A stretch of 64,000 nt of DNA, from contig NZ_NIUB01000007.1 in the NCBI RefSeq assembly GCF_002197815.1, forward strand, positions 102,755-166,754. Reading direction: 5' to 3'. Origin of the DNA: Pseudomonas oleovorans subsp. oleovorans. GTDB lineage: Bacteria; Pseudomonadota; Gammaproteobacteria; Pseudomonadales; Pseudomonadaceae. The notes under the pieces were generated by a model that did no database searches, was not told where the DNA came from, and saw only the letters and a list, made by a program, of their open reading frames with translations. Shown one piece after another: positions 1 to 64,000 of the stretch. Both the position numbers and the translations under genes were made by a program. Every line of letters starts with the position of its first letter. Positions within the stretch are counted from its first letter, which is position 1.

Positions 1-1
1 G

Positions 2-607
2 GCGGCGATTCCCAGCCTGTTCACCCCGGTCATCCAGGGCAAGCGCATGCTGGTCGACGGCGGCTTGCTCAACCCGCTGCCAATCGTGCCGGTGGTCTCC
101 AGCCACTGCGACCTGATCATCGCGGTCAACCTCAACGCCACCAACCAGAATCACTATCAGTTGCCGGTGATTGAGCGGCCGGCGGCGCTCAAGGGGCGCA
201 TCGACCAGTTGATGACCACGCTCGGCTCGCGCCTGCCAAGCTTCCGCCGCAAGAGCGAGGACGACGTCCTGCTGCTGGCCGAGGAGCAGCAGCGCGCCGA
301 TGCCGTCAGCCCGGCTGCCGCGCCGAGCCGCGCCTGGGAGGATGAGGCGGCGCCGAAATCCGCCAGCGGCTCGCGTGTTGCCGAGTTCAGCGGCCCGGCC
401 TCGCTGCTGGAGCTGGTCAACCAGAGCTTCGAGGTGATGCAGACCTCGCTGGCACAATACAAGATCGCCGGCTACCCGCCGGACATCCTGATCAACGTGC
501 CCAAGAGCGTGTGCCGTTTCTTCGAGTTCTACAAGGCGCCGGAGCTGATCATGCTCGGCCGCCAGATCGCCCGCGACACCCTCGAGCGCTACGAGCGCGA
601 GCGCTGA
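2..607 (+). CDS. patatin-like phospholipase, C-terminal part (5' end outside window)
   Basis: The reading frame is open from the window edge and ends in TGA at 605-607. The visible part contains DGGLLNPLP, the Asp-Gly-Gly signature carrying the catalytic aspartate of patatin Ser-Asp lipid acyl hydrolases; the GxSxG serine must lie upstream of the window. The tail of about 130 residues is alanine- and glutamate-rich and then runs into a conserved-looking segment ending in ERYERER. Expected role is hydrolysis of phospholipid acyl chains in the cytoplasm (RssA/YlbK-like patatin), inferred from the family. Its stop codon directly abuts the stop of the convergent HlyD-like gene. Confidence 0.85.
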   Translation, partial: AAIPSLFTPVIQGKRMLVDGGLLNPLPIVPVVSSHCDLIIAVNLNATNQNHYQLPVIERPAALKGRIDQLMTTLGSRLPSFRRKSEDDVLLLAEEQQRADAVSPAAAPSRAWEDEAAPKSASGSRVAEFSGPASLLELVNQSFEVMQTSLAQYKIAGYPPDILINVPKSVCRFFEFYKAPELIMLGRQIARDTLERYERER

Positions 608-1102
608 TCACTCACGGATCTGCACCTGCTGCGCGGTGAAGGCCAGTTGCGCCAGGCGCGCCTTGGTCTCGGCCTGGTCGAGGTGCTCGAGCGAGGTCAG
701 CTTGCGTTCGCCCAGGTGCTGCAGTCGGCGGTAATCACGCTGGTACAACTCGGCCTTGCGGCACAACTGCTCGCGCTCGCTGCGGCGTACCTCAAGACGC
801 GCGCAGGCCTCCTCGACCCGCGCCAGGCGGTCGTCCTGGCGCAGACGCATGAGCACCTGGCCGACCTCGACCTGCTGGCCTGCGTCGACCAGCAGCTCGC
901 TGACCTGGCCGCCGACATTGAACGACAGCCGCGAACGGCGACAGGATTTCAGGGTACCGGCGCGGGTATTGGCGACCAGGGTTTCCACCGGGCCGCGCTC
1001 CACCGCGATCATCAGTTGCACGGGCATCGATTGGGGCCGCTGCCACCACCACACAACCGCCAATAAACCGGCAAAAACGAGGGAAACTGACAGGCTACGC
1101 AC
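608..1102 (-). CDS. short HlyD/RND periplasmic adaptor-like protein, probably truncated
   Basis: The 164-aa product starts with a single membrane anchor (residues about 3-21). A half lipoyl/biotinyl-like segment follows (SRLSFNVGGQVSELLVDAGQ), then an alpha-helical hairpin with ERKLTSLEHLDQAETKARL, as in membrane-fusion proteins of RND or ABC exporters. Family members usually run to 300-400 aa with a second lipoyl half, a beta-barrel and a membrane-proximal domain; all of these are missing. The stop lies against the patatin stop (608-610 next to 605-607), and no RND pump gene is visible nearby. I read it as a 3'-truncated adaptor, either a relic or an orphan small protein. Confidence 0.6.
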   Translation of the reverse strand: MRSLSVSLVFAGLLAVVWWWQRPQSMPVQLMIAVERGPVETLVANTRAGTLKSCRRSRLSFNVGGQVSELLVDAGQQVEVGQVLMRLRQDDRLARVEEACARLEVRRSEREQLCRKAELYQRDYRRLQHLGERKLTSLEHLDQAETKARLAQLAFTAQQVQIRE

Positions 1103-1212
1103 AAGCGACTATTTATTGACACCAAACCTCGACCTAGGTCAGCCTCTCCCCATCAACAACGCGGTACGCCCGCCATTGGTCTCTTGATAGAAGCTCTTAG
1201 TTTCAACGGTTG

Positions 1213-2298
1213 TTACGTCTCATGCTGTTTGTCTGGCGGCAACTGGTCGAGGGCTGCCTGGTTGTCCGGTGTCTTCTGCGCCACCCAGTCGCTGAGCAGG
1301 CTGTAGGCCACCGCCAGCAGGGTCGGGCCAAGGAACAGGCCCATAAAGCCGAAGGCCAGGATGCCGCCGAACACACCGAGCAGCACCACCACCAGCGGCA
1401 GGTTGCCGCCACGGCTGATCAGGTAGGGCTTAAGGATATTGTCCACCCCACTGATAATGAAGAAGCCCCAGATACCCAGGAAGATCGCCATGCCGATTTC
1501 CCCCTGCCATACCAGCCAAGCCACGGCGGGGCCCCAGATCAGCGGCGGGATCATGATGAAACTGCAGGCGAAGGTCAGCAGGCCCAGCACCAGGGCGCCC
1601 GGCACGCCGGCGATGACGAAACCGATGTAGGCCAGCACGGCCTGCGCGGCGGCGGTACCGATCACGCCGTTGACCACACGTTGCACGGTGCCGGCGACCA
1701 GTTCCAAGTAATGATCGGCACGCTCGCCAATCAGTCGCTCCAGCAGGCTGTGCACGAACACCGCCAGGCGCGGCCCGTCACGGTAGAAGAAGAACACCAG
1801 CACCAGGCTCAGGGCCAGTTCGACCATGCCCGCACCGATCTTCGCACTACGTGCCAACAGCCAGTTGCCGACCTGGCCCAGATAGGGCCGCAGCGTGTCG
1901 AAGAAAGCAGCGCCCTGCTGGTCGATGGTGCGCCACAGTTCCACCAGGCTATCACCGACCAGTGGAATGCTGGCCAGCCAGCTTGGAGCTGGCGGCAGGC
2001 CTTCGACCTGCAGATCCTTGACCAGGGCGTTGGCATCGTTGATGTGATCGGCCAAGTTGAAGCCCAGCCAGACCAACGGCACCGCCACCATGATCACCCA
2101 GACCACAGTCAGGATGCCCGCCGCCAGCGACAGGCGCCCATTGAGCAATTGCGTCAGCAGGCGCATCAGCGGCCAACTGGCAAAGGCCAACACGGCGGCC
2201 CAGAACAGCGCCGACCAGAATGGCGCCAGCACCCATAAGCTGGCAGCCAGCAGGCCGAGCAGAAGAATCTGCACCAGCAGACGATCATTAGTGGCCAT
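1213..2298 (-). CDS. AI-2E family (PerM-like) membrane transporter
   Basis: This 361-aa polytopic inner-membrane protein has about eight hydrophobic segments. Two lie near the N-terminus and the rest cluster in the second half, with the family-typical stretch FFFYRDGPRL and the conserved C-terminal block around VDNILKPYLI. The family (formerly UPF0118) includes TqsA and PerM, exporters of AI-2 or other small solutes; the substrate here is unknown. An upstream in-frame ATG at 2328 exists, but I prefer the start at 2298 because GGGAG lies about nine bases before it. Confidence 0.88.
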   Translation of the reverse strand: MATNDRLLVQILLLGLLAASLWVLAPFWSALFWAAVLAFASWPLMRLLTQLLNGRLSLAAGILTVVWVIMVAVPLVWLGFNLADHINDANALVKDLQVEGLPPAPSWLASIPLVGDSLVELWRTIDQQGAAFFDTLRPYLGQVGNWLLARSAKIGAGMVELALSLVLVFFFYRDGPRLAVFVHSLLERLIGERADHYLELVAGTVQRVVNGVIGTAAAQAVLAYIGFVIAGVPGALVLGLLTFACSFIMIPPLIWGPAVAWLVWQGEIGMAIFLGIWGFFIISGVDNILKPYLISRGGNLPLVVVLLGVFGGILAFGFMGLFLGPTLLAVAYSLLSDWVAQKTPDNQAALDQLPPDKQHET

Positions 2299-2328
2299 CA
2301 AGCGAAACTCCCTTCGACGAAACGACAA

Positions 2329-2346
2329 AGCGCCCTTGCGGGCGCT
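2329..2346 (-). terminator. Rho-independent terminator upstream of the AI-2E gene
   Basis: AGCGCCC and GGGCGCT form a 7-bp stem around a 4-base loop. Read on the minus strand it is followed by TTTGTCGTTT. It lies just past the stop of the minus-strand DUF4892 gene and so probably ends that transcript. Confidence 0.6.
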
Positions 2347-2373
2347 CTGTTACAGGCGATTGCGAGTGCTAGC

Positions 2374-3189
2374 TTAACGCAACAAACGCACGCTCAGTGT
2401 TTCATCCGAGCTCTCACCTAACTCCAGGCGCGCTTCGCGCACGCGCTGCTCGATCAACGCCTCGCGCCAGGCCTCGGCCTGGCTACCGGCGAGGCTGACG
2501 CGCAAGGTGCTGTCGAGGTTCAGGCTGCGCGCCAGCACCTCGACCCAGGCGCTGTCGGCCTTGGCTTCATCGGGCAGTTTCAGTTGCCCATCGGTACGCA
2601 ACTGACGCAGCAAGGTCGCCGGCGTCGGCAGCAATACGCCTAGAGGGGCTTCGGCATCCAGTTGCTCGGCATGCAGGTAAGCACGGCGATTCCCACGAGT
2701 GATGCTGTATAGCGCCAGCAGGCTCTGGTGATTCGGCTCGGCCAGGCGTAACAAGGCATAGGCCTGCTGGTCGTCAGGGCCATATAGCGTGGCATTGCCG
2801 AATACCGAGTTAGCCCATAGGCTACTCGCACCACACTCACGGCCCTGGCACCAGTAGAGCAATTCGGCGCCCTGCTGCAGCAGCGTTTCCCGTACGGTGG
2901 TGAATACCTGATCGGCACTGTGGGTGCGTGGCAGCTCGTAGGTCACCGCACTGTGCTTGCCCTGCACGAGAATCTCCCGCTCATAGCGCAACCGCCCGCT
3001 GATGCGGCGAATCGAGCCTTGCGGATAGATACGCTCGACATCGGGCGCTTCCTTGAACGCGACGATGTGACTGGCAGGAAACCGCGGCAGTACCTCGAGG
3101 TCGCGACTGCCAGGTAGATCGGCCGCCAGTACGGCACCGCTGCAGACCGCGGCAAGCACCGCAGAAAAAAACTGCACAGCCCCCTTCAT
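2374..3189 (-). CDS. secreted DUF4892 domain protein
   Basis: The product is 271 aa with a clear Sec signal peptide (MKGAVQFFSAVLAAVCSGAVLA, cut before ADLPGS). The mature part matches my recollection of DUF4892 proteins of Pseudomonas: an early SRDLEVLPRFP block, a central CQGREC-SSLWANSVFG segment with two cysteines that could form a disulfide, and a C-terminal OmpA-like stretch (DSAWVEVLARSLN). Function is unknown; a periplasmic or outer-membrane location is inferred from the signal peptide. The open frame extends upstream to 3315, but I place the start at the ATG at 3189 because the signal peptide begins there. Confidence 0.8.
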   Translation of the reverse strand: MKGAVQFFSAVLAAVCSGAVLAADLPGSRDLEVLPRFPASHIVAFKEAPDVERIYPQGSIRRISGRLRYEREILVQGKHSAVTYELPRTHSADQVFTTVRETLLQQGAELLYWCQGRECGASSLWANSVFGNATLYGPDDQQAYALLRLAEPNHQSLLALYSITRGNRRAYLHAEQLDAEAPLGVLLPTPATLLRQLRTDGQLKLPDEAKADSAWVEVLARSLNLDSTLRVSLAGSQAEAWREALIEQRVREARLELGESSDETLSVRLLR

Positions 3190-3316
3190 GAGGTGGCAGT
3201 CCACTGAAAAAACGCGACGGGTGAGCTTGCTGTACAGCGAGTGGCGACTTTTAACGGGTCGATCATGCGATCCTCCATGGCAGACCACCACACCTTTCCC
3301 CACGGCCGCAGGCAAG

Positions 3317-4186
3317 TCAAGGCAAGCGCAGGAATGGATTGAAACAATCCGCTACGAGCTGCGCACCGGCTTCATCATCCAGATGCAGGTGATGCCCACC
3401 GGGCAGACGGTGTACCTCGAACGGCAGATCCTGCAGCAAGGTGCGCACGGCCGCCTGCGCCCTCATCATGCCCTGCTCCGCCAACACCAGGCTGACCGGG
3501 CATTGCAGCGCGCGAACGAACGCCTGGGCATGCGCCCAGCTCAGACGCAGCGGCGACGGCAGGGTCAGGCGGCTGTCGGTACGCCAGGTGTAGCCGCCCG
3601 GCACCGGCATCAACCCACGCTGGGCCAGCAATTCGGCCGCCTCACGGCTGACCGCGCCCACGCCTTTCATCCGCGCCTCGACCGCGCGCGCCATCTCCGC
3701 GTACACCGGCTTGCGCTTGTCAGTCAGCGCCTGCCTGGCGCGCAAGGCTTCACCCAGCTTCTGCGGCGCCTGCTCGGCTTCACCGGTGTAAGGCACCAGG
3801 CCGTCAATCAGGGCCAGGCGCGCGATCCGCTCCGGCATCGCTCCCGCCAGCAACACGGCGGTGATCGCGCCCATGGAATGACCGAGGATGGAGAAACGCG
3901 CCCAGCCAAACTGCTCGGCGACCTGCAGCACGTCAAAGGCATAGTCCCACAGCGCATAACCGGCGCCTGCCGAACGATGCTCGGAATGCCCATGACCGGC
4001 AAGATCAAGGGCGACGATGCGCATTCCCTCGAGTTTCGGCGCCAGCCGCGCAAAGCTCGCTGCGTTATCCAACCAGCCGTGCAGCGCCAGAACCGGCACA
4101 CCATCCTCTGGACCGTAGAGATGAGCCGCCAACTCGATATGCGGCAGGCTCAGGCGTACTTCCTCGAAATCCATGCTCATGCTCAT
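3317..4186 (-). CDS. alpha/beta-fold hydrolase
   Basis: This 289-aa cytoplasmic protein has the nucleophile elbow GHSMG, the oxyanion-side motif LHGWLDN near residue 35, and a likely catalytic histidine in PGGHHLHLD near the C-terminus. This is the pattern of small-molecule esterases and lipases of the abhydrolase_1 family; the substrate cannot be told. Three in-frame ATGs (M-S-M-S-M) open the gene, and GGAG about eight bases upstream supports the first. Its start overlaps the stop of the upstream hydrolase by four bases, so the pair is one translationally coupled unit. Confidence 0.87.
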   Translation of the reverse strand: MSMSMDFEEVRLSLPHIELAAHLYGPEDGVPVLALHGWLDNAASFARLAPKLEGMRIVALDLAGHGHSEHRSAGAGYALWDYAFDVLQVAEQFGWARFSILGHSMGAITAVLLAGAMPERIARLALIDGLVPYTGEAEQAPQKLGEALRARQALTDKRKPVYAEMARAVEARMKGVGAVSREAAELLAQRGLMPVPGGYTWRTDSRLTLPSPLRLSWAHAQAFVRALQCPVSLVLAEQGMMRAQAAVRTLLQDLPFEVHRLPGGHHLHLDDEAGAQLVADCFNPFLRLP

Positions 4187-4986
4187 GCACGTTGCTCCTG
4201 GCTACCAGCCCAGCGGGTGAACAGTTGACGCAGCAGGTCGGCGGTAGCCTGCGGGCGCTCCAGCGGGAACATATGGCCGCCAGGCAGATTGTGATATTCC
4301 GCGCGCGGCATGCGCCGTAGCAGGCGCGCATGATGCGGCAACACCACCCGACTGTGGCGACCGCGCACCATGGCCAGCGGCACCGCCAGCTGCTGGGGTA
4401 GCCCCGGAGAGGTGTGCGGCACGCTGCGGTAGATACTGATCTCGGTGGCCGGATCGAATTTCAGGCGCAGCCCCTGCTCACCCGGTTGCAGGCCATGGCT
4501 GACATAGGCGTCCAGGCACTCGGGGTCGAAACGGCGAAACAGGCTCTTGCCGGCGAAGTAGTCTCGCGCCTCGACGAGATCGGCAAAGGCTTCACGGCGC
4601 CCAAGAGTACGGCCGGCCGGGGTGATGCGGTCGATGAAGCCGAAGCGCTTGGCGGCGCGAATCACCATGCGGTCGGCCAGGGTCAGCACTGGCGAGTCGA
4701 GCATCACCACGCCGCGATACAACTCCGGGCGAAGCAAAGCGGCGTGATAATGCAGCACGCCGCCGAGCGAATGGCCGACGCCCCAGACCGGCTCGGCGCC
4801 GCCCTCGAGGTGATGGATCAGCTCATCGACCAGATTCGACCAGTTGTCATTGACCGGAAAACGCGGGTCGTGGCCATGCTGTTCCAGATGCTGCACCTGA
4901 AAATCCGGCGCCAGCGCGGCGAACAGCTTGCCGTAGGTGGCCGACGGAAAACCGTTGGCATGAGCGAAGAAGATCGACTGCGGCAT
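4183..4986 (-). CDS. alpha/beta-fold hydrolase (second of the pair)
   Basis: The 267-aa protein carries GHSLGG as nucleophile elbow, an N-terminal HANGFPS oxyanion motif, and a C-terminal histidine in LPGGHMFPLE. It is a distinct hydrolase of the same fold as its downstream partner, not a recent duplicate. It is first in a two-gene operon with a 4-bp overlap (4183-4186). Substrate unknown. Confidence 0.87.
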   Translation of the reverse strand: MPQSIFFAHANGFPSATYGKLFAALAPDFQVQHLEQHGHDPRFPVNDNWSNLVDELIHHLEGGAEPVWGVGHSLGGVLHYHAALLRPELYRGVVMLDSPVLTLADRMVIRAAKRFGFIDRITPAGRTLGRREAFADLVEARDYFAGKSLFRRFDPECLDAYVSHGLQPGEQGLRLKFDPATEISIYRSVPHTSPGLPQQLAVPLAMVRGRHSRVVLPHHARLLRRMPRAEYHNLPGGHMFPLERPQATADLLRQLFTRWAGSQEQRA

Positions 4987-5085
4987 GCATCAAACTCGAG
5001 AAAACAAATATGCCCGGATTCTCCGGCAGCCACCGACGCACGGCAATGACCGTAACGGCCATTGATGGCGGCGCAATGGTCAGGG

Positions 5086-5718
5086 CTATAGCAGCAGACG
5101 TCCGACGATACTGGCCGCCACCAGCAGAAATACCAGGCCGCAAACGAAGTCGATGATCGGCGCCACCTGCAGCAGCCGCTGACGCATCAGCGGGCGGCTC
5201 AGGGTCAGCCCCAGCAGGCTGAACCAGAACAGGCTCAGGCCGAACAGCAGCGCCGCACAGGCCACCTTGCCGGGCAGCGACATATCGGCGGGTACCAGAC
5301 TGCTGAGCAGTGCCAGGAAGAACACCAACGCCTTGGGATTGCCCAGGTTGGTGAGCACGCCGCGTAACCAGGGGCCGAACAGCGAAGGCGTCAGCTCGCC
5401 ATCCAGCCGCCTCGGACCAGCACTGCCACGCCACCAGGCACGCACAGCGCCGATACCCAGCCAGCCCAGATAGAGTGCACCACCGACCTGCACCAGCTCG
5501 AACAGCCACTCGGTACGACTGAGCAGCAAGGCCACTCCGCTGAGCACCAGGGTGCCGTGCAGAAGAATGCCGCAGGCCAGGCCCAACGCACTGAGCAAGC
5601 CGGCACGCTGTCCCTGATGCAAGGCGGTGCGCACCACCAGCGCTACATCCGGGCCGGGGCTTACAAGGGCCACCGCGAACACGGCAGCCAGCGACAGCAA
5701 GGCGGACGCCTCCTGCAT
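5086..5718 (-). CDS. LysE/RhtB family amino-acid exporter
   Basis: The 210-aa inner-membrane protein has five to six membrane segments and the conserved N-terminal SPGPDVALVVRTAL motif of the LysE/RhtB exporter superfamily, which expel amino acids or their derivatives; the specific solute is not predictable. The longer open frame starts at 5823, but GGAG about eight bases before the ATG at 5718 and alignment of the SPGPD motif to residue ~20 support the shorter form. The minus-strand AraC gene (now disrupted) lies just upstream and may once have regulated it. Confidence 0.88.
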   Translation of the reverse strand: MQEASALLSLAAVFAVALVSPGPDVALVVRTALHQGQRAGLLSALGLACGILLHGTLVLSGVALLLSRTEWLFELVQVGGALYLGWLGIGAVRAWWRGSAGPRRLDGELTPSLFGPWLRGVLTNLGNPKALVFFLALLSSLVPADMSLPGKVACAALLFGLSLFWFSLLGLTLSRPLMRQRLLQVAPIIDFVCGLVFLLVAASIVGRLLL

Positions 5719-5776
5719 GGTGATCTCCAGAAAATTGAAACGATGACGTATGGACTGATGGTCGATGCAGCGGATC

Positions 5777-5851
5777 TGTAGGAGCGGCGCCCCGCCGCGA
5801 ATCAGGACGCCTCCGACTCGCAAGGCTTCCCCCCGGGTCGGAGCTCCTACA
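5777..5851. repeat. REP-like palindromic element
   Basis: The outer arms TGTAGGAGC and GCTCCTACA match perfectly (9 bp) and are the hallmark ends of Pseudomonas REP sequences. Inside are a GCGGCG/CGCCGC hairpin and a TCCGAC/GTCGGA pair. It fills the gap between the LysE and AraC genes. Confidence 0.65.
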
Positions 5852-5889
5852 AAAGGCTAGCTTCGCGGTCTTGCCTGGTAACCGCTGAA

Positions 5890-6693
5890 TCAGCCCTGAC
5901 GCAGGCGCGCCGGTGGCAGACCGTAGGTGCGGCGGAACAGCCGCGAGAAATGCGCCTGGTCGTAGAAGCCCAGGCGCAGGGCGATCTCGCTCAGAGGCTC
6001 ACCCGCCAGCACCAGCGGCAACGCCCGCTGCAAGCGCAGTTGCGTCAGCCACTGATGCGGTGGCAAACCGGTGTGCTGGCGGAAACGCCGCAGCGCCTGC
6101 CACGGGCTCATGGCGCAGAAAGCAGCGATTTCCTCCAGCGTGGGCGGATCGCCCAGGCGGTTCTCCAGCCAATCGCGCAGCCGCTGCCAGGTCTGCTGAT
6201 CGAAGACGCGATGTGGCTCGCTGACGCGCAACGTCGAGCCCATCTCCAGCAGGTGGGCCAGCGCCTGCCAGAGCGCCTCCTCCTGAGCCAGTCTCGAGCC
6301 GCCCAGCATCGCCGCATGAAAGCGCTGCAGGTGCTGTGACAGCCGCGGGTGACGCAGACTGCTGGTGGTCAAGCGTGGCGCGCCCTGACGACCGTCACTC
6401 AGGGTACGACTGGCTTCATCCAGCCAGGATGGATCGAAGGCCATCACCCGAATACGTTAACTCTGGCCATCCAGGCCGGCACCGTCATGAATCCCTTCCA
6501 GCGCCATCAGCAGCACGTCCCCCGCTCCGACATGCCGGTGCTCACCGCCATAGGCGTAGCGATGCTGACCCTGTATCAGCAGGCCGACGTGATATTCCAG
6601 GTGAAAGTGCCGGGGAAAGGCGAAGCGATGGTACTCGGCATCGATCAGGCGCACGCCGGGCAAGCTGCTTTGGATATGAGTGATCTGGTCCAT
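5890..6693 (-). pseudogene. AraC-family regulator interrupted by one in-frame TAA
   Basis: Two open pieces lie in the same frame. 6457-6693 encodes a cupin-like N-terminus (HRFAFPRHFHLEYHVGLLI, then GDVLLMALEGIHDG), and 5890-6447 encodes the tail of that domain plus a complete AraC HTH pair ending in GFYDQAHFSRLFRRTYGLPP. They are separated only by a TAA codon at 6457-6459 in the context DGQS-stop-RIRVMAFDPSW, so a single base change (TAC or TAT to TAA) explains the break. Without it the protein is a normal 267-aa AraC regulator. A sequencing error, a recent nonsense mutation or rare readthrough are all possible. The 185-aa piece retains the DNA-binding domain and could be expressed from its own ATG at 6447 or 6444. 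Confidence 0.82.
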
Positions 6694-6750
6694 GGCGCCT
6701 ACTGTAGCGCCACGGGCCGGGCAAATCTTGGATGAAATTGCAGGCAGAAC

Positions 6751-7194
6751 CTAAAGTTTCGGGGGCTGATCACCCAGGGGAACGATGGCCATGGTCAGCC
6801 GCGAGATACAGCTGGCCTTGCCGTCGTCGCCACTGAGGCGAATGTCCCAGACGTGGGTGGTACGGCCCAGATGCACCGGCCGCGCCACCGCATACACGCG
6901 CCCGCTGCGCAAACCGCGCAGATGGTTGGCGTTGACTTCCAGGCCGACGCAGTAGAAGCGGCTGCTGTCGATGCACAGATAGCTGGCAGTGGAGCCTAGG
7001 GTTTCCGCCAGCACCACCGAGGCGCCACCGTGCAGCAGGCCGTAGGGCTGATGAGTGCGCGAGTCGATCACCATGCTGGCGCTGAGCGATTCGTCGTCGA
7101 AGGCGTCGAAACGAATGTCCAGCACCTCGCCGATGCTGTTTTTCAAGGTCGCGTTGAGTGCATCGATATCGGGCGTTCGTTGCCACAGTCCCAT
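6751..7194 (-). CDS. hotdog-fold acyl-CoA thioesterase (YdiI/PaaI-like)
   Basis: The 147-aa protein aligns by eye with E. coli YdiI/MenI: DSRTHQPYGLLHGGASVVLAE contains the HGGASVVLAE active-site signature, followed by GLEVNANHLRG. Family members hydrolyse acyl- or aroyl-CoA esters. Pseudomonads do not make menaquinone, so a detoxifying or CoA-recycling role is more likely than DHNA-CoA hydrolysis. The ATG at 7194 is chosen over the longer frame because homology starts with MGLWQRTPDIDALN. It lies directly downstream of the acyl-CoA synthetase, which suggests coupled acyl-CoA formation and hydrolysis. Confidence 0.85.
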   Translation of the reverse strand: MGLWQRTPDIDALNATLKNSIGEVLDIRFDAFDDESLSASMVIDSRTHQPYGLLHGGASVVLAETLGSTASYLCIDSSRFYCVGLEVNANHLRGLRSGRVYAVARPVHLGRTTHVWDIRLSGDDGKASCISRLTMAIVPLGDQPPKL

Positions 7195-7247
7195 GAAGGC
7201 GTTCCTTGTGCGTTGAACACAGGGCCGGTGAACCCGGCCAATTCGGC

Positions 7248-8915
7248 TCAATCGTGCCAGAGCACGGCTTCGCTGCGCTGTTGCCACTCGGCGAAACGCT
7301 CGCCATAAATGCCCTCGATCACCGCGCGTTTGATTTTCAGGGTCGGCGTCAGGAAACCATTCTCCACTGCCCAGACCTCCTTGACCAGTACCAGGCCTTG
7401 CAGCCGCTCATGATGATCGAGACGACCATTGACCTCGGCGAGCAAGGCCTTGAGGCTGTTCTCCAGCTCATCGCGGCTGTCATTGGCCACCTCCTGACGC
7501 CCCACATCGGATAGCACGCACAGGGCTATGGGCTGCGGCAGGCCGTCGCCGACCACGCACACCTGCTCGATACGCGAGTGCTCGCCAATGCGGTTTTCGA
7601 TCGGCGCAGGCGCGACATACTTGCCCTTGCTGGTCTTGAAGATTTCCTTGATGCGTCCGGTGAGGCGCAGGTTGCCTTCGGCGTCCTGCTCGCCCTTGTC
7701 GCCGGTGTGCAGGAAGCCATCGTCAGTCAGCGTCTCGGCGGTCTTGATCGGGTCCTTGTAGTAACCCTGCATGGTCGCGCCGCTGCGCACCAGGACTTCG
7801 CCATCCTCGCCGATACGTACCTCGACGCCTGGGTTGTTCTGGCCGATCCAGCCCTGCTTAAACTTGCCCGGCAGACACACGTGGGAATAACCACAGTTCT
7901 CGGTCATGCCATAGACCTCCTGGATCTCCATGCCCAGGCGGCGATACCAGTTGAGCAGCGCCTCGGGCACCGGCGCGGCGCCGGACAGCGCATAGCGAAT
8001 GGCGTCCAAACCGAGGCCGGCCAGTACCTTACGACCGATGAAGCGGCCGATGATCGGCAGCCGCAGCAGGCGGTCGAGCTTCTGCGCCGGCATCTTGCTG
8101 TACACCCCCATCTGGAACTTGGTCCAGATGCGCGGCACGCCGAACATCACGGTCGGCCGCGCGCGCTTGAGATCCTCCAGAAAGGTATCCAGGCTCTCGG
8201 CAAAGAAGATCGCCTGCCCGGCATAGATGGACGCCAGCTCGACAAACATGCGCTCGGCCACATGGCACAGCGGCAGGTAGGAGATCAGTCGATCATCTTC
8301 ACCGACGCCAAACAGCTTGATGGCGTTGCTGGCGGCGAAACCGAAATTGGAGAAATTGTGCATCACACCCTTGGGCGTACCTGTGGTGCCGGAGGTATAG
8401 ATGATGGTGGCCAACTGGTTGGCTGCGGGCTTGGGATCGTCCTGAATCGGCGCGCTGTGCTGCAGGTCATCCCAGCTGTAGTCGAAGCTGCCCTGCGGAT
8501 GCAGCGGCAGGCTGACGGTCGGCAAGCCCTGTGGCAAGCCCGGCGCCATCGAGGCCCAGTCATCGAGCTTGCCGACAAAGGCCAGGGCAGCTTCTGAATG
8601 CTCCAGCACCTGCCCCATGGAGTCGGCGGTGAGGTTGGGGTACAGCGGTACCGAAACGTGGCCTGCCATCCAGATCGCCAGATCGGCAACGATCCAGTGC
8701 GCGCAGTTCTTGGAGATGATGGCGATGCGGCTGCCCTGTGGCAGTTCGCGGCTACGCAACCAGCTGGCTGCACGGCGCGCCTGCTCGCCCACGTCGGCCC
8801 AACTCAGCTCCAGCAGCTGGCCGCCCCCCAGAGGTTGCACCATGTAGCGTTTGTTCGGGTGCCTTGCTTCACGTTCATAAAACAGCTCGAGCGGCAAACG
8901 GATTGCATCAGCCAC
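7248..8915 (-). CDS. AMP-binding long-chain acyl-CoA synthetase-like protein
   Basis: The 555-aa ANL-superfamily enzyme has the phosphate loop YTSGTTGTPKGVMH, the A5 motif EVYGMTENCG, the A7 motif GFLHTGDKGE and the A8 hinge GRIKEIFKTSKGKYVAP. It should activate a fatty acid with ATP and load it on CoA. The start is decided by the ribosome site: AAAGGAGG precedes a GTG at 8915 by about eight bases, while the longer frame to 8987 has no such site. The thioesterase follows after 53 bp in the same direction. Confidence 0.9.
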   Translation of the reverse strand: MADAIRLPLELFYEREARHPNKRYMVQPLGGGQLLELSWADVGEQARRAASWLRSRELPQGSRIAIISKNCAHWIVADLAIWMAGHVSVPLYPNLTADSMGQVLEHSEAALAFVGKLDDWASMAPGLPQGLPTVSLPLHPQGSFDYSWDDLQHSAPIQDDPKPAANQLATIIYTSGTTGTPKGVMHNFSNFGFAASNAIKLFGVGEDDRLISYLPLCHVAERMFVELASIYAGQAIFFAESLDTFLEDLKRARPTVMFGVPRIWTKFQMGVYSKMPAQKLDRLLRLPIIGRFIGRKVLAGLGLDAIRYALSGAAPVPEALLNWYRRLGMEIQEVYGMTENCGYSHVCLPGKFKQGWIGQNNPGVEVRIGEDGEVLVRSGATMQGYYKDPIKTAETLTDDGFLHTGDKGEQDAEGNLRLTGRIKEIFKTSKGKYVAPAPIENRIGEHSRIEQVCVVGDGLPQPIALCVLSDVGRQEVANDSRDELENSLKALLAEVNGRLDHHERLQGLVLVKEVWAVENGFLTPTLKIKRAVIEGIYGERFAEWQQRSEAVLWHD

Positions 8916-9096
8916 AGGGCTTCCTCCTTTGTTGTTTTTGTAGGAATCAACCAAGCACTTGCTTGGTTGAATATTCCACGCAGACAAAAGAGGCGCAAGT
9001 TAAGAAATGTTTCTCGCCTGGAACATTTGCCCCCACGGGCAATAAGTCAGGCATGAGGCACCTGCGACGCCACAAGTGGCGACACAGGGCGAAAGG

Positions 9097-9555
9097 TCAA
9101 CGGGGGTGGATAAGCGCCAACAGCTCCATCAGCCCGGCGGCCGGGATATCGCCTTCCAGCTCAGCCAGGCTGGCGGTGCGCATGGGCAGCGGCTCCTGGC
9201 GATGCCCGTGCACCAGCAGCCCGCCCAGCGCGCCGATCAGCGGTTGATGGCTGACCAGCAGCACCTCGGCACGCTCACGCTCATCGAGATACTTCAGGGC
9301 ATCACGCGGATCACTGTCCGGCGTCAGCCAGGTCACGGTGTTTATCTTGCCGCTGAACCCCAGCTCGCTGCGTACCAGCTCGGCCGTCTGCTGGGCACGC
9401 ACGTAGGGGCTGGCGACGATGGCGGTCAGGGGCCGACCGGCGAGCTGGGCGGCAGCCTGCTGCACTTCCTTGCGACCATGGGCGGTCAGCTCGCGGGCAG
9501 CATCAGTGGCTGCCTGCGGCTCGGCCTCACCATGGCGCAACAGCCATAACCTCAC
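9097..9555 (-). CDS. sixA: phosphohistidine phosphatase SixA
   Basis: The 152-aa histidine-phosphatase-superfamily protein starts MRLWLLRHGEAE, with the RHG catalytic triad of SixA, and ends with a short C-terminal half lacking the mutase insertions. The second catalytic histidine is in LLVSHQPLIGAL. SixA removes phosphate from histidines of Hpt domains or of the nitrogen PTS in enteric bacteria. Its ATG overlaps the TGA of the upstream DUF4389 gene by four bases. Confidence 0.9.
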   Translation of the reverse strand: MRLWLLRHGEAEPQAATDAARELTAHGRKEVQQAAAQLAGRPLTAIVASPYVRAQQTAELVRSELGFSGKINTVTWLTPDSDPRDALKYLDERERAEVLLVSHQPLIGALGGLLVHGHRQEPLPMRTASLAELEGDIPAAGLMELLALIHPR

Positions 9556-9899
9556 AGCTTGGGCTCCTCGTCACGCACCGGATGCGGCGCCGGCGGGATA
9601 CTGTGCGCGGTCTCGCCTTCCGGCGCCCGCGGCGTCGGCCAATCGGCGAACGGCCAGGGTTTTTCATCGGTATTGAAGGTGCCGAAACGACCGATCTGCG
9701 CCAGATACTGGCTGAGGCTGTCGCCAAAACCCAGCAGGCTGGCATTGGGCGCACCGTAGAACAGGCGGTAACCCAGTTGCAGCAGCACCACGGCGCCGAG
9801 CAGCAATTCGGCCAGTTGCCAGACGATGACGAATATCACCATCCACATAATGCGCAGCAGAATCGACTCACGCTCCAACTCCTGCTTTTCATCACTCAT
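9552..9899 (-). CDS. DUF4389 membrane protein
   Basis: The 115-aa protein has one long or two adjacent membrane helices (about 14-47), then the DUF4389 block GFGDSLSQYLAQIGRFGTFNT and a proline-rich polar tail. Function unknown. It sits between gpsA and sixA with a 29-bp gap and a 4-bp overlap, so the three are likely co-transcribed. Confidence 0.85.
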   Translation of the reverse strand: MSDEKQELERESILLRIMWMVIFVIVWQLAELLLGAVVLLQLGYRLFYGAPNASLLGFGDSLSQYLAQIGRFGTFNTDEKPWPFADWPTPRAPEGETAHSIPPAPHPVRDEEPKL

Positions 9900-9928
9900 G
9901 ACTTACGCTCCTTGATTGGCTGCCTGGT

Positions 9929-10951
9929 TCAGAAGCCGGCAGTGGGGATGAAATCGACGTCGGTCTTGGGCTCACCGAGCATCAACAGTTCGATGACCTG
10001 CGCCAGCGTACGCCCCTCGAAGAGAATGGCATGCAGGCCAGCGACCAGCGGCATGTACACGTCCAGTTCTTCGGCACGGGCCTTGAGTACCTTGAGCGTA
10101 TTGACCCCTTCGGCGACTTCGCCAAGGCGCTGCACCGCGTCTTCCAAGCTGAGGCCTTCACCCAGGGCGTAACCCACCTGATAATTGCGACTTTTCGGTG
10201 ACGAACAGGTGACGATCAGATCGCCGACGCCGGCCAGACCAAGGAAGGTCATGGGATTGGCACCAAGCTTGACCGCGAAACGGGTCATTTCCGCCAGGGC
10301 GCGGGTGATCAGCATGCTTTTGGTGTTCTCCCCCATGCCCAGCGCCGCCGCCATGCCGGACATGATGGCGTAGACGTTCTTCAACGCGCCGCCGAGCTCG
10401 ACGCCGAAACGATCGGCGCTGGCGTAGACACGGAAGGTTCTGCCATGCAGAGCCTGCTGCACGCACAGGCACAGTTGTTCATCTTCACTGGCGATCACCG
10501 TGGCAGTCAGGGCGTGATCGGCCACTTCCTTGGCCAGATTCGGCCCGGACAGCACGCCGATACGCGCGTCGGGGGCGATCTCTTCGAGAATCTGGCTCAT
10601 CAGCTTGAAGGTCTTGGCCTCGATGCCCTTGGTGGTGCTGATCAGCATCTTGCCCGCCAACTGCGCCGCCACCGGTTGCAGGGCATCGCGCAGGGCGTTG
10701 GAAGGCAATGCGACCAGCACCAGCTCGGCCTGCTGCAGCACGCCGCTCAGGTCACTGGTCGGCTCGATACCGCAATGCAGCTTGACGCCCTTCAGATAGC
10801 GCGGGTTCTCGCCGCTCTGACGCATCTGCTCGGCCTGCTCGGGATCACGCATCCACTGCAGGACGCGCTGGCCGTTCTCCGCCAGCAGGTTGGCCAGGGC
10901 GGTGCCGAAGCTGCCGCCGCCGAGTACGGCAATGGGTTGGAGCTGTGTCAT
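9929..10951 (-). CDS. gpsA: glycerol-3-phosphate dehydrogenase [NAD(P)+]
   Basis: The 340-aa enzyme reduces dihydroxyacetone phosphate to sn-glycerol-3-phosphate, the backbone of membrane phospholipids. The Rossmann motif is [15 protein letters not shown] at residues about 8-22. The catalytic lysine block is [15 protein letters not shown], and the C-terminal domain carries [14 protein letters not shown]. Length fits bacterial GpsA. I use the ATG at 10951, preceded by GGAAG, rather than the in-frame ATG seven codons upstream. Confidence 0.95.
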
Positions 10952-11200
10952 AGGTCTTCCGAATGAGGCCATGCGTGATGGCGGTCTGCGGGCATTATAC
11001 GGAGCCGAGAGTACCCGGTCAGGGCAAAAGTTCAGTGCAGACTATCCGCAGAGCCGGGCAAACGAGAATTACCGCAGAGTGCAGGCGCCTGACGCTGGCA
11101 AAGCGCGTCGGGTCGGTTAACATGCGGGATTGACCATAATTGCCAAGGACGATGCGCCTCACGTCAGGCAGCAGCGCCGCTTTTCAGGGATGGTGGAGCC

Positions 11201-12189
11201 ATGAACCAGCGTCGCGGCTAGAACATTCACACCTGCACTCAGTTGATCAGTGTCGGCCCGTCCCTGCTGCTGACCGGCTTTCTCACCCATCCGCCTGCAG
11301 GACCTGCGCCTGGAGCAAGGTCATATCGGCCACTGGAAAGCCTGCTGCGTGCCACCCTTGGCCCCCCCGACGTGCGTTTCGCTGAAGTGCGTGACCGCGA
11401 CGACAACATTCTGGTCTACGTCGAACGGCCCAAGGAACAAGGCCATAGCACGCCGCAAGTCGAGGTGTTCCAGGCACCGACTCGCCTGCAGGGCCAGCCT
11501 GCCCATACGCAAGCGCTGCCACCCTTGGGCAAGTCACTCGGCGACGGCTACCTGGGCCGGGTTGTGGTGGGCATGTCCAACGACACCTTAAATACGCGCC
11601 AGCAGGAGATACTGTTCAAGGCCGGCGTTCTCTCATTGCTTGCCCTGCTCCTGACCTTCCTGCTCGCCCGTACCCTGGCCGAGCGCATGAGCGGCACCCT
11701 GTGCGCGGAAAGCCAACTGGACACAGGCTCGGTGTTTACCCTGGAAATACCGCTGCCCTTTCTGGCCCACAACGAACCGGTACAAAGCAGTGACACTCAA
11801 AACCTGGGTAGCGGCGAGGGTCAGTCGGTGTTGCTGGTCGAGGACAACCCGGTCAACCAGACCGTGATCGAAGCCATGCTGCGCAGCCTGGGCTAGCAGA
11901 TCAGCCAGGTCGGCGACGGCCAACAGGCCGTACAGAACTGCCGCGCACAGGATTACGCCGCCCTCCTCATGGACTGCAGGCTACCGCTGATCGACGGTTA
12001 CGAGGCAACGCGGCAAATTCGCCAGCTCGAGGCAGACAACAACTGCCCATCATCGCCCTCACCGCCAATGCCCTGCAGGGCGACCGCGAAGCCTGCCTGG
12101 CCGCCGGAATGAACGATTACCTGGCAAAACCATTCAAACGTGCCGACCTGCAACGTATCCTGCAGCGCTGGCTGCCATCGCGACCTTAG
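11201..12189 (+). pseudogene. remnant of a hybrid sensor histidine kinase (PA1611-like position)
   Basis: Pieces of one hybrid kinase are strung together with lesions. From an ATG at 11201 the frame meets TAG at 11219, then resumes as QLISVGPSLLLTGFLTH. A frameshift near 11290-11335 separates RLQDLRLEQG from PLESLLRATLGPPDVRFAEVRDRDDNILVYVERP, a periplasmic sensor segment. After the second membrane helix (LFKAGVLSLLALLLTFLLA) and LAERMSG the sequence jumps straight to AESQLDTGSVFTLEIPLPF, the last strand of a kinase ATPase domain, so the HAMP, phospho-histidine and ATP-binding core are deleted. The receiver domain begins [18 protein letters not shown], is cut by TAG at 11894, and shifts frame near 12045 (then [10 protein letters not shown] and MNDYLAKPF). 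In P. aeruginosa the gene at this place beside fabA is the hybrid kinase PA1611, known to act on the RetS/GacS pathway. Orthology is inferred from position and architecture. Confidence 0.85.
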
Positions 12190-12260
12190 TCAACTGGCGC
12201 CCGTGACAAGCCGGCGTTACAAGGGGAAACTGCGGCAGCTGTGACAACATGGAAGCAGCA

Positions 12261-12276
12261 GAGTACAACTGTACTC
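12261..12276. promoter_or_regulatory. 16-bp palindrome upstream of fabA, candidate TetR-type operator
   Basis: GAGTACA and TGTACTC form perfect 7-bp arms around AC, about 130 bp before the fabA start and downstream of the kinase remnant. fabAB in pseudomonads is controlled by TetR-family regulators of unsaturated fatty-acid synthesis (DesT, and FabR in enteric bacteria) that bind palindromes. Assignment to such a regulator is inference from position and symmetry. Confidence 0.4.
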
Positions 12277-12407
12277 ACTGCGCTGTGACTTTCACCACAA
12301 CGCAACAGTCTATGACTAGGCTGCCGGCGCCCGGTCTGATTTTCCAGACGCGCCGGCCAGGACGATTCGCCCAGCCTTAGAAGCGTGGGGACAATTGAGG
12401 AGCTCGC

Positions 12408-12923
12408 ATGACAAGACAAAACGCCTACACCCGGGAAGATCTGCTCGCCTGCAGCCGCGGCGAACTGTTCGGCCCGGGGAACGCGCAACTGCCCGCCCCA
12501 AATATGCTGATGATCGATCGCATCGCTCACATCAGCGAAACCGGCGGCAAGTACGGCAAGGGCGAAATCGTCGCTGAGCTCGATATCAATCCGGACCTGT
12601 GGTTCTTCGGCTGCCACTTCGAGGGTGATCCGGTCATGCCGGGCTGCCTCGGTCTCGACGCCATGTGGCAGCTGGTCGGCTTCTATCTCGGCTGGCAAGG
12701 CAACCCGGGGCGCGGCCGTGCCCTGGGTAGCGGCGAAGTGAAATTCTTCGGTCAGGTACTGCCGACCGCCAAGAAGGTCACCTACAACATTCACATCAAG
12801 CGCACCATCAGCCGCTCGCTGATCCTCGGCATCGCCGACGGCACCGTAGCCGTCGACGGTCGCGAAATTTACAGCGCCGAAGGCCTGCGCGTCGGCCTGT
12901 TCACCTCCACCGACAGTTTCTGA
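12408..12923 (+). CDS. fabA: 3-hydroxydecanoyl-ACP dehydratase/isomerase
   Basis: The 171-aa cytosolic FAS II enzyme dehydrates 3-hydroxydecanoyl-ACP and isomerises the trans-2 to the cis-3 product, the branch point to unsaturated fatty acids. The active-site region is [24 protein letters not shown], with catalytic histidine 70 and an aspartate about 14 residues later. GAGGAGCTCGC before the ATG supplies the ribosome site. Length equals other FabA proteins. It is followed by fabB after 11 bp. Confidence 0.97.
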
Positions 12924-12934
12924 AGGACTTGCAC

Positions 12935-14155
12935 ATGCGTCGTGTAGTGATCACCGGTCTGGGCATCGTTTCCTGCCTGGGCAATGACAAAGAAACCGTT
13001 GCCGGCAGCCTTCGCGTGGGCAAATCAGGCATCCGTTTCAACCCCTCCTACGCCGAAATGGGCCTGCGTAGTCATGTCTCCGGTTCGGTCAACCTGAATC
13101 TGGAAGAGCTGATCGACCGCAAACTGTTCCGCTTCATGGGCGACGCTGCGGCTTACGCCTATCTGTCGATGGAACAGGCGATCAAGGACTCCGGCCTCAG
13201 CGAAGAGCAGGTTTCCAATCCGCGCACTGGCCTGATCGCCGGTTCCGGTGGCGCTTCCACCGTCAACCAGATGGAAGCCATCGATACCCTGCGCGAAAAA
13301 GGCGTCAAGCGCATCGGCCCATACCGCGTAACCCGCACCATGGGCAGCACCGTATCAGCGTGCCTGGCGACTCCGTTCAAGATCAAGGGCGTCAACTTCT
13401 CCATCTCCTCGGCCTGCGCCACCAGCGCACACTGCATCGGCCAGGCCATGGAGCAGATCCAGCTGGGCAAGCAGGACGTGGTCTTTGCCGGCGGCGGTGA
13501 AGAAGAACATTGGAGCCAGAGCTGCCTGTTCGACGCCATGGGTGCCCTCTCCACCCAGTACAACGAGACCCCGGAAAAAGCCTCGCGCGCCTACGACGCC
13601 AAGCGTGACGGTTTCGTCATCGCCGGCGGTGGCGGCATGGTCGTGGTCGAGGAGCTGGAGCACGCTCTGGCCCGCGGCGCCAAGATCTACGCGGAAATCG
13701 TCGGTTACGGCGCCACCAGCGATGGCTACGACATGGTTGCTCCGAGCGGCGAAGGCGCGATCCGCTGCATGCAGCAGGCGCTGGCCACCGTCGACACCCC
13801 GATCGACTACCTGAACACCCACGGCACCTCCACCCCGGTCGGCGACGTCGCCGAAATCCGCGGTGTACGTGAAGTGTTCGGTGACAAGGCTCCGGCCATC
13901 AGCTCGACCAAGAGCCTGTCCGGCCACAGCCTCGGTGCAGCCGGCGTGCAGGAAGCGATCTACTGCATGCTGATGATGGAAGGCAACTTCATCGCCGCCT
14001 CGGCCAACATCGACGAACTCGATCCGGAAGTCGCCGACATGCCGATCCAGCTCAGCACCGTCGAGAACGCCAAGCTCGATACCGTGATGAGCAACAGCTT
14101 CGGCTTCGGTGGCACCAATGCCACCCTGGTGCTCAAGCGCTGGGCCGGCAAGTAA
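12935..14155 (+). CDS. fabB: beta-ketoacyl-ACP synthase I
   Basis: The 406-aa condensing enzyme elongates cis-3-decenoyl-ACP made by FabA. The catalytic cysteine lies in [14 protein letters not shown] (near residue 163). The two histidines are in [11 protein letters not shown] and [12 protein letters not shown], giving the Cys-His-His triad. AAGGA seven bases before the ATG at 12935 fixes the start; a TTG two codons upstream has no such spacing. Forms the fabAB operon. Confidence 0.97.
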
Positions 14156-14171
14156 CTGCTGCCGCGGTAAA

Positions 14172-14199
14172 GAAAACGGCGCCTTCGGGCGCCGTTTTC
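14172..14199. terminator. bidirectional terminator after fabB
   Basis: GAAAACGGCGCC pairs perfectly with GGCGCCGTTTTC around a TTCG tetraloop (12-bp stem). The run of Ts in the descending arm for fabB and of As in the ascending arm suit both fabB and the convergent chemoreceptor gene. Confidence 0.85.
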
Positions 14200-14248
14200 G
14201 TTCGTGCTGCTTTCCCCTGCCGCTGGCAGGAGGGAAAATGGCCGTGCC

Positions 14249-15874
14249 TCAGACCTTGAAACGCGCTACCAGGTTGTTCAGGTCGATCGCCAGGCGCGAC
14301 AGCTCCTGGCTAGCCGCACTGGTCTGGTTGGCACCCGCCGAACTCTGCAGCGACAGATCGCGAATATTGACCAAATTGCGATCCACCTCCCTCGCCACCT
14401 GAGCCTGCTCTTCCGACGCACTGGCAATCACCAGGTTGCGCTCGTTGATCGAGGAGATCGCCTGAGTGATCAACTCCAGCGCCGCGCCCGCAGCCTGGGC
14501 CACCTCAAGGGTGGAGCGGGCGCGATTGTTGCTGCTCTGCATCGACCCGACCGCCTGATCGGTGCCGCTTTGAATGGCACCGATCATCTGCTCGATCTCC
14601 TGCGTGGATTGCTGAGTGCGATGCGCCAGCGCACGCACCTCGTCAGCCACTACAGCGAAGCCTCGTCCCGCATCACCGGCCCGCGCCGCCTCGATGGCAG
14701 CGTTGAGCGCCAACAGGTTGGTCTGCTCGGCAATGGAGCGGATCACGTCAAGCACCTTGCTGATCTCACGGACCCGCTCGGCCAACTTCTCAACCTCACC
14801 CGCGGTGCCATTTACGTCATCAGCCAGCTGACTGATTGAGCTCACGGTCTGGCGCACCTGCTCGCGCCCCTGCTGTGCGGTCACGGTAGAGGCGCGCGAC
14901 GCTTCCGAGGTACTCACCGCATTACGCGCGACCTCTTCGACCGCGGCAGTCATCTCGTTGACTGCCGTAGCAGCCTGTTCGATCTCGGCGTTCTGCTGAT
15001 GCAGGGCGCGAGTCGAATCTTCGGTCACCGCATGCAATTCTTCGGATGCCGATGCCAGTTGATTGGACGAGTCGGCGATGCTCTGAATGGTGTTACGCAG
15101 GCTCTGCTGCATGCTTTTCAGGGCGTTTAGCAGCCGTGCCGGCTCGTCACGGCCCTCGACGTGGATGCTCTGGGTCAGATCACCCGACGCCACTACCTCG
15201 GCAAGACGTACCGCCTCCTTCAGCGGCGCGACGATGCTACGGGTCAGCAGCAGTGCCAGGCCCACGGTAGCCAGCGCCGCCAGTGCCATCATCACCACTA
15301 CCCAGGTACGCGCCGAATCGAACACCTGCCCAGCCTTGCGAGCTGCCTCGATAGCGCCCTTGCGGTTCAGCTCGGAAAGATCAGTTAGAGCACGCGCCAT
15401 ATCATCGGCATGTTGATTAAGCGTGCCACGGGTCACGGCAATGGCATCGTCGAAGTTACCTTGGCGAATGAAGGCAACGATCTTGCCCTGCTCCTGCAAG
15501 TAGGCCGCTTCGGCTCGGCGAAAAACCTCGTAAAGGCTACGCTCCTCACTACCGGAGATAAGCTTTTGATACGGGGAGTCAGCCGCACTCAACTCAGTAC
15601 GCAGTTCATCGGCAAGGCGCAGGTTCCTCTGAAGCTCATCAGGCTCACGACTGAGCATCAGCCGCAGCGTCACGGCACGCAGACGCAGGATGTCCTGGCT
15701 GACCTCCCCCAGCGCCATCATACTTGGCAGCCAATGCTGATCGACTGCCTCGGACTGCTTGCGCATCTCGCTCATCTGCAACAGCGAAAAAGCCCCAAGC
15801 AGCAACACCAGCAAAGCCACTAGACCGAACCCCAAGGCAGCCCGTGGTGCGATAGAAAGATTACGCAGCGACAT
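14249..15874 (-). CDS. methyl-accepting chemotaxis protein
   Basis: The 541-aa transmembrane chemoreceptor has TM1 at about residues 10-32, a periplasmic four-helix-bundle-type sensor domain with heme-less 4HB features ([20 protein letters not shown]), and TM2 near residues 190-212. A HAMP domain and a full cytoplasmic signalling domain follow, with the hairpin tip [20 protein letters not shown]. No C-terminal CheR pentapeptide is seen. The ATG at 15874 is preceded by GGGAG; the open frame reaches 15922. The ligand is unknown. Confidence 0.9.
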
Positions 15875-16009
15875 TTTTGCCACTCCCATTGCGCGCAGAA
15901 ATCGAGACATCCTTCGCCGCACTTGGCAAAAGACCTTCAGAGATTGCGCTAATCCCTTCTTTCTTATCGACGCGATTCAGTCGTTCTTGATAAGGAAATA
16001 AAGAAATTT

Positions 16010-16360
16010 CTAACGACGCAGAGCCTTGGCCATCGCCTGGTCGACGTGGTGTCGCCATTCGTCATCGCGCCACTGCTCCTCCCGACGCGCCTGCCAGTCA
16101 TCGATGCGCTGCACGTCTTCGCATTGGCGGAAGCCATCCTCCCAGCCGCGGGCATACAGCGGCTCGGCCATGTAACGTGGCACGTCCTTGTCGAACTGAC
16201 CGAGCGGGCCAACAGCCGAACGCCCACTGCTGCAACCGTCCTCGAAGCCGTCGACGAAGGTCGGCGGATAGTTCTCTGCCAGCATCTGCTCGCGCAGGCT
16301 CTGACACCCCAGCAAGACCAGCAACGACAGGCCACAGATCAGCAAACGCGCGACCTTCAT
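16010..16360 (-). CDS. small lipoprotein of unknown function
   Basis: The 116-aa product begins MKVARLLICGLSLLVLLGC, a signal sequence with lipobox L-L-G-C, so residue 19 or so becomes the lipidated cysteine. The mature part has three further cysteines and several GFEDG/GWEDGF repeats, a pattern of small envelope proteins. It follows the phosphatase gene with a 4-bp gap, so the two are probably one transcript. No named family recognised. Confidence 0.8.
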   Translation of the reverse strand: MKVARLLICGLSLLVLLGCQSLREQMLAENYPPTFVDGFEDGCSSGRSAVGPLGQFDKDVPRYMAEPLYARGWEDGFRQCEDVQRIDDWQARREEQWRDDEWRHHVDQAMAKALRR

Positions 16361-16364
16361 GACT

Positions 16365-17045
16365 TCATACCCCCTCGATTACGCCGAGCAGCCGATCCTT
16401 TAACGCGCACAGTGCCCATGCGCTGGTGCTGCATGCACCGCTGGCCAACGCCGAGCGCAACGCCGGAATATCGACACCTCGCAGGTAACGCTCGGCGTCG
16501 TCCATGCGCTCCTGGCCACCAAAACCGCCACCGCGCATTTCCGCCAGCGCCTGCTCCTTGCTCCAGTTCTGGTAGATCACCCGGTACATGGCGGCGATAA
16601 GACCCGTACGATTCTGCCCGTGCTTGCAGTGAATCAGAACGCGGCCACGGCTTTGCGCGTGGTGAATGCTGCGCAGCGCTTCGATGACATCGGCGTCATC
16701 GATACGGTCGGTACGCAGCGGCAGATGCACCTGAACAACCTGGGGATCCTTCAACCACTGCTCATCGCCGCGCTGGTAGAAGTTGATCACCGTGGCGATA
16801 CCCAGCGCCTGCAACTGTGGCAGGTCCCTGGCACTGGGCAAGGCGCTGCGATAGAGATCAGGCGCCATGCGATAGAGGTTGATGCGGCTGTCCAGCGACT
16901 GAGCCCAACTGGCCGGACGTTCGCCCTGCCCGGGTACTGGCGCAGTGGTGGCGGCCCAGACCATGCTCAACGGCAGCGCCAGTAGCGCTGCGAAAAACAC
17001 CATTGCGGCCAGCGTCAGGCGCAGGCCCTGTAGAAATCTGTTCAT
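16365..17045 (-). CDS. exported dual-specificity/tyrosine phosphatase
   Basis: The 226-aa protein has an N-terminal membrane anchor or signal peptide (about residues 8-28, ending ALPLSMVWA). The catalytic loop HCKHGQNRTG is the C(x)5R signature of protein-tyrosine and dual-specificity phosphatases, with the general-acid aspartate probably in LRTDRIDDAD. Such periplasmic enzymes can act on lipid or sugar phosphates as well as proteins. Its ATG overlaps the restored stop codon of the PAP2 gene (ATGA at 17042-17045), so translation was coupled. In the present sequence the PAP2 frame stops early at 17073, which may lower expression. Confidence 0.87.
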   Translation of the reverse strand: MNRFLQGLRLTLAAMVFFAALLALPLSMVWAATTAPVPGQGERPASWAQSLDSRINLYRMAPDLYRSALPSARDLPQLQALGIATVINFYQRGDEQWLKDPQVVQVHLPLRTDRIDDADVIEALRSIHHAQSRGRVLIHCKHGQNRTGLIAAMYRVIYQNWSKEQALAEMRGGGFGGQERMDDAERYLRGVDIPALRSALASGACSTSAWALCALKDRLLGVIEGV

Positions 17046-17777
17046 CGGCAGGTTTCTCCCCATTTCAGCGAGTTATCTGATAGCTGGTGGGCCGGCGCTC
17101 GATAGAGCAGCCCGCGGTAGGTCAGCACGCAGATGCTCCAGTCGATCAGCAGCGTCCACAGGTTGTGCGAGAGAAAGTGCGCGCCTTGCAGCATGCGACC
17201 CAGGGAAAACAGAGAACCCAGCCCCAGCGCTACCACCAGCGCGATGCGTGCTGCCCGCGGCCTGCGGTCGCGCAGGACGAAGAACAGCGCCAGCAGCGAG
17301 AATCCTGCCGAAGCATGCCCGCCCGGCCTGCATCGGCCGGGGTTGGCCGGGGCTGGCGGTGGGTGCACGTTCGCTCAGCAGCGGGGTGAACTGCTCCTGG
17401 CCACCAAACTCGCTCAGGCTCCAGGGGCAATGCATACCGGTCAGCGTCTTCAGCGGCGTGACCACCGAAGTCGACAGACCCAGCGCCAGCACCAGATAAC
17501 CGAGCTGTCGACGCCAGGCACGCAGCCGTGTCGGCATGAGGCTGAGCAGAAAGCCGGCGATGGCCAGCACACCGAGCATGATCAGCGCCTGCTTGGCACG
17601 GTCATGCAGGATGTCTTCGAGCCAGAAACTGCTACGACCGATGAAGCCCTGGCCAGGTTCGTAGAACAGACGGGCCAGGGCGAAGTCCACAGGTGTGGGA
17701 TCGACTACCAGCAACAGCGCCATCAGCAGCAGCGCAATACCCAGCGCCAGGCGAAAATCGAAATAACGAGACGGCAT
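17042..17777 (-). pseudogene. PAP2-family membrane phosphatase, frameshifted by a 10-bp duplication
   Basis: The first part (MPSRYFDFRLALGIALL..., several membrane helices, LSEFGGQEQFTPLLSERAP) and the second part (CRPGGHASAGFSLLALFFV, then GAHFLSHNLWTLLIDW) are in different frames. Together they give the three PAP2 blocks, including the PGGHASAG and SRVxxGxHFxSH-like motifs of lipid-phosphate phosphatases. An imperfect tandem copy of ten bases at 17335-17354 lies exactly at the break. Removing one copy restores about 241 continuous residues (TASPGRCRPGGHASAG). Start at 17777 chosen because AAGGA sits six bases before it. Downstream of the sulfatase with a 9-bp gap. Confidence 0.85.
17335..17354. 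repeat. 10-bp tandem duplication disrupting the PAP2 gene
   Basis: Two adjacent ten-base units share GGCCGGGG and differ only at the ninth base (TT versus CT). Deleting one joins the two halves of the PAP2 reading frame with all conserved residues in register. Confidence 0.8.
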
Positions 17778-17786
17778 CTTCATTCC

Positions 17787-19745
17787 TTAGCGCTGGCTGA
17801 GCTGCTGGCTCGATTGAGCGTCTGGTTGCCAGGCGATCAGCCGCTTGCCGAAGGCATGACTGGCGCCCTGGTAGTAGGCGATGTCGCGCCGCAACAGCGG
17901 ATCGGAATCATCCACCCGCCACTCATGACTCAGGCCCAGAGCATCGTCGTGGCGACGCATGCCCTGGCGCGGGCTGAGAATCGCCAGGTTCTGCCCATCG
18001 AACAGGCCCAGATGCTGGTAGTTGCCGAGTAGTGCCCGCCCGGGCGCGTGGTCGGCGCGCAGCAGGTTGCGACCAAAGAAAGTGGAGACGTAATCCAGGT
18101 TGAGCAGACCAAGCAGTGTCGGTGCTACGTCGATCTGACTGGCCACATCGGTGTACTGCGCCGGCTTGACATACCTGGGCGAGTAGATGAACAGCGGGAT
18201 CTGGTAGTTGGCCAGCGGCAGATCCTCACGCCCGGCGCTGCCTGCGGTGTGGTCGGCGACGAAGACAAACAGCGTGTTGTCGAACCAGGGCTTGCTGCGC
18301 GCCTGCGCCAGGAACTGGCCGATGGCGTAGTCGGTGTATTTCACTGCTCCCTCACGCCCCTCGCCGGAGGCGATGTCGATACGCCCGTCCGGGTAGGTGT
18401 AAGGCCGGTGATTGGAGGTTGTCATCAGTTGCAGGAAGAACGGCTTGCCGGCCGCATGGTCGCTATCGGCCACCTTCAGCGCCTGATGGTAGAGATCCTC
18501 GTCGGCCATGCCCCAGGCATTCTGGAAGCTCATCTCGGACTCATCGACGCTGCTCTGATCGACGATGCGATAACCATTGCCGCCGAAGAAGGCGTTCATG
18601 TTGTCGAAGTATCCGCGCCCGCCATAGACGAAGACGCTGTCGTAGCCCTGCGCGCCCAACTGCTGGCCCAGGCTGGCATAGCCGGACTCGCGGCCGATGC
18701 GCTTGACGATGGAGCGCCCCGGGGTCGGCGGTACCGACAGGGTCAGCGCCTCCAGACCGCGGTCGGTGCGCGTACCCGTGGCATAGAAATTGGTGAACAC
18801 CAGGCTGTGCTTGCGCAGCTCGTCCAGGTTCGGGGTCAACCCACGGGTATCGCCAAAACTGCCCAGATACTTGGCACTCAAGCTCTCGATGGTGACCAGC
18901 ACCACGTTGAGCTTGCGCGCCTGGCCGGGGTTGTCGATCACCCGGCGAATGTCCTGCGGGTCACTGCCGATGAAGCGCGCATTGGGCTCGGCCACTTCGG
19001 CGCGCAACTGCTCGGCCACCGCAGCATCGGGCAAGGTGGCGTAGAACTGCTGATAGTCCAGCTCGTTGTTACGAAACGCAGCGAAGAACTGGTACGGGCC
19101 ATTGCTCGCCAGCTCACGCTGGTAGGTATTGCCACCCAGGCTACGCGGCGCGTCCTGCCCCACCAGGCCGCTGCACAGCCCGACCAACAATGCCAGCATC
19201 ACCAGTGCATAGATCGCACGCAGCCGTGGCAAACGCGGCGCCTGCAACGCCGCACGCAGCGGCCGGCGCAGCGCTACGGTCAAGCCGATGGCCAAGACCG
19301 CCAGCAGCGCCAGCAGCGGATAGATCGGGTAGGACTCGAGAATGTTGTCGACGACCTCTTTGGAGTACACGAGGTAGTCCACGGCAATGAAATTGAAGCG
19401 CACGCCGAACTCGTCCCAGAACAGCCATTCGGCCACCGCGGTGAATAACATCGCGAACAGGCTGACGGCCGCCAGGGCGATCAACAGACGCTGGTGCCAA
19501 CGGCGCTGCCACAACCAGGCAGGACACAGCAGCAGGTAAAGCGCCAGCGGCGCGGCGGCGTAGACCAGGAAGCTCAGGTCATAGATCAGACCGACGCCAT
19601 ACAGGCCAAGCAGGTTCGGCAGGGTGACACCGGCATCGCCCAGATGCGCAATCAGCAGCACGCTACGAGTGAGGAAGAAAACCGCCAGCCAAGCCAGCAG
19701 AATGATCGACAGATAACGAAGTTGCGCGTAATGGAGACGTGGCAA
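17787..19745 (-). CDS. LtaS-type sulfatase/phosphotransferase (inner membrane)
   Basis: The 652-aa protein has five N-terminal membrane helices in its first ~190 residues and then a periplasmic sulfatase-fold domain. Motifs are VLVTIESLSAKYLG (metal-binding Glu), NFYATGTRTDRGLEAL (nucleophile Thr, as in LtaS and OpgB), and VFVADHTAGS (Asp-His metal ligands). Gram-negative relatives transfer phosphoglycerol or phosphoethanolamine from phospholipids to glycans or lipids, releasing diacylglycerol. The start is unusual: AAGGAT lies six bases before a TTG at 19745, and no ATG fits. A 30-bp box shared with warA lies exactly 56 nt upstream of this TTG. PAP2 and phosphatase genes follow. Confidence 0.87.
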   Translation of the reverse strand: MPRLHYAQLRYLSIILLAWLAVFFLTRSVLLIAHLGDAGVTLPNLLGLYGVGLIYDLSFLVYAAAPLALYLLLCPAWLWQRRWHQRLLIALAAVSLFAMLFTAVAEWLFWDEFGVRFNFIAVDYLVYSKEVVDNILESYPIYPLLALLAVLAIGLTVALRRPLRAALQAPRLPRLRAIYALVMLALLVGLCSGLVGQDAPRSLGGNTYQRELASNGPYQFFAAFRNNELDYQQFYATLPDAAVAEQLRAEVAEPNARFIGSDPQDIRRVIDNPGQARKLNVVLVTIESLSAKYLGSFGDTRGLTPNLDELRKHSLVFTNFYATGTRTDRGLEALTLSVPPTPGRSIVKRIGRESGYASLGQQLGAQGYDSVFVYGGRGYFDNMNAFFGGNGYRIVDQSSVDESEMSFQNAWGMADEDLYHQALKVADSDHAAGKPFFLQLMTTSNHRPYTYPDGRIDIASGEGREGAVKYTDYAIGQFLAQARSKPWFDNTLFVFVADHTAGSAGREDLPLANYQIPLFIYSPRYVKPAQYTDVASQIDVAPTLLGLLNLDYVSTFFGRNLLRADHAPGRALLGNYQHLGLFDGQNLAILSPRQGMRRHDDALGLSHEWRVDDSDPLLRRDIAYYQGASHAFGKRLIAWQPDAQSSQQLSQR

Positions 19746-19800
19746 AGTATGATCCTTGTAGGATGAACGAGCCGCAGTCTGCGAGGCGAGCCGTGAGCCT

Positions 19801-19830
19801 CTCGTCAAAGCCGTGTGAAAAAATCGTCAA
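19801..19830 (-). promoter_or_regulatory. 30-bp regulatory box upstream of the sulfatase gene (candidate ColR site)
   Basis: On the minus strand this reads TTGACGATTTTTTCACAC, then GGC and a second TTTGACG 22 bp after the first TTGACG. It matches the box at 21787-21816 at 24 of 30 positions, and both lie 56 nt before a start codon. The second TTGACG would also serve as a -35 element with a weak -10. The direct-repeat layout fits an OmpR-family activator, and colR is the adjacent gene. Assignment to ColR is inference. Confidence 0.6.
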
Positions 19831-19848
19831 ACCCAGGAATTACTCGCG

Positions 19849-20532
19849 ATGCGCATTCTGGTCATCGAAGACAACCGAGACATCCTCGCCAACGTGCTCG
19901 ACTACCTGCAGCTCAAGGGCTTTTCCGTCGACTGCGCGCAGGACGGTCTCAGCGGTCTGCACCTGGCCAGCAGCGGTCATTACGATCTGATCGTGCTGGA
20001 CATCATGCTGCCCGGCATCGACGGTTATCAGGTGTGCAAGCGCCTGCGCGAGGACGGGCGCAGCGAGGTTCCCATCCTCATGCTGACCGCGCGCGATGCC
20101 CTGGATGATCGCCTGCAGGGGCTCAATGCCGGCGCCGATGACTACCTGATCAAGCCCTTCGCGCTGTCCGAACTGGTGGCGCGCATCGAGGCGATCCTGC
20201 GCCGTAGCCGCGGCAGCCGCAAACGCCAGCTGCAGGTCGCCGATCTCAGCTACGACCTCGATACCCTGCAGGTCAGTCGCGCCGGCCAACTGCTCAAGCT
20301 CAACCCGTTGGGCCTCAAGCTGCTGGCCATCCTCATGCAACGCAGCCCAGCGGTGGTACGCCGTGAAGCGCTGGAAGAAACCCTGTGGGGCGACGATTGC
20401 CCGGACAGTGACAGCCTGCGCAGCCATGTCCATCAACTACGCCAGGTACTCGACAAACCCTTTCCCACACCACTGCTGCACACCATCCACGGCGTCGGCT
20501 ATCGCCTGGCGGAGAACCCCGATGCTGTCTAA
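19849..20532 (+). CDS. colR: OmpR-family response regulator ColR
   Basis: The 227-aa regulator has a receiver domain with acidic pocket IEDNRD and phospho-acceptor Asp51 in LIVLDIMLPGIDGY, then a winged-helix domain ending HQLRQVLDKPF and HTIHGVGYRL. The sequence closely resembles my memory of P. putida ColR, and the gene order colR-colS-warA-warB supports it. ColRS answers excess zinc or iron and controls envelope-modifying genes in P. putida. Stop overlaps the colS start by 11 bp. Divergent from the sulfatase gene, with the candidate box between them. Confidence 0.92.
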   Translation: MRILVIEDNRDILANVLDYLQLKGFSVDCAQDGLSGLHLASSGHYDLIVLDIMLPGIDGYQVCKRLREDGRSEVPILMLTARDALDDRLQGLNAGADDYLIKPFALSELVARIEAILRRSRGSRKRQLQVADLSYDLDTLQVSRAGQLLKLNPLGLKLLAILMQRSPAVVRREALEETLWGDDCPDSDSLRSHVHQLRQVLDKPFPTPLLHTIHGVGYRLAENPDAV

Positions 20533-21790
20533 GCAGCCCTTCCAGCGCCGGATTCTGATCGCCTTCGTGCTGATGACGGTGATGGTCAGCGGCCTGTTCT
20601 CGTTGAGCATCGTCGGTGTGGTGCATTTCATCGAGGAGCATCTGGTTTCCCAGGAGATGAGTCGCGAGCTGGGTGAAACACTGAACGAGGACATCCGCCA
20701 GGGGCGCCCACCGCGCCTGGACTCCAGCACCCGCTTCTTCTCGTCGAATAATCCCGACTATGCCATCCCGCCCGAATATGACGGCCTGCGGGAAGGGTTC
20801 AACGAGGTCGTCAGCGGCAACGAGGCGTTTTACGTCTACGTACAGAAGATCAACGGCGAGACCTACATGCTGGTGCAGGAGCAACAGGAATTCGAAGCCC
20901 GCGAGAATGCGCTGTTCAATGTGGTGCTGGCGGGCTTTCTGCTGACGGTGATCGCCGCCTGGGGCCTGGGCTTGATGATGGCGCGCAAGGTCATGGCGCC
21001 GATCAGCCGGCTGGCGCAGCAGGTGCGTCATCGCGACCAGCTGCATCCGCTGGCGCCACCATTGGCACCGGATTACCCCGACGACGAAATCGGCCAGTTG
21101 GCCGCTGCCTTCGACAGCACGCTGGGCCAGGTGCGTCAGTCCCTGGAGCGCGAGCGTCTGTTCACCAGCGATGTCAGCCACGAACTGCGTACACCGCTGA
21201 TGGTCATCGCCACTTCCTGCGAGCTGCTTGCCGAGGCGCCCCTGGGCTCGCGCGAGAAGGAACAGGTGGCGCGCATCGCCCGCGCCAGTGAGGAAATGCG
21301 CGAACTGGTGCAGACATTCCTGCAGCTGGCGCGCGACAAGAGCAACGAAGCCGCGTTCGTCGGCGACCGTACCCTGGCTGCCGTCGCCGATGAGCAAGCC
21401 AGTCGCTGGGGCGCGCTGATGAAAGAGAAAGGCCTGGACTTCCAGTTGATCGAGGAAGGCCAGGACGACGGCCGCTACAACGCCACGTTCCTCGGTACGG
21501 TGATGGCCAACCTGCTACGCAATGCCCTGCACTACACCGAGAGCGGCAGTGTGCGCCTGATCCTCGAAGCGGGCGCGTTTCGTATCGAGGACAGCGGCGC
21601 CGGCATTCCTGCCGAGCAGCACGAGCAGATTTTCCAGCACTTCGTGCGCGGCTCGCAGGCACGTGGCGAGGGGCTCGGGCTGGGGCTATCGCTGGTCAAA
21701 CGCATTTGCGCCAAACAGGGCTGGAGCGTCAGTTTGCAGAGCAAGCCAGGTCATACCCGCTTCCGGGTCACCCTGAACAATGGCGCTTGA
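20522..21790 (+). CDS. colS: sensor histidine kinase ColS
   Basis: The 422-aa membrane kinase has TM1 at about 10-32, a periplasmic loop of roughly 100 residues, TM2 near 137-158, HAMP, then the H-box FTSDVSHELRTPLMV and the ATPase boxes NLLRNALHYTE, EDSGAGIP and GEGLGLGLSLV. The loop contains EQQEFE just before TM2 (an ExxE pattern); ExxE motifs in P. putida ColS bind Fe3+/Zn2+ and are needed for signalling, so the metal-sensing role likely carries over. The start at 20522 overlaps colR. Confidence 0.92.
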   Translation: MLSKQPFQRRILIAFVLMTVMVSGLFSLSIVGVVHFIEEHLVSQEMSRELGETLNEDIRQGRPPRLDSSTRFFSSNNPDYAIPPEYDGLREGFNEVVSGNEAFYVYVQKINGETYMLVQEQQEFEARENALFNVVLAGFLLTVIAAWGLGLMMARKVMAPISRLAQQVRHRDQLHPLAPPLAPDYPDDEIGQLAAAFDSTLGQVRQSLERERLFTSDVSHELRTPLMVIATSCELLAEAPLGSREKEQVARIARASEEMRELVQTFLQLARDKSNEAAFVGDRTLAAVADEQASRWGALMKEKGLDFQLIEEGQDDGRYNATFLGTVMANLLRNALHYTESGSVRLILEAGAFRIEDSGAGIPAEQHEQIFQHFVRGSQARGEGLGLGLSLVKRICAKQGWSVSLQSKPGHTRFRVTLNNGA

Positions 21791-21816
21791 CGAAATTTTC
21801 ACACCCTTTTGACGCG
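21787..21816 (+). promoter_or_regulatory. 30-bp regulatory box upstream of warA (candidate ColR site)
   Basis: It reads TTGACGAAATTTTCACAC, then CCT and TTTTGACG, with the two TTGACG copies 22 bp apart. It starts inside the colS stop codon and ends 56 nt before the warA ATG. It is the twin of the minus-strand box at 19801-19830. A weak -10 (TCTTTA) lies 17 bp after the second TTGACG, as expected for an activator-dependent promoter. ColR binding is inference. Confidence 0.6.
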
Positions 21817-21871
21817 GCCTTGATGCCCTGCTCTTTAGGCTGACGAACGTATCCATCAAAGGACGTTCGTC

Positions 21872-22561
21872 ATGCCCAAGCCTAGCCCCATCGAACTGGA
21901 CTTTTCCCGCAAGTACGATTTCGAGCATTCGCAGCAATACCTGCACAAGCATCAGGATGGCCTGGCCCGACGCCTGTCGCACTGGCGCGACGTACAGGTG
22001 GCGCGCCGTGCATTGCAGATGGCCGATAAGCCGAATCTGGTACTCGACCTGCCCTGCGGCGCCGGGCGCTTTTGGCCGATGCTCTGCGAGCAGCCGAACC
22101 GGGTGATCTTCGCCGCCGACAACTCGGCCGACATGATCGCCACCGCCCGCGCTGCGCAAACGCCTGAAGTGGTGGCGCGGATCAACAGCTTCCGCACCTC
22201 GGCCTTCGATATCGACCTGGGCGCCAATGCGGTGGACTGCGTCTTCTGCATCCGTCTGCTGCATCACATCGAATCGGCCGAACACCGCCTGGCCATCCTT
22301 CGCGAGCTTCATCGCGTCAGCCGCGATACGGTGATCGTCTCGCTATGGGTCGACGGCAACTACAAAGCCTGGAAACGCCGCCGTCTGGAGGCCCGTAGAA
22401 CGGCTCAGGGCCGCGCCGCGGAAAACCAGAACCGCTTCGTCGTCGCTCGCAGCACGGTGGAAGAGGAATTTCGTCAGGCCGGCTTCGCCATTCTCGGCCA
22501 CCTGGACTTCCTGCCCGGCTACGCCATGTGGCGCACCTACGTCCTGCGCAAGGTGGCCTGA
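21872..22561 (+). CDS. warA: class I SAM-dependent methyltransferase WarA
   Basis: The 229-aa protein has SAM motif I LVLDLPCGAGRFWPML, motif II FAADNSADMIATA and the post-motif VDCVFCIRLLHHIESAEHR. Position directly after colS matches warA of the P. putida colRS-warAB locus, where the two genes affect LPS. Substrate not established. AAAGGACG precedes the ATG, and the candidate ColR box lies 56 nt upstream. Confidence 0.85.
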   Translation: MPKPSPIELDFSRKYDFEHSQQYLHKHQDGLARRLSHWRDVQVARRALQMADKPNLVLDLPCGAGRFWPMLCEQPNRVIFAADNSADMIATARAAQTPEVVARINSFRTSAFDIDLGANAVDCVFCIRLLHHIESAEHRLAILRELHRVSRDTVIVSLWVDGNYKAWKRRRLEARRTAQGRAAENQNRFVVARSTVEEEFRQAGFAILGHLDFLPGYAMWRTYVLRKVA

Positions 22562-22562
22562 G

Positions 22563-23267
22563 ATGGGCGTCCTCAGCGAACAGGCAATGGCCGCCCTGCC
22601 CTCGACCGAATTCGATCGCTGGTGGTACAGCCCCGGGGAATGGGTCGAGCCGGCCAATCAGCGACGCGGCGGCGAAAGTGGCGTGCGCCTGCTGCAACAC
22701 TGGGACACAAGCCGGCCCCTGCTGTTCTGCAAGCGCCAGAGCGGGCATCTCTACCGCTCGCTGCGCCACCCGTTGGGGCGGCCAACCATCCTGCGCGAGC
22801 TGCAGGCCTACCGCGCCCTCGCCCGCCTCGGCATCCGCACGCCGAAGATCGTCTACTGCTCGGCGCGCAAGCAGAGCGGACAGTGGCAGGCACTGTTGGT
22901 CACCGAAGCGCTGCAGGGCTTCGTCAGCCTGGAACAGTGGTACGAAGAGGCGCATGCAGCGAAGCTCCACCAGGCCATGCTGCAACGCCTGGCCGTCACC
23001 CTGGCGCGTCTGCACCTGGGTGGATGGCAGCATGGCTGCTGCTACGCCAAGCATCTGTTCGTCAAAGCTCGCAGCGACGGTGATGTGGACATCGCCCTGC
23101 TGGATCTGGAGAAAAGCCGACGGCATTGGCGTATTGCCAGCGCTTCGCGGCGTGATCTCGGCCAGTTGCAACGCCACGGCGGCAGCATGCCCGAAGCTGA
23201 CATGCTCTATCTGCGCCAGGCTTACCAGCGTGCGCTGAACGATCCATGGGGTGGGCTGCAATCATGA
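22563..23267 (+). CDS. warB: InaA/LPS-kinase family protein WarB
   Basis: The 234-aa protein belongs to the WaaP/InaA kinase family: LLQHWDTSRPLLFCKRQ holds the ATP-contacting lysine, RELQAYRALARLGIRTPK the helix C region, HLGGWQHGCCYAKHLFV the catalytic-loop region and IALLDLEKSRR the metal-binding aspartate. It is expected to phosphorylate LPS core sugars or act as a membrane-stress kinase. It begins 1 bp after the warA stop and ends in an ATGA overlap with dgkA. Confidence 0.83.
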   Translation: MGVLSEQAMAALPSTEFDRWWYSPGEWVEPANQRRGGESGVRLLQHWDTSRPLLFCKRQSGHLYRSLRHPLGRPTILRELQAYRALARLGIRTPKIVYCSARKQSGQWQALLVTEALQGFVSLEQWYEEAHAAKLHQAMLQRLAVTLARLHLGGWQHGCCYAKHLFVKARSDGDVDIALLDLEKSRRHWRIASASRRDLGQLQRHGGSMPEADMLYLRQAYQRALNDPWGGLQS

Positions 23268-23650
23268 ACGACAGCCCCGATCTGGACGCCCTGTCCTTCA
23301 AGGGCCGCCGAGGCCTGGCGCGCATCTCCGACGCCACCGGTTATTCGCTGGCCGGGCTGCGCGCGGCCTACCAGGGTGAAGCCGCGTTCCGCCAGTTGCT
23401 GTGGTTGAACCTGCTACTGCTGCCGCTGGCCTGCCTGGTCGATGTCGGCCGCGCCGAGCGCGCGTTGCTGATGCTGGTGCCGTTACTGGCGCTGATGGTG
23501 GAATTGCTCAATTCCGCCATCGAGGCGGTGGTCGACCGCATCTCGCTGAACCTGCACCCGCTTTCCAAACAGGCCAAGGACATGGGCAGCGCGGCGCAAA
23601 TGGTCGCGCTGCTGATGATCGCTCTGACCTGGGCGATCATCCTGCTCTGA
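23264..23650 (+). CDS. dgkA: diacylglycerol kinase
   Basis: The 128-aa integral-membrane enzyme has the DgkA signature ELLNSAIEAVVDRISLNLHPLSKQAKDMGSAAQ and three membrane helices. It phosphorylates diacylglycerol to phosphatidic acid. It overlaps warB by four bases (ATGA), so it belongs to the war operon. Diacylglycerol is the by-product expected from the LtaS-type transferase that carries the same promoter box, which gives a metabolic reason for shared control (inference). The open frame starts six codons earlier at 23246. Confidence 0.93.
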   Translation: MNDSPDLDALSFKGRRGLARISDATGYSLAGLRAAYQGEAAFRQLLWLNLLLLPLACLVDVGRAERALLMLVPLLALMVELLNSAIEAVVDRISLNLHPLSKQAKDMGSAAQMVALLMIALTWAIILL

Positions 23651-24115
23651 TCAGCGCACCATGAAACGCTGTTCGGCCAGCTTGCGATCCCCCTGATAGA
23701 CGATGAAATGCCATTCGCCGGGCACCACTTCATGATGCTCGGTGAATTCGAAGGCCATCACGTCCTGCGGTGCACCGACCACCAGCTTCTGCTGCACTTC
23801 GAACTTGTCATGACGCTGACCATCCGGCGTGACAACGCCTGGCGTGAGGTACAACAACGTCAGTGGAATATCACCCTCACGCTTGCCGGCCAGGCTGTAA
23901 CGCATGCCGAACTTGGTGCCGAGCTTGGCGGGAATCTGCTCGGTGCGCTCGATGTCCTGATTGCTGCGGGTCAGTACCCGCTCGCCGGGCTGAAAATCCT
24001 GATACTGGCTGCTGAAGATGCCGTATTCCACCGCCCCTTCGACACGGACGTCAGCCTGGCTCAGACCTGCCCAGGCGAATAGACCGGCCATCACGGCCAC
24101 TCGAGTGTAATGCAT
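23651..24115 (-). CDS. secreted DUF3859 protein
   Basis: The 154-aa protein has a signal peptide ending SQA (about residue 21) and a mature beta-rich domain with VEYGIFSSQYQ and EFTEHHEVVPGEWHFIVYQGDRKL, typical of DUF3859. Function unknown; periplasmic by inference. Its stop touches the convergent dgkA stop. It marks the left edge of the accessory island. Confidence 0.82.
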   Translation of the reverse strand: MHYTRVAVMAGLFAWAGLSQADVRVEGAVEYGIFSSQYQDFQPGERVLTRSNQDIERTEQIPAKLGTKFGMRYSLAGKREGDIPLTLLYLTPGVVTPDGQRHDKFEVQQKLVVGAPQDVMAFEFTEHHEVVPGEWHFIVYQGDRKLAEQRFMVR

Positions 24116-24244
24116 GGTGCGCTCCTCGTTGAGATGAGCGCGAGCCTATGACGTGTGAATGACAGGTTGATGACATATTGCCCTTACCGCCCTTGCTTGT
24201 AAGACTGCACCGCACGGTTTAAAGGACATTACCGAGGGAACCTG

Positions 24245-27145
24245 ATGTCGTCGCTCACGCCCCCAAGCAGCCTTACCCCGCATCACGCCAAATATTTCGC
24301 CTGGGAGCTCACGCGCCGTCGCGCTGCCAGCGAAGAGGATCGGCTCTCCCAATCGCTATTCGATGCCAGTGTCGATCGCAATCCACACCAGATAGACGCA
24401 GCCCTTTTCGCCTTGCACAACCCACTCAGTAAAGGGGTGATGCTGGCGGATGAGGTAGGCCTCGGCAAAACCATCGAAGCCGCGCTCGTCCTGTGCCAGA
24501 TGTGGGCAGAACGCCGCCGTCGTTTGCTCGTCATCTGCCCGGCAGCGCTGCGCAAACAGTGGGCACAGGAGCTCTCCGACAAATTCAACCTACCGACGCA
24601 AGTGCTGGACGCTCGGACCTGGAAATTGCTCCGCGAGCAAGGCATCTACGATCCATTGGATCGCGACGTCATCAGCATCATGTCGCTGAACTTTGCAGCC
24701 CGTATGGAGGAGCAGCTTGGCAACATTCCCTGGGATTTGGTCGCCATCGATGAAGCCCACAAGCTGCGCAACGCCCATCGCAAAAGCAATGAAACCGGCC
24801 AGTCGCTCAAGCGTTCATTGGCTGGACGGCGCAAGCTTCTGCTGACCGCCACCCCTCTGCAGAACTCATTGATGGAGCTGTATGGTCTCAGCTCCTTGAT
24901 AGACGAAGACATCTTCGGCGATGAGCGCAGCTTCCGTGCCCAGTACAGCAACATCGACGCGGATCTAGTTGCGCTAAGTCGCCGCCTGCATGCCTTCATC
25001 AAGCGCACACTGCGTAAAGACGTCCTTGAGTACGTGCCCTATACGCAGCGTCACGCACTGACTACACCGTTCACCCCCAGCGATGATGAACAGCGCCTCT
25101 ACGATCTCATTTCCACCTACTTGCATCGCGACTTCAGCTACGGCTTTCCACAACGGCAAAAGCATCTCGTCGCACTCATCCTGCGCAAGCTCCTGGCCTC
25201 TTCGACAGAAGCTGTTCTGGCTACCCTGGAAGCCATCAAGGCGCGCCTACAGAAGCTACTGGATCGCCAGAGCATCGATGAGCAATGGTTCGAGCATCTG
25301 ATCGAAGAGAACGAACTAGAAGAAGACCTACTGGAAGCCGCAGAAGATGCAGCAGGTTACGAAGCCCAAGACTCGGCCAGCAAAATCGACTTCGAGCTGC
25401 TGAGCAAGGAAATCACCGAGCTCGATACCTACATCGAGATTGCCCACAGCATCCGCGAAGACCAGAAATCATTCGCCTTGCTCAATGCGCTGGAACAAGG
25501 CTTTGCACGCATGTCCGGCATGGGCGCCCCACGTAAGGCCGTCATTTTCACCGAGTCACGCCGGACTCAAGAATACCTGGCCCGTTTTCTAGAAGCCCAC
25601 GGCCACCTTGGCAAAGTCGTCACCTTCAGTGGCGGCAACCAGGGTGAGGCCGCTACCGGCATCTATCAACGCTGGCTGGCTCGCTACCACGGTAGTGACC
25701 GTGTAACCGGCTCGCCAGCTATCGATCGCCGCACAGCGCTTATCGATCACTTCCGTGATACGGCCGAAATTCTGATTGCGACCGAGGCTGCCGCCGAAGG
25801 TGTAAACCTACAGTTCTGCTCTTTGGTCGTGAACTATGACCTGCCGTGGAACCCGCAACGAGTAGAACAGCGCATTGGGCGTTGCCACCGCTATGGCCAA
25901 CGGTTTGACGTAGTCGTCATCAACTTCCTCAACCAGCGCAATGCCGCAGATCGACGAGTCCTGGAACTCCTTCAGGACAAGTTTCATTTGTTCGATGGCG
26001 TTTTTGGTGCGTCTGACCAAGTGCTCGGCAGGATCGAAGCCGGCATTGATTTCGAGAAGCGCATTGCTGAGATCTACAACTGCTGCCGCACCCCACAAGA
26101 GATCGACGCAGCGTTCACCAGCTTGCGTGCCGAACTGGACGCCGACATCCAGGCAAGAATGCTGGAAACCGAAAAGCTCCTGCTGGAAAACTTCGATGCG
26201 GACATTCACAGCCTGCTCAAGACCCACAAAGAGCGCGCCGAAAGCCAGCTAGACCGTATAACCCGCCTGTTCTGGAAGCTGACTCAGTACATCCTGGCTG
26301 AGCACGCTAAATTCGACAGCCAGAACCTGGCTTTCGATCTCCAGCTGCCACCTCTCCCACAGGTGGTCACAGGGCATTATCAGCTCATCCGCAAAGGCGA
26401 ACAGGCCAAGCAGATCCAGCCTGAAAACACCCGCATCTACCGGCTTACACACCCCCTTGGTGAATACGTTCTCGATCAAGGCCGCAGCGCTCAGGCGCCC
26501 AGCGCAACGCTGCACTTCAGTTATGCGCAATGGCTTGAAGCCCGTAACCCACGTATCAGCGTGATCGAGCAACTGCTGGGTAAACAGGGCTGGCTTCAGC
26601 TCAACCTGCTGGAACTCGATAGTTTTCAGCGCGAAGAGCACTTGGTTTTCACCGCCATGACCGATAGCGGCGAGCTACTCGATCAAGAAACCTGCGAGAA
26701 GCTCTTCCAGCTTTGCGCAAATGTAGAGCCAACGCAGATCAGCCCGCCTGATGATCTGCATGGCAATGCCCGTCGCCAGATCGATGCCGCATTGAGCCAA
26801 GCACTGGAACACAATGACAAGTTCTTCCAGCAAGAACGCGACAAGCTCGATGCCTGGGCCGAAGACCGCATTCTCGCTGCCGAGCAAGCCCTACAAGACA
26901 CCAAGCTCAAGCTCAAAGGACTGAAACGTCAAGCGCGAGTTGCCCAAAGCATGGACGAGGCCCGCCGTCTGCAGGATGACATTCGCAAGGTAGAGGGAGA
27001 ACAGCGGCGTCAACGCCAGGAAATCTTCTCCGTGGAGGACGAAATCGAGGCTCGCCGCGATGCGCTCATCGAAGCTCTGGAGAAACGCCTGCATCGCGCC
27101 AGCCGTACCCAAACACTCTTCACCGTGCGCTGGGCCGTGATTTGA
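24245..27145 (+). CDS. SNF2/RapA-like superfamily 2 helicase
   Basis: The 966-aa protein has helicase motif I LADEVGLGKTIEAA (near residue 70), motif II AIDEAHKLRN (near 168), motif III LLTATPLQNSLMEL (near 200), and in lobe 2 TEAAAEGVNLQFC and QRIGRCHRYGQRFDVVVINFL. The last 130 residues form a long charged coiled coil (QALQDTKLKLKGLKRQ...). It is larger than a bare SNF2 core and lacks a recognisable nuclease. SNF2 ATPases of this type occur in several defence islands (for example beside methyltransferases in DISARM-like loci) and translocate on duplex DNA. It is the first gene of the island; GAGGGAACCTG precedes the ATG. A RapA transcription-recycling role is less likely given the neighbours. 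Confidence 0.85.
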   Translation: MSSLTPPSSLTPHHAKYFAWELTRRRAASEEDRLSQSLFDASVDRNPHQIDAALFALHNPLSKGVMLADEVGLGKTIEAALVLCQMWAERRRRLLVICPAALRKQWAQELSDKFNLPTQVLDARTWKLLREQGIYDPLDRDVISIMSLNFAARMEEQLGNIPWDLVAIDEAHKLRNAHRKSNETGQSLKRSLAGRRKLLLTATPLQNSLMELYGLSSLIDEDIFGDERSFRAQYSNIDADLVALSRRLHAFIKRTLRKDVLEYVPYTQRHALTTPFTPSDDEQRLYDLISTYLHRDFSYGFPQRQKHLVALILRKLLASSTEAVLATLEAIKARLQKLLDRQSIDEQWFEHLIEENELEEDLLEAAEDAAGYEAQDSASKIDFELLSKEITELDTYIEIAHSIREDQKSFALLNALEQGFARMSGMGAPRKAVIFTESRRTQEYLARFLEAHGHLGKVVTFSGGNQGEAATGIYQRWLARYHGSDRVTGSPAIDRRTALIDHFRDTAEILIATEAAAEGVNLQFCSLVVNYDLPWNPQRVEQRIGRCHRYGQRFDVVVINFLNQRNAADRRVLELLQDKFHLFDGVFGASDQVLGRIEAGIDFEKRIAEIYNCCRTPQEIDAAFTSLRAELDADIQARMLETEKLLLENFDADIHSLLKTHKERAESQLDRITRLFWKLTQYILAEHAKFDSQNLAFDLQLPPLPQVVTGHYQLIRKGEQAKQIQPENTRIYRLTHPLGEYVLDQGRSAQAPSATLHFSYAQWLEARNPRISVIEQLLGKQGWLQLNLLELDSFQREEHLVFTAMTDSGELLDQETCEKLFQLCANVEPTQISPPDDLHGNARRQIDAALSQALEHNDKFFQQERDKLDAWAEDRILAAEQALQDTKLKLKGLKRQARVAQSMDEARRLQDDIRKVEGEQRRQRQEIFSVEDEIEARRDALIEALEKRLHRASRTQTLFTVRWAVI

Positions 27146-27185
27146 CACGTCGCCGAAAGAGCATTTCGAGAACACGAGGGGCACA

Positions 27186-27206
27186 CATGTCGCCACCAGC
27201 GACATG
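27186..27206. repeat. inverted repeat CATGTCGC-CACCA-GCGACATG
   Basis: Perfect 8-bp arms around a 5-base loop, between the helicase and fic genes. It shares the core TGTCGC with the inverted repeat that follows and with a single copy at about 27145-27154, so it may be a repressor operator array. Confidence 0.6.
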
Positions 27207-27214
27207 AACGCAAA

Positions 27215-27247
27215 ACGTGTCGCCGAAATCTAAAAATAGCGACACGT
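27215..27247. repeat. inverted repeat ACGTGTCGC / GCGACACGT
   Basis: Perfect 9-bp arms around a 15-base AT-rich spacer. The core GTGTCGC recurs in the neighbouring palindrome. Candidate operator or promoter region for the downstream genes; no regulator is identified. Confidence 0.6.
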
Positions 27248-27277
27248 CATGCATACATGTTTACACTGCAACCACGA

Positions 27278-27301
27278 AAGGGCGCTCACCAGAGCGCCCT
27301 T
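27278..27301 (+). terminator. hairpin downstream of the helicase gene
   Basis: AAGGGCGCTC and GAGCGCCCTT form a perfect 10-bp stem with an ACCA loop. There is no T run after it, so it may be a weak or Rho-assisted terminator. It separates helicase transcription from fic. Confidence 0.55.
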
Positions 27302-27309
27302 GCCACTAG

Positions 27310-27465
27310 CAGGCCGTTGAAAAACGTAAGCGAGGCAACCAGTGCAAGGCAAAAGCAGGCGAAAAAGCGGAGTTTACGAGCTGTAAATGAGCATTTTGAT
27401 CGGACTCGCGCACGAGCCTGTTTTTAACGCAGCAATGGCAACGCAGATAGTTTTTCAACGGCCTG
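27310..27465. repeat. MITE-like element with 16-bp terminal inverted repeats
   Basis: CAGGCCGTTGAAAAAC at the left end is the exact reverse complement of GTTTTTCAACGGCCTG at the right end. The 156-bp interior has no gene. A diverged copy in the opposite orientation lies at 60314-60450. Short inverted-repeat elements of this kind are non-autonomous and scattered in Pseudomonas genomes. Confidence 0.8.
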
Positions 27466-27497
27466 TTAGATGGATACTAAGGATTAGGACTGCATCC

Positions 27498-28619
27498 ATG
27501 ACTGCATCCCCCCTGCCCTGGCAGGCTGACAAGCCTTATAACCAACTTCCGCCATTGCCGCCCACGGCAGAGCTGGAAACCCGTGCAGTGCTCAAGCGCT
27601 GCATCGAGGCCCGCACAGCCCTGGCGGAATTGAAGCAGGCAGCCGAGCTGATTCCCAACCAAACGGTATTGATCAACACCATCCCGTTACTGGAAGCCAA
27701 GGACAGCTCGGAAATCGAAAGCATCGTCACTACCACGGATTTGCTCTTCCAGCATGCCCAGGATGGCGACAATCACGCCGACCCGGCCACCAAGGAAGCC
27801 CTGCGTTATCGCAAAGCCCTGCACCAGGGCTATCTGTCCTTGAGCGAGCGCCCACTCTCGACCGTTACGGCAGTGGAGATCTGCCGCACGCTCAAGGGCG
27901 TGAATATGGATATTCGTCGGGTGCCGGGTACCCAGTTGGCCAACGACCGCACCGGCGAGATCATCTACACACCACCGGAAGGTGAAGACCATTTGCGCGA
28001 CCTGCTCGCCAACTGGGAGCGCTTCCTGCACAACGAAACCGACCTCGACCCGCTGGTACGCATGGCCGTTGGGCATTACCAGTTCGAAGCGATCCACCCG
28101 TTCGCCGATGGCAACGGCCGCACCGGGCGCGTGCTCAACACCCTGTACCTGATTCAGGAAGGTCTGCTGAGTCTGCCGATTCTCTACCTCAGCCGTTACA
28201 TCATCGCCCACCGCGCTGATTACTACCGCCTGCTGCTGGATGTCACCCGCGACCAGGCCTGGGAACCTTGGCTGCTGTACATGCTCAGCGCCGTGGAAGA
28301 AACCGCCCGCTGGACCACCGCCAAGATCGCCGCCATCCGCAGCCTCTCGGAACACACCACCGAGTTCGTGCGCGAACGCCTGCCGAAAACCTATTCCCGT
28401 GAGCTGGTCGACGTGATTTTCGAACAGCCCTACTGCCGTATCAGCAACCTGGTCAACAAGCAGATCGCGCAGCGTCAGGCCGCCTCCCGCTACCTGAAAG
28501 AGCTAGTCGGCATCGACGTGCTGCGCGAAGTGCAGGTCGGCAAGGAAAAACTCTTCATTCATCCCAAGCTGATGCAGCTCCTGACGCGCGACAGCAACGA
28601 ATTCCAGGCCTACGCCTGA
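27498..28619 (+). CDS. Fic-domain protein (probable AMP-transferase) with N-terminal inhibitory motif
   Basis: The 373-aa protein contains HPFADGNGRTGR (near residues 199-210), a complete Fic catalytic motif with the essential histidine and the anion-binding GNGR. Upstream near residue 70, DSSEIES matches the (S/T)xxxE inhibitory helix of class II Fic proteins, whose Glu blocks ATP binding. A C-terminal winged-helix segment (ISNLVNKQIAQRQAASRYLKEL) follows. Class II Fic enzymes AMPylate proteins, sometimes themselves. AGGA eight bases before the ATG at 27498 sets the start; the longer frame from 27387 runs through the MITE. It lies 19 bp before the methyltransferase gene, so it may be part of the same operon. 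Confidence 0.88.
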   Translation: MTASPLPWQADKPYNQLPPLPPTAELETRAVLKRCIEARTALAELKQAAELIPNQTVLINTIPLLEAKDSSEIESIVTTTDLLFQHAQDGDNHADPATKEALRYRKALHQGYLSLSERPLSTVTAVEICRTLKGVNMDIRRVPGTQLANDRTGEIIYTPPEGEDHLRDLLANWERFLHNETDLDPLVRMAVGHYQFEAIHPFADGNGRTGRVLNTLYLIQEGLLSLPILYLSRYIIAHRADYYRLLLDVTRDQAWEPWLLYMLSAVEETARWTTAKIAAIRSLSEHTTEFVRERLPKTYSRELVDVIFEQPYCRISNLVNKQIAQRQAASRYLKELVGIDVLREVQVGKEKLFIHPKLMQLLTRDSNEFQAYA

Positions 28620-28638
28620 CCTTTATCGAGACGTACCC

Positions 28639-31600
28639 ATGAGCAAGCAAAAAGACCAATTCATCGCCCTGCTGGGCGAACTGTTCCAGCTCAACCAACC
28701 CGAGCTCGACTTTGGTTTGTACCGCATCCTTCACGCCCGTAGCGCCCAGATAAAGGCCTTTATCGATACCGAACTGGGCAGCGAGATCGATGCCCACTTT
28801 GCCGAGCAATCGCAAAGCAACGCCCACGACTCGCTCGAAGCCGCTCGGGTCAGGGTCGCCGAAACACTCGGCGAAGATGCCTTCCTGCCCACGGGTGAAC
28901 TGAAACCCGAGTATCGCGGCACCAAGGTTGGCAAGGAGTTCGAGCTCGCTCAGCAGCAAGCCCGCGACGGCGGCGGCGTGTTGGCGGACGATGCCCAGGT
29001 CTACGAGCACCTGTACCGCTTCTTCAGCCGCTACTACGACAAAGGCGACTTCATGTCCAAGCGCTACTTCGTCGCCGAGAACGACAGTCGCGCCGCCCCC
29101 TATGCCGTGCCTTATGACGGCCGCGAAGTCATGCTGCACTGGGCCAACAAAGACCAGTACTACATCAAGTCGAGCGAAGCGCTGAGCAACTTCACCTTCG
29201 ACCTCAGCACGGCACAGGCCAAGGAACAAGGCCAGCAAAGCGGCTTCGACTTCCAACCCGCGCATGCCACCCCGCTGAAGGTGCACTTCCGCCTGGCCGC
29301 TGCCGCAGAGGGTGAGCACAATAACGTCAAGGAGGGCCAGGAGCGTTTCTTTATCATCCACGCGGCAGAGCCGCTGAAACTGGAAACCAACGATAAAGGC
29401 CTGCCGGAACTCGTTATCCAGTTCGACTACCGTCCGGATCATGAAAAAACCGGCCAGGCGGCCACCTGGCAACAAAAACGCCTGGCTGAAGCCGAACAGG
29501 TGATTGGCGATCAACTCGCCAAGCTGGCCTCAGCAACTCAGCAACTCAGCAACTCAGCAACTCAGCAACTCAGCAACTCAGCAACTCAGCAACTCAGCAA
29601 CTCAGCAACTCAGCAACTCAGCAACTCAGCAACTCAGCAACTCAGCAACTCAGCATTTTACTTTCGCCAGCACCCACTGGCAAGCAGCCTAATCGAACTT
29701 TATTAGGGAAATACCTGAGTCAATTCACTGCACGCAATACCATGGATTACTTCATCCATAAAAACCTGGGTGGATTCCTGCGTCGTGAGCTGGATTTCTA
29801 TATCAAGAACGAGATCATCCGCCTCGACGATATCGAAGCTGCCGATGCTCCGCGCGTGGATGACTACCTGAAGAAGCTGCGTGTACTGCGCAAGATTGCC
29901 CGCCGTATTATCGACTTTCTCGCCCAGCTCGAAGACTTCCAGAAGAAGCTTTGGCTCAAGAAGAAATTCGTAGTTGAGACGAATTGGCTGATCTCATTGG
30001 ATCGCATCTCTGAAGAGCTATATTCCGACATCTGTGCTGAAGCCAATGCAGCACCAGAGGATGGCCTACTAAAGCAATGGAGGGAGCTGTTTGACATCAG
30101 AGTTACCCAACTGACCCCCAGTTTTCTTAACAAAAATAGCGCACTGGTAATAGACACGGCACAGCTAAGTGACGAACTCAAATCTCGCATCATTGCCAGC
30201 ATTAGCGAGCTGGAGGAGCGTGCCAATGGCGTATTGGTCAACGCCCACAACTTCCATGCATTAGCCTTGCTGAACACGCGCTATAAAAAATCAGTAAAAA
30301 CTGTCTATATTGACCCGCCTTACAACACTGGCGCCGGAGAGTTCCTCTACAGGGATGGATACAAAGAATCCTCTTGGCTCTCCATGATGGCCAATGCAGT
30401 TGAGCAAGGTCATTCTCTTCTAAAACCTGAGGGTTCGCTATTCGCCTCAATCGATGACAACGAATCGCACCGCCTAAAACTCAATCTCGAACAAGTATTT
30501 GGCGCTGAAAATCATATCGCTGATATTGTTTGGCAGAAAAGATATGCCCCAGATGTAAGGACTATAATCAGCGATGCACATGAATATGTACACTGCTTCG
30601 CAGTAGAACGGGAAAAATTCGCAGAAACAAGACGCAAGCTTCCGCTGACTGCGACCCAAACTAATCAATTTGACAACAGCGATGATGACCCTCGCGGCCC
30701 CTGGAAAGCTGCTGACTTTACAGCTCAGGGGTATCGCCCAAATCAAATGTATGAAATTACCAACCCTGCAGGTCAGGTAATGACACCACCAGCAGGACGT
30801 TGCTGGGGCGTAGTTGAGGAAAAGTACAAACAACTGCTTGCAGATAATCGCATGTATTTTGGCCGAGATGGCACGGGCAGACCTGCAGTTAAGCGTTTCT
30901 TGAATGAAATGGATGGAATGGTTCCTTGGACATGGTGGTCTTGCCAGGATGTCGGTCACTCTCAAGATGGCATGAAAGAAAGTGTGTCCTACTTTGGACG
31001 TGAAGGCGCATTCCTGACAGCAAAACCTCTGGAGCTAATCAAGCGTGTTATCAAAATCAGCAGTGCTAATGGAGACATCATTGCAGATTACTTTGCAGGC
31101 TCAGGCACCACTGCTGATGCTGTGATTAGGCTGAATGCTGAAGAAAGCTTCAATAGGCGCTTCCTATTGGTTGAAGCCGGCGAGCATTTCGACTCAAAAC
31201 TCAAGACTCGCATTCAGAAAATTGGCTATACATCAAAATGGCGCGAGGGTAATCCAGAAACTGCCGACGGCAACTCTCTCCTGGTGAAGTACATCCGCCT
31301 GGAATCTTTCGAGGACACGCTAAACAATCTCCAACTCCCAGATACGCCTCGTTTGAATGTCAGCGCGACCGACTCCAGTGAGATGGCCCGCGACTATTTG
31401 CTCAAATACTGGCTGGAATTCGAAACGGCTGGCAGCCCGAGCCTGCTCAATGTTCGCGAATTTAGTGACCCGACCGCCTACAAGCTCAAGGTCAAACAGC
31501 CAGGCAGCGATGCCCAGGTGGAGAAAACCATCGACCTGGTGGAAACCTTCAACTGGCTGATTGGCCTGCATGTCGCCCACCTCGATCAGCCGCGCCGCTA

Positions 31601-31979
31601 TGCCATCGAGCTGGTGCGCGAAACCGATCCCGAGCTGCCGCAGGATCAGGACACGCGCTGGCGCGCCACCTCCATCAAGGAGCGTGAAGACGGCGAGTTC
31701 TGGTTCCGCGCCGTGGAGGGCCATGTGCTGCGTGTACCGGGTGATGAATTGTCACGCGAGCGCGTGCTGGTGATCTGGCGCAAGCTCACCGGCAACTCCG
31801 GTCGCGACCAGGCGGCGCTGGAGGCCTGGTTGGGCAAACGTGGCATCAACCCACGTGAGAGCGAGTTCGCCCGTATTTACGTCAATGGCAACCATGCGCT
31901 GCCCAGCGATGGGGAAGCGGCCCTGCGCGTTCAGTTGATCGAACAAACCTTCGCTCAGCGCATGTGGGAGGACGCCTGA
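28639..31979 (+). CDS. type III-like adenine DNA methyltransferase, phase-variable and out of frame (OFF) here
   Basis: The N-terminal part (28639-29706) and the catalytic part (in frame from about 29658 to 31979) belong to one protein: PNRTLLGKYLSQFTARNTMDYFIHKNLGGFLRRELDF reads on smoothly in the second frame before its first ATG at 29742. An octanucleotide tract of 15 units lies at the frame break. At this length the first frame ends at TAG 29704-29706, giving a 355-aa fragment. With 14 or 17 units (one lost or two gained) the protein would be about 1110 or 1118 aa. Motif IV YIDPPYNTG (near residue 555) precedes motif I DYFAGSGTTADAV (near 815), the beta-class order of type III Mod N6-adenine enzymes. 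The target-recognition part between them is AT-richer than its surroundings. No good ribosome site precedes ATG 29742, so separate translation of the catalytic half is doubtful. Res follows after one base. Confidence 0.9.
29531..29655 (+). repeat. octanucleotide tandem repeat CAGCAACT x15 (plus CAGCA)
   Basis: Fifteen perfect, uninterrupted 8-bp units fill 29531-29650, with a partial unit to 29655. All three frames through the tract are open; 24 bases encode QQLSNSAT. Because 8 is not a multiple of 3, each gain or loss of a unit shifts the downstream frame, so one state in three is ON. Confidence 0.98.
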
Positions 31980-31980
31980 G

Positions 31981-34900
31981 ATGGCTCGTGCTCCACGTAA
32001 AGGCAAAGCTCAGCCGCCCTTGGTGGCCAGCCATTTCCAAGAGGCGTTGGTGCTCAACCAGTACCTGATCAGCCTGTTTGGCATCGACCCGCTGGTTACG
32101 CACAAGGACGGCACGCACAGCGTTCGCCCGCTGGAGATCATCGCCAAAAGCCTGCGCGGCGCTACGGCGGGCATCGACAAGAATGGCAAGCATCATTTCC
32201 TCACCGCCCTGCTCTCGCACTTACCGCCCCATGCCGCATTGACCCCGGCCCAGTTGGAGCGCTACGACGCCAATCTGGTGGCCCATACGCGCACCATCAA
32301 TGCGCGGCGCAAGCACAAAGGTGAAATTGCCTGGAAGTACTTCCAGTGGCTCACGCTGCTGTTTGTCGAAATCTACCTCGACCGCTATTTCAACGACCGC
32401 CAGGGGCTTTGTGTTGCTCTCAATGCCTTTATTGAGCGCTTCAACCAGCACCACCTCACGCAGGGGCGCGAAACCGGCATCGGCGCTTACGCCGTCGAAG
32501 ACCTCAACAAGCTCTGCCTGCAGAACGCCACAGGCAGCGGTAAAACGCTGCTGATGCACATCAACCTGCTGCAGTTTGCCCACCATGCGCGGACAACCGG
32601 CCAGGCCGATGATTACAGCCGGGTGATCGTGCTCTCGCCGAATGAGCGCTTATCCGAGCAACACGAGCGTGAGCTGCGTGAGAACGGCTTCTACCCCGAG
32701 CCGCTGCGCCAGGAAAGTGACCTGATCTCGCGCGGGCAAAATGCCCTGGATGTGCCGCTGCTGACCGAAATCACCAAGCTGGCGGACGAGCAAAAGGTCA
32801 AGCAGATGGCGGTCGACAGCTTCGGCGATGCCAACCTGCTGCTGGTGGATGAAGGCCATCGCGGCATGAGCGGCAGCGACTGGAAGAGCAAGCGCGACAA
32901 GCTGGCAGCAAAGGGCTTTACCTTCGAGTACTCAGCCACCTTCAAACAGGCCGTCAAGGCTGCCAATGACCGTGCACTGGCTGAAAGCTACGCCAAGGCC
33001 GTGCTGTTCGATTACAGCTACCGCTACTTTTATGCAGACGGTTACGGCAAGGACTACCGCATCTTCAACCTGCCCAAGGATGAACAGGCGCACAAGGACA
33101 CCTACCTCACCGCCGCCCTGCTGGCGTTCTACCAGCAACTACGCATGTACACGGAAGCCGGCAAGCGTTACGCCGGCTATAACCTGGAAAAACCGCTATG
33201 GGTCTTCGTCGGCGCCAGCGTCAGCGGGCGCAAGGTCGACGAGGAAAGCGTATCGCCCTCGGACGTCGCGCAGATCCTCGATTTCCTCGCGCGCTTTCTG
33301 GCCCATCGTGAAGCCTTCACCACGCTCATCGACACCGTGCTCAACGGCAATAGCCAGCAGACCGGCCTGCTCGACGCCCAAGGCCGCGATATCTTCATAC
33401 AGTCTTTCCCCTACCTGAAAAGCTTGAAGCAAAGCGCGGCGCAGCTTTATGCCGACATCTGCCAACGCCTGTTCCACGCCCCTGGTGGTGGTCATCTGGT
33501 GGTCGAGCGGGTGAAAGGCGACAGCGGCGAACTGCTGCTCAAGGTGGGCGAGGCCGAACAACCCTTTGGCGTGATCAACGTGGGTGACGCCGCAGCGCTG
33601 GCCAAGCATGTGCAGAGCGAGCTGGAAGACAAACACTCCCTGGCCGAGGTTCGCCCGAGCGAGTTTGGCGAGCCGGTATTCGCGGACGTGCACAAGCCGA
33701 CTTCGCCCATCCATATGCTGGTCGGCTCGAAGAAATTCATCGAGGGCTGGGACTGCTGGCGCGTGTCCAGCCTTGGCTTGATGCGTATGGGCCAGAGCGA
33801 GGGCGCACAGATCATTCAGCTTTTCGGCCGTGGCGTGCGCCTGCAAGGCAAGGACATCAGCTTGATGCGTACCAGCCGCTATCAGCCGGTCAATCCGCCA
33901 CAGGATATTCACTTCCTGGAAACGCTGAACGTGTTCGGCGTGCAGGCTGACTTCATGGCGACCTTCCGCGACTTTCTGGAAAGCGAAGGCCTGCCTCCGA
34001 ACGACGCGCCGCATGTCGAGGAAATCAAGCTCAACGTCACCCATGACTTCGGCCAGAAGCTCAAGATCCTGCGCTCCAAGTTCCGCAAGGACACGCAGGA
34101 GCAGTACGACTTCCGCAAACATGGCCCCATCGTGGATCTCAGTATCGATGCCCTCCCCCCAGGCATGACCAAAGGCGCCATGCCGCTGGTGGTCGATCGC
34201 TTCCCACGTCTGCAGATGCTCCAGGCCACCGAGGTCACCGGCCAGACACCAGAGGCTATGGCCAACCCGCCCCGCCACTTCGACAACCTGAGGCTGTCGA
34301 TGCTGGACTGGGATCGGCTTTGGTTCGATTTGGAGCGTTTCCGTCGCCAGCGACATCTGGATAACGTCATCATCAAAGCCGGGGCATTACGCTCGTTGCT
34401 GGAGATCCCGGACTGGTATCGCATCCTGGTGCCAGCGCATTGGTGGACACCTTCGATGGCCAATCTGCGTCACTGGCAGTCCATTGCACTGGAATTGCTC
34501 TGTGGCGCTCTCGAACGCTGCTTCAATCACCAGAAGCGCAAATATCTCGACCCGCGCATGGAGCTGGTGCTGCTCACGCGTGAGCATGAAAACCTGCCAG
34601 GCGACGACGCCAGCTATCAGTTGATCGTCGAAGCAACGGAGCAATACCTGATCGACGACATCCGCAAGCTGAAGGACGAGCTCGCTCAGGTTGGCTGGCG
34701 TGACAGCGGCTATATCCAGGGTTTAAGGCTGGATGCTCACCTCTACGAGCCACTACTTTCCAGCGAGAAGGTGAAGATCCAGCCTGTCGCGCTGAACAAA
34801 TCCGAATTCCAGTTCGTTGACGACCTACGCCAATGGCTGCAAGCCAACGAGGCGAATCTTGCCGAGCGTGGCGAGCGCATCTTCTTGCTACGCAACCTGG

Positions 34901-35259
34901 CTCGCAAAGGCGTTGGCTTCTTCGAGGCGGGTAATTTCTATCCCGACTTCATCCTGTGGTGCCTGAAGCCTGACGGCAGCCAGCACATCTGCTTCATCGA
35001 CCCGCACGGTCTTGAGCATGAAGGCCCTGGCAGCGACAAGGTTCAGCTCGCGCAAAACATCAAGGATCTTGAAGCGCGCCTGAATGATCCAGAAGTGAGG
35101 CTAGAGTCGGCCATCCTATCGCCAAGTACGAACCGCATGCGTATCGAGCATCTGTGGAGCCAGCAAGGCCTTGCAAAGCCTGATCTGAGTGATCTGCACG
35201 TCTTCTTCATTGGCGAAGAGGGCTATATGGACGAAGTGCTGAGCCTCGTATTGCAGTGA
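31981..35259 (+). CDS. type III-like restriction subunit (DEAD/DEAH helicase-nuclease)
   Basis: The 1092-aa protein has Walker A LQNATGSGKTLLM (near residue 181), Walker B LLLVDEGHRGMSG (near 290), FEYSATF as motif III, and lobe-2 motifs FIEGWDCWRVSSLG and IIQLFGRGVRLQG, the Res order of COG3587-like proteins. The C-terminus holds AGNFYPDFILW followed by CFIDPHGLEHEGP, a PD-(D/E)xK-like fold in which the usual lysine position appears as histidine. The ATG is one base after the Mod stop (TGAGATG), so the two are translationally coupled. Res enzymes need Mod to find DNA, so the OFF state of Mod should silence restriction too. Confidence 0.87.
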   Translation: MARAPRKGKAQPPLVASHFQEALVLNQYLISLFGIDPLVTHKDGTHSVRPLEIIAKSLRGATAGIDKNGKHHFLTALLSHLPPHAALTPAQLERYDANLVAHTRTINARRKHKGEIAWKYFQWLTLLFVEIYLDRYFNDRQGLCVALNAFIERFNQHHLTQGRETGIGAYAVEDLNKLCLQNATGSGKTLLMHINLLQFAHHARTTGQADDYSRVIVLSPNERLSEQHERELRENGFYPEPLRQESDLISRGQNALDVPLLTEITKLADEQKVKQMAVDSFGDANLLLVDEGHRGMSGSDWKSKRDKLAAKGFTFEYSATFKQAVKAANDRALAESYAKAVLFDYSYRYFYADGYGKDYRIFNLPKDEQAHKDTYLTAALLAFYQQLRMYTEAGKRYAGYNLEKPLWVFVGASVSGRKVDEESVSPSDVAQILDFLARFLAHREAFTTLIDTVLNGNSQQTGLLDAQGRDIFIQSFPYLKSLKQSAAQLYADICQRLFHAPGGGHLVVERVKGDSGELLLKVGEAEQPFGVINVGDAAALAKHVQSELEDKHSLAEVRPSEFGEPVFADVHKPTSPIHMLVGSKKFIEGWDCWRVSSLGLMRMGQSEGAQIIQLFGRGVRLQGKDISLMRTSRYQPVNPPQDIHFLETLNVFGVQADFMATFRDFLESEGLPPNDAPHVEEIKLNVTHDFGQKLKILRSKFRKDTQEQYDFRKHGPIVDLSIDALPPGMTKGAMPLVVDRFPRLQMLQATEVTGQTPEAMANPPRHFDNLRLSMLDWDRLWFDLERFRRQRHLDNVIIKAGALRSLLEIPDWYRILVPAHWWTPSMANLRHWQSIALELLCGALERCFNHQKRKYLDPRMELVLLTREHENLPGDDASYQLIVEATEQYLIDDIRKLKDELAQVGWRDSGYIQGLRLDAHLYEPLLSSEKVKIQPVALNKSEFQFVDDLRQWLQANEANLAERGERIFLLRNLARKGVGFFEAGNFYPDFILWCLKPDGSQHICFIDPHGLEHEGPGSDKVQLAQNIKDLEARLNDPEVRLESAILSPSTNRMRIEHLWSQQGLAKPDLSDLHVFFIGEEGYMDEVLSLVLQ

Positions 35260-35329
35260 GCCACCATAGCAGCGGGCTACTCAACCCGCTGCCATGATCA
35301 CTCACATACCACAGTAGTCGCGTTCGACT

Positions 35330-36358
35330 TCACTTCGACAGATCAGCCTGCACCCGGCGCGGCAGCACGGAGAGGAAGTTGTCGCGCGCCACCTTGTGCG
35401 CCACGTCTTCGGGCAAGGCATCGAGGAACGGGTCGAAGCCCTTCATGTAGTCGCCCAGGCTGCCGAAACGGCCGACCACATCCGAGCCCAGCATGAAACG
35501 CTCCGGGTAACTGCTGACCAGATGCACCCATTTCGGATCAGGCTTGCCGTCCGCGTCCAGCAGATAGGGGCGCAACATGGTCCAGGACAGGTCGATATAA
35601 AGATTCGGGTACTGGCCGAGCATGCGCTCGACCGTCTCCAGGAGGAAGTCGAGCTTCTCCTGATGACGGTGAATCTCGGCGCTGGTGCCGGCATGCGCCC
35701 AGATGAAACGCACATGCGGGTGGTTGCGCAGCGGCGCCTCGATTTCCTCCAGGAACAGCGGTTCACGCTCGCGCTTGGAGGTGATGTTCGAATGCAGCAT
35801 CACCGGCAGGTCATACTCGGCGGCCAGATGGAACACCCGCGCCAGCGCCTCGTTGTTGGCGCGCGGCGCACTGCCGTGAATCAGCGCGGTGAGGTCGTCG
35901 TGACGGGTGAAGACCTCGCCGATGCCCTGCCACAGGCCGGGGTGCAGCTCCAGCATACGGCGGATGTGCGCATCGGCGTTCTTGTCGTTGGGATTGAAGC
36001 CGGACAGAAAGGGATGGAAGCGCTTGCGCTGCTCGGCGGGCAGACGCCTGTAGGCGGCCGCGATGAACACGTCGGTAGCGCTGTACCAATAGGCATTGGC
36101 GTCATCACCGGCGTAATAACGCGGACGCTTGGGCTCGTCCTCGTCCCATTTCTTGGCCACCGGAATACCGGAGAACATCACATGATCGACGTTGTTTTCC
36201 GCCATTTTCTCCAGCAGTTCGTCCATGCCGGCACTTTCCTGGAAAAAGTCGACGTAGTGCAGGTGGGCGTCGCTGTAGCGGTATTCGCGGGCCTGGGCGC
36301 TGCAGACGATAGCGGCACTGAGCGCGAGTATCCATGGCATCGTTCGAGATGTGAGCAA
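35330..36358 (-). CDS. exported amidohydrolase-family metal-dependent hydrolase
   Basis: The 342-aa protein has a signal peptide (MPWILALSAAIVCSAQA within the first 25 residues) and a TIM-barrel amidohydrolase_2 domain. It shows the HxH-type motif SDAHLHYVDFF, a central HSNIT histidine, WAHAG and a C-terminal GSDVVGRFG with the metal-binding aspartate. Substrate unknown; periplasmic location is inferred. Start decision: AGGAGG lies seven bases before a TTG at 36358, whereas the ATG at 36340 has no ribosome site. It marks the right edge of the island. Confidence 0.8.
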   Translation of the reverse strand: MLTSRTMPWILALSAAIVCSAQAREYRYSDAHLHYVDFFQESAGMDELLEKMAENNVDHVMFSGIPVAKKWDEDEPKRPRYYAGDDANAYWYSATDVFIAAAYRRLPAEQRKRFHPFLSGFNPNDKNADAHIRRMLELHPGLWQGIGEVFTRHDDLTALIHGSAPRANNEALARVFHLAAEYDLPVMLHSNITSKREREPLFLEEIEAPLRNHPHVRFIWAHAGTSAEIHRHQEKLDFLLETVERMLGQYPNLYIDLSWTMLRPYLLDADGKPDPKWVHLVSSYPERFMLGSDVVGRFGSLGDYMKGFDPFLDALPEDVAHKVARDNFLSVLPRRVQADLSK

Positions 36359-36587
36359 GGCGAGTCCTCCTGACGGTACGAGCAGCATAGACCGCCGAGC
36401 GACCCGGCAAGTTCGGAGATCACCCCACGCCATTCGCATCAGCGCCCTCAAAAGAAGCAGGCAACCAGAGGCCGCACCAAGCCGGAACATTAATAGCTGG
36501 CTAACGGCCTGAAACGGCCATGGGTACGTCAGCCAATGATGGCACCTCGCTTGCAGTGACTCAGGCAGACCAAACAGGGGAATCATC

Positions 36588-37982
36588 ATGTTGCAGTTGC
36601 TGCGCAAGCCAACCCGCAAGGCCCAGGACGAGGCCGCATTGGACGCTTTGTTCCAACAGCACGACCTCACGACTCGCCTCCCGGCGGACTACCAGTGGAT
36701 GGTGCGTCTGAATGATTTCAGCGCCGGCCTCCAGCAACGTATCCGCGCCAGCCTCGGCGCCGCCGTCGGCATCGCCGCGCATGCGCCTCAACTGGCGCGC
36801 ATCGCCGCTGCCAACCAACAAAGCGGACAGACGCTGGCACAGTCATCGGAGTTGATCGCCAGCGCCAGCGAGCAGGTCACCACCACACTGGACGCCGAGC
36901 TGGTGCCCGGCGCTGGCGAAGTCGCGCGCTTGTCCGCCGAGGTTTCCGCCACCCTCAACCAATGCCAGCAAAGCGGCCAGGCGGTACTACGGCAAGTCGA
37001 AGTGATCGATGCCAGCGAGGCGCAACTGGCTCAGGTGATCCAGCAACTGGCCGGACAGCTCGATGAAGTGAGCAAGGTCATTGGTGTGATCGCCAGCATC
37101 TCCCAACAGACCAATCTGCTCGCCCTGAACGCCGCCATCGAGGCCGCACGCGCGGGTGAACATGGTCGGGGCTTCGCCGTGGTCGCCGAGGAAGTGCGGC
37201 GTTTGGCTGGCCATACCACCGATGCCACCGGCCAGGTCAGTGGCATCATCGAACGTTTCCGCGAGGGCATGCAGCAGCTCGGCAGTGCCGGCCAGCACAT
37301 GAACCAGGCGGTGGCCGACGGCCGCGCCGGCATTCTCGCCGTCAGCGGCGGACTTGACAGCACGCGCCAGGCCATGGATCGCCTGGACGCTCAGGTTGGC
37401 CAGATCGCCGCCGGCACCGAGCAGATCGGCCAGGCGGTGCGCTCGATCAACGGTGATGTGCAAAACATCGCCCAGGTCGCTGGCGAGCTGCTTGGCAAGG
37501 CTGGTCAGGTGCTGCATCACAGCAAGGCCGTGCGCGAAGACGGTGATCGCCTGCTCGCCGGGCTCGGCGACTTCCGCCTGGAAATTCACGCAGCCGTGCG
37601 CGCCAGCGTCGAACAACTGGCCAAACGCCCCGAGCTGGCCAGCGATGTGACAGCGGCCGAACGACTGCTTGCCGATACGCTGACGCGCGACAGCCGTTTC
37701 GAGCTGTTCTACCTGGTAGACAGCCGCGGCGTGCAGATTTCCGAGAACGTCTTCGCCGCCGATGTGGCGCACGGTGAGGATGCCAGCTGTCGCGGCCGCG
37801 ACTGGAGCCAACGCCCCTGGTTCCGCGCTGTGGCCGAGCGCATGGAGAGTCATATCACCCAGGTCTACCGCTCCTCGGCCACAGACGACTTCTGCTTTAC
37901 CGTGTCGGTACCTATCATCGACAGCCAGGGGCGCCTACTGCGAGTGCTGGGGGCCGATGTGCGCTTGTCGGCACTGGTGTGA
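36588..37982 (+). CDS. soluble chemoreceptor-like protein with C-terminal cache-type sensor
   Basis: The 464-aa protein has no membrane segment. Residues about 80-290 form an MCP signalling domain with the tip [41 protein letters not shown]. The last ~130 residues look like a PDC/cache sensor half ([18 protein letters not shown], then [17 protein letters not shown] and FTVSVPIID). Cache domains are usually N-terminal and periplasmic; here one is C-terminal and cytosolic. Ligand and CheA partner are unknown. AGGGGAATCATC precedes the ATG. Confidence 0.82.
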
Positions 37983-38122
37983 ACAGAGCTGCCTGAGCCA
38001 GGTCTGTTGACGCTTCGCCGCGACCGCGCCGGGAGCCCTTTCTCGCCGCAACGCGGCTTGCTCCGGAGCGCCAACAGCGCCTAGGCTGGCGGAAATTGCC
38101 GTCACGCCTACAAGGAAGCACC

Positions 38123-38524
38123 ATGATCCGCATTCACAACCGCAAGGGCCTGCAGCAGCAGATCGAAATCGGCTCGCACCAGCTCCTCGGCGATGTTTCG
38201 ACCGAGCTCGGTGGTGAAGGCGCCGGCCCCGATCCGCACGACCTGTTCGACTCCTCGCTCGGCACCTGCAAAGCCATGACCCTGCTGCTCTATGCGCGCC
38301 AACGCGGCCTTGCGCTGGAAGGCATCGACGTGCACGTCGAGCGTGACGACAGCGAGGAGCGCCAGGGCAACTACCGCCTGATAGTCGACCTGGCGCTCAA
38401 GGGGCCACTGGACGAGACACAGCGTCAGCAACTGCTGCGCGTGGCGGACAAATGCCCGATCCACAAGCTGATGACCACCACCGACATCCAGATCGAGACC
38501 CGCCTGGCGGGAGCTCCGGCATGA
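38123..38524 (+). CDS. OsmC-family peroxiredoxin-like protein
   Basis: The 133-aa protein has the two conserved cysteines of the OsmC/Ohr fold in DSSLGTCKAMTLLLYA and VADKCPIHKLM, which reduce organic hydroperoxides in characterised members. AAGGAAGCACC precedes the ATG at 38123. Its TGA overlaps the pirin ATG (ATGA at 38521-38524), so the two are translated together, consistent with a shared oxidative-stress role. Confidence 0.88.
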   Translation: MIRIHNRKGLQQQIEIGSHQLLGDVSTELGGEGAGPDPHDLFDSSLGTCKAMTLLLYARQRGLALEGIDVHVERDDSEERQGNYRLIVDLALKGPLDETQRQQLLRVADKCPIHKLMTTTDIQIETRLAGAPA

Positions 38525-39381
38525 GCGAGTTACAGCTGATCCGCCCGCGCGCCGAGGACATTCCCGGCCAACCGATTCTGCGTCCCCTGCCCTCGGCACG
38601 CTTTCGCAGCATCGGCCCCTTCGTGTTCTTCGATCACATGCTGGAGCATGACTACCCGGCCGGCAAAGGCATGAACATTGCCCAACATCCGCATATCGGC
38701 CTGTCCACCCTCACCTACCTGTTCGAAGGCCAGCTGCAGCACAAGGACAGCCTGGGTTCGGACCAACTGATGGGTCCTGGCGATGTCAGCTGGATGACCG
38801 CAGGGCGCGCCGTTGCCCACGTCGAACGTACGCCGCCCGAGCAGCTCGGGCAGAACAAGCGAGCCCACGGCCTGCAGGTATGGCTGGCCTTGCCGGAAGC
38901 CGAGGAACAGTGCGAACCGGCTTACAGTTATCACCCCGCCGCTTCGCTACCCCGCAGCGAAGCCATGGGCGTGCAGATCACCCTGATCGCCGGCAGTGGT
39001 TTCTGCCTCGAATCACCAGCACCGGTTCGCTCACCGACTCTGTATGCCGAGCTGCGCCTGGCCGCCGGTGCCAACCTGCTGATATCCGCCGAGCACAGCG
39101 AACGAGCCCTGTACCTGATCGATGGCGAAGCCGAGCTGGATGGCGAGCCCCTGCCCCGGCATACCATGGCGGTGATCCCGACAGACGAAACGCCCGTGCT
39201 CAGCGCCTGCGGCGAATGCCACCTGGCCCTGATCGGCGGCGAACCCATTGGTCCACGGCGAATCAACTGGAACTTCGTCGCCACCAGCCCGGAGCTGATC
39301 GACCAGGCGCGCCAGCGCTGGGCCGCGGGCGACTGGCCGCAAGTACCAGGCGAATCCACGCGCATCGAACTGCCGCGCTGA
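38521..39381 (+). CDS. pirin-family bicupin protein
   Basis: The 286-aa protein has the pirin signature: IGPFVFFDHMLEHDYPAGKGMNIAQHPHIGLSTLTYLFEG, with the metal-binding histidines in HPHIG and a downstream glutamate region. Bacterial pirins include quercetinases and redox-sensitive iron proteins; the role here is unresolved. Coupled to the OsmC gene by a 4-bp overlap. Confidence 0.9.
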   Translation: MSELQLIRPRAEDIPGQPILRPLPSARFRSIGPFVFFDHMLEHDYPAGKGMNIAQHPHIGLSTLTYLFEGQLQHKDSLGSDQLMGPGDVSWMTAGRAVAHVERTPPEQLGQNKRAHGLQVWLALPEAEEQCEPAYSYHPAASLPRSEAMGVQITLIAGSGFCLESPAPVRSPTLYAELRLAAGANLLISAEHSERALYLIDGEAELDGEPLPRHTMAVIPTDETPVLSACGECHLALIGGEPIGPRRINWNFVATSPELIDQARQRWAAGDWPQVPGESTRIELPR

Positions 39382-39396
39382 AACCGCGCCATCAAT

Positions 39397-39420
39397 GACA
39401 GGCGCGCAAAGGCGCCTGTC
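39397..39420 (+). terminator. hairpin after the OsmC-pirin operon
   Basis: GACAGGCGC and GCGCCTGTC form a perfect 9-bp stem around a 6-base loop, 15 bp after the pirin stop. No T run follows, so termination strength is uncertain. Confidence 0.55.
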
Positions 39421-39440
39421 GCTCGCAAAGGATTGCCCTC

Positions 39441-39743
39441 TTGTCCTCGTATCGCCCCCTCGCTGGTCTGCTGTTTTTGCCCACATTAGCAACCCGACGG
39501 CAGCCGTGTGGAACTAAGCATTCCCGAAGGCAACGACGCAGAACCGCCGAGCTTCGCCGTCGAGGACTACGATTTCGACGACCACCCGGATCTGGCGATT
39601 CGCGTGCCGGCCGGGATGGTCAACTCCGCCCACCACGTTTACCTCTACCGTCCGGCCCTGCGTCGTTTCGAGCAGTTGCAGATACCGCCAGCACTGATGG
39701 AACGCGTCAATTGCGCATGGCTGTCGGAGCTGCAGCCCAATAA
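39441..39743 (+). pseudogene. remnant of a small secreted protein gene
   Basis: AAAGGA precedes a TTG at 39441 that opens a signal peptide (SSYRPLAGLLFLPTLA). The conserved-looking body (VELSIPEGNDAEPPSFAVEDYDFDDHPDLAIRVPAG, then HHVYLYRPALRRFEQLQIP) is in another frame and runs without a natural stop into the terminator region. The body resembles Pseudomonas XAC2610-like/FG-GAP-type secreted proteins, in which EDYDFDGHPDLA is a metal-binding-like loop. The gene appears to have lost a central segment and its 3' end. Confidence 0.6.
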
Positions 39744-39754
39744 TGATGAAAACA

Positions 39755-39780
39755 GGCTGCGCCCATCGGGCGCAGCCTTT
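39755..39780. terminator. bidirectional terminator before the dienelactone hydrolase gene
   Basis: GGCTGCGCCC and GGGCGCAGCC form a perfect 10-bp stem with an ATC loop, followed by TTT on the plus strand and preceded by AAAACA, which gives TGTTTT on the minus strand. It serves the convergent hydrolase gene. Confidence 0.75.
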
Positions 39781-39805
39781 CGCTCAACGCATCGCAAACC
39801 TGGCG

Positions 39806-40594
39806 TCACTGCTCGGCGAATACCTCATCGAACAGATCGTTCATCGCCTTGAATGCTCGCGCGGCGACCACCGGATGGTATTCGTTGCGACCCGGCACGT
39901 TGGCCTTGGGGTTGGTGAACGAGTGCACGGCGCCGCCGTAGCTCACCAATTGCCAATCAGTCTTGGCCGCCTTCATCTCGGCGATGAAGCCGTCGACCTG
40001 CGCCTGCGGTACGGCGGGATCATCAGCCCCATGCAGTACCAATACCGGCGCCTTGATGTTCTGGGCATCGGCCGGATTGGGCGTATCCAGATTGCCGTGG
40101 AAGGATACGAAGCCTTTCAACTGCGCCCCAGAGCGCGCGAGTTCCAGCACCGTGCCACCACCGAAGCAGAAGCCGATGGCACCCAGCTTGCTCAGATCCA
40201 GTGCCACCTCGCCGTTCTGCGCCTTGAGCACCTCGACTGCAGCCTGCGCCCGCTTGCGCATCAGCGGGCGATCTGCTCGCACGGCAGTGGCCGCAGCCCC
40301 TGCTTCTTCGGCATTGCTGGGACGAATGGATTTACCGTACATGTCGGCGACGAACACCACGTATTTGTCGCCTGCCGCACGGGCGGCCTTGGCCACGGTG
40401 TCTTCATTCACCCCCATCCAATTGGGAACGGCGAGCAGCCCAGGGCGCGGCGTGGTGACCGAATCGTCGTAAACCAGCACGCCTTCGAACGCTTCGCCAT
40501 CGATTTCGTACGCAACTGTCTTGGTCACGACCGCCGCATTGGCAAGACCGGCGAATGCGGCGCACAACAGGGGAATCAGTGTCTTCTTCTGCAT
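39806..40594 (-). CDS. exported dienelactone-hydrolase family protein
   Basis: The 262-aa protein has a signal peptide (MQKKTLIPLLCAAFAGLANA) and a DLH fold: nucleophile cysteine in GAIGFCFGGGTVLELA, aspartate in LHGADDPAVP and histidine in GAVHSFTNP. The Cys-Asp-His triad is that of dienelactone hydrolases. In P. aeruginosa a similar gene (PA1597, from memory) sits next to htpG. Substrate unknown. Confidence 0.88.
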   Translation of the reverse strand: MQKKTLIPLLCAAFAGLANAAVVTKTVAYEIDGEAFEGVLVYDDSVTTPRPGLLAVPNWMGVNEDTVAKAARAAGDKYVVFVADMYGKSIRPSNAEEAGAAATAVRADRPLMRKRAQAAVEVLKAQNGEVALDLSKLGAIGFCFGGGTVLELARSGAQLKGFVSFHGNLDTPNPADAQNIKAPVLVLHGADDPAVPQAQVDGFIAEMKAAKTDWQLVSYGGAVHSFTNPKANVPGRNEYHPVVAARAFKAMNDLFDEVFAEQ

Positions 40595-40688
40595 GGTGAG
40601 GCCTGCCCTTGGCAATGGTAGCCCCTAACAATAGCCTCACCTTCGACAATGACTAAGTCGAGAGGAGGCGGGTTTTAGACAGGAGATC

Positions 40689-41693
40689 TCAAGCGGCAGG
40701 TTGTTCGGCCCAGCGTTCCTTGATCTGCAGAATCTCGGGCAAACAAGCGATGAACAGCTCGACCAGGCGCGGATCGAAATGACGACCGCTCTGCTCACGC
40801 AAGAAGTCGACCGCAGCCTCCACAGTCCATGCCTGCTTGTAAGGGCGCACGCTGGTCAGCGCATCGAACACATCGGCGATGGCGACGATGCGGCCCTCCA
40901 GGGGAATGTCCTCACCACTCAGACCGTTGGGGTAGCCGCTGCCATCCCACTTCTCATGGTGCGACAGGGCAATGCGTTGCGCCGTGCGCAGCAGCCCCGA
41001 GCTGTGCTCACCGATGATCCGCGCACCGATCTCCACGTGCTGGCGCATCACCTGCCACTCCTGCTCGTCGAGCTTGCCCGGCTTGCGCAGCACGGCATCG
41101 GGTATGCCAATCTTGCCGACATCATGCATGGGTGCTGCATTGAGCAACTCCTCGGCAGCGCTCTCGCTGAAGCCGGCGGCCAACGCCAGCACCTTGGAGA
41201 AATGGCTCATGCGGATAACATGCAGGCCGGTCTCGTTGTCCTTGTATTCAGCCGCCATGCCCAGGCGCTGGACGATCTGCAAGCGAGTCTGTTTCAGCTC
41301 GTCGACCCGCACCAGTGACAGGTGGGTACGCACACGCGCACGCACGATCGGCGGGCTCACCGGCTTGGTGATGTAATCCACCGCGCCGACCTCGAAGCCA
41401 CGCGCTTCATCGTCGACATCGCCCAGGGCGGTAACGAAGATCACCGGAATCGTATGTAGTAACGGATTGGCCTTGAGCTGTTCGCACACCTCATAGCCAG
41501 TCATGCCCGGCATCATCACGTCGAGCAGAATCAGGTCGGGCCGCTCACGCTCGGCCATTTCCAGGGCGCGCGGCCCTTCCTTGGCGAACAGCAGGCGATA
41601 GTCCTCCTGCAGGATATGGCGCAGCACCTGCAGGTTAGTGGGTTCGTCGTCGACCAACAGTAATAGCGGGCGAGTATCGGCAGCCAGGGTCAT
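40689..41693 (-). CDS. response regulator with HD-GYP c-di-GMP phosphodiesterase domain
   Basis: The 334-aa protein has a receiver domain (LLLVDDEPTN, phospho-Asp in LILLDVMMPGMTGYE, lysine in YITKPVSP) and an HD-GYP domain with HDVGKIGIPD, QHVEIGARII, LSHHEKWDGSGYP and ADVFDAL. HD-GYP enzymes hydrolyse c-di-GMP. Its ATG overlaps the stop of the MHYT kinase gene (ATGA at 41690-41693), so it is the probable output partner of that kinase. Confidence 0.92.
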   Translation of the reverse strand: MTLAADTRPLLLLVDDEPTNLQVLRHILQEDYRLLFAKEGPRALEMAERERPDLILLDVMMPGMTGYEVCEQLKANPLLHTIPVIFVTALGDVDDEARGFEVGAVDYITKPVSPPIVRARVRTHLSLVRVDELKQTRLQIVQRLGMAAEYKDNETGLHVIRMSHFSKVLALAAGFSESAAEELLNAAPMHDVGKIGIPDAVLRKPGKLDEQEWQVMRQHVEIGARIIGEHSSGLLRTAQRIALSHHEKWDGSGYPNGLSGEDIPLEGRIVAIADVFDALTSVRPYKQAWTVEAAVDFLREQSGRHFDPRLVELFIACLPEILQIKERWAEQPAA

Positions 41694-44600
41694 GATGCAG
41701 TCGCGTCCTCATCTTGCAGTCGCAGCAACAGTCGATCGAGCACCTGCAGGGCCTGATCGAAATCAAAGTCATCCAGCGCCTGGCGTATGTCGTTCAGGGC
41801 CGCGCTGTAGGCCGTACTCTCGGTGGTCTGCGCCATGGCTGCAAGGACTTCATCGTCCAGACCGCCCCGCTGCAGCGCGTGTCGCAGCTGACTTGCCTGT
41901 TCACGCAGCGAGCGTGCGTCAACAGCCGAACTTTCGCTCGTAGATGCCGTATCCGGCACCTGCGGCACTACGTCCTTGACCGTTAACAGGGCCTGCTCAA
42001 GTTCCACGATCAGTGCAGGCAGCGCCTGCTCGTCTCGCACTTGAAAGGCCCGCTCGACCGACTGCCCCAAAGTGGCAAGGCTGCTCATGGCCAAGTTTGC
42101 GGCGGCACCATGTAGGCGATGAGCAAGCGCCTCGCCCTCTTGCCAGTCGCGTGCCGCCAGCAGTCGACTGAGGCGCACCGCCAGATCATGCTGTTCGCCA
42201 ATGAACGTATTGATCGCCTGAGCCATACGCAGCGGCCCGCCCCACAGGCTGCTGCCGCGAACCCAGTCGAACAGGCCGTCGGCGGCGACACGAGTGGCAC
42301 TGACCACTGCGCCGGGCACATCGGTCAGACCCAGCAGACGGGCAACTTCCCAAAGCAGTGCGTTGAGATCCAAAGGCTTCGAGGCGAAACCATTCATCCC
42401 CGAGTCCAACGCCGCCTGACGGTCCTGATCAAGTACGCTGGCGGTCAGAGCAATGATCGGAATCGGCTCTCGCGCCTCGGCGGCCTCCAGCTGGCGGATT
42501 CGTCGCGACGCCTCCAGGCCGTCAACACCCGGCATCTGCACATCCATCAGGATCAGATCGAAACGCTGCTGGGTGAACGCCTGTAGTGCGCCTTCACCAT
42601 CGGCGACGCAGTGTACGCGATGGCCGAAATGCTCCAGGGTCAGTTGCAACAATTCGAGGTTCTGCGGCACGTCATCGGCCGCCAGAATATTCAGCCGCCC
42701 CAGTTCAGGCAGCACGGCGCGTTGCTGCGACGCCAAGCGCTTGCCGGCGCGCAGCGGCAATTCGATGCTGAAGCAGCTGCCCTGCCCTTCGGTACTTTCG
42801 ACCCGCAAGCGCCCCCCCCATCAACTCGACCAATTGCCGAGAGATGGTGGTACCGAGGCCGGTACCACCGAAACGTCGACTCATCGACGCATCGGCCTGG
42901 GCGAACGGCTCGAAGATCTTCTCCAGGCGGTCGACTGCGATACCAATGCCGGTGTCTTTCACCGCCAGACGCATCGCGCCCGGCTCCCCCGTCACTTTCA
43001 GGCGAACCTCGCCGTGCAGGGTGAACTTGACCGCATTACCGAGCAGGTTGGTCAGCACTTGTTGCAATCGCAGTGGGTCCCCGCAGAAGAACTCGTTGGT
43101 CGTTGCCGGGTAATCCAGATGCAGTTGCAGGCCTTTGCTTTCGGCCGTCAGGCGCTGCGTTGCGAGCACCTGCTCGCACAGTTCGCGCAGGGAGAAATCC
43201 AGTTGCTCCAGCTCGATGGCACCACGGTCGAGCTTGGCCGTGTCGAGGATGTCATTGAGCAAGCCCAGCAATGAACGCGACGAATGCTGCACGGTGCTCA
43301 GGTGACGACGCTGCTCACTGGAAAGCGGGGTTTCCAGCAGCAGGTCGGTAAAACCGATGATGGCATTCATCGGCGTACGAATTTCATGACTCATGTTGGC
43401 CAGGAAGCTGCTGCGCGCGGCAGCGGCGGTCTCGGCGCGATCACGGGCAGCCCGCAGATCCTGTTCCATGACGCGGCGCGGGGTCAGGTCGGTTGCCAAC
43501 TTGACGACCTTGAACGGCTTGCCGTCGGTGTCGAGGATCGGGTTGTAGCTGGCCTGAATCCAGACATCCCGTCCGCCCTTACCAAAGCGGTGGTATTCGC
43601 CTGCACGAAAATGACCCGCACGCAGATCCATCCAACCCTGGCGATAAGCATCGCTTGCCACCAGCTCAGGAGCGCAGAACATACCGTGATGGCGCCCTAC
43701 CACCTCCTCCTTGTCATAACCATACAACGCCAGTGCATTGTCGTTGATGTCGAGGATATTGCCGTCGAGGTCGAACTCGATCAATGCCATCGCCTTGCTG
43801 ATCGCGGTGTCCTTGCCTTCGTATTCGGCATTGCGCCGCTTGGTTTCGGTCTGGTCGAGCAACACGCCGTCGATCCAGCGCGGCATACCATTCTCGTCGC
43901 AAACCGGGCTACCACTTTCCCATATCCAGTGCTCGGTTCCGCTACGATCAAAGAGACGATATTCGACGGTATAGTTGCACCCTAGCTCAATGGCCTGAAC
44001 GACCTCGTCAACGACCCGCTGGTAGTCGTCCGGGTGATACATATCGGCAATCGAACAGCGGCGACTGATGAAGTCGTCCGCGCTCCACCCCGTGAGGGTC
44101 TGCACCGCATCGCTGATAAATATCATGGTCCAGTCCCGGTCCAGCATGCAGCGAAACGACACACCAGGAATGTTGCTGATCAACGAGCGGTACTGCTGCT
44201 CGCTGTCACGCAGGGCTCTCTCCATGGCCTGTCTTTCGCTGATGTCGGCGACGAATACCACAAACAGCGGCCGGCTGCCTGAATGGGTAACGCCAACGCT
44301 GATGCGCACAGGTTTTTCTTCACCCTCTCGAGTCAGGCACACCAGCTCCTGCTCGCCCGCCGGCATCGTCAGGCGTCCGGTTCTGAGGTAGCTCTCCAGC
44401 AGTACCTCCACCTGTTCGACATGGCTGGCAGGCATCAGCGAGCGCATGTGCATGCCCACCAGCTCGTGCGGTAACCAGCCGAATAGGCGCGAAACCGCAC
44501 GATTGGCCGAGCGCACAGTGCCGGTGTGATCAACGGTGACGATGGCATCCAGCGCGGTATCGAAGATCGAGCGCAGATGCTGTTCGCTGGCCTTGAGCTG

Positions 44601-45383
44601 GAGGCTCATGCGGCGATAGCGCAGCAGCGTGTTGACCGATACCACGAATACCGTAAGAGCTACGGTCAGCAGTGTGATGGCGATAGCGATATAGTCACTG
44701 TCGACCACCCCCATTGGCGCTACCGACTCCGGCGTACCGACGAAACGTGCCGCCGCCATGCTGGTGTAATGCATACTGCTGATTGCCAGGCCCATGACCA
44801 GCGCGCTGATCAGCAACGACAAGTACGTCGACAGGCGTCCCTCCAGACCGAAGCGCACCCACAGCGCAACGATAGCCAGGGCGACGGCCACGACTATCGA
44901 CAGCGCGAACATCCAGGGGTCATAACGCAGCAGCGGCGCCATCTGCATCGCCGCCATGCCGCTGTAGTGCATGGCACCAATACCAGCACCAACCAGCACA
45001 CCACCGACGCAGAGTTGCAGCAGGCTCAGATCACGTCGCGCCAACAGATTCAGGGCGACCCAGGAGGCTGCCAGGCTCGGCAGCATGGACAGCAGCGTGA
45101 TACCCAGGTCGAAACGCACCGCCGCACACAGCTCGAAAGCGAGCATGCCGAGAAAGTGCATGGCCCAGATGCCACCGCCGAACGCGAGGGAACCGGTAAA
45201 GATGGTGATTTGCCGGGCGACGGGGTGGGAACTGTCGCGCGCCTCACCAGCCAGTTGCAACGCCATGCCAGCGGTGAACACGGCAATGGCCAGTGACAAC
45301 AGCACCAATTCGGGATCGTAGCGGCTGAGCACGAGAACACTAGGATCCGCGCCCATGATGAAGAACAACTCGAGAATCGACAT
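41690..45383 (-). pseudogene. MHYT-PAS hybrid sensor kinase, frameshifted at a G8 tract
   Basis: The first frame (45383 down to about 42812) encodes an MHYT membrane sensor with the three signatures WAMHFLGMLAF, GAMHYSGMAAM and SSMHYTSMAAA, three PAS domains, the H-box FLANMSHEIRTPMNAIIGF and ATPase boxes QVLTNLLGNAVKF, VKDTGIGI and GGTGLGTTIS. After LVELMGG it shifts; the other frame continues LRVESTEGQGSCFSIELPL, a receiver domain (NILAADDVPQN, LILMDVQMPGVDGLE) and an Hpt-like domain with AHRLHGAAANLA. The break lies in eight consecutive Gs (42812-42819 on the plus strand as Cs). Seven would give one protein of about 1230 aa. The tract could be a slippage switch, a loss mutation or a homopolymer read error. 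As written, the receiver and Hpt are not joined to the kinase. Confidence 0.87.
42812..42819 (-). repeat. G8 homopolymer at the kinase frame break
   Basis: Eight Cs on the plus strand (eight Gs in the coding strand) encode the end of VELMGG. Removing one base joins GG to RLRVESTEGQG in frame. Confidence 0.85.
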
Positions 45384-45481
45384 ACAACCCCAAGGCACCG
45401 GCAGAAAGCCAGCCAATTGCCAGCATCTGAAACGACGGGGTCACACTTGTCAATTAAACCCGATCAATCACACCCATAGAA

Positions 45482-45502
45482 AAGCCCGCCGAAGCGGGCT
45501 TG
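45482..45502 (-). terminator. terminator of htpG
   Basis: On the minus strand AAGCCCGC pairs with GCGGGCTT around TTCG, followed by TTCT. It lies 18 bp after the htpG stop. Confidence 0.8.
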
Positions 45503-45519
45503 TCCTATTGCCAGATAGA

Positions 45520-47424
45520 TCAGGCGGAGAGCTCCACCAGCAGCTTGTTCAAGCGCTGCACGTAAGCGGCCGGATCCTTCAGGCTGTCGCCTGCGGCCAA
45601 AGCGGCCTGGTCGAAGAGGATGTGCGAGAGATCGGTGAAGCGATCCTCGTCCGGCTCGGCATCCAGGCGCTCGATCAGCGGGTGCGCCGGGTTGAACTCG
45701 AAAATCGGCTTGGACTCAGGCACCTTCTGCCCGCTGGCCTCGAGAATCTGACGCATCTGCAGGCCCAGATCCTGTTCGCCAATGGCGAGGATCGCCGGCG
45801 AGTCGGTCAGACGATGCGACACACGCACCTCCTTGACCTGTTCGCCCAGCGCGCCCTTGAGACGCTCGATCAGTCCTTCCTTGGCCTTAGCCACTTCCTC
45901 CTGGGCCTTCTTGTCCTCTGCCGAGTCCAGCTTGCCCAGATCCAGGTCACCACGGGCCACGTCGACGAATTGCTTGCCGTCGAACTCGGTCAGGTAGCTC
46001 ATTAGCCACTCGTCGATGCGGTCGGTGAGCAGCAGCACTTCGATGCCCTTCTTGCGGAAGACTTCCAGGTGCGGGCTGTTCTTGATCTGCGCGTAGGATT
46101 CGCCGGTGAGGTAGTAGATCTTGTCCTGACCGTCCTTGACCCGGCCCAGGTAGTCAGCCAGCGAAACCGACTGCTCGTCGCCCTCGCCAGCGGTGGAGGC
46201 GAAACGCAGCAAACCGGCGATCTTCTCCTTGTTGGCGAAGTCTTCCGCCGGGCCCTCCTTGAGCACTTGACCGAAGGCCTTCCAGAACACCTTGTAGTCG
46301 TCCGGCTTGTCCTTGGCCAGATTCTCCAGCATGTCCAGTACGCGCTTGGTCAGCGCCGACTTCATCGAATCGATGATCGGGCCGGACTGCAGGATTTCGC
46401 GGGAAACGTTTAGCGACAGGTCATTGGAATCGACCACTCCCTTGATGAAACGCAGGTACAGCGGCAGGAATTGATCGGCCTGATCCATGATGAACACGCG
46501 CTGCACGTAGAGCTTGAGGCCCTTGGGTGCTTCGCGGTGATACAGGTCGAACGGTGCACGGCCCGGCACGTAGAGCAGCGAGGTGTACTCCAGCTTGCCT
46601 TCGACCTTGTTGTGGCTCCAGGTCAGCGGGTTCTCGAAGTCATGGCCAACGTGCTTGTAGAACTCCTGATATTCCTCGTCCTTGATTTCGGTACGCGGGC
46701 GGGTCCACAGGGCGCTGGCGCGGTTGACGGTTTCCCACTCGACTTCGGCAGGCTTGTCCTTTTCTTCGCCATAGTGCTCTTTCGGCATTTCGATGGGCAG
46801 GGCGATATGGTCGGAGTACTTCTTGACGATATTGCGCAGGCGCCAGCCATCGGCGAACTCCTCTTCACCGCTCTTCAGATGCAGAACGATGCGGGTACCA
46901 CGCTCGGCTTTCTCGACGGTGGCGACTTCGAACTCGCCTTCACCTTTGGATGACCAATGCACGCCTTCGCTGGCCGGGCTACCGGCACGGCGGCTGAACA
47001 CCTCGACCTCGTCGGCGACGATGAAGGCAGAATAGAAGCCCACACCGAACTGGCCGATCAGGTGCGAATCCTTCTTCTGGTCACCGGAGAGATTTTTCAG
47101 GAAGTCGGCAGTGCCGGACTTGGCGATGGTGCCCAGGTGCGCGATGACTTCCTCGCGGCTCATACCGATGCCGTTATCTTCGAGGGTGACGGTCTTGGCA
47201 TCCTTGTCGAACGACAGGCGGATCTTCAGTTCGGCGCCACCTTCGAGCAGCTCCGGCTTGGCCAGCGCTTCGAAACGCAGCTTGTCAGCGGCGTCTGACG
47301 CGTTGGAGATCAACTCGCGCAGGAAGATTTCCTTGTTCGAGTACAGGGAATGGATCATCAGGTGAAGCAGTTGCTTCACCTCGGTCTGGAAGCCCAGGGT
47401 TTCTTTTTGAGTTTCCACACTCAT
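45520..47424 (-). CDS. htpG: molecular chaperone HtpG (Hsp90)
   Basis: The 634-aa cytosolic Hsp90 ATPase has GHKL motifs [40 protein letters not shown] and GTRIVLHL, then the middle-domain blocks and an [11 protein letters not shown]-terminal dimerisation region. Length fits bacterial HtpG (about 630 aa). A REP-like inverted repeat lies just upstream. Confidence 0.97.
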
Positions 47425-47436
47425 GGTCTGCTAACT

Positions 47437-47483
47437 CCATCTGTAGGACAGGAACCGCTATCGCGGCGATGACCTACAGATGG
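47437..47483. repeat. REP-like inverted repeat upstream of htpG
   Basis: CCATCTGTAGG and CCTACAGATGG are perfect 11-bp arms 25 bp apart. It lies 13 bp upstream of the htpG start, within its 5' untranslated or promoter region. Confidence 0.65.
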
Positions 47484-47581
47484 GGCCTGCTGGATGAACT
47501 TCAAGGGCTTGGAGCAGGCGCATCATCGTCTCGGGCAGGTAAAAACCATCCGCAAGCCGAATATGGCGGGTTGCACCCGCC

Positions 47582-48829
47582 CTACGGCTCCAGCAGTTCC
47601 AGGCGACCGATTTCTTCCGGTTTGAAACTGAAGCTGGCCTGGCCACCGCCACTGCCCATTTGCTGAATGAGGCGAATGCTGCCGTCGGCGTCGAGCCCGG
47701 CAAAACGTCCCTCCACCGTGCCGCCACTGGCGCGGCTCAGGCGCATGCTGAGGTTGCGGTACTGTTCCGGGTTGCGCTGCAAATGCGCCAGGCTGAAACG
47801 CTGACGACGGTCGACCGGACGACTCAGGCGCTCCTCGACGGCAGTCGCTTCAATTTGTTGTGCCGGTTGCTTGGCCGCAACGGAGGGCAATGCCGGGAAG
47901 CGATCGCCCTCCACCATCCAGCCTTGCTCAGAGCGCTTGTGCAAACGAATTGGCAAGCGCTCGTTACGCCCGTCGATCTGCGCGTCAACCTGCAATTCCA
48001 GGGTATCGCCCTCGAAGGTGAACACCGGCAGTTTCAACTCGCGCACGTCGCGCGTAGCGAAACGTCGTTGCAGATAGTCCTGCAGGAGATGGGCGATGGT
48101 GTCATTGGAGTCGTACCGGGTATCGACCTTGCCATCCACATAGCGCAGGCGATCACGGTACAGCTCGACCCGACCACTCAGGCTGGTCTTGAAGCGTGGC
48201 GGCATGACCAGATGGAAATCACCGACCAGCCGATTCGGTTCCTGCGGTTGCAGGTCCAGATGCAGGGTGTAGCCACGACTCAGGCGACGCGCCTCGGGCA
48301 GATCCTGCTCCGGCAACAGCCAGCTCAGCTCGACCTCTGGCAGGTTACCGCTGTCCTGGGGCAGCACGTCGATACGTACAGAACCCTCGACTGGCTGCGG
48401 CAGGCGGATACTCAGTTCGCGCAGGGCGAAGAAATCCAGGCCTTCGCGCAGCACCAACACGCCATCGATCAGCTCACCCTGCTGCGGGTGAAATGGCTGG
48501 CCGTTGAGCTCACCGTCCAGCTCGATGGCAAGCTCGGCCGGCGCCTGCACTTCGGGCTTTAGCCAGTCCAGACGGACGATCGCCGCCAGACGTTCGGCAT
48601 CCTTGCTCGCCAGCAAGGTCAAGCCCACCACCAGCGGGATGACGCCAAGCCCGATGAGCGTGACCGCGCTACGCGCTCGTCGCCAGTGGCGCACGATGTA
48701 GATCAGGGTGATCGGTGGGATCAGACTGCCCCAGCCCCACAACAGGCTGGTGGCGAACGCCCGCATGACCAGCCATACCAGACCGGCCAGCATCATTACC
48801 AGGCCACCAATTATCAGCAACGCATCCAT
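47582..48829 (-). CDS. conserved membrane protein of unknown function
   Basis: The 415-aa protein starts with two membrane helices (about 2-24 and 28-45), a third near 60-77, then a large soluble domain of about 330 residues with long beta-rich stretches (VEGSVRIDVLPQDSGNLPEVELSW) and a C-terminal VEGRFAGLDADGSIRL repeat-like segment. No enzyme motif seen. The same position next to htpG holds a conserved hypothetical protein in P. aeruginosa (from memory). Probably periplasmic and membrane-anchored. Confidence 0.75.
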   Translation of the reverse strand: MDALLIIGGLVMMLAGLVWLVMRAFATSLLWGWGSLIPPITLIYIVRHWRRARSAVTLIGLGVIPLVVGLTLLASKDAERLAAIVRLDWLKPEVQAPAELAIELDGELNGQPFHPQQGELIDGVLVLREGLDFFALRELSIRLPQPVEGSVRIDVLPQDSGNLPEVELSWLLPEQDLPEARRLSRGYTLHLDLQPQEPNRLVGDFHLVMPPRFKTSLSGRVELYRDRLRYVDGKVDTRYDSNDTIAHLLQDYLQRRFATRDVRELKLPVFTFEGDTLELQVDAQIDGRNERLPIRLHKRSEQGWMVEGDRFPALPSVAAKQPAQQIEATAVEERLSRPVDRRQRFSLAHLQRNPEQYRNLSMRLSRASGGTVEGRFAGLDADGSIRLIQQMGSGGGQASFSFKPEEIGRLELLEP

Positions 48830-48898
48830 CTACAGGGTCCTTGTTATGATTTCGCTGCGCTGCCGATCCGCTCCAATTGCCGGGCAAGTCTCAACGAC

Positions 48899-49345
48899 TC
48901 AGGGCTCATCGACCTTGAAGTGGGTACGGGCGGTGGCAATCGGTTCGGTCTGCCTGGTCTGCCAGGCGGTGATCGCCACGTTGGCCACCCGACGCCCCTG
49001 CCGCCAGACCTGGCACTGCGCATAGGTGTCACGATAATGGCCGGCGCGCAGGTAATCTATCGAGAAGTCGATGATTTTGGGCAAATGTGGAATGCCCATG
49101 AACATCAATAGATGGAGCATGGCTGCATGCTCCATAAATCCGGCGATTACGCCGCCATGCAGCGCCGGTAATACCGGGTTACCGATGCAGTCGTGGTTGG
49201 CTGGCAGACGAAAGACCATGTCGTCGCCCAGACGCAGGCATTCGATGCCCAGTAGCTTGGCGTAGGGGATCAGACTGATCAGCGGGTCATAATCGTTCTG
49301 CTGGTGCGCACGCGCTACCAGTTGCTCCAGACTCAACTCGCTCAT
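48899..49345 (-). CDS. PaaI-type hotdog thioesterase (second of a pair)
   Basis: The 148-aa hotdog protein has the HGGVIAGFMEHAAMLHLLM active-site helix and IDFSIDYLRAG strand of the PaaI group. It overlaps the upstream thioesterase gene by four bases (49342-49345), so the two are co-translated and may form a heteromer. Substrate unknown. Confidence 0.85.
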   Translation of the reverse strand: MSELSLEQLVARAHQQNDYDPLISLIPYAKLLGIECLRLGDDMVFRLPANHDCIGNPVLPALHGGVIAGFMEHAAMLHLLMFMGIPHLPKIIDFSIDYLRAGHYRDTYAQCQVWRQGRRVANVAITAWQTRQTEPIATARTHFKVDEP

Positions 49346-49821
49346 GCGCCACCGCCTTGCCGGATATTGCGTTTCAGCTCAGCGCCGCCCTGCACGGCCT
49401 TGCCCATGCGCATGAAGGCTCCGACCACGTGGGCAATTGGCTGCTCGGGGTCGTCCTGATAGGCATAGCCGCGAGTGAAGATAATGTTGGGCGTGACCCG
49501 ATAACACTCGGCGAAACCAAAGACGTCCTTGCCGGGCAAGGCCGGGTGCATGTAATCGATGCGCAAATCCAGGGTCGGGCATATTTCGAACTCCGGCAGC
49601 ACGCAGACCGTGGAGATACCGCAGGTGGTGTCCATCAGCGTGGTAATGGCGCCACCGTGGATCACACCGGTGTCCGGGCTGCCGACAATATGCGGTGCGT
49701 AAGGCAAGCGCAGCGTCAGTCCTTTGCTATCGGCCGACTCAACACTCATGCCCAGCACCTGACAATGACGTAGCACGGCCAGAAACCGCTGCGCCCGCTC
49801 CTCGATCGACTGCTCACTCAT
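49342..49821 (-). CDS. PaaI-type hotdog thioesterase (first of a pair)
   Basis: The 159-aa hotdog protein carries the HGGAITTLMDTTCGISTV signature and LDLRIDYMHPALPG. It is similar to its downstream partner, which suggests an old tandem duplication. An in-frame ATG seven codons upstream (49842) is possible. Confidence 0.85.
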   Translation of the reverse strand: MSEQSIEERAQRFLAVLRHCQVLGMSVESADSKGLTLRLPYAPHIVGSPDTGVIHGGAITTLMDTTCGISTVCVLPEFEICPTLDLRIDYMHPALPGKDVFGFAECYRVTPNIIFTRGYAYQDDPEQPIAHVVGAFMRMGKAVQGGAELKRNIRQGGGA

Positions 49822-50000
49822 CACACTGCTGCTCTGCCGCAAAAAAGGCTGCGCATGATAGCGCCTTGCTCCCGGACTGACACCCGTCCGGGCCAGCCTT
49901 CAAGGCCAAGGGAACTTATTGGCAGCGCCGACATTCAAAGTGACTGTGTGCTCTGGGGTAAGCCCAGCCACTTATAACTCTCACACATGGAGTGATGACC

Positions 50001-50291
50001 GTGAACAAACCTCTGACTTATGCCCTGCTGCTTGCCACTGCCCTGGGTCTCGCCGCCTGCGAGAAAACCCCGGAAGACAAGATGGAGTCGGCCAAGGAGT
50101 CAGTCTCCGAAGCGATGGAGAACCTGGGCGATGCCGCCAAAGACACCGGCGATGCCATCGAACAGAAGACCAACGAAGCCTTGGGTAATGAACCTACCAC
50201 TGGCGAGAAAATTGAGGATGCGGCCAGCGATGCGGCCGATGCCATCGAGGATGCCGGCGACGAAGCCAAAGACGCTGTGGACGGCCAGTAA
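50001..50291 (+). CDS. small acidic lipoprotein with amphipathic helix repeats
   Basis: The product is about 96 aa. The signal peptide ends with lipobox L-A-A-C, and the mature part is a chain of EKTPEDKMESAKESVSEAMENLGDAAKDTGDAIE-type 11-residue amphipathic repeats rich in Asp, Glu, Ala and Lys, like outer-membrane lipoprotein or LEA-type helices. Function unknown. GGAGTGATGACC before the GTG at 50001 gives better spacing than the ATG at 49995, so I prefer the GTG; the ATG remains possible. Confidence 0.7.
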   Translation: MNKPLTYALLLATALGLAACEKTPEDKMESAKESVSEAMENLGDAAKDTGDAIEQKTNEALGNEPTTGEKIEDAASDAADAIEDAGDEAKDAVDGQ

Positions 50292-50309
50292 CCTCCGCTG
50301 AGAATCAGG

Positions 50310-50330
50310 AAGGCCCGCAATGCGGGCCTT
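50310..50330 (+). terminator. terminator after the small lipoprotein gene
   Basis: AGGCCCGC and GCGGGCCT form an 8-bp stem (extended by an A-T pair) with an AAT loop, followed by TCTTTC. Convergent with the MAPEG remnant. Confidence 0.8.
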
Positions 50331-50333
50331 CTT

Positions 50334-50729
50334 TCATTTCAGCGCAGGGCTGATCATCAGCAGCAGGCTACAGGCCAGGCCCACCACCCATACCAGACTG
50401 CGCTGCCAGTGCAGATCCCACCAATAGAACAGCAGATACAGCACCCGACTGACGACGAAGGTGACGGCGAGAATGTCGATCAGAAAGCCGTATGTCTGCG
50501 TGGTGTGCGACACCTGCCGCGAACAGTGGGAAGGCCTCGATACTATTCAAATGCGCCGCCAGGGCACGCGCGCCGAAACCCGTCAGACGCGCCTGCTGGG
50601 CACGCGGGTGATGGTTGTCATAACGACCACCGCCCCGGGGCCCTCCTCGGCCATGGCCCTGGCCACCGGGGCCTTGGCGATGAAGATCAACAAGGCGCTG
50701 ATGAATACACACCAGAACGGCAGGCTCAC
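50334..50729 (-). pseudogene. MAPEG-family membrane protein broken by two frameshifts
   Basis: Three overlapping frames carry consecutive parts of one MAPEG protein. They are VSLPFWCVFISALLIFIAKAPVARAMAEEGPG, then YDNHHPRAQQARLTGFGARALAAHLNSIEAFPLFAAG, then VSHTTQTYGFLIDILAVTFVVSRVLYLLFYW...LLLMISPALK with its stop at 50334. The RA-HLNSIEAFPLF block is the MAPEG signature. Breaks lie near 50620 and 50505. The GTG start at 50729 overlaps the DUF599 stop, so the original pair was coupled. Confidence 0.78.
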
Positions 50730-51460
50730 TCACTCTTCTCCTTGGCCACCTCGACGGCCGGCGTTGGGGTATACACCATCACTTCCAGCACATCCGAATG
50801 GAACTCGCGGCGATACAGCACCACGACCACGCCGGCAGTCACCAGCATGAAGAACCAGGGATTGATGAACCACGCCAGGGTTGCCATACCGAAATAGTAG
50901 GCGCGCAAACCGAAGTTGAACTGGTTGGCTGCCATCGAGATCACCCGAGCTGTGCGCTCGGCGAAAGCCTTGCGCTCCTGCTCGGTGACATGCCGTTCAC
51001 CCACCATCGGCGCCGACCCCACCAGCACCGCGGCGAAGTTGTACTGGCGCATGCACCAGCTGAAGGTGAAGAAGGCATAGACGAAGATGATGCACAGGCA
51101 CAGCAACTTGATCTCGGACAGGCCACGACTGGCCTGTTGCACGAAAGGAATGTCGGCCAGCAGCGACAGGGCGCGGTCGGAGGCACCCAGCACGGTGAGG
51201 ATGCCGGCCAGGATAATCAGCGTGCTGGAGGCGAAGAACGAGGCGTTGCGCTCGAGGTTACCGATCACGTTGGCGTCGGCAATGCGATTGTCACGCATCA
51301 GCATGCGGCGCATCCAGTCTTCACGGTACAGGTGCAGGACGCTGGCCAGACAGGGTGTGGTTCGCGCCTTCGAGAAGGCATAGCGGGTGTAGCCGCCCCA
51401 GCACAGAACGAACCACAGTGCGGCCAGAAAATGAGGCAGGTACGGATAGCTGTTGAGCAT
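50726..51460 (-). CDS. DUF599 membrane protein
   Basis: The 244-aa protein has four to five membrane helices (first near 10-22) and the DUF599 blocks ANVIGNLERNASFFASSTLIILAG and CMRQYNFAAVLVGSAP. Function unknown. It ends by overlapping the MAPEG start and may have been co-translated with it. Confidence 0.82.
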   Translation of the reverse strand: MLNSYPYLPHFLAALWFVLCWGGYTRYAFSKARTTPCLASVLHLYREDWMRRMLMRDNRIADANVIGNLERNASFFASSTLIILAGILTVLGASDRALSLLADIPFVQQASRGLSEIKLLCLCIIFVYAFFTFSWCMRQYNFAAVLVGSAPMVGERHVTEQERKAFAERTARVISMAANQFNFGLRAYYFGMATLAWFINPWFFMLVTAGVVVVLYRREFHSDVLEVMVYTPTPAVEVAKEKSE

Positions 51461-51522
51461 GCCAACTCCTTGTAAGACTGCTGCAGATTATAGCCAGGCT
51501 GTCTGTTTTCTTGTTCGACAAA

Positions 51523-51545
51523 AAGGCCGCCTCGTGGGCAGCCTT
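51523..51545 (-). terminator. terminator of brnQ
   Basis: AAGGCCGCC and GGCAGCCTT form a stem with one mismatch around TCGTG; on the minus strand it ends in TTTTTG. It lies 20 bp after the brnQ stop. Confidence 0.75.
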
Positions 51546-51564
51546 GTTTTGTTTCGAGGGTCTA

Positions 51565-52881
51565 TTACGCAGTGGTAGCGCTCTGACGCAGGCCCAGAAG
51601 GCGGTCGAGCGCCACCACCAGAACCAGCGTCACCGCCACCGGCAGCAGCCAGCCCAGGCTCTGACCGGCCAGAGGCAGTTGCCCGAACCAGGCGGGGACC
51701 TTGTCGGCCCATGGGGTCGCGGCAACACCGTCGGCAACACCGAAGACCAGCGTAACGGCCATCACCGGCACGAAAACCAGCGCCTGGGAAACCCACAGGC
51801 GATCGGCCAGGCTCAATGCAACCAGCACGATTGCCAGCGGATACAGCCCCACCAGAACCGGAATCGAGAAACTGATCAGTTGGGTCAGGCCCTGATTGGC
51901 CACCACCAGGCTGAACAGGCCGAAAACGATTACTACCGTACGATAGGAAACCGGCAGCAGCTTGCTGAAGAACTCGCCACAGGCAGTCAACAGGCCAACA
52001 GCGGTGGTCAGACAGGCCAGGGTGATGACCACCGCCAGCAGCAGGCTACCAGGGGTGCCGAAGGTATGTTGCACGTAGGCGGTCAACACCTGCACGCCAT
52101 TTTGAGCATCACCGGCGATGCCCTGGCTGGTAGCACCGAGATAGAACAGCGCCAGATACACCAGCGACAGACCGATGGCCGCGATAACGCCGGCAATTAT
52201 CGAATAACGGGTCACCAGGCCTGCATCACTGACACCACGGTCGCGAATGGCGCTGGCGATCACGATGCCAAACACCAGCGCGCCCAGTGTATCCATGGTC
52301 AGGTAGCCCTGCAGGAAGCCCTGCACCAGCGGCGCTTCGCGGTAGCTCTCGGCTACCACGCCAATCTCGCCTGCCGGCGCGAACAGCGCAGCACCGCCCA
52401 GCACCAGCAGCGCTGCCAGCAGTACCGGCGTGATGAATTTACCGATACGGTCGACCAGTTGGCCGGGATTGAGCGAGAGGAACAGCACGGCTGCGAAATA
52501 CACCAGGGTATAGATCAGCAGAGGCGCCCCTTCGTTACCGGTGAATGGCGCAATGCCCATCTCGAAGGACACCACGGCGGTACGCGGCGTGGCGAACAGC
52601 GGACCGATGGCCAGATAAACCGCTACCGCGAGGATTGCACCCGCCACCTTACCCAGGGGAGCGGTGAGTCGATCCATACCGCCGCCCACTCGGGCCAGGG
52701 CCACCACAGTCAAAAGCGGCAAGCCGACGCCGGTCAGCAGGAAACCGAGTGCTGCGGGAAACAGATTTCCCCCGGCGGCAAGACCAGCACTGGGCGGGAA
52801 GATGATATTGCCTGCGCCGAGAAACAACGCAAAGGTCATGAAACCGAGGGCCAGGAGGTCCGAGCCTTTCAAACGAGTCAT
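51565..52881 (-). CDS. brnQ: branched-chain amino acid:sodium symporter
   Basis: The 438-aa LIVCS-family carrier has 12 predicted helices, with the N-terminal ALFLGAGNIIFPPSAG signature and AGVIAAIGLSLVYLALFYLG. It imports leucine, isoleucine and valine with Na+; the P. aeruginosa equivalent is BraB or BraZ. The frame stays open to 53103, but similarity begins at MTRLKGSDLLALGFM (52881). Confidence 0.93.
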   Translation of the reverse strand: MTRLKGSDLLALGFMTFALFLGAGNIIFPPSAGLAAGGNLFPAALGFLLTGVGLPLLTVVALARVGGGMDRLTAPLGKVAGAILAVAVYLAIGPLFATPRTAVVSFEMGIAPFTGNEGAPLLIYTLVYFAAVLFLSLNPGQLVDRIGKFITPVLLAALLVLGGAALFAPAGEIGVVAESYREAPLVQGFLQGYLTMDTLGALVFGIVIASAIRDRGVSDAGLVTRYSIIAGVIAAIGLSLVYLALFYLGATSQGIAGDAQNGVQVLTAYVQHTFGTPGSLLLAVVITLACLTTAVGLLTACGEFFSKLLPVSYRTVVIVFGLFSLVVANQGLTQLISFSIPVLVGLYPLAIVLVALSLADRLWVSQALVFVPVMAVTLVFGVADGVAATPWADKVPAWFGQLPLAGQSLGWLLPVAVTLVLVVALDRLLGLRQSATTA

Positions 52882-53197
52882 AAAGGGAAATACCACAAGC
52901 AGGATATCGAAGAGTTGCGGGGGTTTCCTTGAGGGATCGGGGGAAACGTCGCCCGAGCGTTTGGCTCGAACCACTGCAGGCATCGCCAGGCACTTGTGGC
53001 GCCACGGACACGACAAGGCGCACATACTAACGAAAAGTGTCCGCCAGCAGCACAGTTGGCGGACGAGCTGTCGAACTGGCGTAACTGACTGTCGCATCGG
53101 CAAAAGTTATGGGAAATCTGACCACCACACTTTCGCCCCTTACCTGGATCGCTCCTTATGGGACTCGGCAACTCGCTCACAGCGCAAGAGACCGAAA
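52882..53197. other. brnQ leader / intergenic stretch without a gene
   Basis: About 316 bp between brnQ and the cysS terminator. It contains no convincing coding region and no obvious riboswitch; a long leader or promoter region for brnQ is the simplest reading. Confidence 0.5.
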
Positions 53198-53231
53198 AAC
53201 GACAAAGGCCGCGAAAGCGGCCTTTGTCGTT
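53198..53231 (-). terminator. terminator of cysS
   Basis: A perfect 15-bp stem (AACGACAAAGGCCGC with its complement) around a 4-base loop; on the minus strand it is followed by TTTCGG. Twelve bases after the cysS stop. Confidence 0.9.
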
Positions 53232-53242
53232 GAGCGCGGGGC

Positions 53243-54628
53243 TTACTCGGCCAGGCGCCAGGTGGTACCGCCCTTGCCGTCTTCCAGCACCACGCCCATG
53301 GCGGTGAGCTGATCGCGGATGCGGTCGCTTTCCGCCCAGTTCTTCTCCGCACGCGCTTGCAGGCGTGCAGCGATCAGTGCGTCGACCTCTGCTGCATCGA
53401 CCTTGCCGGCAGCGCCGGCCTGGAGGAAGGCCTCTGGCTCCAGTTGCAGCACGCCAAGCACGCTGGCCAGTTGCTTGAGCTGGGCAGCCAAGCCGGCAGC
53501 AGCCTGCACGTCGGACTCACGCAGGCGGTTGACCTCACGGATCATCTCGAACAACACGGCGCAGGCTTCCGGCGAGTTGAAATCGTCGTCCATCGCCGCG
53601 CCGAAGCGCTCGACGAACGCCTCTCCACCGGCAGGCGCGGCTTCCGGCAAGCCTTTGAGGCCGTTGTAGAAACGCTCCAGGGCGCCCTTGGCTTCCTTGA
53701 GGCTCTCTTCCGAGTAGTTGATCGGGCTACGGTAGTGACTGGACACCAGCAGGTAGCGCACCACCTCCGGGTGGTACTTCTCCAGCACCTCGCGAATGGT
53801 GAAGAAGTTGCCCAGGCTCTTGGACATCTTCTCGCCATCCACGCGCACGGCGCCGGCGTGCATCCAGGCATTGGCGTACTGCTTGCCGGTGGCCGCCTCG
53901 CTCTGCGCGATCTCGTTCTCGTGGTGGGGGAACACCAGATCCGGGCCGCCGCCGTGAATGTCGAAGGTCTCGCCCAGGCAGCAGGTGGACATCACCGAGC
54001 ACTCGATATGCCAGCCCGGGCGCCCTGCGCCCCAAGGCGACTGCCAGCTCGGTTCGCCCGGTTTGACGCCCTTCCACAGGACGAAGTCCAGCGGGTCTTC
54101 CTTGGCCTCGTCGACCTCGATGCGCGCACCGATCTTCAGGTCTTCGATCTTCTTGCGCGACAGCTTGCCATAGCCAACGAACTTGCCGACGCGGTAATAC
54201 ACGTCGCCATTGCCCGGCGCGTAGGCATAGCCCTTGTCGATCAGGGTCTGGATCATCTGGTGCATGCCGGCGATATGGCCGGTGGCACGCGGCTCGATGT
54301 CAGGGCGCAGCACGGAAAGGCGCGCCTCGTCCTCGTGCATCGCCGCGATCATGCGCTCGACCAACGCCTCGAACGGCTCGCCGTTCTCGTTGGCCCGGCG
54401 GATGATCTTGTCGTCGATGTCGGTGATGTTACGCACATAGGTCACGTCATAGCCGCGCTGGCGCAGCCAGCGGGTGACGACGTCGAAGGCAACCATCACC
54501 CGGGCGTGACCGATATGGCAGAAGTCATAGACGGTCATGCCGCACACGTACATGCGCACGCTATTACCTTCCAGCGGCTTGAACGGTTCCTTGGCCTTGC
54601 TCAGCGTGTTGTAGATCGACAGTGCCAT
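53243..54628 (-). CDS. cysS: cysteinyl-tRNA synthetase
   Basis: The 461-aa class I synthetase has HIGH in [12 protein letters not shown], the Zn-binding cysteine in [22 protein letters not shown] and [12 protein letters not shown]. Length equals E. coli CysS. Its ATG overlaps the glnS stop (TAATG at 54626-54630), so the two synthetases are translationally coupled. Confidence 0.97.
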
Positions 54629-56292
54629 TACTGACCCCACGAATCGCGCAGCGTGACGGTACGGTTGAACACCAGCGCGTCAGCGGTCGAATCCTTGTCC
54701 AGGCAGAAGTAGCCTTCACGCTCGAACTGGAAGCGGTCGTCAGCGCTGGCCTGGGCCAGGGACGGCTCTGCACGGCAGCCGGTGAGCACCACCAGCGACT
54801 CGGGATTGATGTTGTCGAGGAAGCTGCCGCCCTCTTCGCTCTTCTCCGGATTGGCCGAGCGGAACAGGCGGTCGTACAGACGTACTTCGCATTCGACGCT
54901 CTCGGCCGCTGGCACCCAGTGGATCACGCCCTTGACCTTGCGACCTTCCGGGTTCTTGCCCAGGGTGTTCTCGTCATAGCTGCAACGCAGTTCGACGATA
55001 TTGCCGGCGGCGTCCTTGATGGCTTCGTCGGCGCGGATCACGTAGCTGCCACGCAGGCGCACTTCGCCGCCAGGGATCAGGCGCTTGAAGCCGTCCGGCG
55101 GAGTTTCCTCGAAGTCGCTGGCGTCGATGTAAATCTCGCGGGAGAACGGCAGCACGCGTACACCCATGTCCTGCTTGGGATGACGCGGCAGTTCGAGGTT
55201 CTCGACCTTCCCTTCCGGGTAGTTGGTGATCACCACTTTCAACGGCTTGAGCACGCACATGGCGCGCGCGGCGTTGGCATCCAGGTCGTCACGGATGGCG
55301 AACTCGAGCATGCCGATATCCACCAGACCACCAGCGCGGTTGACGCCGATCATGTCGCAGAAGGCGCGGATTGAGGCTGGCGTGTAGCCACGACGACGGT
55401 AGCCGGACAGGGTCGACATGCGCGGGTCATCCCAACCCTTGACGTGGCCTTCATCGACCAACTGCTTGAGCTTGCGCTTGCTGGTAATGGTGTAGTTCAG
55501 GTTCAGGCGGGCGAATTCGTACTGACGCGGATGCGCCGGCACCGGCAGGTTGGCCAGGAACCATTCGTACAGCGGGCGGTGATCTTCGAACTCCAGGGTG
55601 CAGATGGAGTGGGTGATGCCCTCGATGGCGTCCGACTGACCGTGGGTAAAGTCGTAGCTCGGGTAAATGCACCACTTGTCACCGGTCTGATGGTGATGGG
55701 CATGGCGAATGCGATAGAGGATCGGGTCGCGCAGGTTGATGTTCGGCGAGGCCATATCAATCTTGGCGCGCAGCGAACGGGCACCATCGGGGAACTCACC
55801 GGCCTTCATGCGGGCGAACAGGTCGAGGTTTACCTCGACAGAGCGCTCGCGGAACGGGCTGTTCTTGCCCGGCTCGTTCAGACTGCCGCGGTATTCACGC
55901 ATCTCTTCGGCATTGAGGTCGCAGACGAAGGCCTTGCCGGCCTTGATCAGCTCGATGGCCCAGGCGTGCAACTGGTCGAAATAGTTGGAGGCGTAGCGCT
56001 CCTCACCGGCCCACTTGAAGCCCAGCCACTCGACGTCGGCCTTGATCGCGTCGATGTATTCCTGGTCTTCCTTGGCCGGGTTGGTGTCGTCGAAACGCAG
56101 GTTGCACTGGCCACCGAACTCTTCGGCCAAGCCGAAGTTCAGGCAGATGCTCTTGGCGTGGCCAATGTGCAGGTAGCCGTTGGGCTCCGGCGGAAAGCGG
56201 GTCACAATCTTGGCGTATTTGCCGCTGTCCAGATCGGCCTGGACGATGGGGCGCAGGAAGTTGGCAGCTTTTTCGACGGTAGGCTTGCTCAT
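54628..56292 (-). CDS. glnS: glutaminyl-tRNA synthetase
   Basis: The 554-aa class I synthetase has HIGH in [15 protein letters not shown] (residues 42-45), the KMSKS-like [10 protein letters not shown] loop, and the anticodon-binding beta-barrel C-terminus. It charges tRNA-Gln directly, so the organism uses the GlnRS route. First gene of the glnS-cysS operon, divergent from ppiB. Confidence 0.97.
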
Positions 56293-56452
56293 GGTGTCCT
56301 TAACAATACTGGCGCGGCACAGGGTAGGCCGCTTCGGGCAAAGTCCGTATCATAACCAACCTGTCAAGCCCCTGACAGGGTGCACACCACCCTGACAACC
56401 GCTGTTTACCTCAGGGCCACAGACTCGAACCTGCCTCATCACGGATACGACC

Positions 56453-56950
56453 ATGATCAAACTGCACACCAACTTCGGCGTCATCACCCTGAAGCTGTTC
56501 GCCGACAAGGCCCCGGAAACCGTGGCCAACTTCGAGCAATACGTGAAGGAAGGCCATTACGACGGCACCATTTTCCACCGCGTGATCGGCAATTTCATGA
56601 TCCAGGGCGGCGGTTTCGAGCCGGGCATGAAGCAGAAGCCGACCCGCGCACCGATCAAGAACGAAGCCAACAACGGCGTCGCCAACAAGGTCGGCACCAT
56701 CGCCATGGCCCGCACCATGGAGCCGCATTCGGCCAGCGCGCAGTTCTTCATCAACGTCGCCGACAACGCCTTCCTCAACCACAGCGCGCCGACCGTTCAG
56801 GGCTGGGGCTACGCCGTATTCGGTGAAGTGGTCGAAGGCATGGACGTGGTCGAGAAGATCAAGGGCGTCGCCACCACCATGAAATCCGGCCACCAGGACG
56901 TACCGGTGGACGACGTGATCATCGAGAAGGCTGAAGTCGTAGCCGAGTAA
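56453..56950 (+). CDS. ppiB: peptidyl-prolyl cis-trans isomerase B (cyclophilin)
   Basis: The 165-aa cytosolic cyclophilin has [13 protein letters not shown] (catalytic Arg), [21 protein letters not shown] and [11 protein letters not shown], and lacks a signal peptide, so it is PpiB rather than PpiA. It precedes lpxH by 4 bp and is likely co-transcribed. Confidence 0.95.
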
Positions 56951-56954
56951 GTCG

Positions 56955-57683
56955 ATGATCCTGCTGATCTCCGATCTGCACCTCGAAGAGAAACGCCCGG
57001 ATATCACCCGGGCGTTTCTGCTTTTTCTCGCCACGCGCGCGCGCCAAGCCGAGGCGCTGTACATCCTCGGTGACTTCTTCGAAGTCTGGATCGGCGACGA
57101 CGGCATGACGCCCTTCCAGCACGAGATCGCTGGCGCCCTGCGCGAACTGAGCGAAGCCGGCACGCGCATCTACCTGATGCACGGCAATCGCGACTTTCTC
57201 ATCGGCAAGCGTTTCTGCCGCGAGGCGGGCTGCATTTTGCTGAGCGATCCGCACAAGGTACAGATGAATGGCGAACCCGTGCTGCTGATGCACGGCGACA
57301 GCCTGTGCACCCTTGATGTCGGCTACATGAAGCTGCGCCGCTGGCTGCGCAACCCGCTGTCGCTGCTGATCCTGCGCAACCTGCCACTGAGCACGCGACA
57401 GAAGCTGGCGCGCAAGCTACGCAACGAAAGCCGCGCACAGACGCGGATGAAAGCCAGCGAGATTGTCGACGTCACCCCGCAAGAAGTGGCCAAGGTGATG
57501 GCCGCACATGGCGTACGCACGCTGATCCATGGCCACACCCACAGGCCGGCGGTGCATAATCTGGAAGTCAACGGCCAACCGGCACGGCGCATCGTGCTGG
57601 GGGACTGGGATCACCAGGGCTGGGCATTGCAGGTCGACGAAACGGGCTTCAACCAGGCGCCGTTCGAACTGACGCCAGCCTGA
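56955..57683 (+). CDS. lpxH: UDP-2,3-diacylglucosamine diphosphatase
   Basis: The 242-aa calcineurin-like enzyme makes lipid X in lipid A synthesis. The metal motifs are ISDLHLEEK (DxH), [11 protein letters not shown] (GD), [10 protein letters not shown] (GNHD) and HGHTHRPAV (GHTH). Length is typical for gamma-proteobacterial LpxH. Downstream lies a repeat-rich gap. Confidence 0.95.
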
Positions 57684-57978
57684 GCGCAGCCCCATATACG
57701 GATGAAATCCGGGGCGATCTTTCGATAAATCCCCGGATTTATCCGAGCTACGACACTGTAGGGCTTTGCTCCCCTCTCCCGCTTGCGGGAGAGGGGCTGG
57801 GGGAGAGGGCGGCGGCGTAGGCTGAAGCACCCTCTCCCGCCCTTCGGGCACCCTCGGCTTTGGCGTCCTGCGTCGCCCTACCTCCGGCATCCCTGCAGTC
57901 GTCTCCCCGCAAACGGCATTGGCTGAAACACCCTCTCCCGCCCTTCGGGCACCCTCTCCCATAAATGGGAGAGGGTCA
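57684..57978. repeat. intergenic repeat cluster
   Basis: No gene is supportable here. CCCTCTCCCG/CGGGAGAGGG palindromes occur several times. A 36-base unit is present twice in direct orientation at 57820-57855 and 57921-57956, differing at one base. The block ends with a CTCTCCCAT/ATGGGAGAG hairpin near 57954-57975. Open frames across it have repeat-driven composition. Confidence 0.75.
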
Positions 57979-58656
57979 TCAGATGGCCGCTTCGCGGCTG
58001 CTTTCTAAGGGCACGCCACTATGGAAACGGAATTGCTCATCCGGCGTGGTGATCAGCTCCTGCTCCACCGCGCGCACCACCTCGATACGCGCATCGACAT
58101 CGGCCGCGTCGCCATACAGGTAAGCGAGCTTGAGATAGCCCCGATAGTGGCGCCCTTCGCTCTCCAGCAACCCGGCGTAGAACTTTGCCAGTTCGGCATC
58201 CAGACGCGGTACCAGGGCAGCAAAGCGTTCGCAGGAGCGCGCCTCGATGAAGGCACCCACCACCAGCACATCGACCAGCCGCTCCACTTCGCCACCGCGC
58301 AGCAACGCGCGCAGGCCAGCCGCGTAACGCGAGGCGGAAACATGACGAACCTCGATGCCACGCCCGCGGATGATCTTGCTCACCTGCTCGAAGTGCACCA
58401 GCTCCTCACGAGCCAAACGCGACATTCTCGCGGTCAATTCGGTCTTGGTCAGATAGCGCCCCATCAGGCTCAGGGCCGTCTGTGCCGCCTTGTATTCCAG
58501 ATTGCGGTGGTCAAGCAGGAGGATTTCCTGCTGGCGCAAGGCCTCGTCCAGCCAGGCATCAGGCGTGGCGACGCCACCAAGAAACCCGAGAATTTCCTGC
58601 AGAATCGACACAGGTTCTTCACCGCTACTCGGAATTTGCCCGGCATTTAACATCAT
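57979..58656 (-). CDS. miaE: tRNA 2-methylthio-N6-isopentenyladenosine-37 hydroxylase
   Basis: The product is 225 aa from the first ATG. It is a diiron, ferritin-like monooxygenase: the ligands are in LLLDHRNLEYKAA, SRLAREELVHFEQV (ExxH) and GAFIEARSCERF with LLESEGRHYRGYL (ExxH). It hydroxylates ms2i6A to ms2io6A at tRNA position 37. A GTG at 58611 (VSILQEIL) would give a more typical 210-aa length, so the start is uncertain. Confidence 0.9.
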   Translation of the reverse strand: MMLNAGQIPSSGEEPVSILQEILGFLGGVATPDAWLDEALRQQEILLLDHRNLEYKAAQTALSLMGRYLTKTELTARMSRLAREELVHFEQVSKIIRGRGIEVRHVSASRYAAGLRALLRGGEVERLVDVLVVGAFIEARSCERFAALVPRLDAELAKFYAGLLESEGRHYRGYLKLAYLYGDAADVDARIEVVRAVEQELITTPDEQFRFHSGVPLESSREAAI

Positions 58657-58736
58657 ATTTGAAGCGCTCTAGGTGCTGGCGAGGTTGAAAATGGCGGGCC
58701 ATTATACGAGTGGCAGGCCGGACGACCAGCACGCCG

Positions 58737-58750
58737 TTGATGCAGGTCAA
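58737..58750 (+). promoter_or_regulatory. Anr/FNR box of the universal stress protein gene
   Basis: TTGATGCAGGTCAA matches TTGAT-N4-ATCAA at 9 of 10 positions. TATAGT at 58774-58779 is a good -10, which places the box centre near -42 from the expected start, the class II activator position of Anr/FNR. The gene's ATG follows about 28 bases after the predicted start. Confidence 0.65.
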
Positions 58751-58813
58751 CAAGCCGCTGGCAACAACGCACCTATAGTTGAACAAGCACTATTCATTCT
58801 CAGGGAGACGACC

Positions 58814-59677
58814 ATGCAAGCGATCCGTAGCATTCTGGTGGTGATGGATCCCCAACACCCAGAAGCCCTCGCACTGAAACGGGCCAAACTGATAGCCGGG
58901 GTAACCCAATCACACCTGCACCTGCTAGTCTGCGACAAGAAAGGCGACCACAGCGCCTGGCTCAATGACCTCAGCAGCGAACTGGGCAAGGAAGGCTTCA
59001 GCGTTTCGTCGCAGCAGTCCTGGCATGACAACCCGCATCAGACCGTAATCGCTGCACAGCAAGCCGAGGGCTGTGGCCTGGTCATCAAGCAGCATGTCCC
59101 CGACAACCCGCTGAAAAAAGCCATTCTCACCCCGGAAGACTGGAAGTTGCTGCGCTACTGCCCGGCGCCGGTGCTGATGGTCAAGACCGAACGCCCCTGG
59201 ACCGGCGGCAACATCCTCGCCGCAGTGGACGTCGGCAACGCCGATGGCGAGCACCGCACCCTGCATGCCGGCATCGTCAGCCACGGCTACGATATCGCCG
59301 GCCTGGCCAAAGGTACGTTGCACGTGGTCACTGCGCATCCGACGCCAATGCTGTCGGCCGCCGACCCGACCTTTCAGCTCAAGGAAACCATCGAAGCGCG
59401 CTACCGCGAGCAATGCCGCAGCTTCCAGAGCGAATACGACATCAGTGACGAGCGCCTGCATGTGCTCGAAGGCCCTGCCGACGTAGTGATTCCGCAGGTC
59501 GCCAGCCAGCTCAACGCCGCTGTCACGGTGATTGGCACCGTGGCCCGCACCGGACTCTCCGGTGCGCTGATCGGCAATACAGCCGAAATCATACTCGACG
59601 CCCTGGAATGTGACGTACTGGTGCTCAAGCCGGACGAAATCATCGCCCACCTCGAAGAGCTCGTTGCCCAACGCTGA
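58814..59677 (+). CDS. tandem-domain universal stress protein (UspE-like)
   Basis: The 287-aa protein has two Usp domains in tandem, as in UspE. The second carries a nucleotide-type loop GTVARTGLSGALIGNTAEIIL (G-2x-G-9x-G pattern); the first starts MQAIRSILVVMD. AGGGAG lies nine bases before the ATG. The Anr-type box upstream suggests induction under low oxygen, as shown for some P. aeruginosa Usp genes. Confidence 0.88.
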   Translation: MQAIRSILVVMDPQHPEALALKRAKLIAGVTQSHLHLLVCDKKGDHSAWLNDLSSELGKEGFSVSSQQSWHDNPHQTVIAAQQAEGCGLVIKQHVPDNPLKKAILTPEDWKLLRYCPAPVLMVKTERPWTGGNILAAVDVGNADGEHRTLHAGIVSHGYDIAGLAKGTLHVVTAHPTPMLSAADPTFQLKETIEARYREQCRSFQSEYDISDERLHVLEGPADVVIPQVASQLNAAVTVIGTVARTGLSGALIGNTAEIILDALECDVLVLKPDEIIAHLEELVAQR

Positions 59678-59698
59678 CGACAAGGACGCATGTTCATC

Positions 59699-59760
59699 TG
59701 TAGGAGCCAGCTTGCTGGCGATCTGTGGTGCTAAAGATCGCCAGCAAGCTGGCTCCTACA
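59699..59760. repeat. REP element with 26-bp perfect arms
   Basis: Arms at 59699-59724 and 59735-59760 (starting TGTAGGAGCCAGCTTGCTGG) are exact reverse complements with a 10-base loop. It lies between two convergent genes and could end both transcripts. It is the typical Pseudomonas REP. Confidence 0.9.
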
Positions 59761-59764
59761 AACG

Positions 59765-60241
59765 CTAAACCCGCAGTTCCAGCCCTTCGCGCAAAAACTT
59801 CGGCGCAATATAGCGCTCGTAATGCGCCTCCGAGAGCAGGAAGAATTCGCGGTCAATGGCGTCACGCAATTCCGGCAAGGCCCAATTGCGGAATTCAGGC
59901 AGTACAACCATGCCGTACGCCTCCAGCTGATTGATCACCCGAGCGCCCCGCGCAATCAGCTGATAGGCCCAGCAATAAGGCGACTGCTGCGGCACGAAGC
60001 GAATCTGACGCTGTTCCAGCTGGCTACGCAGACGCAGCTCATCGAACACCTCCACCTTGGCCGTCATCACCTGCACCAGCAACAATTCCAGTCGCGTCCA
60101 CACCGCACGCTTCTCGTCATCGTTGTAGCTGTTCCAGTTGATCACCTCATGGTGGAAGCGCTTGCAACCGCGGCACACGACATCGCCGTAAACGGTCGAA
60201 CACAGCCCCACACAAGGCGTCTTGATGCGCTGATTGGACAT
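59765..60241 (-). CDS. DUF1289 family protein
   Basis: The 158-aa protein opens with TPCVGLCSTVYGDVVCRGCKRF, the four-cysteine DUF1289 motif, probably metal-binding. The rest is helical with RARVINQLEAYGM-like text. Function unknown. The start at 60241 is chosen because the motif begins there; the frame extends to 60277. Confidence 0.82.
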   Translation of the reverse strand: MSNQRIKTPCVGLCSTVYGDVVCRGCKRFHHEVINWNSYNDDEKRAVWTRLELLLVQVMTAKVEVFDELRLRSQLEQRQIRFVPQQSPYCWAYQLIARGARVINQLEAYGMVVLPEFRNWALPELRDAIDREFFLLSEAHYERYIAPKFLREGLELRV

Positions 60242-60313
60242 GGCAAAAGCAGAATAGACAGCAGAATGACCTGGCATCTTAGCCCTTTGTCTAATTCAGA
60301 TCACCCCTGCCGA

Positions 60314-60450
60314 CAGGCCACCGAAAACTACCTGCGTTGGCACTACTGCGTTAAAACGGCCTCTAAATGCTCATTTAGAACAGCTAAACTGCGCTTTTCG
60401 GCCATGTTCTGCCTTGTATTGCCTGCCTCGCCCACATTTTCAGCAGCCTG
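60314..60450. repeat. second, diverged copy of the MITE-like element
   Basis: Compared with the reverse complement of 27310-27465, it shares the order CAGGCC, CTGCGTTGGCACTACTGCGTT, AAATGCTCATTTA, CGCTTTT, TGCCTTG, TGCCTCGC and CAGCAGCCTG, with the terminal repeats decayed. It lies upstream of acnB in the opposite orientation to the first copy. Confidence 0.7.
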
Positions 60451-60469
60451 CCGATACGGGGACATCGGC

Positions 60470-60498
60470 TTAACTTTATCCGCGCTTTCCATTAGAAT
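60470..60498 (+). promoter_or_regulatory. candidate acnB promoter
   Basis: TTAACT and TAGAAT are 17 bp apart, giving a plausible sigma-70 pair just downstream of the MITE. It implies a leader of roughly 280 nt before the acnB GTG. Weak evidence. Confidence 0.35.
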
Positions 60499-60786
60499 CG
60501 GCCCGCCTTTTACGGCGCCAATGTCCGTTGGAAGCTGTTTTCAAAGCGTCACGAGCACAGTCGATCCTGCAGGTACGATGGCGACGCAGCCACTTGGAGT
60601 CCCCCCGAGCGTCTGCGTCAGCCCTCATCAGAAACCGTCCTGCCGGCGTAAAACTTTGAAAGCAGCTTCTACAAGAGACTCATGCAACCTCGGCTGATCG
60701 GCTCATAAAGTCGAAAAGCGCCTGGTCATGAGTATCTGGATCGCGTCCCGGACAACCCTTTGGGACCACTGATGAGGGTAATAACT

Positions 60787-63387
60787 GTGCTTGAAGCCTA
60801 TCGCAAACACGTAGCAGAGCGTGCCGCTCAGGGTATCGTGCCCCAGCCGCTGAACGCCGAACAAACCGCAGGCCTGGTCGAGCTGCTGAAAAACCCGCCG
60901 GCTGGCGAAGAAGAATTCCTCGTAGACCTGATCACCAACCGCGTACCGCCAGGTGTGGACGAAGCGGCCTACGTCAAGGCCGGTTTCCTCTCCGCCGTCG
61001 CCAAAGGCGAAGCCACCTCTCCGCTGATCAGCAAACAGCGTGCTGTCGAACTGCTCGGCACCATGCAGGGCGGCTATAACATTGCCACTCTGGTGGAACT
61101 GCTGGACGATGCCGAGCTGGGCGCAGTTGCAGCCGAGCAGCTCAAGCACACTCTGCTGATGTTCGACGCCTTCCATGACGTAGCCGAGAAGGCTAAGTCA
61201 GGCAACGTCAACGCCAAGGCCGTACTGCAGTCCTGGGCTGACGGCGAGTGGTTCACCAACAAGCCGGCCATCGCCGAGAAATACAGCCTGGCCGTGTTCA
61301 AGGTGCCCGGCGAGACCAACACCGACGACCTCTCCCCGGCTCCTGACGCTTGGTCGCGCCCCGACATCCCGCTGCACGCATTGGCCATGCTGAAGATGCC
61401 CCGTGATGGTATCACCCCCGATCAGCCGGGCTCCATCGGCCCACTGAAGCAAATCGAAGAAATCAAGGCCAAGGGCTTCCCGGTTGCCTACGTCGGCGAC
61501 GTGGTCGGTACTGGCTCCTCGCGCAAATCCGCCACCAACTCGGTGCTGTGGTTCTTTGGTGACGACATTCCGTACGTTCCGAACAAGCGCGCAGGCGGCT
61601 TCTGCTTCGGCACCAAAATCGCCCCGATCTTCTACAACACCATGGAAGACGCCGGCGCCCTGCCGATCGAGTTCGATGTGTCGAACATCAACATGGGCGA
61701 CGTGATCGACGTCTATCCGTTTGCCGGCAAAGTTTGCAAGCACGGCACCGACGACGTCATCACCACCTTCGAACTGAAGACCCCGGTACTGCTCGACGAA
61801 GTCCGCGCTGGTGGCCGTATCCCGCTGATCATCGGCCGCGGCCTGACCGAGAAGGCGCGTGCCGAACTGGGCCTGGGTGCTTCCGAGCTGTTCAAGAAGC
61901 CGGATCAGCCTGCTGCCAGCACCAAGGGTTTCACCCTGGCGCAAAAGATGGTCGGCAAGGCCTGCGGCGTCGAAGGCGTCCGTCCGGGCACCTACTGCGA
62001 ACCGAAGATGACCACCGTCGGCTCTCAGGACACCACCGGCCCGATGACCCGTGACGAGCTGAAAGACCTGGCGTGCCTGGGCTTCTCGGCTGACCTGGTG
62101 ATGCAGTCCTTCTGCCATACCGCGGCCTATCCGAAGCCGATCGACGTCACCACCCACCACACCCTGCCGGATTTCATCCGCACCCGTGGCGGCGTGTCCC
62201 TGCGTCCGGGCGACGGCATCATCCACAGCTGGCTGAACCGCATGCTGCTGCCGGACACCGTCGGCACCGGTGGCGACTCGCACACCCGCTTCCCGATCGG
62301 CATCAGCTTCCCGGCCGGCTCCGGCCTGGTCGCCTTCGCCGCCGCCACCGGCGTGATGCCGCTGGACATGCCGGAGTCGGTGCTGGTGCGCTTCAAAGGC
62401 AAGATGCAACCGGGTATCACCCTGCGTGACCTGGTCCATGCCATCCCCTACTACGCCATCCAGAAGGGCCTGCTGACCGTCGAGAAGAAAGGCAAGAAGA
62501 ACATCTTCTCCGGCCGCATCCTCGAGATCGAAGGCCTGGACAACCTGACCGTCGAGCAGGCGTTCGAGCTATCCGACGCCTCCGCCGAGCGTTCGGCTGC
62601 CGGCTGCACCATCAAGCTGCCGGAAGAAGCTATCGCCGAGTACCTGAAATCCAACATCACCCTGCTGCGCTGGATGATCAGCGAAGGCTATGGTGATGCT
62701 CGTACCCTGGAGCGTCGTGCCCAGGCGATGGAAGCCTGGCTGGCCAACCCGGTACTGCTGGAAGCCGACAAGGACGCCGAGTACGCCGAAGTCATCGAGA
62801 TCGATCTGTCCGAAGTCAAGGAGCCGATCCTCTGCGCCCCGAACGACCCGGACGACGCCCGCCTGCTGTCCACCGTGGCCGGCGACAAGATCGACGAAGT
62901 GTTCATCGGTTCGTGCATGACCAACATCGGTCACTTCCGTGCTGCCGGCAAGCTGCTTGACAAGGTCAAGGGCGGTATCCCGACGCGCCTGTGGCTGTCG
63001 CCGCCGACCAAGATGGATGCCCACCAGCTGACCGAGGAAGGCTACTACGGTATCTACGGCAAGGCCGGTGCACGCATGGAGATGCCGGGCTGCTCACTGT
63101 GCATGGGTAACCAAGCGCGCGTCGCTGCCAACTCCACCGTGGTATCGACCTCCACCCGTAACTTCCCCAACCGTCTGGGCGATGGCGCCAACGTGTATCT
63201 GGCCTCTGCCGAACTGGCTGCGGTCGCCTCGATTCTCGGCAAACTGCCGACCGTCGAGGAGTACATGGCCTACGCCAAGGATATCGACAGCATGGCTGGC
63301 GACATCTACCGCTACCTGAGCTTCGACCAGATCGCCGACTTCCGCGAAGCGGCGGCCAACGCCAAGATCCCGGTCGTTCAGGCCTGA
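60787..63387 (+). CDS. acnB: aconitate hydratase B
   Basis: The 866-aa bifunctional aconitase/2-methylisocitrate dehydratase interconverts citrate and isocitrate in the TCA cycle. The swivelling domain order is that of AcnB (HEAT-like start [17 protein letters not shown]). [4Fe-4S] cysteines are in [12 protein letters not shown] (near 709) and [10 protein letters not shown] (near 768-772). The start is a GTG at 60787 with AGGG eight bases before it; the in-frame ATG further upstream has no conserved residues. Under iron limitation pseudomonads repress this gene through PrrF sRNAs, from general knowledge. Confidence 0.95.
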
Positions 63388-63404
63388 TCCAAGCGTTACA
63401 AAGG

Positions 63405-63430
63405 AGCCCCGCCTAGTGCGGGGCTTTTTT
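63405..63430 (+). terminator. terminator of acnB
   Basis: AGCCCCGC and GCGGGGCT form an 8-bp stem around CTAGT, followed by TTTTTT. Seventeen bases after the acnB stop. Confidence 0.93.
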
Positions 63431-63564
63431 ATGGGTTCTTTGCACAGTTTGGGGAAAGTGCGAATTGACTCCGGACTGGCAAATTTGTGTTTTCTGTACG
63501 CAGCGCTATTTATCTTCGGGCAACGATCATTGGCGTGGCGATCTTTCGTCTTGGTTTCGCCCCT
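63431..63564. other. unassigned stretch before the istA fragment
   Basis: I see no gene, terminal repeat or RNA here. It probably contains the junction between chromosomal sequence and the truncated insertion sequence. Confidence 0.4.
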
Positions 63565-64000
63565 CACTACCGAGCCTGGCAGGGCAAGTTGGACGTGGTG
63601 ATGCGTCAGGAGCACCGCGTCGGCGAGAAGCTGTTCGTCGACTATGCTGGCCAGACGGTGCCGGTTATCGATCGCCACAGCGGCGAGATCCGCCAGGCGC
63701 AGGTGTTCGTCGCGGTGCTTGGCGCGTCCAGCTACACCTTCGCCGAAGCCAGCTGGTCGCAGCAGCTGCCGGACTGGCTGGGCTCGCATACCCGTTGCTT
63801 CGCCTTCCTCGGCGGCGTGCCGGAGATCGTGGTGCCGGACAACCTGCGCAGCGCGGTGAGCAAGGCCCATCGTTACGAGCCGGACATCAACCCCAGCTAC
63901 CGCGATCTGGCCGAGCACTATGGCGTGGCGGTGGTGCCGGCGCGGGCACGCAAACCGCGCGACAAGGCCAAGGCCGAAGTCGGCGTGCAGGTGGTCGAGC
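63565..64000 (+). mobile_element. istA: IS21-family transposase (IstA) fragment, 5' truncated, running off the window
   Basis: From about 63565 the frame reads [20 protein letters not shown], then [20 protein letters not shown] with the first DDE-type aspartate and [12 protein letters not shown] with the second, an rve integrase core as in IS21 IstA. The N-terminal HTH and upstream part are absent; the sequence before the fragment is not IstA-like. The 3' part with the catalytic glutamate and istB would lie beyond the window. Confidence 0.85.

Follow-up and report, generated by a model that had tools for sequence, protein, structure and literature searches.

Can a pseudomonad switch a DNA methyltransferase on and off by changing the length of an octanucleotide repeat inside the gene's own coding sequence? 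The question is raised by a 64-kb stretch of DNA (hereafter the window, meaning the whole stretch analysed; coordinates refer to it) in which an eight-base array lies between two parts of a type III-like methyltransferase gene (mod) that are read in different frames. An earlier note had taken this arrangement for a slippage switch, and we now consider it very probable that the gene encodes a phase-variable type III-like Mod, captured OFF, in which tract length switches the product between a full-length and a truncated form.

The tract and the methyltransferase gene

28639..29706, + strand, N-terminal part of mod, 355 aa here, stop at 29704-29706; PADLOC MTase_III (PDLC03646) model positions 2-172
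29531..29655, + strand, octanucleotide tract, 15 x CAGCAACT plus a partial CAGCA, perfect
29656..31979, + strand, catalytic part of mod in the other frame; Pfam N6_N4_Mtase (E 7.1e-32), best PDLC03646 stretch at model positions 312-596
30312..30323, + strand, DPPY motif, from the window sequence
31092..31106, + strand, FAGSG motif, from the window sequence

The tract runs for 125 nt without any mismatch, as exactly 15 CAGCAACT units followed by CAGCA, which is the count that the earlier note had given (the source assembly is a draft of 109 contigs, and the number 15 may be inexact). It is the sole tandem array in the 64-kb window at a TRF score of 50 or more (score 254, 100% matches), and no CAGCAACT array lies elsewhere in the 4.85-Mb genome: the pattern search returned 13 overlapping matches to a three-unit pattern and 14 to a two-and-a-half-unit pattern, one tract accounts for all of them, and the reversed-pattern control gave 0 in the same genome. 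Across 398 same-genus genomes the pattern occurs in three, the window's own included, with match counts of 14, 18 and 22 that are fully explained by mod tracts of 15, 19 and 23 units (the reversed-pattern control over the 398 genomes gave one match, in G022). Since eight and three have no common factor, the tract translates in all frames to the same cyclic, stop-free peptide QQLSNSAT, and all frames are open, as had been claimed. No stable hairpin was predicted for either strand of the tract (minimum free energy 0 as DNA), and hairpin-driven slippage was rejected on this basis.

On either side of this array the two reading frames carry complementary parts of one enzyme. The 355-aa product comprises the N-terminal part, the tract peptide and a 16-residue out-of-frame tail, while the catalytic frame is open from within the tract to 31979 (829 codons from stop to stop) and yields 745 aa from ATG 29742, with no further stop in the 745 codons. 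Both parts match a single 1057-position PADLOC MTase_III model, in order, and the C half resembles the solved type III Mods 6k0w, 4zcf and 7dsu by profile and fold. DPPY is the catalytic motif (DPPYNT is invariant across a 40-sequence alignment) and FAGSG the AdoMet-binding motif; FAGSG lies 3' of DPPY, the beta-class order. The gene thus has what is asked of the Mod of a type III restriction-modification (R-M) system, beta-class motif order together with similarity to type III Mods.

Of 120 homologues listed for the C part, continuity over the joint holds in 113, with at least 140 residues ahead of the DYFIHK motif, four begin at or near that motif (P0001, P0002, P0008 and P0099) and three do not have it. 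The point of continuity proposed in the earlier note, LLGKYLSQFTARNTMDYF, occurs in the 1078-aa protein of Pseudomonas mendocina EF27 (P0003). P0001 begins within the QQLSNSAT tract, and P0002 is the 745-aa C part as a separate protein, starting from the equivalent of ATG 29742 in an assembly whose longest contig is 4.73 Mb; together with P0008, these records probably stem from gene calling on copies that are broken or out of frame. The idea of two natural proteins instead of one was therefore rejected, and the homologue sequences support one long type III-like Mod gene, cut into two frames by the tract in the present assembly. Outside the window, the genome has another Mod-like open frame, shorter at 641 codons, at G000:C2:81923-82975; it gives no match to the model's N-terminal part.

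In-frame tracts of 21, 157 and 189 nt correspond to ~7 to 63 residues. An AlphaFold2 model of the natural protein of P. indoloxydans JCM 14246 (mean pLDDT 70.4) places residues 302-345, within the tract (~298-360), below pLDDT 50, which fits a tract peptide acting as a loose connector, the confidence of the model being low (pTM 0.44).

Unit number and frame among relatives

The number of units varies widely among relatives, from 2 to ~67, and is thus not the constant that would have spoken against a switch. Counted from DNA, EF27 (locus L032) has 2 units, in frame (1078 aa), JCM 14246 (L031) 23, in frame (1139 aa), and the single-contig genome G078 (L010) 19, in frame (1116 aa), whereas the window has 15 and is out of frame. 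Counted from truncated proteins, P0122 has 24 units, out of frame with the same tail as the window, P0123 has 7, out of frame in the third register, and P0121 (E. oleovorans) has ~67 in an interrupted array, so that at least one copy may be locked. Three of these seven copies are in frame and all three registers are represented, a ratio of ON to OFF that is biased because the N-half search admitted only proteins of at most 1.75 x 355 aa and so favours truncated copies.

Given the window's flanks, unit numbers of the form 3n + 2 keep the gene in frame. The frame rule of the earlier note (14, 17 or 20 units in, 15 or 16 out) agrees with the relatives that share these flanks, where 2 and 23 units are in frame and 24 and 7 are out. 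In G078 the tract starts 22 nt earlier in mod, and it is because of this shorter 5' flank that the frame is kept at 19 units. The locus has the sequence attributes of a gene that is phase-variable through a simple repeat: a tract in coding sequence, a unit that is not a multiple of three, and both ON and OFF lengths in nature; the other hallmark, frequent and reversible switching inside a population, is predicted. Intact relatives, varying copy number and homologue continuity together uphold the earlier view of one long Mod that is split and out of frame here.

The window and EF27 are 100% identical over 29945-31144 and differ at a single position in the 345 nt 3' of the tract (29656-30000), yet their tracts are 13 units apart. 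Similarly, the 60-nt 5' and 130-nt 3' flanks of the window and JCM 14246 are identical and JCM 14246 has 8 more units. Judged from these two comparisons, the tract changes faster than its own flanks.

The array is not a general feature of the family, a possibility that we rejected since, besides the window, it is confined to L010, L031 and L032 among the 37 further loci examined. The hinge motif was found in 35 of the 37 (L012 extends just 270 nt upstream); three of the loci are duplicates (L011 of L031, L013 of L033 and L014 of L034), and in L033 the motif match is on the wrong strand, the whole locus being without such an array.

An exchanged cassette beside the tract

29945..31300, + strand, catalytic/recognition cassette; replaced in JCM 14246 by a sequence 51-60% identical

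Compared in 300-nt steps, the window and JCM 14246 are 93-100% identical across four genes, drop to 51-60% at ~29945-31300, and reach 74% in the step where the right edge falls; the cassette edges are taken from these steps, which place the right edge between 31145 and 31445. As the catalytic motifs lie inside too, the cassette is, on this alignment, wider than a recognition domain. The window's cassette is also found in EF27, P0001 and P0002 (100%), in G078 (89%) and, without the tract, in P0004 (90%). That of JCM 14246 recurs in P0008 (100%; hinge not seen) and, without the tract, in P0241 (100%) and P0009 (98.7%). By these comparisons, the tract sits where a conserved N-terminal part meets a catalytic/recognition cassette that strains exchange.

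In a tree of 21 chosen N parts, a supported clade (97/84) unites the six other tract-bearing rows to the exclusion of G078, which groups with three tract-less rows (86/92, under the tool's full-support mark). This separation suggests that the switch and its chassis have probably recombined, or that the tract arose twice; slippage is thus not the only process at the tract.

Operon neighbours

24245..27145, + strand, SNF2-family helicase, DrmD-like, first gene of the conserved neighbourhood; NF038318 632.7 bits, below the cut-off of 950
27387..28619, + strand, SoFic-type Fic protein (protein adenylyltransferase family); NCBIfam NF046030 659.1 bits, cut-off 550
31981..35259, + strand, res, type III restriction-like helicase of 1092 aa; PDLC03654 REase_III E 1.1e-166, Pfam ResIII and DEAD

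The helicase, Fic, Mod and Res genes all point in the same direction. A single base separates the mod stop from the res ATG, with GGGAGG at 31966-31971 within mod, and 19 bases separate the Fic stop from the mod ATG. The second attribute of a type III R-M system, an adjoining Res with a helicase motor, is accordingly present at 31981-35259; no PDB relative of Res was found by sequence. In PD-(D/E)XK nucleases a lysine occupies the position of the histidine in the Res motif IDPHG. At 34942-35010, Res reads NFYPDF...IDPHG, with histidine as the fourth motif residue. When loci were scanned with that residue left free, 11 of 18 had DPHG and 7 had no match to the pattern.

The Fic protein scores above the NCBIfam equivalog cut-off for SoFic (659.1 vs. 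550 bits). Its true start is likely ATG 27498 rather than the ORF start at 27387, as the match starts at residue 32 in L033, L034, L036 and L043. Between helicase and Fic, at 27306-27469, lies an element of ~165 bp with 20-bp terminal inverted repeats (95% complementary), in which the Fic ORF called at 27387 has its opening codons. BLAST places it at 45 further sites in the genome (70-100% identity, some sites being fragments of one copy), and by these sequence features it is a high-copy miniature element. Carriage of the locus was detected on none of 72,556 plasmid records; two of these match, over 1-2% of the query, inside the 27306-27469 element.

The helicase is closest to DrmD (622.7 bits in PADLOC), and assignment of the locus to DISARM was rejected, the DrmD score of 632.7 bits lying below the curated cut-off of 950. 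All four genes occur in 8 of the 21 loci L031-L051, part of which are ended by contig ends (L031, L032, L033, L034, L036, L039, L043 and, with a distant Fic, L045). Among the others, Fic is the one gene absent from L037 and L046, the helicase is the one absent from L035, and L044 has no more than Mod and Res. In L035, L037, L039, L045 and L048, mod and res are 1.7-3.5 kb apart, presumably through an added gene.

How the switch would work, and alternative explanations

In the proposed mechanism, replication slippage would add or remove units and thereby switch reversibly between the full-length enzyme and a truncated, likely inactive one; slippage as the mutation, its rate and its reversibility inside one population are what we infer here. 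With the window's flanks about one tract length in three would be ON. Loops of 8 nt probably evade mismatch repair, so switching should need no mutator. The OFF product of 355 residues is without both catalytic motifs, and OFF would likely lower Res as well, since res starts right after the Mod stop with a likely ribosome site inside mod, and the 2.3 kb of message left untranslated would break the coupling. Known type III Res proteins require Mod, and OFF should for this reason be harmless to the host. ON, in turn, would likely yield m6A methylation and restriction with a specificity set by the resident cassette.

How well the alternatives fare depends in part on selection. The dN/dS of the N half is 0.054 against EF27 and 0.060 against JCM 14246; that of the C half is 0.079 between the window and G078, and 0.178 between the window and EF27, where changes are few (10.5 synonymous, 6.5 nonsynonymous). 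Purifying selection, as estimated from these substitutions, extends to the half whose frame is lost in the window. A decaying pseudogene, as the broken frame of the present assembly might suggest, is hence scarcely credible, and was rejected on the dN/dS of 0.079 against G078; the 745 codons hold no further stop and relatives keep intact copies. The catalytic part might instead re-initiate at ATG 29742, 35 nt past the stop, and form a second working polypeptide, so that no true OFF state exists. Both catalytic motifs do lie within this part, which has its own protein record (P0002), but no ribosome-binding sequence was seen just upstream of 29742, the N part is under purifying selection, and the continuity of 113 of the 120 listed homologues speaks against separate polypeptides, all of which makes re-initiation highly improbable.

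It is also rather unlikely that the 15 units reflect an assembly artefact, with an intact frame in the living strain. A draft of 109 contigs leaves room for such an error, and the start of P0001 inside the tract looks as though a contig had broken there. An artefact would, however, concern the state alone and not the switch, and the out-of-frame copies P0122 and P0123 come from assemblies with longest contigs of 4.70 and 4.62 Mb, not from short-read fragments. A more serious contender, if still an unlikely one, is a slowly changing repeat, altered by rare slippage or by recombination between lineages, with OFF fixed in the window's lineage and no switching within populations. All observed variation is between strains or species and could have accumulated slowly, the P0121 array is long and interrupted, and the place of the G078 N part outside the clade of other tract-bearing rows suggests that pieces have been exchanged. 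Against slow change stand tracts 8 and 13 units apart between near-identical flanks, the perfect purity of 125 nt and the purifying selection on the out-of-frame half. We thus favour a phase-variable Mod caught in its OFF state. More tentatively, and with somewhat less than even odds, this could be a bet-hedging switch at the joint of chassis and cassette that gates an uncharacterised four-gene defence system (DrmD-like helicase, Fic, long Mod and Res), with populations mixing ON and OFF cells and recombination moving specificities and the switch between switchable and non-switchable copies.

Comparison with known systems

The locus shares with classical type III R-M systems such as EcoP15I and Mbo45V the DPPY before FAGSG, an adjoining Res helicase, and profile and fold matches. 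In type III systems, cleavage depends on two unmethylated sites in inverted orientation, and m6A is placed on one strand. The locus differs in ~330 extra N-terminal residues of Mod (relative to the C part), in the IDPHG of Res where a PD-(D/E)XK nuclease would have D/ExK, and in the helicase and Fic genes upstream. This helicase is nearest to the DrmD of DISARM, though below the NCBI cut-off (632.7 of 950).

As in the phasevarion mods (modA of Haemophilus and Neisseria, modM of Moraxella, modH of Helicobacter and modS of Streptococcus suis), a simple repeat in coding sequence sets the frame by its length, and alleles have a common backbone with a differing recognition region. In a phasevarion, ON/OFF methylation alters the expression of many genes. 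Repeat units of known phase-variable mods are mostly shorter than 8, with the tract near the gene start. The window instead has an eight-base unit at about codon 298, between the N-terminal and catalytic parts, in a Mod of ~1080-1140 aa and in a pseudomonad host.

The earlier note had regarded an octanucleotide in such a gene as no standard example. This stands insofar as no title or abstract start in our literature search mentions a type III mod gene with an octanucleotide (the 2018 type III survey or REBASE may hold an earlier report); the wider claim was overstated, as simple sequence repeats are present in 17.4% of type III mod genes according to PMC7394358, which also places repeat-bearing mod genes in commensal and environmental organisms. 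Eight-base units of variable copy number are likewise described, in the portions consulted, for hmw and pdxS of H. influenzae (PMC2651432, PMC3309571), where they lie upstream of the genes, whereas the window's lies inside the methyltransferase coding sequence.

A phase-variable type III mod is therefore already known, and the new features are the eight-base unit, its position in the middle of the gene, the length of Mod and a likely environmental pseudomonad, the host being judged environmental from its relatives. The interest of the locus exceeds that of an average phase-variable mod because a natural ON/OFF pair exists, with the same cassette and near-identical flanks at 2 units (in frame) and 15 (out of frame), and because the switch may control a defence operon of several genes. 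The pair suits asking whether defence, and not host adaptation, drives methyltransferase phase variation. If the switch works, a pseudomonad would randomly flip a methyltransferase, and with it likely a phage-defence operon, as host-adapted pathogens do with mod.
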